From the NCBI GenBank assembly GCA_016192145.1, contig JACPUT010000010.1, positions 1 to 40,156 on the forward strand: 40,156 bases of DNA, in the 5' to 3' direction. The notes under the pieces are model-generated. The model was not told the DNA's origin and did no database searches. It saw only the letters and a list, made by a program, of their open reading frames with translations. Each line of letters begins with the position of its first letter. Position 1 is the first letter of the stretch. Shown here in pieces: positions 1-40,156 of this stretch. A program made the translations under genes and the position numbers. This stretch comes from Acidobacteriota bacterium (GTDB taxonomy: Bacteria > Acidobacteriota > Holophagae > Holophagales > Holophagaceae).

Positions 1-345
1 CCTTCTTGGCAGCAGCCTTCTTGGGGGCGGCCTTCTTGGCAGCAGCCTTCTTGGGGGCGGCCTTCTTGGCAGCAGCCTTCTTGGGGGCGGCCTTCTTGGC
101 AGCAGCCTTCTTGGGGGCGGCCTTCTTGGCGGCAGCCTTCTTGGGGGCGGCCTTCTTGGCGGCAGCCTTCTTGGGGGCGGCCTTCTTGGCAGCAGCCTTC
201 TTGGGGGCGGCCTTCTTGGCAGCGGCCTTCTTGGGGGCGGCCTTCTTGGCGGCGGGCTTCTTGGCAGCAGCCTTCTTGGGGGCGGCCTTCTTGGCGGCGG
301 GCTTCTTGGCGGCAGCCTTTTTGGCGGCGGGTTTCTTGGCCGCGG
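1..345 (-). repeat. 30 bp tandem repeat encoding [10 protein letters not shown] pentapeptide pairs
   Basis: Positions 1-240 are eight head-to-tail 30 bp units differing at only a few synonymous third positions. From 241 to about 345 the units become irregular, with PAA variants. On the minus strand each unit encodes two pentapeptides, Lys-Lys-Ala-Ala-Pro and Lys-Lys-Ala-Ala-Ala. The array continues past the left edge. The near identity suggests recent expansion, and copy number is likely to vary between strains. Confidence 0.92.
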
Positions 346-1333
346 GGGCGGCGGGGGTGGCCATGGCGGCCGGGGTGGGCATGTCAGCCATGCGAGGCTC
401 CTTTTCGCCCTTACGGGCGGTTGTGGAAGGGGTGGTGCGGGCGGAGGCCTTCGCCGGAGTACCGGTGGTGTCGGCCTTGCGCAGGGTGGAGGGAGTGCTA
501 CCGGCCGCGACAGATGCCGCGGCGGCGGGGGATTCAGCCTTGGCTTTGGCCTTGGCGGGCTTCTTGGGAGGCTCGGCGCCCGAAAGGATCTGGGCCAGGC
601 GCTTGCCGGGGTAGAAGTCGTCCAGAAGGGCGTCACCGACGATGACGCCATGCACGCCGGCGGATTCCGCGCGACGGATGTCTTCGAGCCGCTGGATGCC
701 GGCCTCGATCATTTTCAGACAGGAAGCGGGCACCTTCTTGAGAAGGGCCAGGGCCTTGTCCATGGAAGGGGTCCAGGAGTCCAGGTCGCGACCGACGACG
801 CAGATCACGTCGGCGCCGGCCTCCATGGCCCGCTTCAATTCGGCCTCATTGGACACTTCGACGACGGCGTCGAGACCCTTGGCCTTGGCGAGTTTGAGCA
901 GGGCGAGCAACCGATCCTGGGCGAGCAGGGCGGGCATGAGGAAGATGGCGTCCGCACCGAGGATCTTGCTCTCCTCGACCTGGTACTCCTCGAAGATGAA
1001 CTCGCGGCGGAGCAGGGGCACCTTCACGGAGGTGCGGGCCTCACTGAGGCTCTTGTCCTCGCCGTAATAGAGGAACTTGTCGGTGGCCACCGAGAGGGCC
1101 TTCGCCCCATTCTCCACGAGGCTCTTGGCATGAGTGGACGCCTTGTAGTTCTCGCGCACCTTGCCCCTGCCAGGGTCGCCACCTGCGACCTCGGCGATGA
1201 TCGAAACCCCGGGCTGGCTGAGTTCCTCACGCAGGGAATGATGCCCGCGGTAGGCCTCCTTGACCGCCACGGAGCCCCTTTGCTTCTTGATCTCCACATC
1301 CAGGGCCTTGAAGATGGCGACCTTTTTTAGCAT
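1..1333 (-). CDS. TrpC-like (indole-3-glycerol-phosphate synthase fold) protein with histone H1-like Lys/Ala/Pro tail; 3' end outside window
   Basis: Reading on the minus strand from an ATG at 1333 gives 444 codons without a stop before the window edge. Residues 1-250 follow the IGPS (TrpC) barrel: IIAEV at 45-49, PLLRREF at 106-112, [10 protein letters not shown] near 157-166, GRDL at 181-184, EAGI at 210-213 and a final VIVGDALL. Compared with Sulfolobus IGPS numbering (from memory), the Glu residues at 51, 159 and 210 are kept, but Lys53, Lys110, Asn180 and Ser211 are Ala, Arg, Val and Ala. It therefore probably does not make indole-glycerol phosphate. From about 256 a basic low-complexity tail begins (KKPAKAKAK), then a Thr/Ser/Pro linker, then repeated [10 protein letters not shown] pentapeptides like bacterial histone H1 or AlgP tails, suggesting nucleic-acid or polyanion binding. 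The SD-like GAGG is 8 nt before ATG. Frame is continuous through the junction, so this is one gene in the sequence given. Confidence 0.8.
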
Positions 1334-1381
1334 CTGGGGGACCTCAATATTCCCGACTCCACTGGTTGAGTACTTCTGAAA

Positions 1382-1410
1382 AGAATAGGTGCGATATCCC
1401 TCTGAGACAA
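1382..1410 (-). promoter_or_regulatory. Candidate sigma-70 promoter for the TrpC-like gene
   Basis: On the minus strand TTGTCT (1410-1405) and TATTCT (1387-1382) are separated by 17 nt. Each matches four of six consensus positions. Predicted initiation near 1375 would give a leader of about 40 nt that includes the SD-like GAGG before the ATG at 1333. It lies in the A+T-richer upstream segment. This rests on pattern matching only. Confidence 0.45.
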
Positions 1411-2170
1411 CATCAAACCAGCATCATTTCGGTCGTCAACAGAGAAAATTGAAAAAAAGTGATTTTTTTTGCCGCTAGCTCCCGCGGAAATCCGGTCTGT
1501 GCGGACTCGCTTGGGACGCGGATCCGCGCGGGTGCTGCATTCACAGCATCTCTACAAGCGAGGAGAGGCGATTCCGAGAGGTTGAAACAGGAATGGATCT
1601 CCCTTGACCCGAAATTCCTGGGCGCAGTCGCCACCGTTGATGCCTGGAGCCTGGAAGGAACCTCGCAGATCCTTATGGGATAGGCATTCGCGGAGATCGC
1701 CATCTCGATAGGACACGTCGCGGCACTCCGCCAGCCGTCGTGCGACCTTTCGAAGACACGCCCCCCGGGAGAGAGGAAGGCCCGGATTGGAACTGACGCC
1801 GGAAACCCCGCCTCCCATGACGACCACACGAAATTGAATGAGACCGGCTGGATGCCCGCCATCATTGAGTTCGGGAGTGTCCCGGGGGTTTAAAAGGAGG
1901 ATTGGAGGCACCGGAGCGTCTTGGCATCGGCCCGGATCAGAGGCCTCCGGAGGGGGGCAAGCGCGCCCGGCGGGCGTGAGTGCAGGGGTTGAGGGGGTTT
2001 GTCGGACCGGGGGAGGCCCCGGCAGCGGGGGGCGGTTGCCCTTCGGGGCCCGGTAGGTACCCGCCGCCTCGGCCGCCAGGGCCGCACAGGGCCTTACCCG
2101 CCGCCAGCAATCGAACGGGACAATGACACGCCGAAGGCCGTCCCTTGCATGCCTTCAGATCCTCCGCCGC
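1411..2170. other. Gene-free interval between the flagellar cluster and the TrpC-like gene
   Basis: I see no credible gene here. The open frames at 1413-1911 give proteins with no recognisable motif, no SD and codon use unlike neighbouring genes. The left half (about 1420-1700) is visibly less G+C-rich and has A and T runs near 1446-1470. The right half (1900-2100) is G/C-run rich and forms hairpins such as CCGGGG at 2007-2012 with CCCCGG at 2017-2022, which could end the flagellar transcript, although no T-run follows. Confidence 0.5.
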
Positions 2171-2467
2171 TCAGGCGAGGGTCGATCCGTAACCCTTCAG
2201 GGCGCGGTTCCCGGTGGCCTGGTGCTCCAGCTCGCGCCGGATCTCATCGCGGCGTTGGCTCAGCTCGAGCGTCAGCCGATCCACCTGGGCCGCCAGTGCG
2301 TGGGCACGCTCGACCAGGGAAGGCCAACCCGGTCCCCGATCCGCGCTCGAGGCCGCCGCATCGAAGCGGGCACGCCATTCGGCGAGGTGTTGGGCATCGG
2401 GGACGAGGCCTGCGGCCAGCTCCCGCTCCAGGGCTTCGAGAGCCTCTGCGACGGAGAGATCGCTCAT
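2171..2467 (-). CDS. FliT-like flagellar protein (putative export chaperone)
   Basis: This 98-residue, highly charged, predicted all-helical protein is coded directly after fliS; its ATG overlaps the fliS stop (ATGA), so the two are translationally coupled. FliT proteins are 90-120 residue helical chaperones of the FliD cap and normally follow fliD-fliS. The sequence itself is poorly conserved: an acidic N-terminus (LSVAEALEALERELAAG), then an amphipathic helix rich in Arg, Glu and Leu (VDRLTLELSQRRDEIRREL). The assignment leans on position and size more than on a diagnostic motif. Confidence 0.6.
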   Translation of the reverse strand: MSDLSVAEALEALERELAAGLVPDAQHLAEWRARFDAAASSADRGPGWPSLVERAHALAAQVDRLTLELSQRRDEIRRELEHQATGNRALKGYGSTLA

Positions 2468-2889
2468 CCCACCATGCCGTCTGCGGTGAAGGAACCAACG
2501 GGGGCGGGGGCATTGCGGCTCATGTGGAGCTTTTCCCAGGTCTCCTTCAGCTCGCCCATCTGACCGGCGATCAGGTTGAGCCGGGACGGGTCGCTCCCCT
2601 TGGAGCCCTCGAACATCTCATGCGTCCACCATTCATAGATCCGTACGAGGTTCTCGACGACAGGTCCGCCCTGTTCGTGGTTCAGGCGAACCATGAGCTC
2701 CTCGACGATGGCGGAAGCGCGGTTGATCGACCGGGCCCGGCCGGAAATGTCCCGGCGGTCCATGGCCAGCACCGCCTGCCCCACGAATCGCTGTGCCCCT
2801 TCAAGGAGGAGCGCGCACATCTGCTCGGGGCTGGAGCTATTGATCCGCTGGAGGAGATATTCGTCGTTGGCTTTGGCGTAGGGTTGCAT
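2464..2889 (-). CDS. fliS: Flagellin export chaperone FliS
   Basis: The 141-residue protein has the FliS pattern: an N-terminal YLLQRINSSSPEQMCALLLEGA stretch, read here in two parts as YLLQRINSSSPE and QMCALLLEGA, then a four-helix region with SINRASAIVEELM and NLVRIYEWW. FliS binds the disordered C-terminus of flagellin in the cytoplasm, prevents premature polymerisation and delivers it to the export gate. Length is typical (120-145). The gene sits 53 nt downstream of fliD and overlaps the FliT-like gene by 4 nt. A G-rich SD (GGGGGG) lies 5 nt before the ATG. Confidence 0.92.
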   Translation of the reverse strand: MQPYAKANDEYLLQRINSSSPEQMCALLLEGAQRFVGQAVLAMDRRDISGRARSINRASAIVEELMVRLNHEQGGPVVENLVRIYEWWTHEMFEGSKGSDPSRLNLIAGQMGELKETWEKLHMSRNAPAPVGSFTADGMVG

Positions 2890-2942
2890 GGGTTCCCCCC
2901 GGGAGTAGGATCGGCAAGCTCAAGTCAAAGGTGAAGGTGGGA

Positions 2943-4598
2943 TCAGCGGAGGCTGCCGAGGCTCTGCCCAGCGCCCTGAAGCTGGCCCAGCGTAGCTTCC
3001 AAATTGGCGAACTCCGCCTGGAGCACTTCCTTCCGACGATCCAAGCGGGCTTGGCCAGAAATGATCTGACCCTGGAGGTTGAAATTCTGGGCATTGATGT
3101 TGGAGATGGTCTGCGTGAGTTGGCCCGAGCCACTGGCGGTCAGCTTCGCGATGAGGTCCTGGATGCCTTGGCCGAGGCCACGGCTGAGGGTGAGGGTCCC
3201 CGTGCCCGTGCCGCTGACGGACAGGGTGAGGCCTTCGATGCTCGATCCAGCGGGCCCGTAGATGATGCCTCCCGTCCCAGAGACACTGACGCCGTTCACG
3301 GTGCCGGAGACATCGCCTGAGCCGCTGGTGTAGCTGCTGATATTGAAGGCAAGGGCCCCGGTGGCGGTAAGGCTGCTCGCACCGACGAAGGAGACGGCCG
3401 CATTATCCGAGGTTGCCGTCAGGCCGAAGACCTTTCGAACGGCTTCGGGATTGGCCTCCAAGGCGGCCTTGAAGGCGGTGGTGTCCAGGCTGAGGGTTCC
3501 GTCCCGGTTGGTCTTGATGCCGACGTCGGCCCCCGTCTGGTACGCGTTGCTAGCCGGCAACCCGCTGGGCACGGCTCCCAGGACGGCGCGGACCTGGGTC
3601 AGGATGTTCCGGGTGGTGGTATCGCCGACGAGAGCCCCACCCTGCTTCGAACCATTGTTCACGGCGGTCACCACCGCGTTGAACTTGGTGAGGGCGTCCT
3701 GCAGCTGGCTCGTGATGGCGGAGGTGTCTTGGGCCACGGTGAAGCTGGTGGCTGTGGCTTGGGCCCCTTGCTTCAGGGTGAAGGTCACGCCATCGACGGC
3801 GTCACTGACGGTGTTCGACTTCCGGGTGAGGGTGATGCCGTTTACGTTGAAGACGGCATCCTGGGAGATCTGGACCCCAGTGCTCTGGGTGCCCCCGGTG
3901 ATGATGGTCGGCGTGGTCGGGCTGTCCACCGTGCCGGCGGCGATCCCCAGGGAATTGAGCGCGCCTCCGGAGGTGGTCTCCGCAAGGGTGATCACGCCCG
4001 AGGTGGTGCCGGTGCCCGTTTCCTTGGCGGTGATCACCAGTTGGTAGGGATTGGCCCCGCTCCCCGTGTTGACCACGGAAGCCGTGACCCCGGCGCCCGC
4101 GGCGTTGAGGGCGTCCCGAAGGCCATAGATGTTGTTGTTGGTCGAGGCGAGGGAAAAGGTCTTCACCTTTCCGTCGGTGCCCTGGATGGCGAAATCGGCG
4201 GATGATGCCGAGCCATCGTTGAAGACCTTCGTCGTGAGGGGATCGGCGACGGCGAAGGCGCTCCCCCCGAGGGTCGCCTTGCTGGCGATCTGGGTGACCT
4301 TCACGTCGTAGGTGCCGCTCGCGGCGCCCGAGGCGCTCGCCGTGACGTAGGCCCCCGTCGAGTCATTGCTGCTGACCGACCGCGAGAAGAAGCTGCTGTT
4401 CTGCAGCGTGGACAAGCTCGTGCCCAGGCTGCGGAGGCTGGTTACGATGCCCTGCAGAGCCTGGGTACGCTGGTTGTTCAGATTGACGCGATTTTGAAGC
4501 CGCTGGAGGGGCATCCCCTCCTGCAGCAGGATCGCGTTGACCAACTGGTCGGTTTGGAGGCCTGAAGACAGGCCTTGGAAGCTAATGGCGGACGCCAA
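2943..4598 (-). CDS. fliD: Flagellar filament cap protein FliD (hook-associated protein 2)
   Basis: A 551-residue secreted protein. The N-terminus (ISFQGLSSGLQTDQLVNAIL) is the classic FliD D0 segment, followed by a coiled region (NRVNLNNQRTQALQG) and a long Ser/Thr/Gly/Ala-rich middle typical of the variable cap domains. It ends in a C-terminal helical domain (ISNINAQNFNLQGQI, then RRKEVLQAEFANLEATLGQL). FliD caps the growing filament and promotes flagellin folding outside the cell. The start is TTG at 4598, supported by GGGAGG six nt upstream and by exact fit to the family N-terminus; no ATG or GTG fits better. It lies 19 nt after flaG and precedes fliS. Confidence 0.93.
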   Translation of the reverse strand: MASAISFQGLSSGLQTDQLVNAILLQEGMPLQRLQNRVNLNNQRTQALQGIVTSLRSLGTSLSTLQNSSFFSRSVSSNDSTGAYVTASASGAASGTYDVKVTQIASKATLGGSAFAVADPLTTKVFNDGSASSADFAIQGTDGKVKTFSLASTNNNIYGLRDALNAAGAGVTASVVNTGSGANPYQLVITAKETGTGTTSGVITLAETTSGGALNSLGIAAGTVDSPTTPTIITGGTQSTGVQISQDAVFNVNGITLTRKSNTVSDAVDGVTFTLKQGAQATATSFTVAQDTSAITSQLQDALTKFNAVVTAVNNGSKQGGALVGDTTTRNILTQVRAVLGAVPSGLPASNAYQTGADVGIKTNRDGTLSLDTTAFKAALEANPEAVRKVFGLTATSDNAAVSFVGASSLTATGALAFNISSYTSGSGDVSGTVNGVSVSGTGGIIYGPAGSSIEGLTLSVSGTGTGTLTLSRGLGQGIQDLIAKLTASGSGQLTQTISNINAQNFNLQGQIISGQARLDRRKEVLQAEFANLEATLGQLQGAGQSLGSLR

Positions 4599-4617
4599 GG
4601 GACACCTCCCGAGGGCA

Positions 4618-5052
4618 TCAACCCTCGTGATCGAGCAGCAAGCCGGAGGCTTTATTGCCCAGTAGATCCAGTTCTTTCAATTTCCGGGCCATCGCGAGAA
4701 CTTCCTCGGAGGGAACCTGGCGGATGACTTCCCGGGTGACGGGGTTCACGACCTTGAAGAAGGTCTTTCCGCTGTCTTCGTCTTGCCGGAACTGGAGATC
4801 GGAGGGCAGACCCTTGAGGTAGTCCTGAAGGCTTCTGGAAGCCTGGTCGAGATTGGCGTTCTGCTCAGCCTTCGTGGATGGGGCCTCTCTTGCCGACGCA
4901 GGCGCGTCGGTGGAGGAGGTAGCTTCGACCCGGGAGGGAACCCGCGCCTTGGAAGTGGGGGCGACCGCAGGCTGAACAGCGGCCGCGGCCACGGCGGCAA
5001 CGGGGGAGTGGCCCGGCGTCAAGCTCCCGATGGGGTTGACTTGATCGGCCAT
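4618..5052 (-). CDS. flaG: FlaG family flagellar protein
   Basis: A 144-residue protein: the first 75 residues are an Ala/Pro/Ser-rich disordered stretch, and the C-terminal 65 carry the FlaG domain (LQFRQDEDSGKTFFKVVNPVTREVIRQVPSEE, read here as LQFRQDEDSGKTFF and VVNPVTREVIRQVPSEEVL). FlaG proteins are encoded between flagellin and fliD in many bacteria and influence filament length; the biochemical role is not settled. The start ATG has GGAG 7 nt upstream. A hairpin at 5074-5105 separates it from flagellin. Confidence 0.88.
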   Translation of the reverse strand: MADQVNPIGSLTPGHSPVAAVAAAAVQPAVAPTSKARVPSRVEATSSTDAPASAREAPSTKAEQNANLDQASRSLQDYLKGLPSDLQFRQDEDSGKTFFKVVNPVTREVIRQVPSEEVLAMARKLKELDLLGNKASGLLLDHEG

Positions 5053-5073
5053 GGTGGAGCTCCATCAGTGGAA

Positions 5074-5105
5074 ATGAGGGGAAGGCGGAAGCGCCTCCCC
5101 CTCAT
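5074..5105 (-). terminator. Strong hairpin between flagellin and flaG
   Basis: Read on the minus strand, ATGAGGGGGAGGCG pairs with CGCCTTCCCCTCAT around a CTTC tetraloop: a 14 bp stem with one G-U pair, followed by a short TTTCC. It begins 12 nt after the flagellin stop and ends about 20 nt before the flaG start. It likely stabilises or partly terminates the abundant flagellin message, so less transcript reaches flaG-fliD-fliS-fliT. Confidence 0.75.
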
Positions 5106-5117
5106 CAGCCATCGTCC

Positions 5118-5933
5118 TTACCTGAGAAGGGCCAGGATGGACTGGGAGGCCTGGTTGGCCTGGCCCAGGGCGCTGGTACCACTCTGGTTGAGGATCTGGA
5201 ACTTCGTCAGGTTGACCACTTCAGCGCTGATGTCCGCATCCCGGATCTGGGAGTAGGCGGCGGTGAAGTTCTCCACCTGGATGCCCAGGCTGTTCGCGAC
5301 GGAGGACAGCTGCTGCTGACCGGCGCCGATGGTGGCACGCAGGTTGGACACTGAAGTGAGGGCCGTCACGAGGATACTGGCAACGGCGAGGGCCGAAGCC
5401 GCGCTGGTGAGCGCGCTGGTGGCGGCGGTCAGGCCGAGGGCAGCCGTCGAGCTGGTGGAAACGGTGCCCACGCCCACGGCGACGGAGGTGAAGCCCGCCA
5501 CGGCGACGGTCAGCGAGGAGCCGAATACGGCGGTGCCGTTGAACTTCGTGCTCTGGCCGATGTCGGCGATGGTGGTGATGATGTTCTGGAACTCAGCATC
5601 CAGAGCCGAACGGTTCGTGGAGCTGATGGTGCCGGTCTGAGCCTGCTGGGCGAGCTCAGCAGCGCGGGTGAGGAGGTTGGTCACCTCGTCGAGCACGCCG
5701 TCAGCCACCTGCAGATAGCTGATGGCGTCGTTGGCATTCCGCTTGCCCTGGGAGGCGATACGGATGTCGGCGCCCAGCTGGTTGCTGATGCCGAGGCCAG
5801 CGGCGTCATCGGAAGCGGTGTTGATGCGCTTGCCGGTGGTGAGCCGCTCGATGGTCTTGTTGAGACCGACGCTCGTAAGACCCAGCTGACGGCTGGCACC
5901 GAGCGCACTAACGTTATTCAGAATGGAACTCAT
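5118..5933 (-). CDS. fliC: Flagellin
   Basis: A 271-residue filament subunit. The N-terminal D0/D1 helices are clear (GLNKTIERLTTGKRINTASD, DDAAGLGISNQL, DGVLDEVTNLLTRAAELAQQ, then STKFNG). The C-terminal D1/D0 matches too (LGIQVENFTAAYSQIRDADI and NQASQSILALLR). The middle is a short Ala/Val/Thr/Ser-rich stretch, so the surface domain D2/D3 is almost absent. I choose the ATG at 5933, not the ATG 18 codons upstream, because GGAGG lies 5 nt before it and MSSILNN is the normal flagellin start. The gene is preceded by a sigma-28-like promoter, followed by a hairpin, and diverges from a glycosyltransferase. Confidence 0.95.
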   Translation of the reverse strand: MSSILNNVSALGASRQLGLTSVGLNKTIERLTTGKRINTASDDAAGLGISNQLGADIRIASQGKRNANDAISYLQVADGVLDEVTNLLTRAAELAQQAQTGTISSTNRSALDAEFQNIITTIADIGQSTKFNGTAVFGSSLTVAVAGFTSVAVGVGTVSTSSTAALGLTAATSALTSAASALAVASILVTALTSVSNLRATIGAGQQQLSSVANSLGIQVENFTAAYSQIRDADISAEVVNLTKFQILNQSGTSALGQANQASQSILALLR

Positions 5934-6010
5934 AGCATCCTCCGTGATGCATAAGGGCAGCGTCCTTGCCGCCAGTTGTTGTCGCACGGGAGTTTTCCGC
6001 GCTGAGACCT

Positions 6011-6038
6011 CTTTCGGCAGGGGGAACGGAAGGCTTTA
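6011..6038 (-). promoter_or_regulatory. Sigma-28 (FliA)-type promoter for flagellin
   Basis: On the minus strand TAAA (6038-6035) and GCCGAAAG (6018-6011) are 16 nt apart, close to the FliA consensus TAAA-N15-GCCGATAA. It sits about 78 nt upstream of the flagellin ATG, a normal distance for a late flagellar gene. This implies the organism carries FliA and controls the filament cluster as a late class. Confidence 0.75.
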
Positions 6039-6071
6039 GCGAATTTCCTTCTTGGCCGGGAATTTGAGCCC

Positions 6072-6083
6072 TAAGATGCCTGC
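6072..6083 (+). promoter_or_regulatory. -10-like hexamer directly before the glycosyltransferase start (possible leaderless promoter)
   Basis: TAAGAT (6072-6077) ends 6 nt before the ATG at 6084, and no SD is visible in GCCTGC between them. A transcript starting 6-7 nt after the hexamer would begin at or next to the ATG. A weak TTCTTG lies 17 nt upstream of the hexamer. Confidence 0.4.
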
Positions 6084-7394
6084 ATGCCCACCCTTAGCAT
6101 CGCAATGATCGTGAAAAACGAAGCGGATCACCTTCCCCGGTGCCTGGCTTCGGTGCAGGGGCTGGCGGACGAAATCGTCATCGTCGACACCGGATCCACG
6201 GATCGGACTGAGGAGATCGCCCAGCAGTTCGGCGCCAAGTTGGGGCATTTCAAGTGGTGCGATGATTTCGCCGCGGCCCGCAACGAGAGCCTCCACCTCT
6301 GCACGGGAGACTGGGTGCTGATCCTGGATGCGGACGAAGCCGTGGATCCCATGGACCACGCTCCCATCCGTGCCTTGATGCGCGAGGATGGGCCCCAAGC
6401 CTATCGACTTCGGCTGCGAAGCTACCTGCGGGATGCCGGACAAACCACCCTGGATTCAGCCCCGATCCCCAACCAGTCCAACTATGTCGAGGGGCGGGAG
6501 TTCGGTTACTACACGGATTTCAACGCCCTCCGTCTTTGCAGGCGCCTTCCCGGGCTTCAATTCGTGGGGCGAATCCACGAACTCCTGGATCCGTTCCTTG
6601 AAAGCCGCGGAATCCCCATCGCCACCGCCGAGCCCGTCATCCATCATTACGGCAAGGTGCTGCTGGAGCGCGAGGCCTACAAGAAGGACTTCTACCTCAA
6701 GCTCACCGAGGAAGAAGTGGTGCGGGACCCGACCAACCACCAGGCCCACTTCAACCTCATGATGCAGGCGATGGTGGCGGGGGAGTGGCGGACCTGTCTC
6801 AAGGCGGCCGAGACCTATACCAAGCTGAAGCGGGATGCCCCTTACCTGGTGTTCCTGGCCATGGGGATGGCCCACCAGAACCTGGGCAATCCCGCGCTGG
6901 CCCTCCAATGGCTGGACCAGTTGCTGGCGGCGGCACCGGATCACACGGTGGCCCTAACCTACAAGGCCCACAATCTCGCGGCCTTGGGGCGCCTGGATGA
7001 AGCCCGGGCGGCATTGGAGAAAGCCATCACCTCCCAGCCAGGCTTCAGCGTCTCATATATCAATTTGGCGGAGCTGGAGGGGCAGGTCGGGCGATACGCG
7101 GAGGCGAGATCCGCTCTGATCCGTGGTATCGCCGCCAACCCCACCGAGGAGAGGCTGTTCAATTCCATCGTTCAACTGGATCTGGGCCACATGGGCACCG
7201 CGCAGGCCGCCGCGGACGCCTGGGAGGCGATTCAGGCGCTTCCGCGCGGCGGACGCGGCGAATGGCACCGGCTCGTGGCGGTGAGTCTGCTCAAGGAGGG
7301 CAAGGCGGGTCCGGCTCTGGCCGTGATTCGCATGGGGCTCGAAGCCTTTCCGGGCAACGAAGGCCTGGAACGCCTCAAGGAGCTTTGCAAGTAG
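6084..7394 (+). CDS. Family 2 glycosyltransferase with C-terminal TPR repeats
   Basis: A 436-residue cytoplasmic protein. Residues 1-110 are a GT-A glycosyltransferase family 2 domain: LSIAMIVKNEADHLPRCL, then IVDTGSTDRTEEIA, then the FNW-like FKWCDDFAAARNESL and the DxD motif in LILDADEA. From about 225 to 400 it carries tetratricopeptide repeats (HFNLMMQAMVAGEW, LAMGMAHQNLGNPALALQWL, ALTYKAHNLAALGRLDEARA, NLAELEGQVGRYAEARSAL). GT2-TPR fusions of this kind include SunS-like and protein-directed transferases, where the TPR part holds the acceptor. It diverges from flagellin with 150 nt between start codons, so flagellin glycosylation is a reasonable but unproven role. Alternatively it could act in cell-surface polysaccharide synthesis. 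It converges on the DUF4388 gene with a gap of 9 nt. Confidence 0.85.
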   Translation: MPTLSIAMIVKNEADHLPRCLASVQGLADEIVIVDTGSTDRTEEIAQQFGAKLGHFKWCDDFAAARNESLHLCTGDWVLILDADEAVDPMDHAPIRALMREDGPQAYRLRLRSYLRDAGQTTLDSAPIPNQSNYVEGREFGYYTDFNALRLCRRLPGLQFVGRIHELLDPFLESRGIPIATAEPVIHHYGKVLLEREAYKKDFYLKLTEEEVVRDPTNHQAHFNLMMQAMVAGEWRTCLKAAETYTKLKRDAPYLVFLAMGMAHQNLGNPALALQWLDQLLAAAPDHTVALTYKAHNLAALGRLDEARAALEKAITSQPGFSVSYINLAELEGQVGRYAEARSALIRGIAANPTEERLFNSIVQLDLGHMGTAQAAADAWEAIQALPRGGRGEWHRLVAVSLLKEGKAGPALAVIRMGLEAFPGNEGLERLKELCK

Positions 7395-7403
7395 GCCTCG
7401 GGC

Positions 7404-8891
7404 CTATTCCTTCTCCCGCCCCAGCATCGACTTGAGCCGGCCGAACAGGCCCCCCTGCTGGGATTTGCCCCCCTCCACGGCGAGGATCACCTCATCGGGG
7501 ACCTGGACGGAGGGGTCCAGCTCGAGGGCCTTCTTGTAGCACCCCTGCGCGTTCGCGATGAACCCCTTGCGATGGTACAGCTCACCCATGAGGGCCCAGG
7601 GTTCCGCGGAGCGCTCGTTGGCACGGCTGGCGGCCTGCAGGGCCTCGATGGCACGGGTGGACCAGGCGGGGTTGGCGAGCCGGAGCTTCCCCAACAGGAG
7701 CCAGGCTTCATAGGAGCGGGGGCCCTCGCCATCCAGCTTGATGGACTGCTCGAGCGATCGGATCGCCTCGCTGGCGCGATCCTGAAGCAGGAGCGACTGG
7801 GCCTTCTTCACGTAGGCCTTGGCCTTCGCCTCAGGGGAGGCCATGGCTTCGAGATCGATCGTCACCGGGGGCGTGGCCATCGATGGAATGGGCTCCAGTT
7901 CCTGGGAAGGCGTCGGGTCCAACCGGATGGGCTCCATGGGGGGCTCGGGCTGGAGGGAGATCGGGGTGGGTTCGAAGACGTCCTCCTCGCCCAACTCCAC
8001 TTCCACTTCGATGTCGGGCAGGGGAAGGGGCGCGGGGGGCGGAGGTGGCGCGACCTCCAGCGGCTCGAGCTTGAGATGCACGGGGCCCGATGGCTGGGGA
8101 GGGCGCGGAGGCGCCGCGAAACCGCCCGCGTGGGATTGGGGTTCCCGGGCCGGACGCAATCCAGGGGGAACGGGAACTTCTCCATGCGTGAGGGTGAGCC
8201 CCCCCAGCGCCCAGAGCCCCACGATGATGTGGGCAGCTTCCTCTTCCTCGAGTCCCGTGATCGAGATGAGCGTTTCGTATCCGAGGGGCTCGGTGCCAAG
8301 CAGGCTGAGGGAGTAGGCGATCTTCGGGTTGAGGGGCAGGTCGCTGAGCTTGAAGAGGAGGTCCTCCTTCGCTTTCCATCGCCAGGAAGGCTCTCCCATG
8401 AGGTAATCCCGGAGCTCGTGGAGGTTCCGGATCCGCTGGAACACGTCCCAGATGAGTTTCCGATGATCGAGGCGGAACTGGAGGTCGCCGCTGAGGCTGC
8501 CGCTGAGGCTGCCCGGGTTCCAGGTCATCTTGAGGACCGGGTGCTCCATGGCGTGGGTGAGGATCGAAGCCAGCAATTCCTGGAGACGCTGATCCCGTTC
8601 CTGGGTCGTCATCAGGCCCCACTGCACCACCCGATCCCCCATGCGGGAGCCCTCGCCGTCGGCCAGCAGCTCCTGCAAGGCGGCCAGGTCGAGGATTCCC
8701 AGACGGATGAGGTAGTTCCCGAACTGCTCGCCCACGGCGTCACTGCGAAGGTATCGGAGGTCCCCTCCCTTCCAGTAAAGGGTCCGGTTGCCGTCGTTCT
8801 GCTCAAGTACTAGTTCCCCCTCCGCGCCTTCCTGATGCAAGGCACCAAGTAGGGCCGGAAGAAAGGGGCGGGCTCGTACCTCGGCCAACAT
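7404..8891 (-). CDS. DUF4388 (PATAN-like) protein with Pro-rich linker and C-terminal TPRs
   Basis: A 495-residue soluble protein without signal peptide. The N-terminus (LPALLGALHQEGAEGELVL, then YWKGGDLRYLRSDA and GNYLIRLGILDLAALQELLA) is the DUF4388/PATAN domain, found in regulators of motility and signalling in deltaproteobacteria, cyanobacteria and acidobacteria. A Pro/Glu-rich linker of about 120 residues follows, then TPR-like helices (EAIRSLEQSIKL, AWLLLGKLRLANPAWSTRAI, PWALMGELYHRKGFIANAQG). I start at ATG 8891, next to AGGAGG only one nt upstream; TTG at 8888 would give better spacing. The longer frame upstream has no homology. It diverges from a Ser/Thr kinase across a palindrome, so a shared signalling role is plausible. 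Confidence 0.75.
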   Translation of the reverse strand: MLAEVRARPFLPALLGALHQEGAEGELVLEQNDGNRTLYWKGGDLRYLRSDAVGEQFGNYLIRLGILDLAALQELLADGEGSRMGDRVVQWGLMTTQERDQRLQELLASILTHAMEHPVLKMTWNPGSLSGSLSGDLQFRLDHRKLIWDVFQRIRNLHELRDYLMGEPSWRWKAKEDLLFKLSDLPLNPKIAYSLSLLGTEPLGYETLISITGLEEEEAAHIIVGLWALGGLTLTHGEVPVPPGLRPAREPQSHAGGFAAPPRPPQPSGPVHLKLEPLEVAPPPPPAPLPLPDIEVEVELGEEDVFEPTPISLQPEPPMEPIRLDPTPSQELEPIPSMATPPVTIDLEAMASPEAKAKAYVKKAQSLLLQDRASEAIRSLEQSIKLDGEGPRSYEAWLLLGKLRLANPAWSTRAIEALQAASRANERSAEPWALMGELYHRKGFIANAQGCYKKALELDPSVQVPDEVILAVEGGKSQQGGLFGRLKSMLGREKE

Positions 8892-8964
8892 ACCTCCTGA
8901 CGCTGGGGTTTGATCACCTTGGCATTTTCCGCCTTCGAACGCAATGGGGGGCGGTTTAGAGCCT

Positions 8965-9002
8965 GTTGCCCGACCCCCATGGGCCCACGGGGGTCGGGGA
9001 AC
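8965..9002. promoter_or_regulatory. 38 bp near-perfect palindrome between divergent DUF4388 and kinase genes
   Basis: CCCGACCCCC (8969-8978) is exactly mirrored by GGGGGTCGGG (8989-8998), with an inner TGGG/CCCA pair meeting at the centre. The arms extend outward to 14 nt with a single mismatch. It lies in a 198 nt intergenic space upstream of both genes and about 30 nt before the kinase -35-like box. A two-fold symmetric operator is the simplest reading; a hairpin in a leader is the alternative. Confidence 0.55.
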
Positions 9003-9031
9003 GGGCTCTTCACGAGGCTGACTGCCTTGCC

Positions 9032-9060
9032 TTGGCCGCAAGCCCTCCGGGCCTTATGCT
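9032..9060 (+). promoter_or_regulatory. Candidate sigma-70 promoter for the first Ser/Thr kinase
   Basis: TTGGCC (9032-9037) and TATGCT (9055-9060) are 17 nt apart, each matching four of six consensus positions. A start near 9067 would leave a leader of about 23 nt that holds the AGGAG SD seven nt before the ATG at 9090. Confidence 0.5.
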
Positions 9061-9089
9061 TCGGGATACCCGCCCCCAGGAGTCCCTTA

Positions 9090-10772
9090 ATGTTCAAGAA
9101 ACTGGGCAAGTTCGAGATCCAGAAGGTCCTAGGGGCCGGAGCCATGGGCGAGGTCTACCTGGGCGTCGATCCGAGCATCGGGCGGGAGGTGGCCATCAAG
9201 ACCATCCTCAACCCGGGCACCCAGGGCCCGGAGGCCAAGGAGCGCTTCGCCCGAGAGGCCAAGGCCGCCGGGGTGCTGAACCATCCCAACTTGGTGACGA
9301 TCTACGAGTTCGGGGAGGATCAGGATGTCCTCTACATCGCCATGGAGTTCGTGCGGGGCCATGATCTGGAGGAGCTCTACCGGGACCAGGCCCTCACCCG
9401 CAGCGAGATCCTGGAGGTGCTGGCCCAGGTCTGCGATGGCCTCGCCTTCGCCCACCACGCCCACATCGTGCATCGGGACATCAAACCCTCCAATGTGCGC
9501 ATCCAACGGGATGGCCGTCGGCTCATCGCCAAGGTCATGGATTTCGGTGTGGCCCGGGTGGGGAACTCCGATATGACGGCCACGGGCATGGTCATGGGCA
9601 CCGTGAGCTACATGGCCCCCGAGTACATCCGCAGCGGCAAGCCCGATCCCCGCAGCGACCTCTTCGCCGTGGGCGTGATGCTCTACGAGGCCCTCTCCGG
9701 CCGCAAGCCCTTCGCCGGGGATACGACACCCACCATCCTCTACAAGATCGTCAACGAGCCGCCGGATCCCATCGACACGAGCCAGCTCCAGGGCATCAGC
9801 CCCGCCATCAAATCCGTGCTGGATCGGGCCCTCACCAAGGATCCGGACGTGCGCTTCCAGACCGCCGAGGATTTCGCCCGGGCCCTGCGCTCCGCCAAGG
9901 ATCCCACCTGGAGCGGCCAGATGGAGGAGGGCACCTCCCTGCTCGGCACGGCCGTTCCGGCCGCATCGAGCGCCACCCCTGCCTCCAGCGCGCCCACGGC
10001 GCCCGTCCAACCTGCCACGCAGGTGCTGTCGGCTCCCACCGCGGGCGTGCCCGCAGCCGGACCCGCCACCCAGCCCGTTCAGAGGCCTCAGGCCTCCCCT
10101 TCCTCCAAGGCGCCCTGGCTGGCGGTGGCCGCCCTGCTGTTGATCGGCGGCGGTTTCGGGGCCTGGTGGTTCCTGGGTCGGAAGGAGGCGCCCATGGGCA
10201 CCACCGAGCAGACGCCCGCCCAGGTCGCCCAGGAACCCGCCGCGACGCCGTCCCAGGGGGCCCGCCCCGCCGCAAGGAATGCGGCCGGAAAGCCGGAGGA
10301 GGTGCGGCCCGAGCAGCTGGTGAAGGCGGATCCCGGGAAGGGGGCCCTCCCGGTGAGGCAGGAGCCTGAAGTCCATGCCACACCCCCATTCAAGCCCGCC
10401 CCGGAGAAGAGGGCCATCGATCAGCCGGAGCGCTACCAGCCCGAGAAGCTCGAGAAGCTGGAAGTCCACGAGCGCCTGAACCTCGGAAACATCTCCCTGA
10501 GCGAGTCGATCCAGCTCGTGGAGAAGGACCCGGATAAGGCGATCTACGGCTTCAGGCAGGCCATCAAGGCCGACTCGGGCAACGTGATGGCCCATGCCTG
10601 GCTCGCCGCCACCTTGGCCGAGAACAACCGCACGGGCGAGTTCATCCAGGAGCTGCGGGATGCGCGCCGCCTGGGGATCCTCGGCCAGATGTTCAACCGG
10701 AACGTCCGGTTCAAGTCCGCCTATCAGAAGGCCCGGTTGAACGGGAGGCTGCCCTCGGATCTGAACGAGTAG
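9090..10772 (+). CDS. Membrane-anchored Ser/Thr protein kinase (PknB-like), kinase 1
   Basis: A 560-residue Hanks-type kinase. The domain (about 8-270) has a Gly-rich loop GAGAMGEVY at 15-23, Lys37 in VAIK, Glu56, catalytic HRDIKPSN with Asp130, DFGVAR with Asp151, and MAPEYI. A Pro/Ala/Ser-rich linker leads to one membrane segment (WLAVAALLLIGGGFGAWWFL, about 343-362), placing about 200 residues outside. The C-terminal 90 residues form a helical TPR-like module (DKAIYGFRQAIKADSGNVMA, then AWLAATLAENNRTGEFIQEL) shared with the other two kinases. I start at ATG 9090 because AGGAG lies 7 nt before it and the family N-terminus KLGKFEI follows; the 60 codons upstream are not conserved. Substrates are unknown. 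The neighbouring divergent DUF4388/TPR protein is a candidate partner. Confidence 0.92.
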   Translation: MFKKLGKFEIQKVLGAGAMGEVYLGVDPSIGREVAIKTILNPGTQGPEAKERFAREAKAAGVLNHPNLVTIYEFGEDQDVLYIAMEFVRGHDLEELYRDQALTRSEILEVLAQVCDGLAFAHHAHIVHRDIKPSNVRIQRDGRRLIAKVMDFGVARVGNSDMTATGMVMGTVSYMAPEYIRSGKPDPRSDLFAVGVMLYEALSGRKPFAGDTTPTILYKIVNEPPDPIDTSQLQGISPAIKSVLDRALTKDPDVRFQTAEDFARALRSAKDPTWSGQMEEGTSLLGTAVPAASSATPASSAPTAPVQPATQVLSAPTAGVPAAGPATQPVQRPQASPSSKAPWLAVAALLLIGGGFGAWWFLGRKEAPMGTTEQTPAQVAQEPAATPSQGARPAARNAAGKPEEVRPEQLVKADPGKGALPVRQEPEVHATPPFKPAPEKRAIDQPERYQPEKLEKLEVHERLNLGNISLSESIQLVEKDPDKAIYGFRQAIKADSGNVMAHAWLAATLAENNRTGEFIQELRDARRLGILGQMFNRNVRFKSAYQKARLNGRLPSDLNE

Positions 10773-10843
10773 GGGCCATGCTCAAATGAGTTGTGAGGCT
10801 CAGGCCGCTTGGCCGTGGGCCCTAATGCCGGGACCCAGAACGA

Positions 10844-11578
10844 ATGACCCAACCGACCCGCCGCAACGGCCCGCCGCCCGCGACCCACCGCCTTGAAGGA
10901 TTGGAAGCGCGCCTGGGGTACACCTTCCATGATCGGCGCCTCCTTGAAGAGGCCCTGACGCATGCCTCCACGGGGAAGGCGAGGGATAACCAGCGCCTGG
11001 AGTTCCTGGGCGACGCCCTCGTGAATTTGGGTATGACCTTGCTCATTCATCGCCTCCAACCCACCTGGCAGGAGGGGCCCATGTCGAAGCTGCGGGGCCT
11101 CCTGGTATGCACCGACAGCCTCGCCGCATGGGCGGCGGAACTCGGCCTCGAACTCCGCCGGGCGGGGAAATCCAAGGGTGGCGTGGCCTTTGGGAACAAG
11201 CCCATGGCCGACGCCATGGAGGCCCTGCTCGCGGCGGTCTACCTGGATGCCACGGGGCGGGGCCTGGAGGGTCTGCCCCTGGTGGCGGAGCTGGTGGCGG
11301 GACGATTCGAAGCCCCGGTGAAGTCAGCCCATGCCGGCCTCTGGGAGCACAAGGACACCAAGACGACCCTCCAGGAGAGGGCCGCCACGCTGGGCCTCGG
11401 CGCCCCGGTCTACTCCCTCGTGGCGCAGAGTGGACCTGATCACGCCCCCGTGTTCCGCGTGAATGTGCAAGTGGCCTCCATGGAAGCCCAGGCTTCGGGC
11501 TCCACCCTCAAGAAGGCAGAAGCGGAAGCGGCCCGCACCCTCCTCGCCCGCCTTGCAAACGGGGCCCTGCCCTCGTGA
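10844..11578 (+). CDS. rnc: Ribonuclease III
   Basis: A 244-residue double-strand-specific RNase. The signature NQRLEFLGDAL is at 49-59 with Glu53 and Asp57, and the second acidic pair lies in MADAMEALLAAVYLD (Asp123, Glu126), so the two-metal site is complete. The dsRNA-binding domain occupies about 168-240 (TTLQERAATLGL, VFRVNVQV, STLKKAEAEAARTLLARL). It processes rRNA precursors and structured mRNAs. No clear SD precedes the ATG. It is followed by a HisA-like gene, not by the common era partner. Confidence 0.95.
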   Translation: MTQPTRRNGPPPATHRLEGLEARLGYTFHDRRLLEEALTHASTGKARDNQRLEFLGDALVNLGMTLLIHRLQPTWQEGPMSKLRGLLVCTDSLAAWAAELGLELRRAGKSKGGVAFGNKPMADAMEALLAAVYLDATGRGLEGLPLVAELVAGRFEAPVKSAHAGLWEHKDTKTTLQERAATLGLGAPVYSLVAQSGPDHAPVFRVNVQVASMEAQASGSTLKKAEAEAARTLLARLANGALPS

Positions 11579-11619
11579 CCATTGCGTTACACTCGACTTC
11601 AGACGGGCGAGGCCGCGAT

Positions 11620-12348
11620 TTGAAGATTTTCCCCACCCTCAATATCCAGCAGGGCCGCGTGATCCCCACCTTCGGTGATCCCGCGCCTTCGGCCCTCACC
11701 CCGATGGAGATCCTGGATCGGCTGCTGGAGGGCGGATGCTCCCATCTGGCGCTGGTGGATGTGGATGCGGCGCAGAACAAGGGGAACAATCGCGAGCTGC
11801 TGGCCCAGCTCCTGCGCCACGTGCAGGCGCGGGCCACGCGGCCCTGCGTGCAGGTGGCGGGCGGAATCCGCTCCAGCGACCAGTGCAGCTTCCTGCTCGA
11901 TCAGGGGGCCAATTGGCTCGTCGTGGGCACCCTGCTCCAGAAGTCCTCCCTGGTGGTGGAGCAGCTGCTCGGCCGCTTCCAAAGCCATCTCACGGCCGGC
12001 ATCGATGCGCGGGGGGGGCAGGTCCACTGCAGCGGCTGGTCCGAGGGGACGGGGCAGGGCACGGGCATCACGGCGAAGGAAATGGCTTTGCGCGCGAAGG
12101 CGTACGGGTTCAAGCGCCTCCACTTCGTGGATCTGGCGGCCCAGGCGGGGGCGCAGCCTGACTTCGAAACGGCCCGGATCATCCAGGAGGCTTCCCGCCT
12201 CCCCCTGCTGATGGGCGGAACGCTCACCAACAGGGCCCACCTGGAGGCGGCTCGCGCCACGAAGATCCTGCACGGGGGCCTCGTCGACGCGCTGCTCTTC
12301 GTGGGGGACTCCGAACTGCTGGGGTTGCTCCAGCCCGCCTGCGCCTGA
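11620..12348 (+). CDS. HisA/HisF-family (beta/alpha)8 barrel protein with substituted active site
   Basis: A 242-residue barrel of the ProFAR isomerase family: VQVAGGIRSSDQ and LVVGT match the first phosphate-binding half, LTAGIDARGGQV the central Asp segment, LMGGTLTNRAHLEAA the second phosphate site. The first catalytic Asp of HisA (IPAIDL) is Asn8 here (FPTLNI), the second (GID, Asp129) is kept, and the RDGT loop is replaced by AQAG. HisA activity is therefore doubtful. I prefer TTG at 11620: GCGAGG lies 7 nt upstream and the protein then begins exactly where HisA does. GTG at 11575, overlapping the rnc stop, would add 15 residues with no family match. It is probably cotranscribed with rnc and the solenoid gene. 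No other histidine gene is nearby. Confidence 0.75.
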   Translation: MKIFPTLNIQQGRVIPTFGDPAPSALTPMEILDRLLEGGCSHLALVDVDAAQNKGNNRELLAQLLRHVQARATRPCVQVAGGIRSSDQCSFLLDQGANWLVVGTLLQKSSLVVEQLLGRFQSHLTAGIDARGGQVHCSGWSEGTGQGTGITAKEMALRAKAYGFKRLHFVDLAAQAGAQPDFETARIIQEASRLPLLMGGTLTNRAHLEAARATKILHGGLVDALLFVGDSELLGLLQPACA

Positions 12349-12350
12349 TC

Positions 12351-14129
12351 ATGGCGCTGAAGGAGCTGGAGCTCTCTTTTTGGCCGGAGCTCTCCGAGAC
12401 GGAGCGCCTGCATTTCAGGCATCTGGTGATGATCCGGCCGCAGGTGCCCTCCGAGGGGCAGTTGCGCATGCTGTCGGGCCTGGCTTCGACCCTCACTCAA
12501 CCGCGCCTGATCACGCTGATGGCGCGCACGGCGCACTGGCTCTCCCACTGGGAGGTGCTCGAAGCCCTCGCCGGCAACGAAGCCGCCCCGGAATCCATCC
12601 GCCGGGATCTCGAGCTCGTGGTCAGCCTCTTCGACCTCATGCGGGAAATGGATGCCGCTCCGGCGGCGGACAAGGTGGAGCGCGCCGAGGTGGTGAAGGG
12701 CGTCTACCAGCAGCTGCGCCCCGAGCTGAAGCCGGTGGCGAAGCTCCTGGCCAAGCAACTGGCCAAGCCCATCGGGGGCACGGGCGCCACCTTGGAGATG
12801 CCCTCCCTGCCTGATCCGGATCAGGATTGGGAGACCTTGACCTCACCGCCGGCTGCGCCCGTCGCACCCGTGACGTTGACCCATCAGGATCGCCTGGCCC
12901 TGGCTGGCGCTTCGGAGAATCCCTCGGAGATCCTCACGGGGCTGATGGCGGAGGCGGATGACCTGCGCCAGGCCGCCCTGGGCAACCCCATGCTCAGCGA
13001 AGACATCGTCTGCCAGGCCCTGCAGCTCTCGCCCGTGGATGGCCTCTTCGACGAGGTCTACGGCGAAGCCCGCTGGTATTTCCGGGAGGGCATCCGGGAG
13101 GCCATCCTCGAGGCCCCGGCGAGCCCGGAGGACCTCTGCCGCCGCATCGCCTTGTCCCGCCACCTCGTAGAGCTCCTGGGGCTGGGGAGCCATTCCCGCA
13201 TCAGCATCCAACGGGCCGTGAGCCTCTTCGCCCAGTTGGATGAGAGCGAGTACCAGTACGTCACCTACTGGTGCAAACGCCACGCGCCCCACCTCCTGCG
13301 GGTGGTGAAGTATTTCTACGACCGCCAGCGGCGCCAAGCGGGATCCCCCTCCGGCGGCCTGGGCCGGGAATCCCAGGGGCAGTGGGCCTCCTTGGAGGAA
13401 CGGGTCTTCCTGGCCACCCAGTCCACCTCCCACGAGCAGTTGGGCCAGCTGCTGCGGGATCCTGATCTCCAGGTCTTCCGGCTCACGTTGGAGAACCCCG
13501 CGCTCACGCCCCGCCTCCTGCACGCCGCCATCCCAGTGCTCGAACGGGAGCGTATCGACTTCCTGGCCACGCACCACGCCTGGGGCCGGGACCCTGAAGT
13601 TCGCGAATCCCTCCTCCACAACCCCCTCCTGGGTGAAAACCAGGCCCTGGGCATCCTGGATGAGCTCAACGGCATCAAGGCCCTCGTGGAGGTCGTGAAG
13701 GACCCCCGCGTGCCCCACCTGGAGGTGAAGCGGCGGGCCCTCGAACGGCTGCGGGCCCTGTACCAGGAGATCGCCTCCGAGGAGCGCCTTCTGGCCCTGC
13801 GTTCCTTCGGCGCAGAGCTCATGCGGCACCTGCCCCAGGAGGTGCTCCAGGATGAGGCCTCCCTCCGCCTCCTCGTCGCCGATCGGCAACTGGACCCCAG
13901 CCTCCTGCTCCGCCTCGCCCGCAACAAGCTGACCCCCCGGGGAATTCTCGAGCTCATCGCGGCCCATCCCGTGCTGCTGGCCCACACGGCCATCATGAGC
14001 GAGCTTCTGCTGAACCCGAAGACCCCCCGGGAATCGAGCCTCCGCCTGTGGGGCCTCATGTCCGAAGCCGAGCAGCAGCAGCTTCTCAAGAGCCCCCATC
14101 TCCCCACGACGCTGCGACACTTGGCATAA
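12351..14129 (+). CDS. Alpha-solenoid protein of unknown function (leucine-rich-variant/HEAT-like repeats)
   Basis: A 592-residue Leu-rich, probably soluble protein, starting 2 nt after the HisA-like stop. I do not recognise a family. Helical repeats are visible, with recurring 'xNPxL' turns: LALAGASENPSEILTGLM, DDLRQAALGNPMLSEDIV, LQVFRLTLENPALTPRLLHA, PEVRESLLHNPLLGENQAL and LARNKLTPRGILELIAAHPV. These resemble LRV or HEAT repeats with a period of about 22-40 residues. An Ala/Pro linker near 140-180 separates an N-terminal helical part from the repeats. There is no signal peptide or membrane helix. Such solenoids usually bind proteins; the rnc neighbour hints at, but does not prove, an RNA-related role. 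Confidence 0.7.
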   Translation: MALKELELSFWPELSETERLHFRHLVMIRPQVPSEGQLRMLSGLASTLTQPRLITLMARTAHWLSHWEVLEALAGNEAAPESIRRDLELVVSLFDLMREMDAAPAADKVERAEVVKGVYQQLRPELKPVAKLLAKQLAKPIGGTGATLEMPSLPDPDQDWETLTSPPAAPVAPVTLTHQDRLALAGASENPSEILTGLMAEADDLRQAALGNPMLSEDIVCQALQLSPVDGLFDEVYGEARWYFREGIREAILEAPASPEDLCRRIALSRHLVELLGLGSHSRISIQRAVSLFAQLDESEYQYVTYWCKRHAPHLLRVVKYFYDRQRRQAGSPSGGLGRESQGQWASLEERVFLATQSTSHEQLGQLLRDPDLQVFRLTLENPALTPRLLHAAIPVLERERIDFLATHHAWGRDPEVRESLLHNPLLGENQALGILDELNGIKALVEVVKDPRVPHLEVKRRALERLRALYQEIASEERLLALRSFGAELMRHLPQEVLQDEASLRLLVADRQLDPSLLLRLARNKLTPRGILELIAAHPVLLAHTAIMSELLLNPKTPRESSLRLWGLMSEAEQQQLLKSPHLPTTLRHLA

Positions 14130-14187
14130 TCCGGGATACCTAAGCGTTTACACCCGACCACCCGTAGCCTGGGTCCCTGGAGTCCAC

Positions 14188-15186
14188 ATGCGCCTCATGG
14201 CCCCGATCGTCGCCGCTGCGCTCCTCGGGGCCGTGGCCTGCAAGCCCAAAGCCCCCCAGGCTCCAGCCTGGGTGCAGGGCATCCCCGAAGCGGCCCTGAC
14301 CTCCGTGTCGGGCCAGGCGGGCTTCATCCTCGCGAACAAGGATCTCCAGAGCGCCATCACCAAGAGCCCGCTTGCCGAGCAGATGTTGGATCTCTTCCTC
14401 CAAAAGGCCCAGATCAAGGCCCAATCGGAGACGGGGCGCATCACCTTCCACCTTCTGGATCTGCCCGAAGCCAAGGACGGAGCCAAGGCCATGGAGGCAA
14501 TGAGCGGCGCGTTCCTCATCCACCTGTCGGGGTTCCGGAACCCCCAAGCGCTGCAGGCCGCCGTCACGGAGTCCTTCCCTGCCGAGGGCTTCCTCCGCGT
14601 CCGGGGTGAGGATTGGCCCCAGTTCGTGATCATGGATCTCCAGCAGGGTGGCAAACAGATCCACCTCCGGGTGGTGGCGGATTCCCAGGGGAACCTGTGG
14701 CTGGGTGATCTGTCGGCCCTGGCCCGAATGGGCTCCAAAAGCCTGGCGGACCGCCCCGGCGTGGTGGCGGCGGCCCAGTGGCTCACCCCGGATCTCAAGC
14801 TGCAAGGGGCCATCCGGCCCGAACCCATCCTGGGCGGCCTGAAAGGCCAGCTGCCTGCGGAGTGGGTGCGCGAGGTCCCCGAGGGCGTGGACACCATCCT
14901 CTGGGGGGCGGGCCCCCAGGGCGATGGCACCCTCTGGACCTTTGAAATCGTTTTGGGGGGCGAGGCCAAGGCCATCGGGCAGGTCACCCCTTGGCTGCAG
15001 CGCCTGGGCGCGGCCCTCGACGCGGTGCGACCCCAGAATCAGGCCCCCGTTCAGATTCTCCAGGAGGGCCGTCGGGGCGGCCTGAAGGCCACCCTGGACC
15101 CCGCCCAGCTGGAAGGAGCCCTGGGCAAGCTTGGCCTACCTCGCCTCCGGTTGACCGCTCCCGCGAAGCCTGGAGCCAAGGCCTGA
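14188..15186 (+). CDS. Predicted lipoprotein of unknown function
   Basis: A 332-residue protein with a lipoprotein signal: MRLMAPIVAAALLGAVAC, with the lipobox LGAVAC and Cys18. The mature part is globular with alternating strands and helices (SVSGQAGFILANKDLQSAIT, FLIHLSGFRNPQALQAAV, QIHLRVVADSQGNLWLGDL). It looks like proteins that compute over per-residue terms, but I cannot name a family. TGGAG lies 5 nt before the ATG. Its TGA overlaps the sigma factor ATG by one base, which points to translational coupling. It may be the envelope sensor or client of the sigma/anti-sigma pair. Confidence 0.75.
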   Translation: MRLMAPIVAAALLGAVACKPKAPQAPAWVQGIPEAALTSVSGQAGFILANKDLQSAITKSPLAEQMLDLFLQKAQIKAQSETGRITFHLLDLPEAKDGAKAMEAMSGAFLIHLSGFRNPQALQAAVTESFPAEGFLRVRGEDWPQFVIMDLQQGGKQIHLRVVADSQGNLWLGDLSALARMGSKSLADRPGVVAAAQWLTPDLKLQGAIRPEPILGGLKGQLPAEWVREVPEGVDTILWGAGPQGDGTLWTFEIVLGGEAKAIGQVTPWLQRLGAALDAVRPQNQAPVQILQEGRRGGLKATLDPAQLEGALGKLGLPRLRLTAPAKPGAKA

Positions 15187-15749
15187 TGGCGGAAGCGCTC
15201 GCCGCCGGGGAAGAGACCCCGGAATTCTGGATGAGCCGCCTGAAAGCGGGTCACGAGGAGGCCTTGGCCCACCTCATGACCCGCTTCGAGCGGCCCGTCT
15301 TCGCCTTCATCCACCGCCGCCTGGCAGGGGAGACGGGCGTGGTCCAGGAACTGGTGCAGGAGGTCTTCCTCAAGTGCCTCAAGCACAAGGACCGCTTCGA
15401 GGAGGGCCGCCCCGTGGCCGCCTGGCTTTTTACATTGGCGGCTAATGCGGCGACCGACCATCTGCGTAAAAGAGGTCGGGAGGTGCCCCCTCCCGAGTCC
15501 TTTGACGCACCCGATCCCCAAGCGCCCTCCCCGTGGGAGACGCTCGACCAGGGCCGAAGGCTGAAGGAGCTCAGGGAAGCCCTGGAGAGCTTGACCCCCC
15601 GTCAGCGCGCCATGGTCCAGGCCTATTACGTGCACGAAAAGCCCGTGAAGGAGATCGCCCAGGACCTCGGTTGCGCCGAGGGCACCGTAAAAGCCACCTT
15701 GTTCCAAAGCCTTTCCAAACTCCGAAAAACCATGGGTACACCGCCATGA
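15186..15749 (+). CDS. ECF-type RNA polymerase sigma factor
   Basis: A 187-residue sigma factor of the ECF group. Region 2 is at about 15-85 (EEALAHLMTRFERPVFAFIH, VVQELVQEVFLKCL, VAAWLFTLAANAATDHLRKR). Region 4 is at about 125-180 (LREALESLTPRQRAMVQAYY, then VKEIAQDLGCAEGTVKATLF as the helix-turn-helix). Region 3 is missing, as expected for ECF. The start ATG overlaps the upstream lipoprotein stop, and its stop overlaps the next gene (ATGA). The order lipoprotein, sigma, membrane protein, TPR/HEAT protein suggests an envelope-stress or surface-assembly regulon. No obvious autoregulated promoter was identified. Confidence 0.9.
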   Translation: MAEALAAGEETPEFWMSRLKAGHEEALAHLMTRFERPVFAFIHRRLAGETGVVQELVQEVFLKCLKHKDRFEEGRPVAAWLFTLAANAATDHLRKRGREVPPPESFDAPDPQAPSPWETLDQGRRLKELREALESLTPRQRAMVQAYYVHEKPVKEIAQDLGCAEGTVKATLFQSLSKLRKTMGTPP

Positions 15750-16414
15750 CCCCCCACGACCTGAAGCACCTGACCGATGAAGAGGCCTTCGACCTGCTCT
15801 ACAGGCCTGAAGACTGGCCGGCGGATCCCGAATCCCAGGCCGAGCTGGCCCGGATGTTGGAGCTGCACCTGGCTCTGGAGGCCCATGGCCCCTCCCTGCG
15901 TGAAAACGTCCGCCCCCTGAGCCGCTGGAACACCCCCTGGCTGGCCGCCGCGGCCGCCCTGCTCGTGGGGATCGTCCCCGCCAGCTACGCCGTGCTCCAG
16001 CACGGCCGCACCCTCGAGCAGCGCAAGGATCTGGGCCGCATCGACCAGGAGGCCCGGGCCCGCGCCCAGGAGCGTGCCTGGGCCTCCTTCTTCACCCAGA
16101 GCAGCACCCTCATCCAGGACTTCGCGAAGAATCCCAAGCTCTGCACCGCCGAGAAGCTGGAGGATCGCTCCGTGGAACGCGAGGAGGCCCAGGCTCTGCT
16201 GGAGGCCAGCCGCCAGCTGCAGGCCCAGGGAGCCCGGGTGCCCGAGGCCGAGGCCATCCGCCAGGATCTCCACCACTGGCTCCAGGAGATCGCCCTGGAA
16301 GAGGGGTGCCTGGATCCCAAGCGGGCCAACGAGCTCCGCCAGTGGGCCTCGGCCAAGGATCTCTCCGATAACGCCCTGCGCATGGAACGCCGGTTGAAGG
16401 GCGAGCAACCGTGA
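15746..16414 (+). CDS. Single-pass membrane protein, putative anti-sigma factor
   Basis: A 222-residue protein overlapping the sigma gene by 4 nt. About 60 acidic helical residues in the cytoplasm (LTDEEAFDLLYRPEDWP, LARMLELHLALEAHG) precede one transmembrane helix (WLAAAAALLVGIVPASYAVL, about 64-83). A periplasmic helical domain rich in Glu, Ala and Gln follows, with two Cys. The position and topology are those of an anti-sigma factor, but there is no zinc-binding HxxxCxxC, so it is not a ZAS-type protein. The anti-sigma call is inference from context. Confidence 0.65.
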   Translation: MTPHDLKHLTDEEAFDLLYRPEDWPADPESQAELARMLELHLALEAHGPSLRENVRPLSRWNTPWLAAAAALLVGIVPASYAVLQHGRTLEQRKDLGRIDQEARARAQERAWASFFTQSSTLIQDFAKNPKLCTAEKLEDRSVEREEAQALLEASRQLQAQGARVPEAEAIRQDLHHWLQEIALEEGCLDPKRANELRQWASAKDLSDNALRMERRLKGEQP

Positions 16415-17193
16415 TCCACCTGCTGCCCTTGATCATCGCGGTGCCGGCGCTCATGGAGGCCCCCGCCCAGGACCACCGCTACCAGGAGGCGCGGAACCTC
16501 CGCATGGCCGGCCGATTCTATGAAGCCGCCGCCGCCTATCGCCGCTTCATCCAGGAGAACCCCCGCTCGGGGCGGTTGCCGGAGGCCCGCTTCTGGCTGG
16601 CTTCCACCCTGGAGCAGGATCAGCGGTGGGATGAGGCCGCCGCGGCCTATGGCGAATTCCTCCGCCTGCATCCCGACCAGCGCCTGCTGGGCAAGGAAGC
16701 CAAGCTCAACCGCATCCGCTGCTGGGGCATCCGTCAGGGCCAGGCCCCCGAGGCCACGCCCGGGCTCGTGGCGGCCCTGGAGGAGGAGAACTCCGAGGTG
16801 CGGGTCGTCAGCGCGCTGCAGCTGGCCAAGGCGAGGGATCGGCGGGCCGTGCCGGCCCTCCAGCATGGGCTCTCCCAGCCCAAGCAGGCCGACGCCTGCC
16901 GCCTGGCCCTCGAAGCCATGGGCGTGGAGCCCAAGGCCCCGCCCCAGGCTCCGGCCCGCTTCCTCGTCATCCGCATCCAGGAGAAGGGCAAGCCCGATCC
17001 CGTGGTGATCCGCGTCGCCGCGGGCCTCGCCCGGGCCGTGGGGGGCTATCTCTCCGATGAGCAGCTCGTCCAGGCCAAGAAGAAGGGCGTGGACCTGGAC
17101 AGCCTCATGGATCAGATCGTGAACGCCCCCAAGGGCACCGTCCTCTTCAGCGTCGAGGACAAGGATTCCAGCGTCAGCGTGGCCGTGGAGTGA
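16411..17193 (+). CDS. Periplasmic TPR/HEAT-repeat protein
   Basis: A 260-residue protein starting at a GTG that overlaps the previous stop (GTGA). A signal peptide-like N-terminus (IHLLPLIIAVPALMEAPAQ) precedes TPRs similar to YbgF/CpoB (YQEARNLRMAGRFYEAAAAY, RLPEARFWLASTLEQDQRWD). Then comes a HEAT-like pair (ALEEENSEVRVVSALQLAKA, RRAVPALQHGLSQPKQADAC) and a C-terminal domain of about 80 residues I do not recognise. It is the last gene of the sigma-factor unit and may be a scaffold in the periplasm. Confidence 0.72.
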   Translation: MIHLLPLIIAVPALMEAPAQDHRYQEARNLRMAGRFYEAAAAYRRFIQENPRSGRLPEARFWLASTLEQDQRWDEAAAAYGEFLRLHPDQRLLGKEAKLNRIRCWGIRQGQAPEATPGLVAALEEENSEVRVVSALQLAKARDRRAVPALQHGLSQPKQADACRLALEAMGVEPKAPPQAPARFLVIRIQEKGKPDPVVIRVAAGLARAVGGYLSDEQLVQAKKKGVDLDSLMDQIVNAPKGTVLFSVEDKDSSVSVAVE

Positions 17194-17231
17194 GGTTCCC
17201 GGGCACGCCCCGGGTACGCTGGTAGGTGCCG

Positions 17232-19031
17232 ATGCACCAGCTCCGACGCTTCTTCAACGACCATCTGCGGTCCCACCTGCCCCTCATGTTCGGGGCCACG
17301 CTGTTGTTGCTGTTGGCGGGTCTCTGCCAGGGCGCCCTCATCACCAGCCTCAAGTTCGTCTTCGACGATGGCAAGGCCCGGGCGCTCCACGTGGTGCAGC
17401 CCGGCCTCTTCGGGAAGGTGGAGCACCTGCGGCAATGGGCCATCGGCCAATTGCCGGATATCCGGACCGCCCGCTTCCTCGTGCCAGGGCTCCTGGTGAC
17501 GCTCTTCGCCCTCAAGGGCCTGTTCACCTACATGGGCACGCTGATGATGGTGCGCAGCGGCATCCGGGCCACCCAGGCGCTGCGGGAGCGGCTCTTCGCC
17601 CGGCTCCTGGATCAGGAGCCCACCTTCTTCCAAAAGCACCCCGTGGGGGAGCTGCTCACCCGCTGCATCACCGACGTGGGGGCCGTGCAGGGCATCGCCA
17701 GCAACCAGCTGGCGGAGGCCGTGCGGGAGATCTGCGTGGCCCTCACCATGCTCGTCACGGTGCTGCTCATCGATTGGAAGCTGAGCATGACCATTTTCCT
17801 GGCGGGCCCCCTCGTGGTGCTGCCCGTGCGGAAGCTCAGCCAGCGCATCCGCAAGGTGAACCACCGGAACCAGGAGGCCTCCAGCCGCCTGCTCCAGCGC
17901 CTGAAGGAGGTCTTCAGCAACGTGCGCGTGGTGCAGGGCTTCGCCCGCGAGGACTACGAGGTGAGGCGCTTCGAAGGCCAGAACCGGGAGCTCTACGCGC
18001 TGGGCATGAAGAGCGCCCGGGCCTCGGCGCTCTCGACCCCGATCATGGAACTGGTAGGGGGCTTCCTGCTGGCCTTCCTGGCGGCCTACGCCGCGGGGCG
18101 GTTCCAGGAGGGGACGCTCACCACCGAGAACTTCCTCACTTACATCCTGGCCGTCTACGCCCTCTACGATCCCCTGCGTCGCCTGACCAAACTGAACAAC
18201 GAAGTGCAGGTGGCCAGCGCCAGCCTCGATCGCGTCTATGCCATGCTGGATCGCGAGCCGGAGCTGAAGGTCCCCTCCGTGCCCAAGCCCGTGCCCGCGA
18301 TCCCCCAGGTGCTCCGCTTCGAAGGCGTGCACTTCGCGTACGACTCCAAGCACCCCGTGCTGCGGGGGGTGGATCTCGAGGTCCGCACCGGCGAGACCGT
18401 GGCCCTCGTGGGCGGCAGCGGCGGCGGCAAGACGACCCTCGTGAATCTCGTGCCCCGCTTCTTCGATCCCACCCAAGGGCGGCTCACCCTCGATGGCGTG
18501 GACCTCCGCGACTTCGATCCCCGGGAGCTGCGCCGCCGCATCGGCATCGTCACCCAGGAGACGCTGCTCTTCATGGACACGGTGCACGACAACATCGCCT
18601 ATGGCGCGCCGGCCACCCGCGAAGCCGTCATCGAAGCGGCCAAAAAGGCCCACGCCCACGACTTCATCGAGAGCCTGCCCAAGGGCTACGACACCTCCCT
18701 GGCGGAGACGGGAAGCAGCCTCAGCGGGGGCCAGCGCCAGCGCCTCGCCATCGCCCGCGCCCTGCTGCAGGATCCCCCCATCCTCATCCTCGATGAAGCC
18801 ACCAGCGCCCTCGACACCGAAAGCGAACGCGCCGTGCAGTCGGCCTTGGAAACCCTCATGCGGGATCGCACCACCCTCGTCATCGCCCACCGCCTCAGCA
18901 CCATCCAGCGCGCCACCCGCATCTGCGCCATGAAGCACGGCCAAATCGTGGAATCGGGTCTCCATGGCGAACTGCTGGCGAAGGACGGCGAGTACGCCCG
19001 GCTGCACAAGCTGCAGTTCGCCAACGCATGA
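17232..19031 (+). CDS. ABC exporter, MsbA-like (fused permease and ATPase)
   Basis: A 599-residue half-transporter. The N-terminal half has six membrane helices (for example LMFGATLLLLLAGLCQGAL, FLVPGLLVTLFALKGLF, ELVGGFLLAFLAAYAAG). The nucleotide-binding domain carries Walker A GGSGGGKTT near 394, Q-loop TQETLLF, signature LSGGQRQR, Walker B ILILDEATSALD and the switch His in IAHRLS. All catalytic residues are present. It exports lipids or other amphiphiles across the inner membrane; lipid A-core flipping is the usual role of MsbA but is not shown here. I use ATG at 17232, with GGTAGG 5 nt upstream; GTG at 17226 is possible. It is followed 13 nt later by queA. Confidence 0.9.
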   Translation: MHQLRRFFNDHLRSHLPLMFGATLLLLLAGLCQGALITSLKFVFDDGKARALHVVQPGLFGKVEHLRQWAIGQLPDIRTARFLVPGLLVTLFALKGLFTYMGTLMMVRSGIRATQALRERLFARLLDQEPTFFQKHPVGELLTRCITDVGAVQGIASNQLAEAVREICVALTMLVTVLLIDWKLSMTIFLAGPLVVLPVRKLSQRIRKVNHRNQEASSRLLQRLKEVFSNVRVVQGFAREDYEVRRFEGQNRELYALGMKSARASALSTPIMELVGGFLLAFLAAYAAGRFQEGTLTTENFLTYILAVYALYDPLRRLTKLNNEVQVASASLDRVYAMLDREPELKVPSVPKPVPAIPQVLRFEGVHFAYDSKHPVLRGVDLEVRTGETVALVGGSGGGKTTLVNLVPRFFDPTQGRLTLDGVDLRDFDPRELRRRIGIVTQETLLFMDTVHDNIAYGAPATREAVIEAAKKAHAHDFIESLPKGYDTSLAETGSSLSGGQRQRLAIARALLQDPPILILDEATSALDTESERAVQSALETLMRDRTTLVIAHRLSTIQRATRICAMKHGQIVESGLHGELLAKDGEYARLHKLQFANA

Positions 19032-19044
19032 GGCCGGAGCACGC

Positions 19045-20130
19045 GTGAGGCGCTCTGACTTCCACTTCGACCTCCCCCCGGAGCTCATCGCGCAGGCCCC
19101 CGCGCCTTCGCGGGATGGCGCCCGCCTCCTCGTGGTGGATGCGGCCACCGGGGCCTTCGCCCATCGCACCATCCGCGAGCTCCCGGAGTTGGTGCCCGCG
19201 GGATCGCTCTGCGTGCCCAACGATGTGCGCGTGCGCCATGCGCGGCTCTTCCTCCGCCGGACGGGTGGAGGGAAGGGCGAGGCGCTGCTGTTGAAGGCGC
19301 TGGGCGGGGGCCGCTTCGAATCCATGGTGCGGCCAGGAGCCCGGCTCAAGCCCGGCGCCGCGGCCACGGTGGTGGATCCCGAATCGGGAGCCGACCTCGC
19401 CCGGGTGGAGATCCTCGGCACCCTGCCCGAGGGCCTGCGCGAGGTGCGCGTGACGAGCGATCACCCCCTGGACTGGGATGAGATCGACCGCATCGGCCGC
19501 CTGCCCCTGCCGCCCTACATCGACCACGTGGCCGGGGGCGAGGACGAGACCCGCTACCAGACGGTGTTCGCCGCGGACGAAGGTGAGGCTGTGGCGGCGC
19601 CCACGGCCGGGCTCCATTTCACGCCGGAGCTCATCGCGGCCCTGGAGGCGAAGGGCTGCGCCTGGCGCCCCGTGCGCCTCCACGTGGGCCTGGGCACCTT
19701 CCGGCCCATGGAAGCGGATGACCTCGCCGATCACGTCATGCATGAGGAGCGTTTCGAGATTCCCGAGACGACCCGTGCGGAATTGGAAGTGCTCATGCGC
19801 CAGCGTCAGCGCCCGCTCCTGGCCATCGGCACCACGGCGCTGCGCACGCTGGAGGGTGCCTGGAATGGGGAGCGCTTCGCCCCGGAGGGCGCGACGCGGC
19901 TCTTCATCACGCCGGGCTACCGCCTGCGCACCGCGGATCACCTGCTCACCAACTTCCACCTGCCCGAGAGCACCCTCTTCGTCCTCGTGAGCGCGCTCAT
20001 GGGCGTGGAGGTGGCGCAGGCGGCCTACGCGGAGGCGATCCGGGAGCGGTACCGCTTCTTCAGCTACGGGGACGCGATGCTGATCCTCAACGTGAGGCTG
20101 GAGGCTGGAGACCGGAGACTGGAGGTGTGA
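19045..20130 (+). CDS. queA: S-adenosylmethionine:tRNA ribosyltransferase-isomerase
   Basis: A 361-residue enzyme that moves the ribosyl part of SAM to 7-aminomethyl-7-deazaguanine in tRNA, making epoxyqueuosine. Clear family segments are SDFHFDLPPELIAQAPAPSR, LPLPPYIDH, ETRYQTVFA, VAAPTAGLHFT, VRLHVGLGTFRP and LLTNFHLPESTLF. The start is GTG at 19045 (VRRSDF), which matches the family; longer frames overlap msbA with unrelated residues. The last residues after GDAMLI (LNVRLEAGDRRLEV) are partly encoded by one arm of an intergenic palindrome, so the C-terminus seems to have been extended by the repeat. Confidence 0.95.
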   Translation: MRRSDFHFDLPPELIAQAPAPSRDGARLLVVDAATGAFAHRTIRELPELVPAGSLCVPNDVRVRHARLFLRRTGGGKGEALLLKALGGGRFESMVRPGARLKPGAAATVVDPESGADLARVEILGTLPEGLREVRVTSDHPLDWDEIDRIGRLPLPPYIDHVAGGEDETRYQTVFAADEGEAVAAPTAGLHFTPELIAALEAKGCAWRPVRLHVGLGTFRPMEADDLADHVMHEERFEIPETTRAELEVLMRQRQRPLLAIGTTALRTLEGAWNGERFAPEGATRLFITPGYRLRTADHLLTNFHLPESTLFVLVSALMGVEVAQAAYAEAIRERYRFFSYGDAMLILNVRLEAGDRRLEV

Positions 20131-20208
20131 TCGACCCACCGGATCCGTGTGGCCAGGTTGGGTAGGCGCCCACTCCAGCCTCCGGTCTCCAGTCTCCAGT
20201 CTCCAGCC
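20103..20208. repeat. Inverted repeat shared by queA and the convergent membrane-protein gene
   Basis: Positions 20103-20124 and 20187-20208 are inverted copies with 21 of 22 matches, built from the word CTGGAGAC/GTCTCCAG in tandem. The right side has one more copy of the word set (20173-20186). One arm lies inside the last codons of queA, the other touches the stop of the minus-strand gene. It could form a long hairpin that ends both transcripts. It looks like a dispersed palindromic repeat. Confidence 0.75.
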
Positions 20209-20555
20209 TAAAGGTAATCCACGAACTGGTGGATGACCGGGATCCGGTGGCGCTTGCCCTTGGTGGCTTGGAGGATGGAGGCCACGCTCATGGCGAGGCA
20301 CCACAGCAGCCAGATGGGCAGGAAGATTCGCAGGGAGAGCAGGCCCACCAGGGGGAAGAGCCCGAGGATGAGGCACAGCAGCGCCACCACGCCCTCGCAG
20401 AACGCGAGGATCACGCCCTGTCGCGCGTGCCAGAGGAGGTCCTCATCCTCCCGGGCCCGCAGGTAGGGCAGGAAGGCCCACGGCCCCGCATAGCAGAGGA
20501 CGAGGTCCCGAAGGCGCTCGCCTTGATAGAGCGGAGTTGGGGCATCCAGGGGCAC
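20208..20555 (-). CDS. Small membrane protein of the Tic20/DUF4870 type
   Basis: A 115-residue protein with an N-terminal conserved stretch (LVLCYAGPWAFLPYLRARED, then LLWHARQGVILAF) followed by hydrophobic helices (VVALLCLILGLFPLVGLL and IFLPIWLLWCLAMSVASIL). The 'W-HARQG' pattern is typical of DUF4870 and the chloroplast Tic20-like family. Function in bacteria is unknown. It is convergent with queA. Between its start and 20709 I see no gene and only C-rich sequence. Confidence 0.7.
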   Translation of the reverse strand: MPLDAPTPLYQGERLRDLVLCYAGPWAFLPYLRAREDEDLLWHARQGVILAFCEGVVALLCLILGLFPLVGLLSLRIFLPIWLLWCLAMSVASILQATKGKRHRIPVIHQFVDYL

Positions 20556-20709
20556 GGGGGACCTCGCCCCCCCATCCTATCCGACCCGACCGACCCCTTT
20601 GGCTGCTTGAGCCCCCTCCAGCCATTCGGCCAGGGGAGTAAACCGCTGGGCCATCCGGGTGGTCCATCCCCTATCCGACTCCACCGCGTGAGCCGATAAA
20701 CCCCAATCT

Positions 20710-21291
20710 GTGACTCCCATCCCCATGCCCATGCCCACCTGGACCTCTCCTGCCGACTCGTCCTCCCGAGAGGGGTTGCCTCGTTCGGAGGGCGGGCGGG
20801 GGCCCGCCCTCATAGCCCTGGGTGCGGTGCTGGGCCTGGCAGCCGCCTGCGGGGGCGCGGGCGGAGGCTCCGCCACCCCCGGCACCCCATCCGGCCCCGT
20901 GGCGAGCTGCCCCATCCCGGCCGTGCCCGCCACGCCGAGCTGGTCCACCCACATCCATCCCTTCATCCAGCAGAGCTGCGGCACCAGCTCCACGTCCTGC
21001 CACGACAATCCGGGCACGCGGGTGAACCTCCACCAGGGGGCCAGCGCCCTGTACACGACCCTGGTGAACGGGCCCACTCTGGCGGGTCCCTCGGGGTGGG
21101 TGTACATCAAACCCGCCGATGATCTGACCGCCGCGAATCGCCGCTCCTGGCTCTATGAAAAGGTGGATCCCCTCGTGGCGGGTTCCCCGGGCGGCGGGAT
21201 CGGCACCACGATGCCCGCGGGGTCCAGCCTCTGCCGTCCCACCATCGACTCCCTGAAGGCCTGGATCATCGCCGGCGCCCCCAACAACTGA
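20710..21291 (+). CDS. Lipoprotein with degenerate cytochrome c-like domain
   Basis: Up to 193 residues. A lipoprotein signal ends in LGLAAAC. The mature domain resembles the small cytochrome-like domains found beside DUF1501/DUF1800 genes: HPFIQQSCGTSSTSCHDNPG, LYTTLVNGP, YIKPADDL, TTMPAG and SLKAWIIAGAPNN. The heme-type motif is irregular, with six rather than two residues between the cysteines (C-GTSSTS-CH), so heme attachment is uncertain. The start is unclear: GTG 20710 is the longest, ATG 20725 follows without SD, and TTG 20776 gives the most normal signal peptide, with AGAGGGG directly before it. It lies 28 nt upstream of the DUF1800 gene, probably in one operon. Confidence 0.7.
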   Translation: MTPIPMPMPTWTSPADSSSREGLPRSEGGRGPALIALGAVLGLAAACGGAGGGSATPGTPSGPVASCPIPAVPATPSWSTHIHPFIQQSCGTSSTSCHDNPGTRVNLHQGASALYTTLVNGPTLAGPSGWVYIKPADDLTAANRRSWLYEKVDPLVAGSPGGGIGTTMPAGSSLCRPTIDSLKAWIIAGAPNN

Positions 21292-21319
21292 ATCGAGCCC
21301 CCGACCGCACGGAGCCCCC

Positions 21320-23035
21320 ATGGCTGATTTCGCGCCCATCTCCTCCTGGACTGCCGACGACGTCATGCACTTCGCCCGCCGGGCGGGCTTCGGCGTGACC
21401 CCCGAGCGCGCGGCCGAGCTCGCGGCCCTGCCGCCGGCGGCCACCATCGACGCCTGGGTCGAAGGCACGGTTTCGGCCACCGTCGCCGCCGCGGGCGATG
21501 CGGCGCTCTTCGGCGCGGTGCTGGGCAACCGGGCGGACACCGTGACGGAAGGGGCCTGGGATGCGAGCGTCGGCGTCGCGGGCGCCGTCAACGTCGCCAA
21601 GGTGCCCGCCCCCCACGCCTTTCTCGTCAGCGGCGCCGAGGCCTGGCGCAACAATCTCGCGGCGGGGCAGTCCTACTGGGCCTTCCGCATGCAGTACAAC
21701 CCCGCCTCCTTCCCGGAGCGGCTGGCCCTGTTCTGGCACAACCTCTTCGCCACGGGCTGGGACAAAGTCAACAACATGGCCCTGATGCTCAATCAGATCG
21801 AACTGCTGCGGACCCAGGGCCTCAGCGGGTTCGCGGATCTGCTGGCCGCGGTGAGCAAGGATCCGGCCATGAGCCTCTGGCTGGATTCGGTCACCAACAA
21901 CGCCTCCTACTCCGGCACGCCCAACGAGAACTACGCGCGGGAGGTCATGGAGCTCTACTCCCTGGGCGTGGACAACGGCTACAACCAGACCGACATCACC
22001 CAGCTCGCCCGGGCCCTCAGCGGTTGGAGCTTCGTCATCCCCACCTCCGCCAAGGTGGTGAATCCCTCGAACCCCGGCAACTGGAAGGCCTCCACCGCGA
22101 CCTTCACCGTGTACCAGGGGCAGCCCATCGGTGCGAACCACCTCTGGTGGGGCGGCACCCCGGGCAACGGGAAGGTGTACTACATGCACCCGGATGGCAC
22201 CCACGGCGGGGAGACCACGAGCATCAGCTTCCTCGGCAACACCTTCAACATCACCACCGCGGGGGGCCTGGCCCCCGGAGAAAACGCGCTGCGCTCGATC
22301 CTGACGTCGCGGGCTTCCAACTGCGCGAATTTCCTCGCCAAGCGCATCCTCACGCACTTCGTGAACGGCCACTACGCGCCCGGGGACGCCACCGACCTGT
22401 CCAACGTCCTCCAGGGCAACGGCTTCGATCTGCGCGCCACGCTGAAGACCCTGTTCAAGTCCAATTACTTCTTCGACGCCTCCAACCGCTTCTGCCTCGT
22501 GGAGGGCCCCGTGTCCTGGACGGTGCGGGCCGCGCGGATGCTCGGGATGAGCCTCGCGGCGGGCGATGCCCAGGCTCCCGCCAAGGGTTTCCCCGCCTGG
22601 CGGGTCATCACGAGCCCCTACTTCGATCAGATGGGCATGAAGCTGCTGGATCCCGGCGGCCCCAACGGGTGGCATGAGGACACCGCCTGGCTCAACAGCA
22701 ACACCATGCGCTACCGCACCCGCATGGCCGCCGCCCTGTGCCTGGCGGAGTCCTATACGACCTACTACCACAACGGCGGCGGTTCCTACGTGGGCGAGAC
22801 GCTCGTGCTCTTCCCCTCCAACGTGGACGATTGGTTCCCCGTGGCGCCGACGTCGGGGCTCGACGTGTACAACCGCCTGGTGGCCCTGCTCCAGCCCGGC
22901 CCCATCCCCGCCACCGTGCGGGATGGCTGGATCGCCGCCCTGTGGCCGAGCTTCCTCTGGGATACCCCCAACAAGGACAAGGCCCGGGAACTGGCCTTCC
23001 TCATCCTCTGCTGCCCCGCCGGCCAGCTCTACTAA
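21320..23035 (+). CDS. DUF1800 family protein
   Basis: A 571-residue protein. DUF1800 hallmarks are present in order: HFARRAGFGVTPERAAEL near the N-terminus, FPERLALFWHNLFATGW, DPAMSLWLDSVTN, PNENYAREVMELYSLGV, DITQLARALSGWSF, and ILTHFVNGHYAPGDA with LKTLFKSNYFF further on. The biochemical role of the family is unknown; members are usually encoded with DUF1501 proteins and thought to act in the envelope. No signal peptide is visible at this start, although GGAG lies 6 nt upstream of the ATG. It is followed 10 nt later by the Tat-type DUF1501 gene, so export as a complex with it is possible. Confidence 0.9.
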   Translation: MADFAPISSWTADDVMHFARRAGFGVTPERAAELAALPPAATIDAWVEGTVSATVAAAGDAALFGAVLGNRADTVTEGAWDASVGVAGAVNVAKVPAPHAFLVSGAEAWRNNLAAGQSYWAFRMQYNPASFPERLALFWHNLFATGWDKVNNMALMLNQIELLRTQGLSGFADLLAAVSKDPAMSLWLDSVTNNASYSGTPNENYAREVMELYSLGVDNGYNQTDITQLARALSGWSFVIPTSAKVVNPSNPGNWKASTATFTVYQGQPIGANHLWWGGTPGNGKVYYMHPDGTHGGETTSISFLGNTFNITTAGGLAPGENALRSILTSRASNCANFLAKRILTHFVNGHYAPGDATDLSNVLQGNGFDLRATLKTLFKSNYFFDASNRFCLVEGPVSWTVRAARMLGMSLAAGDAQAPAKGFPAWRVITSPYFDQMGMKLLDPGGPNGWHEDTAWLNSNTMRYRTRMAAALCLAESYTTYYHNGGGSYVGETLVLFPSNVDDWFPVAPTSGLDVYNRLVALLQPGPIPATVRDGWIAALWPSFLWDTPNKDKARELAFLILCCPAGQLY

Positions 23036-23045
23036 GGAGGTTCCG

Positions 23046-24416
23046 ATGACCACCCGACGCGAATTCCTCCAGGCTTCCGCCGCCGCCGGCACCGCCCTCG
23101 TGGGCCTGACCGCCTGCAGCGGGGGCGGTTCCAAGGGCGGGGGTTCCACCACCGAGCCGCCGACCCCCGTCCCCTCCGCGCCCATCCTCGTGGTGGTGAA
23201 CATCGATGGCGGCTACGATTGGCTGAGCGTGATGCCGCCGACGAGCAGCGCCAACCGCGCCCCCTACGAGGCCCTGCGGCCCACGCTCAAGATCGATGCC
23301 GCCGCCACGACGGATCTGGGCAGCGGCGTGGGCCTCAACGCCGACCTGCTGGGGCTCGGCGAGCTGAGTTCCCTGGGGCGCGTGGCCTGGATTCCCGGCA
23401 TCGGCATGTCGAACTTCAGCCTCTCCCACTTCACGGCCCAGGATCTCTGGAGCCAGGGCGCCAACATCCCAGGCGGCAACGGCTGGCTGGGGCGCTTCGC
23501 GGATGTGGCCTTCGCGCCCTCGGGCGATGTGCTCCGCGGCATCACCGTGACCTCGGACCTCCCCCTGATGCTGCGGGGCGCCACCCGGGGCTTCGTCTCC
23601 ATCAGCAACAGCAGTGGCTTCGTGTTCCCCTCCTACCTGCGGGGCAACAAGGTGGTTTCGACCGGTGCCCACCCGCTCTACGACACCGCCCTGCTGGAGA
23701 ACGGGTGGGGCACGAGCCTCACGACACCCGCGCCCACCGGGTCCTCCCAGAGCGGGTACCAGGCGGCTCAAGCCATGGGCAAGGCCTTCTACGACGCCCA
23801 GAACGATCCCGCCTTCGGCACCAACAACCAGCTGCCGGCCCGCACTCCCTCCGTGCTCTACCCCGGGGATTCCACCTATCCCACCACCCGCGTGGACGGG
23901 GGCCGCCTCAGCGGTTCCCTCGGCAACCAGCTCAAGCTCATCGCGCAGATGATCGCTTCCGGATTGCCGGGGCAGGTGTACTACGCGCGCCTGGGTGGAT
24001 GGGATACCCACAGCAACCAGGCCAACGACATCCCCAACCTCCAGCGCGTGCTGGGGGGCTCCCTCCGGGCCTTCTACGACGACCTCAAGAGCATCACCAC
24101 CGCCTCGGGCAACGCCCAGGATCGCGTGATGATCCTCGCGTACAGCGAGTTCGGCCGGCGCTGCAAGGAGAACGATGGTGGCACGGACCACGGCACGGCG
24201 GGCCTCGCCTTCGCCCTGGGCAAGGGCGTGAAGGGCGGGATGTACGGCGCCTACCCGAACCTCGCGGACCTCGATGCGAACGGCAATATGAAGTACAACG
24301 CCGCCGCGGATTTCCGCTCCCTCTACGCCACCGTCCTCGACCGCTGGCTGGGCCAGGCCACGACCACCACCAACACGCTGTTGGGGGCTTCCTATCCGCG
24401 GTTCGGCTTCCTCTGA
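23046..24416 (+). CDS. DUF1501 family protein with Tat-type signal
   Basis: A 456-residue protein. The N-terminus TTRREFLQASAAAG is a twin-arginine signal, followed by LVGLTACSGGGS, which is also a possible lipobox. DUF1501 segments include VVVNIDGGYDWLSVMPP, SHFTAQDLWSQ, YYARLGGWDTHSNQA, DRVMILAYSEFGRRCKEN and GTDHGTAGLAFALG. The fold is related to the sulfatase/alkaline phosphatase superfamily, but activity is unknown. AAGGAGG lies 5 nt before the ATG. It forms an operon with the lipoprotein and DUF1800 genes, and is folded in the cytoplasm before export if the Tat signal works. Confidence 0.9.
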   Translation: MTTRREFLQASAAAGTALVGLTACSGGGSKGGGSTTEPPTPVPSAPILVVVNIDGGYDWLSVMPPTSSANRAPYEALRPTLKIDAAATTDLGSGVGLNADLLGLGELSSLGRVAWIPGIGMSNFSLSHFTAQDLWSQGANIPGGNGWLGRFADVAFAPSGDVLRGITVTSDLPLMLRGATRGFVSISNSSGFVFPSYLRGNKVVSTGAHPLYDTALLENGWGTSLTTPAPTGSSQSGYQAAQAMGKAFYDAQNDPAFGTNNQLPARTPSVLYPGDSTYPTTRVDGGRLSGSLGNQLKLIAQMIASGLPGQVYYARLGGWDTHSNQANDIPNLQRVLGGSLRAFYDDLKSITTASGNAQDRVMILAYSEFGRRCKENDGGTDHGTAGLAFALGKGVKGGMYGAYPNLADLDANGNMKYNAAADFRSLYATVLDRWLGQATTTTNTLLGASYPRFGFL

Positions 24417-24427
24417 CGCGGGATGCC

Positions 24428-24512
24428 GGGCTCCTGGCTTTGGGCTCTTGCTGGCTCCGAAGTTTGATTGATCCGTTCCCAGCCAGAGCCCAGAGTCGAA
24501 AGCCCAGAGCCC
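24428..24512. repeat. Imperfect inverted repeat between convergent DUF1501 and TSUP genes
   Basis: The inner arms GGGCTCTTGCTGG (24442-24454) and CCAGCCAGAGCCC (24479-24491) match at 12 of 13 positions, and the outer arms (24428-24441 and 24499-24512) at 12 of 14. They are built from variants of GGGCTCTGG. The element lies between two stop codons and probably serves as a bidirectional terminator. Its word-repeat style is like the one after queA, but the sequence differs. Confidence 0.65.
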
Positions 24513-24526
24513 ACCTACGATCCGCG

Positions 24527-25294
24527 CTAAGCCCGGAAGGCGTTCCGCAGCAGCAGCAGCCCCATGGCCCCCAGCAGCAGCGCGAAGGCCCTGCGCAGCC
24601 GAGGCCCCTGGGTGGCGGTGGCCCAGCGGGCGCCGAGCAGGGCGGCCCCCGCGAAGCCCAGGGCCACGCCCCCAAGGGCCATCCAAGGGAGTCCATGGGG
24701 ATGGGCCTTGGCGTAGACCCAGACGCCGGGGAGGCCGATGGGGGGCAGCATGAGCGCGAGGCTCGTCACCTGTGCGCGGTGCTGCGGATAACCGAGGCGC
24801 CAGGCGAGCAGCGGGATGATCACCACGCCGCCCCCGATGCCGAGCAGGCCCGAGGCGAGGCCCCCCACCGCGCCGATGCCCAGGGCTTCGCCGAGCCCCC
24901 AGGCGTGGGTCTCACGGGCTTCGCCGGGACCGGCCTGGAAGCCGATGCGATGGGCCATGGTGAACAGGAAGGCCACGAAGACGAGGCGCAGGGCGGTCAG
25001 GGGAAGGGCGTTGGCGGCCATGGCCCCGAAGGTGACGCCTAGGAGGAAGCCTGGCAGCATCGCCAGCACCAGGCCCCGATCCACCTTCACGCCCTGCCGG
25101 TGGTAGTGCCACACGGCGGGCAGCCCGTTGGGCAGCAGCATGGCGGCCAGCGCCATGCCCTGGGCGCCGGCCTGATCCAGGCCCAGGAGCAACCCCAGCA
25201 GGGGCACGAGCAAGATGCCGCCGCCGATGCCGAAGGCGCCGCTGAGCACCCCGCCCGCCGCGCCGCAGAGGATGCCACCCAGGAGGGGATGCAT
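24527..25294 (-). CDS. TSUP family permease (TauE/SafE-like)
   Basis: A 255-residue membrane protein with two homologous halves. The characteristic glycine motifs repeat: GVLSGAFGIGGGILLVPLLG near the N-terminus and GLASGLLGIGGGVVIIPLLA in the second half. About eight helices are visible. TSUP proteins move small anions such as sulfite, thiosulfate or organosulfonates; the substrate cannot be told from sequence. The ATG overlaps the stop of the upstream DUF6702-like gene by one base (TGATG), so this is the last gene of a four-gene minus-strand operon. Confidence 0.88.
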   Translation of the reverse strand: MHPLLGGILCGAAGGVLSGAFGIGGGILLVPLLGLLLGLDQAGAQGMALAAMLLPNGLPAVWHYHRQGVKVDRGLVLAMLPGFLLGVTFGAMAANALPLTALRLVFVAFLFTMAHRIGFQAGPGEARETHAWGLGEALGIGAVGGLASGLLGIGGGVVIIPLLAWRLGYPQHRAQVTSLALMLPPIGLPGVWVYAKAHPHGLPWMALGGVALGFAGAALLGARWATATQGPRLRRAFALLLGAMGLLLLRNAFRA

Positions 25295-25767
25295 CAGCGG
25301 CCCAGGGGAAGCTCGGGGTGCCGGCGATCGAAGGTGAAGCCCCTCCGCCCGCCCGGGCCCTCGAGGGTGACGAGGTTCTGCTGACGGGCGCTCACCTCGA
25401 ACAGCACCGTGTGGCGCAGGCTCAACCGCGACGGCGAGGGCGCCACCGCTTCCAGCACCACGATGAGATCCTTCGGGTCCAGGTCCTGGGAGACCACGCG
25501 GAATCCGATCACCGTCTTGCCCTCCAGGAGTTCAAGCCGACCCTGGAAGTAGCGCTCCAGTTCCGCCGGCGCATAGGTCTCACCGTCCTTAAGCGTGATG
25601 CGATGGCGCAGGAACTCCTCCAGGGCGGGATGGAAGTGGTGCAGCGAGAGGCGCAGCTTCATGCGCAACCCGCCTTCCACCACCGTGAGGGTGGCCTGGG
25701 TGATGGGGTATTGGTGTGCCGCCAGCGGCAGCGCGAGCAGGAGGGTGGCCAGGGCGGGAGGTCTCAT
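25294..25767 (-). CDS. Small exported protein, DUF6702-like
   Basis: A 157-residue protein with a short signal peptide (RPPALATLLLALPLAAH) and a beta-rich domain: HQYPITQATLTVVEGGLRMK, LRLSLHHFHPALEEFLRHR, LKDGETYAPAELERYF. This resembles the DUF6702 family of small secreted proteins that start with a His-Tyr pair after the signal. The function is unknown. I choose the ATG at 25767 that overlaps the esterase stop; the 81 codons upstream in this frame are out-of-frame esterase sequence. Confidence 0.7.
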   Translation of the reverse strand: MRPPALATLLLALPLAAHQYPITQATLTVVEGGLRMKLRLSLHHFHPALEEFLRHRITLKDGETYAPAELERYFQGRLELLEGKTVIGFRVVSQDLDPKDLIVVLEAVAPSPSRLSLRHTVLFEVSARQQNLVTLEGPGGRRGFTFDRRHPELPLGR

Positions 25768-26570
25768 GGCAGCCGCTCCGAGAAGAACTCCAGGATCCAG
25801 GCGGAGGCATCCATGTCCGGGGCGGGCTCGTCGGCATCGGGGCCGTACTTGCGGCCGCCGGGCCAGGCGTGGCCCTGATCGAGGGACCAGAGGTGGACAT
25901 CGTCCCCATAGCGATCCCAGGCGTGGGCGCTCTGAAGCCGGCGGCGGGGCCTGGGATCGAGCCCCATGGCAATGGCCAGGCGCCGGGCGCTCTCGGGGGC
26001 GGGGTCGCACTGGATCCGGCGCCCTTGCGTACCCACACCTCCTCCATAGGGGATGTGCCGATCATGGAGACCGTGGAAGATGGCTACGGGTTGTCGCCGC
26101 ACGCGCTCCGGGATGGGGGCACTGGGCGCGCCCGAGAGCAGGGCGTAGCCCGCGTAGGGGGCATCGCCCTCGAGCAGGAGGCGCCAGCCCATGCGGGCGC
26201 CGTTGCTGAATCCCGCGAGGAAGGTGGGGCTGGGCGGCAGCCTCAGGAGGTCGGGCAGCGCCTTCAGGAATCCCACGTCATCCACCGCATTGAAGGCGGG
26301 ATGACCCAGGCCCGGGCCCACGTTCCATGCGGCGCCCGTGGCGGGATCCTCCTGGCCGTGGGCCCCCAGGGCGGCGGGCAGGGCCAGGGCCCAGCCCCGC
26401 TCCAGCGCCGCATGGGGCAGGTTGGAGAAGCGCGCCATCAGCCGCGGAGTACCACCCGTTCCGTGGAGGCCGATCAGCAGGGGAGCGGGAGCGCCGCCGC
26501 CCGGCTGCCAGAGCAGGCAGCGGCGGGTGCGCCCTTCCCAGGGCAGGTCCAGCAGCTCGGGGTGGAGGAT
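25764..26570 (-). CDS. Alpha/beta-hydrolase esterase (LpqC/PHB depolymerase-like); start uncertain
   Basis: The frame encodes an esterase of the CE1/LpqC type. PLLIGLHGTGGTPRLMARFS is the oxyanion strand, FLAGFSNGARM holds the nucleophile Ser, and VAIFHGLHDRHIPY the usual Asp segment. DQGHAWPGG carries the catalytic His. The first ATG (26438) falls after the oxyanion strand, so translation must begin further upstream, where this frame has no ATG, GTG or TTG before it enters the peptidase gene. Candidates are ATC at 26570, with GAAGGAG 7 nt upstream, or CTG codons at 26555 and 26552. No clear signal peptide is seen, but the operon partners are exported. The substrate is unknown. Confidence 0.78.
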   Translation of the reverse strand: MLHPELLDLPWEGRTRRCLLWQPGGGAPAPLLIGLHGTGGTPRLMARFSNLPHAALERGWALALPAALGAHGQEDPATGAAWNVGPGLGHPAFNAVDDVGFLKALPDLLRLPPSPTFLAGFSNGARMGWRLLLEGDAPYAGYALLSGAPSAPIPERVRRQPVAIFHGLHDRHIPYGGGVGTQGRRIQCDPAPESARRLAIAMGLDPRPRRRLQSAHAWDRYGDDVHLWSLDQGHAWPGGRKYGPDADEPAPDMDASAWILEFFSERLP

Positions 26571-26571
26571 G

Positions 26572-28974
26572 CTACTTCTCCTTCTTCTCCACTTTATCGC
26601 CCTTGGCGGCGGCCTCGGCCTCCTGCTTGCGCTGCTGCATGGGGTTGGGGATCCGCATCTCGGGGGCCTTGAACAGCTTCAGGGGCTGCACCATGGGCAG
26701 CTTGCGGGGGAAGGCGTCATTGGCCCGGTCGATGTCGGGGATCTCGCGGAAGGGATCCAGTTCCACGGAGGCCAGGGCCTTGTCGCGGATGAGGAGCTTC
26801 GAGAACCGCTCTTCGTTCTGCATCCAGCTCTCCACGGGGAGGCGCACCAATTCCGTGCTGCCGTCCTGGAAGGTGAGCTTGAGGATGATGGGCATGGGGA
26901 ACTTGCCCGTGTTCTTGACCGTGACCCGGTGGAGGAACTTGCCCGCCTTGATCAGGGCCTTCTCTTCATCCTTCAGCTCGGCGAAAGCCCCCTCGTAGCG
27001 CTTCTGTTCGGTGGTGCTCACGGAGTAGCGATCCCAGGAGCCGTCCGTGTACATGTCCTGGATGCCGCGCGCCTTCTCCTCCCCGGGCAGGTTGCGCTCG
27101 GCCTCCTTCATGCGGGAGAGGTTCTGGTCGGCGGCCGCCGCCGCGGCCCTGGCCCGGGCCTTCGCGTCGGCGGGGTTGCCGTCGGAGAGCTGGAAGGTCT
27201 CCACTTTCTCGAGCTCCAGATCGGGAGCGGCGGTCGTGAAGAACCAACCGCGCCAGAACCAGTCGAGGTCCATGCCGGAGGCATCGTTCATGGTGCGGAA
27301 GAGGTCCGCGGGCTGAGGGCGCTTGAACTTCCAGCGCCGGGCGTACTCCTTGAAGGCGAAGTCGAAGAGCTCGCGACCCATCACCGTCTCCCGCAGCAGG
27401 TTCAGCCCAGCCGCGGGCTTTTGGTAGGCGTTGAAGCCGAAGTCCTTCACGGCGTCGCTCTGGGTCATGATGGGCGTCGCGTTGGGGAAGCGGAGGTAGT
27501 CCGTGATCTTCTCGCTCATGTTCGTGGCGCCGGGGAAGTTGGGATCCCATTCCCGCTCCGCCAGGTTCTGGAGGAAGGTGTTGAGGCCCTCGTCCATCCA
27601 GCTCCACTGGCGCTCGTCGCTGTTCACGATCATGGGGAAGAAGTTGTGCCCCACTTCATGGATCACGACGCCCACGAGGCCGTGCTTGGTGCGCTCGCTG
27701 TAGGTTCCATCCTTCTCGGGGCGCGGGCCGTTGAAGCAGATCATGGGGTACTCCATGCCGCCGCCGCCGCCCAGGCCCAGCACGCTGATGGCCACGGGGT
27801 AGGGGTAGTCGAAGGTGTAGCGCCCGTAGACCTTCAGCGTGTGCGCCACGGAGGCCGTGGAGTACTTGTCCCAGAGGGGCATGCCCTCCCGGGTGTAGCC
27901 GCTCATCGCCAACACGTTCCGCCCGTTGATGTCCACGCCCTCGGCGTCCCAGATCAGGCGCTTGGAGGAGGCCAGCGCGAAATCGCGCACGTTCGTCGCC
28001 TTGAACTTCCAAGTGAGCTTGCCGTCCTTCTTGGGCCGGCTTTCGGGTTTGCCGGCCTCGTCGGGTTTAACGATGAAGGTGGGCTTGCCGGCCTTGCGGG
28101 CCTGGGCGATGCGGTCGCGTTGGGCCTGGGTGAGCACTTCGTTCGCGTTCTGCAGCTCGCCCGTGCCGAGCACCACCTGGTCGGCGGGCACCGTGAACTC
28201 GACGTCCCAATCGCCGAATTCCAGGGTGAACTCGCCCTGGCCCATGAACTGCTGGTGCTGCCATCCCATGTCATCGGTGTAGGCGACGAGGCGGGGTTGC
28301 CACTGGGCGATGTTGTAGAGGCGGGCACCATCCTCCAGGGTCTCGAAGCCGCTGCGGCCCCAGACCTTGCGGTAGTCCGTGATGGCGTACTCCCAACCCA
28401 GGGTGAACTTGAACACCTGCCCGGCCTTCACGGGCTCCGGCAGGTCCACGCGCATCATGGTGTCCACCACGGTGAACTTGAGGTCCCGGCCCTGGGCGTC
28501 CTTGAGGGAGAGGATCCTGTGTCCCTCGTACTCCGACTCCACCAGGGTGAAGCGCCGCATCTGGGTGCTGAGGCCCTGCTTGTCGTCGCCCGCCATCTTG
28601 GCGAAGTCCGGCGCGCCCCGCTTGAGGGCGCCCACGCTGTCCTTGCGGAAGAGGTTCTGATCCAGCTGCAGCCAAAGGTAGCGCAGCTCATCGGGGCTGT
28701 TGTTGTGGTAGGTGATCTCCTCCACCCCCTTGATCGTCTGCGTGGCGTCATCCAGCTCCGCCTTGACGCGGTAGTCCACCTTCTGCTGCCAGTAGCGGTG
28801 GCCCGGGGCCCCGCTGGCGGCGCGGTAGACGTTGGGCGTGGGCAGCCCCTCCAGCTTGCGGAAGGCGCTCTCGTTGCCTTTGCCGCCGGGGATGGGACCC
28901 GTGCCTTGGGGCTGGACTGGCGGCATTTGGGCGGTGAGGGCGAGGCTGATGAAGCTGAACAAAACGGAACGCAT
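26572..28974 (-). CDS. M1 family zinc metallopeptidase, exported
   Basis: An 800-residue gluzincin. A signal peptide (MRSVLFSFISLALTAQ) starts the protein. The metal site HEVGH at 439-443 and Glu462 in WMDEGLNTF give the HEXXH-x18-E pattern, and GGMEYPMI is the substrate-binding GxMEN-like motif. The N-terminal beta domain (YRVKAELDDATQTIKGVEEI) is that of M1 aminopeptidases. The long C-terminal part ends in a Lys/Glu-rich tail. It probably trims peptides in the periplasm. I choose ATG 28974 (GGAG 7 nt upstream); 280 further in-frame codons upstream overlap the divergent gene and are not homologous. It heads an operon with the esterase, DUF6702-like and TSUP genes. Confidence 0.92.
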   Translation of the reverse strand: MRSVLFSFISLALTAQMPPVQPQGTGPIPGGKGNESAFRKLEGLPTPNVYRAASGAPGHRYWQQKVDYRVKAELDDATQTIKGVEEITYHNNSPDELRYLWLQLDQNLFRKDSVGALKRGAPDFAKMAGDDKQGLSTQMRRFTLVESEYEGHRILSLKDAQGRDLKFTVVDTMMRVDLPEPVKAGQVFKFTLGWEYAITDYRKVWGRSGFETLEDGARLYNIAQWQPRLVAYTDDMGWQHQQFMGQGEFTLEFGDWDVEFTVPADQVVLGTGELQNANEVLTQAQRDRIAQARKAGKPTFIVKPDEAGKPESRPKKDGKLTWKFKATNVRDFALASSKRLIWDAEGVDINGRNVLAMSGYTREGMPLWDKYSTASVAHTLKVYGRYTFDYPYPVAISVLGLGGGGGMEYPMICFNGPRPEKDGTYSERTKHGLVGVVIHEVGHNFFPMIVNSDERQWSWMDEGLNTFLQNLAEREWDPNFPGATNMSEKITDYLRFPNATPIMTQSDAVKDFGFNAYQKPAAGLNLLRETVMGRELFDFAFKEYARRWKFKRPQPADLFRTMNDASGMDLDWFWRGWFFTTAAPDLELEKVETFQLSDGNPADAKARARAAAAAADQNLSRMKEAERNLPGEEKARGIQDMYTDGSWDRYSVSTTEQKRYEGAFAELKDEEKALIKAGKFLHRVTVKNTGKFPMPIILKLTFQDGSTELVRLPVESWMQNEERFSKLLIRDKALASVELDPFREIPDIDRANDAFPRKLPMVQPLKLFKAPEMRIPNPMQQRKQEAEAAAKGDKVEKKEK

Positions 28975-29085
28975 GCGGGCTCCAAAGGGCAGAACTTCAA
29001 GCTTATCGAGGGTTTGCGGGGTCCTGCCCCCGGCGATTAACGGCTGGCCCCCCCTCCGGCGCGTGTCGAAGTCTCCGCCGGATGC

Positions 29086-29097
29086 GATAGTGGAGGG
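29086..29097 (+). promoter_or_regulatory. -10-like hexamer directly before the PdeM-like start (possible leaderless promoter)
   Basis: GATAGT (29086-29091) ends 6 nt before the ATG at 29098. The GGAGGG between them is too close to the ATG to act as a normal SD. The key -10 positions A2 and T6 are present. The same 6 nt spacing occurs before the genes at 6084 and 38238. Confidence 0.4.
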
Positions 29098-32702
<3,605 letters not shown>

Positions 32703-33025
32703 CCTGATCTCCTGGGAGTCGCCGTGATACGGGCCGATGCTGGTGGCGTTTAGGGCGGGTGTGATCGGTGTCCCGATGCCTTCCCGTTCCGTCCTGGGTC
32801 TCCGGGCCGGCTTGAGGGGCCTCATGGGATGATGATCCGTCTCCGGTGGGAGCCTGGGTCTGACCTTGAGCCAGGGGAGCGGGTCCGAGGTTCCAGCTCC
32901 CAGTGCCAGGCCGAGCGCGAGAATGAGCATGGCGGTCATGGCGCCGGAGTTCACGGGGATCCCCGCTTGAGTGGGACCCGGAACTGCGGGATTCTTCCAA
33001 CTGACACGCCGGGAAGGTCCCCCCT
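32703..33025. other. Intergenic space between divergent DUF2306 and kinase 2 genes
   Basis: About 320 nt with no gene I can support on its own. On the minus strand it holds the in-frame upstream extension of the DUF2306 frame described there. On the plus strand the last 20 nt contain GGGAAGG, the presumed SD of kinase 2. I see no clear promoter pair or long inverted repeat here. Confidence 0.4.
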
Positions 33026-34429
33026 TTGCTCACCAAACTCGGGAAATTCGAGATCATCCGCCTGCTGGGGCAGGGAAGCATGGGTGAGGTGTACCTGGGC
33101 CGGGATCCGCTCATCGGGCGCGAAGTGGCCATCAAGGTGATCCACGCGGCCAGCACCCTGGGCAAGGACGCGAGGGATCGCTTCGCCCGGGAGGCCCGGG
33201 CCGCGGGGGTGCTGAACCACCCGAACATCGTCACCATCCACGAGCTGGGCGAGGATCAGGGCGTGCTCTACCTGGCCATGGAGCATGTGAAGGGCGAGGA
33301 CCTCGCCTCCCTGCTGCGGGAGGGCAGCCTCACGGGCCCTGAGGTGGTGGAGGTGCTGGCTCAGGTCTGCGATGGGCTGGCCGTGGCCCACCGCCACCAC
33401 ATCCTCCATCGCGATATCAAGCCATCGAACATCAAGGTCATCTGGGATGGCACGGTGCTCCAGGCGAAGATCCTCGATTTCGGGGTGGCCAAGCACATCA
33501 ACAGCGACACGACGGACGAAGGCACGGTCTTCGGGACGGTGAACTACATGGCGCCCGAGTACCTCCAGAGCGGGCGGCCCGATGCGCGCAGCGATCTCTT
33601 CGCCGTGGGCGTGGTGCTCTATGAGGCGCTGACGGGCTCCCCGCCCTTCGATGGCCCCAGCCCCGGCGCCATCATCTACCGCCTCCTCCATGAGGCGCCC
33701 CAGCAACTGCCCAAGGAAGTGATGGCCGGCCTGAGCCCCGACCTCCAGAGCGTGCTGAACCGCACCTTGGCCAAGGACCCCGGAAATCGATTCCAGACCG
33801 CTGAGGAGCTGGCCAAGGCCCTGCGGGGCTCCTTGGATCCCAAATGGCACTTCGATAAGGAGCAGGCAACGGTGGCGCTTCAGATCCCACGCAAGGGCTC
33901 CGGTCTCGCCCCTTCGAAGCCCGGGACGCCGCGTACCCCGCCCAAAGGCATCGCCCCCGAGCGCTTCCGCCCCTCGGCCCTGACGATACCGCCGCCCCTG
34001 CCCGTGCCCCGCCCCCCCGCGATGCCGGCCGTGTCGGCCCCCCTGGTTCCGCCGCCCCTGCTCCAACCCCCGAAGCGGGAAGGGGTGAAATCACCCTCCC
34101 ACCCCCTCAAGCGCGCCATGCCCTCCCAGGGGGAACCCAGCCTCGAGGTGCAGATGGATCTCCTCCTGGAGACCCGGCGCCAGGTGATGCAGGCCCTGGA
34201 ATTGGATCCCCGGAACCCGCGCGCCCATGCCCTGCTGATGGTGACCCTCTACCGCATGAAGCAGGTGGAGGCCTTCACCACGGCCGTGCGCTCCGCCCAG
34301 GCCATGAACGTCCAGGTGCGGGATCTCAAGGCCGTCCCCCGCTTCCAGCAGCTGGTGGAGGAGGAGCATCGCGCCTGCCTCCTGCCCTTCGAGCTCCACG
34401 CGGAATTCATGAGCTGGGCCGGGGGCTGA
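33026..34429 (+). CDS. Ser/Thr protein kinase, probably soluble, kinase 2
   Basis: A 467-residue Hanks-type kinase aligned without gaps to kinases 1 and 3 over the first 210 or so residues: Gly loop GQGSMGEVY, Lys37 in VAIK, HRDIKPSN with Asp130, DFGVAK with Asp151, activation loop NSDTTDEGTVFGTVNYMAPEY. The linker (about 285-365) is Pro-rich and, unlike in the paralogues, has no membrane helix. The C-terminal module of about 90 residues (ALELDPRNPRAHALLMVTLY, then VRSAQAMNVQVRDLKAVPRF) matches theirs. The start is TTG at 33026 with GGGAAGG upstream; the protein then begins MLTKLGKFEI like its relatives. Targets are unknown. Confidence 0.92.
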   Translation: MLTKLGKFEIIRLLGQGSMGEVYLGRDPLIGREVAIKVIHAASTLGKDARDRFAREARAAGVLNHPNIVTIHELGEDQGVLYLAMEHVKGEDLASLLREGSLTGPEVVEVLAQVCDGLAVAHRHHILHRDIKPSNIKVIWDGTVLQAKILDFGVAKHINSDTTDEGTVFGTVNYMAPEYLQSGRPDARSDLFAVGVVLYEALTGSPPFDGPSPGAIIYRLLHEAPQQLPKEVMAGLSPDLQSVLNRTLAKDPGNRFQTAEELAKALRGSLDPKWHFDKEQATVALQIPRKGSGLAPSKPGTPRTPPKGIAPERFRPSALTIPPPLPVPRPPAMPAVSAPLVPPPLLQPPKREGVKSPSHPLKRAMPSQGEPSLEVQMDLLLETRRQVMQALELDPRNPRAHALLMVTLYRMKQVEAFTTAVRSAQAMNVQVRDLKAVPRFQQLVEEEHRACLLPFELHAEFMSWAGG

Positions 34430-34435
34430 TGCTCG

Positions 34436-34517
34436 GCGGGGGGACCGCCTGCTCGCCTCGCTCGCGACGTCCCCCCGCACCCCCACTCCTGGCCCCGGCG
34501 GAGGCAGGACCAGGAGT
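34436..34517 (+). terminator. Two consecutive hairpins after kinase 2
   Basis: GCGGGGGGAC (34436-34445) pairs exactly with GTCCCCCCGC (34469-34478), and ACTCCTGG (34485-34492) with CCAGGAGT (34510-34517). The first begins 6 nt after the kinase 2 stop. No T-run follows either stem, so Rho-independent termination is uncertain; they may protect the 3' end of the transcript. Confidence 0.5.
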
Positions 34518-34558
34518 CCCGTTCAACTTCGACCATGGTTCTGCCGTCAGAGGACCAA

Positions 34559-34826
34559 GGAGCCTGTCTACGTAACCGAAGGGAGCCGCGTTGAAACCAA
34601 AGGGGCCTCAGCCAAGGAGAACCGCGCAGCGCGATGGGGGTCCATCGTGCAATCGGCTCGACGCTGGATCAGGCCCCTTTGGTTTCAACCCTTCGGGCTG
34701 GGGCGGCGGCCGTCGCGCCCCGGCGTTGGCCTCCCTCAGTGGTGAACCGCACCACCTTCGGTCGGCCGCCTTGGGGAGCTCGGCCGGCGCCCCAGCGCGG
34801 CCCTTTCGGTTACGTAGACAGGCTCC
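34559..34826. repeat. 268 bp structured element with perfect 22 bp terminal inverted repeats and nested hairpins
   Basis: The termini 34559-34580 and 34805-34826 are exact inverted copies (22 of 22), each containing TACGTA; with small gaps the arms extend about 10 nt further inward. Inside are an 18 bp perfect stem (34591-34608 with 34671-34688) whose loop holds a 9 bp stem (34629-34637 with 34642-34650), and a second domain closed by GCTGGGGCG (34697-34705) and CGCCCCAGC (34788-34796) with inner GTGGTG/CACCAC (34739-34744, 34750-34755). This is a three-way-junction layout. It contains no credible protein and ends 3 nt before the kinase 3 start. It may be a MITE-like mobile repeat, a leader RNA controlling kinase 3, or a structured RNA. 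Confidence 0.85.
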
Positions 34827-34829
34827 AAA

Positions 34830-36365
34830 ATGAGGACCCGCATCGGCAAGTTCGAGATCCTGCGCCCCCTGGGCAAGGGGGCCATGGGCGAGGTGTACCT
34901 CGCCGTGGATCCCCTCATCGGCCGGCACGTGGCCATCAAGACCATTCGCGGGGTGGAGGCCGAGGGCGCGGAGGCCCGGGGCCGCTTCCAGCGGGAAGCC
35001 CAGGCCGCGGGCCAGCTGAGCCACCCGAACCTCGTGGGCATCCACGAATTCGGCGAGGATGACGGGCTCCTCTACCTGGCGATGGAGTACGTGGAGGGGG
35101 AGGACCTCGAGAAGCTCATGGCCCGGGGGGGCCTTCAGCCGCAGGAGCTGCTGGAGGTGCTGGCCCAAGTCTGCGAGGGCCTCGCCTATGCCCACGGCAA
35201 GGGCGTTCTGCACCGGGATATCAAACCCAGTAACATCCGCGTGGTGAAGGAGGGCCAGGGCCTCAAAGCCAAGGTGATGGACTTCGGCATCGCCCGCCTT
35301 CACAACAGTGAGCTCACGGGCACGGGCACCCTCCTGGGCACCTTCGGCTACATGGCTCCGGAATACATCCAGACGGGCAAGCCCGATCCGCGCAGCGACC
35401 TCTTCGCCGTGGGCGTGATCCTCTATGAATGTCTGGCGGGGCATCGGCCCTTCGAGGGCGACACCACGGCCACGGTGCTCTACCGCCTCGTGCATGAGGA
35501 ACCCGAACCCCTGGATCTGAGCCGGGTGCAGGGGGTGAGCGGCAAGCTGGGGCAAGTGCTCTCCGTGGCCCTGGCCAAGGATCCCCGGGCGAGGTACCAG
35601 GGGGGCGGGGAACTGGCGAAGGCCCTGCGGGAAGCCAAGGATCCCAATTGGGGCGGCCCCGACTTCGACCGCACCATGGCCGTAACCAAACCCGCGGCAT
35701 CAGCAGCCCCGCCCGCCGCTCCGGCCCCCGGCTCCACCCGCCCCATGGCCGTCCCAGAGCCCAAGGGCTCCAAGGTGCCGCTCGTCGTGGGGGCCGTGCT
35801 GCTGGCCGGAATCGGTGGCGCAGGTTACTGGTGGACGACGCGGCCGAAGGTGGTGCCCACCATCAGCCTGCCGCCCCCCGAGGCGATCTCACCGGAGCTC
35901 CCAAAGGCGACCCCCGAAGGTCCGAAGGAGAAGTCGGGGGCTCGCCCCCGGGCTCCGCGACCTCCGGCGAAGCCGGTCGATCCCCCGCTGACGGAGGAGG
36001 AGGCCAATGCCTGGCTCAACGAGGCGAACCTCGGGCTCGTGGACACGCCCGAGCAGAGCCTCCGGCGCCTCGAGCGGGTGATCCAAGACCACCCGCTCAA
36101 TCCCCGGGCCCGGGCCCTCCAGTTCACCGCCCTCTACAACGCGGGCCACTTCGAGCGCCTCATTCCGGCCCTGGAGGGCGCCAAGGAAGCGGGGGTGCCG
36201 CCGCGGCAGCTGCTGGCCTTCACGCCCTTCAAGGAGATGCTCCTGACGGAGAAGCGGGAGCACCGGCTGCCCCCGGCCGTGAAGGAAAGGCTCGCCGCCG
36301 AGTTCCCGGGCCTCGGACGGATGGGCCAGCGCCTGAAGCGGCCCATGGGTCGGCCGAACTATTAG
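34830..36365 (+). CDS. Membrane-anchored Ser/Thr protein kinase, kinase 3
   Basis: A 511-residue Hanks-type kinase, most like kinase 1. It has Gly loop GKGAMGEVY at 15-23, Lys37, HRDIKPSN with Asp130, DFGIAR with Asp151, and GTFGYMAPEY. After an Ala/Pro linker comes one membrane helix (PLVVGAVLLAGIGGAGYWW, about 317-335), then a Pro-rich stalk and the C-terminal TPR-like module (VIQDHPLNPRARALQFTALY, then LEGAKEAGVPPRQLLAFTPF) outside the membrane. ATG 34830 follows the 268 bp inverted-repeat element by 3 nt, and the only SD-like bases (AGACAGG) lie inside its right arm, so translation may depend on how that RNA folds. Confidence 0.93.
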   Translation: MRTRIGKFEILRPLGKGAMGEVYLAVDPLIGRHVAIKTIRGVEAEGAEARGRFQREAQAAGQLSHPNLVGIHEFGEDDGLLYLAMEYVEGEDLEKLMARGGLQPQELLEVLAQVCEGLAYAHGKGVLHRDIKPSNIRVVKEGQGLKAKVMDFGIARLHNSELTGTGTLLGTFGYMAPEYIQTGKPDPRSDLFAVGVILYECLAGHRPFEGDTTATVLYRLVHEEPEPLDLSRVQGVSGKLGQVLSVALAKDPRARYQGGGELAKALREAKDPNWGGPDFDRTMAVTKPAASAAPPAAPAPGSTRPMAVPEPKGSKVPLVVGAVLLAGIGGAGYWWTTRPKVVPTISLPPPEAISPELPKATPEGPKEKSGARPRAPRPPAKPVDPPLTEEEANAWLNEANLGLVDTPEQSLRRLERVIQDHPLNPRARALQFTALYNAGHFERLIPALEGAKEAGVPPRQLLAFTPFKEMLLTEKREHRLPPAVKERLAAEFPGLGRMGQRLKRPMGRPNY

Positions 36366-36372
36366 TACCTCG

Positions 36373-36387
36373 CTTCCCCCTGGGAAG
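36373..36387 (+). terminator. Small hairpin after kinase 3
   Basis: CTTCCC and GGGAAG pair around a CCT loop, starting 8 nt after the kinase 3 stop. There is no T-run, so it is a weak candidate. The remaining 120 nt before amt include a TTGACG (a good -35 match) without a convincing -10 box. Confidence 0.35.
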
Positions 36388-36508
36388 GCGCCCCGAGGAC
36401 GGAGGCTCGATTCGGCCTTGTGATGCCCGTTGACGCATCCCTTTCCATTTCGGATCGCCAAACTCCTAAACTCCCCCTACCCGCCTTCGAGGGACGAGGA
36501 GTACGCGA

Positions 36509-37747
36509 ATGCCACCCATGCCGATCAATGTGGGCAATACCGCCTTCATGCTCTTGTGCTCCAGCCTGGTGATGCTCATGACGCCCGGGCTGGCCTTCTT
36601 CTACGGCGGCCTCGTCGGTCGGCGGAACACGCTGGCGATCATGATGCAGAGCTTCGTCAGCCTGGGCTGGACGACGGTGCTCTGGTTCGCCTTCGGCTAC
36701 TCCATGAGCTTCGGTCCCACCTGGCACGGCGTCGTGGGCAACCCGCTGCACTTCGCCTTCCTCAAGGGGGTGACGCTGCAGACCATGTACACGGGCAACG
36801 ACGCGGGGATTCCGCTCATCGTGCACATCGCCTACCAGATGATGTTCGCCATCATCACGCCGGCCCTCATCACGGGCGCCTTCGCCAACCGCGTGACCTT
36901 CAAGGCCTACATGCTCTTCCTCACGGGCTGGCTCGTCTTCGTCTACTTCCCCTTCTGCCACATGGTCTGGCACCCCGAGGGGCTGCTCGCCAAGTGGGGC
37001 GTGCTGGACTTCGCCGGCGGCATCGTGGTGCACAACACGGCCGGCATGGCGGCCCTCGCGTCCATCCTCTTCGTGGGGCGGCGCAGGGTGGTGGAGAACG
37101 TCCCCCACAACGTGCCCCTCATCGCCTTGGGCACGGGCCTGCTCTGGTTCGGGTGGTACGGCTTCAATGCGGGCAGCGAGTTCCGCGTGGACGCCATCAC
37201 GGCCTCCGCCTTCCTGAACACGGATATCGCCGCCTCCTTCGCCGCCGCCACGTGGCTCTTCATCGAGTGGACGCACACCAAGCAGCCGAAGTTCGTGGGC
37301 CTGCTCACGGGCGCCGTGGCGGGCCTCGCCACCATCACCCCGGCGGCTGGCTACGTCTCCCCGGCCACCTCCGCCCTCATCGGGGTCCTGGCGGGCGGCG
37401 TCTGCTTCTACGCGGTGGCCCTCAAGAACAAGCTGGGCTGGGATGATGCCTTGGATGTCTGGGGCGTGCATGGGGTCGGCGGCTTCATCGGCGTCATCTT
37501 CCTCGGCATCTTCGCCTCCAAGGCCTGGAACCCCGCCGGCGCCGACGGCCTTCTGCTGGGGAATACCTCCTTCTTCCTCAAGCAGCTCGCCGCCGTGGGC
37601 ATCTCCTCCGTGTGGGCCTTCGGCTTCACCTACGGCATGCTCTGGCTCATCGATCGGGTCACCCCCGTCCGGGTGGATCATGATGCGGAGGTGAAGGGCC
37701 TCGATGCGGAACTCCACGGCGAGGAGGCCTACCCCCAGGGCCTCTGA
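36509..37747 (+). CDS. amt: Ammonium transporter (Amt family)
   Basis: A 412-residue membrane channel with about 11 helices. The N-terminus PGLAFFYGGLVGRRN is a family signature. The pore twin His are His175 (GGIVVHNTAG) and His321 (VWGVHGVGG), and ITPAAGYVSP is the second signature. It conducts NH4+/NH3 across the inner membrane. GAGGAG lies 7 nt before the ATG. No glnK (PII) gene follows, which is less usual for amt, and no sigma-54 site (GG-N10-GC) is visible upstream. Confidence 0.96.
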   Translation: MPPMPINVGNTAFMLLCSSLVMLMTPGLAFFYGGLVGRRNTLAIMMQSFVSLGWTTVLWFAFGYSMSFGPTWHGVVGNPLHFAFLKGVTLQTMYTGNDAGIPLIVHIAYQMMFAIITPALITGAFANRVTFKAYMLFLTGWLVFVYFPFCHMVWHPEGLLAKWGVLDFAGGIVVHNTAGMAALASILFVGRRRVVENVPHNVPLIALGTGLLWFGWYGFNAGSEFRVDAITASAFLNTDIAASFAAATWLFIEWTHTKQPKFVGLLTGAVAGLATITPAAGYVSPATSALIGVLAGGVCFYAVALKNKLGWDDALDVWGVHGVGGFIGVIFLGIFASKAWNPAGADGLLLGNTSFFLKQLAAVGISSVWAFGFTYGMLWLIDRVTPVRVDHDAEVKGLDAELHGEEAYPQGL

Positions 37748-37792
37748 CCTGACCATTCGGCCAGGGCCCTCCCCTAGCGAGTAGGGCCCTTT

Positions 37793-38209
37793 CTAGAGTT
37801 CTTGCATCCGGCGGAGCTTGTAAGCGCCGCCCTGCTTCGCCCACGTGAACAGCCAGTGGCGGCGGCTGCGCTGTCCGCCCTGGGAAGCGAGGGCCTCCAC
37901 CTCCTGGATCACCTCGGCGCCCTCCAGCCGGGCGTCCACCCGGAGGAGGGTCAGCCCCACCTTGCCCTGGCGCAGGATGCCCATGAGCACCAAGCGGGCC
38001 TGGGGCTTGGTGAGGCCACCCTCCCCCTCGATGCTCCCCTGGAAATCCGGGTGAAGCACCTCCAGCGCCCCGCCCACATCTCCGGCCTCCACGGCGGCCA
38101 CGGCCGCCGACAGGGCCTTTTTCGCCTGGGCCTCGGGTTTATCGCTTTGACAAGCCAGCAGGAGGATGAGGGCGGTCGTGACCTGGATTCCCTTACCAAA
38201 ACTAGGCAT
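37793..38209 (-). CDS. Small predicted lipoprotein
   Basis: A 138-residue protein with signal PSFGKGIQVTTALILLLAC and a lipobox LLLAC. The mature part (AAVAAVEAGDVGGALEVLHP, DFQGSIEGEGGLTKPQARLV, RRHWLFTWAKQGGAYKLRRM) looks like a small cone-shaped NTF2/SnoaL-like domain, but I cannot confirm that. ATG 38209 has GGAGGG 5 nt upstream. It is convergent with amt and diverges from the cystathionine enzyme with only 28 nt between start codons, so their promoters must overlap the neighbouring coding sequence. Confidence 0.72.
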   Translation of the reverse strand: MPSFGKGIQVTTALILLLACQSDKPEAQAKKALSAAVAAVEAGDVGGALEVLHPDFQGSIEGEGGLTKPQARLVLMGILRQGKVGLTLLRVDARLEGAEVIQEVEALASQGGQRSRRHWLFTWAKQGGAYKLRRMQEL

Positions 38210-38225
38210 CTGGGCCCTCCGGGGC

Positions 38226-38237
38226 GATGCTAGAAGG
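38226..38237 (+). promoter_or_regulatory. -10-like hexamer directly before the cystathionine enzyme start (possible leaderless promoter)
   Basis: GATGCT (38226-38231) ends 6 nt before the ATG at 38238. The AGAAGG in between abuts the ATG and is too close for normal SD use. With 28 nt between divergent starts there is little room for a leader. Confidence 0.35.
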
Positions 38238-39392
38238 ATGAACGAACAAAGCCGATTTGACACCCGTTGCGTCCATGCCGGCCAGGCCCCCGACCTCCTC
38301 AGCGGAGCGGTGATGACCCCGGTCTACTTCACGAGCACCTACCTCCAGGAGGGGCTGGGCCAGCACAAGGGCTACGAGTACGCCCGCACGCGCAACCCCA
38401 CCCGCGACGCCGTGCAGGGCAACCTCGCGGCGCTGGAGGGCGCCCAGCACGGCGTCGCCTTCGCCTCGGGCCTCGCGGCGACCCAGGCCATCCTGGAACT
38501 GCTGGACGGCGGCGATCACCTGATCCTGGGCAACAACGTCTACGGCGGCACCTACCGCCTCGTGGACAAGATCATGCAGCGCTTCGGCCTCACCTACACC
38601 CAGGTGGATACGAGCGACCTCGCGGCCCTCGCCGCGGCGCTGAAGCCGAGCACGAAGCTCGTGATGCTGGAGACGCCCACCAACCCCATGCTCGGCCTCT
38701 CCGACATCGCGGGCGTGCGCAAGGCCCTGGATGCCGCCGGTTTCAAGGGCGTGCTGGCCGTGGACAACACCTTCGCCACCCCCTTCAATCAGCAGCCGCT
38801 TTCCCTCGGCGCCGATCTCGTCTTCCACAGCACCACGAAGTACCTCAACGGTCACAGCGACAGCATCGGCGGCGTGGTGGTGACGAGCCGCCAGGATCTC
38901 GCGGACAAGCTCTTCTTCATCCAGAACGCCGCCGGCGCCATCCTCAGCCCCATGGACAGCTTTCTCGTCATGCGCGGCACGAAGACGCTGCACCTGCGCA
39001 TGGAGCGCCACAACCAGAGCGCCCTGCGCATCGCCCGCTGGCTGGAAGCCCGCACGGACATCCCGAAGGTGTACTACCCCTTCCTGGAGAGCCACCCCCA
39101 GCACGCCCTGGCCAAGGCCCAGATGCGGGGCGGCAGCGGCATCGTGAGCTTCGACACGGGCGACGCGGAGCGCACCCGCCGCATGGCCTCGGCCTTCAAG
39201 GTCTTCGCTCTCGCCGAGAGCCTCGGCGGCGTGGAGAGCCTCGTCTGCCACCCCGTGAGCATGACCCACGGCAGCGTGCCCGCCGCCGACCGCGCCAAGC
39301 TGGGCCTCACGGACAGCCTCCTGCGCCTCAGCGTGGGCGTGGAGGATGTGGAGGACCTCATCGCCGATCTGGAGCAGGCGCTCAAGGCGTAA
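38238..39392 (+). CDS. PLP-dependent trans-sulfuration enzyme (cystathionine gamma-synthase/lyase family)
   Basis: A 384-residue enzyme of the Cys/Met metabolism PLP family. The family segments are YEYARTRNPTRDAVQ, FASGLAATQAILELL, VYGGTYRL, LVMLETPTNPML and LAVDNTFATP (Asp176). The PLP lysine is Lys201 in HSTTKYLNGHSD, and SLGGVESLVCHPVSMTH is near the C-terminus. All catalytic residues are present. It acts in methionine or cysteine synthesis in the cytoplasm; synthase (MetB), beta-lyase and gamma-lyase cannot be separated by eye, so no symbol is given. It is probably a single-gene transcript ended by the inverted repeat at 39399-39479. Confidence 0.92.
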   Translation: MNEQSRFDTRCVHAGQAPDLLSGAVMTPVYFTSTYLQEGLGQHKGYEYARTRNPTRDAVQGNLAALEGAQHGVAFASGLAATQAILELLDGGDHLILGNNVYGGTYRLVDKIMQRFGLTYTQVDTSDLAALAAALKPSTKLVMLETPTNPMLGLSDIAGVRKALDAAGFKGVLAVDNTFATPFNQQPLSLGADLVFHSTTKYLNGHSDSIGGVVVTSRQDLADKLFFIQNAAGAILSPMDSFLVMRGTKTLHLRMERHNQSALRIARWLEARTDIPKVYYPFLESHPQHALAKAQMRGGSGIVSFDTGDAERTRRMASAFKVFALAESLGGVESLVCHPVSMTHGSVPAADRAKLGLTDSLLRLSVGVEDVEDLIADLEQALKA

Positions 39393-39398
39393 AAGCGA

Positions 39399-39479
39399 AC
39401 CACCAAGACACCAAGACACCAAGAAAAGCGAAGACGGAAGCGAACGGATCTCCTGCTTTTCCTTGGTGTCTTGGTGGTG
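39399..39479. repeat. Inverted repeat of CACCAAGA words between convergent genes
   Basis: The left side (39399-39429) has tandem ACACCAAG words followed by AAAAGC; the right side (39455-39479) is the inverse (GCTTTTCCTTGGTGTCTTGG). The stem is about 21 bp with one bulge. A T-run follows the right arm, so for the plus-strand gene it also looks like an intrinsic terminator. It resembles palindromic intergenic repeats seen in several G+C-rich phyla. Confidence 0.75.
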
Positions 39480-39487
39480 AATCTTTT

Positions 39488-39985
39488 TCAGGCGCTCAGG
39501 GCGGCCGCGTTCATGCGATTCATGAAGGCGCCGATGGCCGGCAGATCCGCGGTCGGCCCCTTTCCCGTCCAGGGCGCGGAGGGGTTGAAGAGGGCCAGCA
39601 TGTCCTCGGGGCAGCCCACGCGCTCATAGATCACCTCGATGCTCTTGGCGAGGGCGGCGGGGGTGAGTTCCATGGCGAGGGTGTCCTTCAGGAGCGCCAT
39701 GCGCCAGCGATCCTGGGCGGCGATCCAGCGGATGTTCCCGGGGCGTGGTGTCTTGCCGCGCTGCTCGGCGCAGGCTCTCCAAAGGTGGGCTTCGAAGTCG
39801 AGCAGGCGCGGGCCTTCCAGTGCGAGCAGCACGGTGATGGCTTCGCCTTCAAACCCCATCTCCAGCACCCAGGCCTGGATCTCCGGCGGCTCCAGGAAGC
39901 TGAAGTCGTAGCCCACGACGATGTCGTCCCAACTCACGATGCCGGGGTTGAAGCGCTTGAACATGTAGAAGAGGTGGCTCTGCAT
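39488..39985 (-). CDS. Hypothetical protein, possibly DUF2247
   Basis: A 165-residue soluble protein without signal peptide. The N-terminal region (RFNPGIVSWDDIVVGYDFSF, then WVLEMGFEGEAI) resembles DUF2247 proteins, which start with a similar 'SWDD-xxGY' stretch; the middle has HLWRACAEQRG and IRWIAAQDRWRMALLKD. Function is unknown. ATG 39985 has AGGAG 6 nt upstream; the 56 codons before it come from a repeat-like intergenic stretch. Confidence 0.5.
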   Translation of the reverse strand: MQSHLFYMFKRFNPGIVSWDDIVVGYDFSFLEPPEIQAWVLEMGFEGEAITVLLALEGPRLLDFEAHLWRACAEQRGKTPRPGNIRWIAAQDRWRMALLKDTLAMELTPAALAKSIEVIYERVGCPEDMLALFNPSAPWTGKGPTADLPAIGAFMNRMNAAALSA

Positions 39986-40090
39986 GGGATTCTCCTGATC
40001 CCAGGGTGGGCATCGGGAGTGAAGGCCGCGTGAAGGTTTGGGAAAGGTGCGGGTACGGGATGGGGTGATCGCAATTTGGAGAGGAAAAAG

Positions 40091-40156
40091 CGGGACACAG
40101 AAGACACAAAAGGCGCTGCGCGCCGCACAAAAGACGCAGAAGGACTTCGGCATCGC
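40091..40156. repeat. Intergenic purine-rich repeat with central palindrome at the right edge
   Basis: ACACAGAAGACACAAAAGG and ACAAAAGACGCAGAAGGA flank the palindrome GGCGCTGCGCGCC, giving a mirrored word-repeat pattern. It is similar in style to the element at 39399-39479. It lies upstream of the DUF2247-like gene and may continue beyond the window. Confidence 0.5.

Follow-up and report, generated by a model that had tools for sequence, protein, structure and literature searches.

Here, we identify a 268-bp segment directly in front of a Ser/Thr protein kinase gene as one copy of a new mobile repeat family whose members are folded and non-coding. The segment occupies positions 34559 to 34826 of the window, i.e., the whole 40,156-nucleotide stretch of Holophagaceae DNA that was analysed. 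We consider it likely that the family is a non-autonomous, MITE-like DNA transposon that is defined by a conserved fold and not by its end sequences. The family is MITE-like by its terminal inverted repeats (TIRs), its target-site duplications (TSDs) and its mobility, and it is set apart from MITEs by a conserved DNA junction and by the lack of a transposase among the types tested. No Rfam family scored above its gathering threshold, and the literature searched, the coverage of which was incomplete, held no matching description of the element. A private riboswitch was considered and rejected, the segment being one copy of a transposon-like repeat.

The window copy is read arm A first, and all features given here lie on the forward strand. 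Its terminal arms (34559 to 34583, GGAGCCTGTCTACGTAACCGAAGGG, and 34802 to 34826) are 25 nt long and 96% complementary; they contain the exact 22-nt inverted termini that the initial annotation had described. The stem formed by these arms is extended by GCCGC (34585 to 34589) and GCGGC (34797 to 34801), and the right arm reads ...GACAGGCTCCAAAATG. Arm A is a long hairpin (34590 to 34689) with an inner stem formed by 34590-34614 and 34665-34689 (92% complementary), and its apical motif, CAAGGA..GCGCAG-hairpin-CAA..GACGC (34603 to 34676), is recognized with 74.9 bits (E 1.2e-20) by R1, a covariance model built from the arm A tip. Arm B (34698 to 34796) forms the second stem-loop domain, with a stem between 34694-34712 and 34781-34799 (89% complementary), and gives a weak R1 match on the minus strand (34712-34782, E 0.23). 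The inner stem and the second domain had thus both been recognized correctly from the outset. The layout had been taken for a three-way junction; its stems are all present, but the junction has a fourth, small turn, CCCTTCGGG (34689 to 34697), which follows the pattern CCC-NNN-GGG and is invariant in 36/36 aligned sequences. The minimum free energy of the element is −194 kcal/mol versus −123 kcal/mol for shuffled sequences (z = −14.3), and 0/200 shuffles were equally low, in agreement with the earlier view that so many nested stems are unlikely to arise by chance.

The same architecture recurs throughout the family. Aligned full copies are non-coding, 265 to 287 bp long, and have in common a terminal stem of ∼22 to 31 bp, two long arms and the CCC-NNN-GGG turn between these arms. 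Run against arm B, the arm A model gives opposite-strand matches with E values down to 8e-11, and it does so also in Alphaproteobacteria (E 3e-7 and 9e-7). By these matches, arm B is the reverse-complement homologue of arm A, and the two arms represent a single hairpin motif in opposite orientations. Conservation of the core extends over two phyla, and the ends vary among subfamilies. Deletion derivatives of the repeat were also observed (L240 and L242 in G262, L243 in G014 and L288 in G060); they include copies that have lost arm B and retain perfect TSDs, a copy consisting of the terminal repeats alone and, in G060, what remains of a right end. Separately, the arms of several copies (L035, L037, L044 and L233-L237) contain small, inserted secondary palindromes, some of which share a TATCG..CGATA hairpin.

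A MITE-like repeat was one of the two readings in the initial annotation, and it is this one that is supported, as the element is multicopy, has TIRs and TSDs, and is missing from empty sites in relatives. In blastn searches, the window element found additional copies in its own genome and matches in 12/60 genomes searched, all in the same family, Holophagaceae. R1 detected 18 copies in the own genome (E < 1e-6) and matches in 59/77 Holophagaceae genomes, with a maximum of 58 copies per genome and with Geothrix as the main genus among the carriers. Other Acidobacteriota families contain weaker multi-copy matches (E 1e-5 to 1e-9), most of which adopt the same fold. A GTDB-wide pattern scan added matches in Alphaproteobacteria. 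Among these, copies from a MAG, from Tistlia consotensis and from a Rickettsiales MAG score E 2e-18 to 2e-11 and have the complete architecture with different ends and TA flanks, while the remaining alphaproteobacterial matches are weaker or partial. Five pattern matches outside the Holophagaceae (L337, L343, L349, L355 and L368) look like chance and were set aside. Plasmid blastn gave no match for the window copy or for L338; with L366 as query it gave a single Nocardia match, which apparently lies inside coding DNA, has no model match and was likewise discarded. The pattern scan of viral contigs gave no match.

Several lines of evidence support that the element moves. First, queries made by joining the two flanks of a copy were compared with 47 genomes of the genus and detected empty sites in sister species, the clearest being CGCTAT-TAA[267 bp]TAA-AGG in G004 (L069) versus CGCTAT-TGA-AGG in G021. 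Second, of 122 copies with defined ends, 31 are bordered by perfect 3-bp TNA duplications and 33 have TA on both sides, and in G262 all five copies examined (5/5) have perfect TNA duplications. Third, for 68/114 copies (60%) the site is precisely the stop codon of a ≥100-codon ORF; this holds for 6% of control TA sites and 13% of control TNA sites. The genes concerned are mutually unrelated, and the stop codon is rebuilt by the insertion; in TA-type copies, the initial G of the element turns TA into TAG. Disruptive insertions may have been purged from these GC-rich genomes, in which TA and TNA are scarce, and this may be sufficient to explain the placement without targeting. The window copy itself does not lie at a stop codon, and its flanks (CCAA/AAAA) allow a target duplication of at most 2 bp, AA.

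The way in which the fold varies bears on whether it acts as DNA or as RNA. Across 36 diverse copies, double compensatory changes occur at 62/67 consensus pairs, 90.6% of cells are paired (versus 61.6% in shuffled and 34 to 42% in slid alignments), and one-sided changes are rare. Paired changes, nearly all of them Watson-Crick, keep the long arms complementary. In RNA helices, G·U is normally far more common than A·C. When 110 copies are folded with Watson-Crick pairs only, the isolated mismatches comprise 102 G·T and 98 A·C, a comparison that has no positive control alongside it. At consensus pairs selected with RNAalifold, itself an RNA folding program, the numbers are 80 G·T versus 51 A·C, and one pair supplies 15 of the 80. 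The orientation of copies relative to the gene whose stop codon holds them is 26:26. Since G·T hardly exceeds A·C and copies show no orientation bias relative to genes, the fold appears, from these sequence comparisons, to be maintained as DNA and not as RNA. Template-switch repair of palindromes can provide a selection-free route to complementarity that is restricted to Watson-Crick pairs.

The second reading in the initial annotation was a structured RNA, a switch or leader that would control the kinase by hiding its ribosome-binding site. The strong fold, the massive covariation and the start codon, which lies where the annotation had placed it, 3 nt beyond the element (end at 34826, ATG at 34830), would all fit such an RNA. 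By contrast, the lack of an Rfam family, the equal use of both orientations among copies at the stop codons of genes that are not related, the missing excess of G·U (102 versus 98), arms that are themselves inverted repeats, and mobility argue against it. Moreover, the SD-like bases that had been placed in the right arm are absent from it; the SD-like GAGGA lies outside the element on its left side (34550 to 34554), and the idea of a hidden ribosome site is therefore unsupported. We regard a regulatory RNA as very improbable.

The enzyme that mobilizes the element was sought among known transposases. GAG/GGG ends with TNA or TA duplications are typical of IS5-family subgroups, and the element has both such ends and such duplications. 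This makes it possible, although clearly less probable than the fold-defined family, that the element is an ordinary MITE, with an incidental inner fold, of an insertion sequence of the IS5/PIF type (IS1031/IS427-like) or of Tc1/IS630. However, DUF4096, DDE_Tnp_1 and DDE_Tnp_4 transposases were undetected in G004, G014, G036, G082 and G099, which have 11 to 58 copies each, while G006 has 54 DUF4096 matches and no copy of the repeat. The conservation of the core across phyla together with variable ends also speaks against an incidental fold. A lost or plasmid-borne IS5/PIF enzyme is possible for the host genomes. Mobilization of single-stranded hairpins by a RAYT (Y1) transposase, as for REP/REPIN elements, would be consistent with a mobile dimer of two inverted hairpin units, with the DNA-level fold and with the location at gene 3′ ends, where REPs also lie (PMC3733652). 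Y1_Tnp was undetected in G000, G004, G014, G071, G082 and most copy-rich genomes, chance could account for the lone Y1 locus in the vicinity of a copy (L199), and TSDs are present; these findings largely refute the RAYT reading, which we consider improbable. Altogether, the IS5-type DUF4096, DDE_Tnp_1 and DDE_Tnp_4 and the Y1 enzymes were rejected as general partners, as they are undetected in several copy-rich genomes, and clustering of neighbouring ORFs revealed no recurrent transposase.

The terminal-repeat pattern in G014 marks element copies and remnants, and the sole coding insert found is an IS110-family gene (PF01548, PF02371). At least three different copies, L273 (261-2136, G014:C16:72160-74035), L274 and L280, have an IS110-family element inserted in their right terminal stem, each at the identical position. 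The IS110 gene within copies raises the idea that the repeat is the non-coding end, i.e., the bridge-RNA region, of an IS110 element. But the three IS110-bearing copies are different repeat variants, and IS110 was thus inserted separately at one site; in addition, TIRs and a 3-bp TSD do not suit IS110. This reading is the least probable of those considered, and IS110 was rejected as an autonomous version, being present only as site-specific inserts in G014. IS621 inserts in REPs (PMC11208160), and the site in the repeat is likely a bridge-RNA target outside REPs.

Returning to the fold-defined transposon family, we suggest that the element would extrude as a four-way junction in supercoiled or single-stranded DNA, that a trans-acting enzyme could recognize the paired hairpin motifs independently of strand, and that this putative enzyme would cut at the terminal stem. 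Because no transposase partner emerged among the tested families, we can only infer this mobilizing step. More tentatively, and with some doubt, the family may represent a new class of structure-encoded DNA transposons in which the folded four-way junction, and not the end sequence, is the substrate, followed across Acidobacteriota and Alphaproteobacteria by an unrecognized enzyme and with stop codons as insertion havens.

In the window, the element is flanked on both sides by kinase genes (Pkinase, PF00069), and the downstream Ser/Thr protein kinase gene spans 34830 to 36365 (PF00069, E 2.5e-52). Right behind the upstream kinase gene, an inverted repeat, GGGGGGAC..GTCCCCCC (34440-34480), is possibly the terminator of that gene. 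The GAGGA lies immediately outside the left end, and without the element the sequence would read GAGGA-7 nt-ATG, in which the spacing is normal. Judging from this spacing in the sequence, the insertion probably split a pre-existing kinase start site, separating GAGGA from the ATG. A closed terminal stem could reunite the two in the mRNA, again with 7 nt between them, and this copy may influence translation of the kinase locally.

As a rule, small mobile repeats are recognized by their sequence. In this family, stems and ends turn over but the architecture stays fixed in both phyla, and DNA shape seems to be the inherited and recognized trait. Covariance-based searches can find repeats that sequence searches miss; strong covariation alone, as a warning, does not prove an RNA. 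Near-identical copies (G014, G262), sister-species empty sites and a transposase to be hunted make the family a testable system.

Compared to known systems, the element resembles bacterial MITEs (PMC10969869) in being short, non-coding, multicopy and intergenic, with TIRs, target-site duplication and a stable stem-loop, but it differs from them in that its inner fold is conserved and covaries across two phyla, its ends differ by subfamily, it is GC-rich and no parent insertion sequence was found. It shares with REP/BIME/REPIN elements palindromic units in inverted dimers at gene 3′ ends, and with CGTC-REPs the lack of a known transposase (PMC3733652). In contrast to REPs, which are units of 20 to 40 bp with GTAG or CGTC tags, it is a fixed four-way junction of 265 to 287 bp with TIRs and TSDs, and RAYT is undetected in most of its hosts. 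Its arms are ∼100 nt long, and the alignment contains no unit of the CGTC-REP type (20 to 40 bp with a CGTC tag followed by an 8- to 9-bp stem starting with AT). GAG/GGG ends and a TNA or TA duplication, as in the element, are found in the IS5 family (IS1031/IS427 groups) and in PIF/Harbinger Tourist MITEs; the element is distinguished from these by its elaborate conserved core and by copy-rich genomes in which IS5/PIF transposase is undetected. Finally, the T-shaped terminal repeat of parvoviruses (AAV) consists of an outer stem and two back-to-back hairpin arms in DNA. This likeness is one of shape only, as the element is a chromosomal interspersed repeat with which no related gene was seen.
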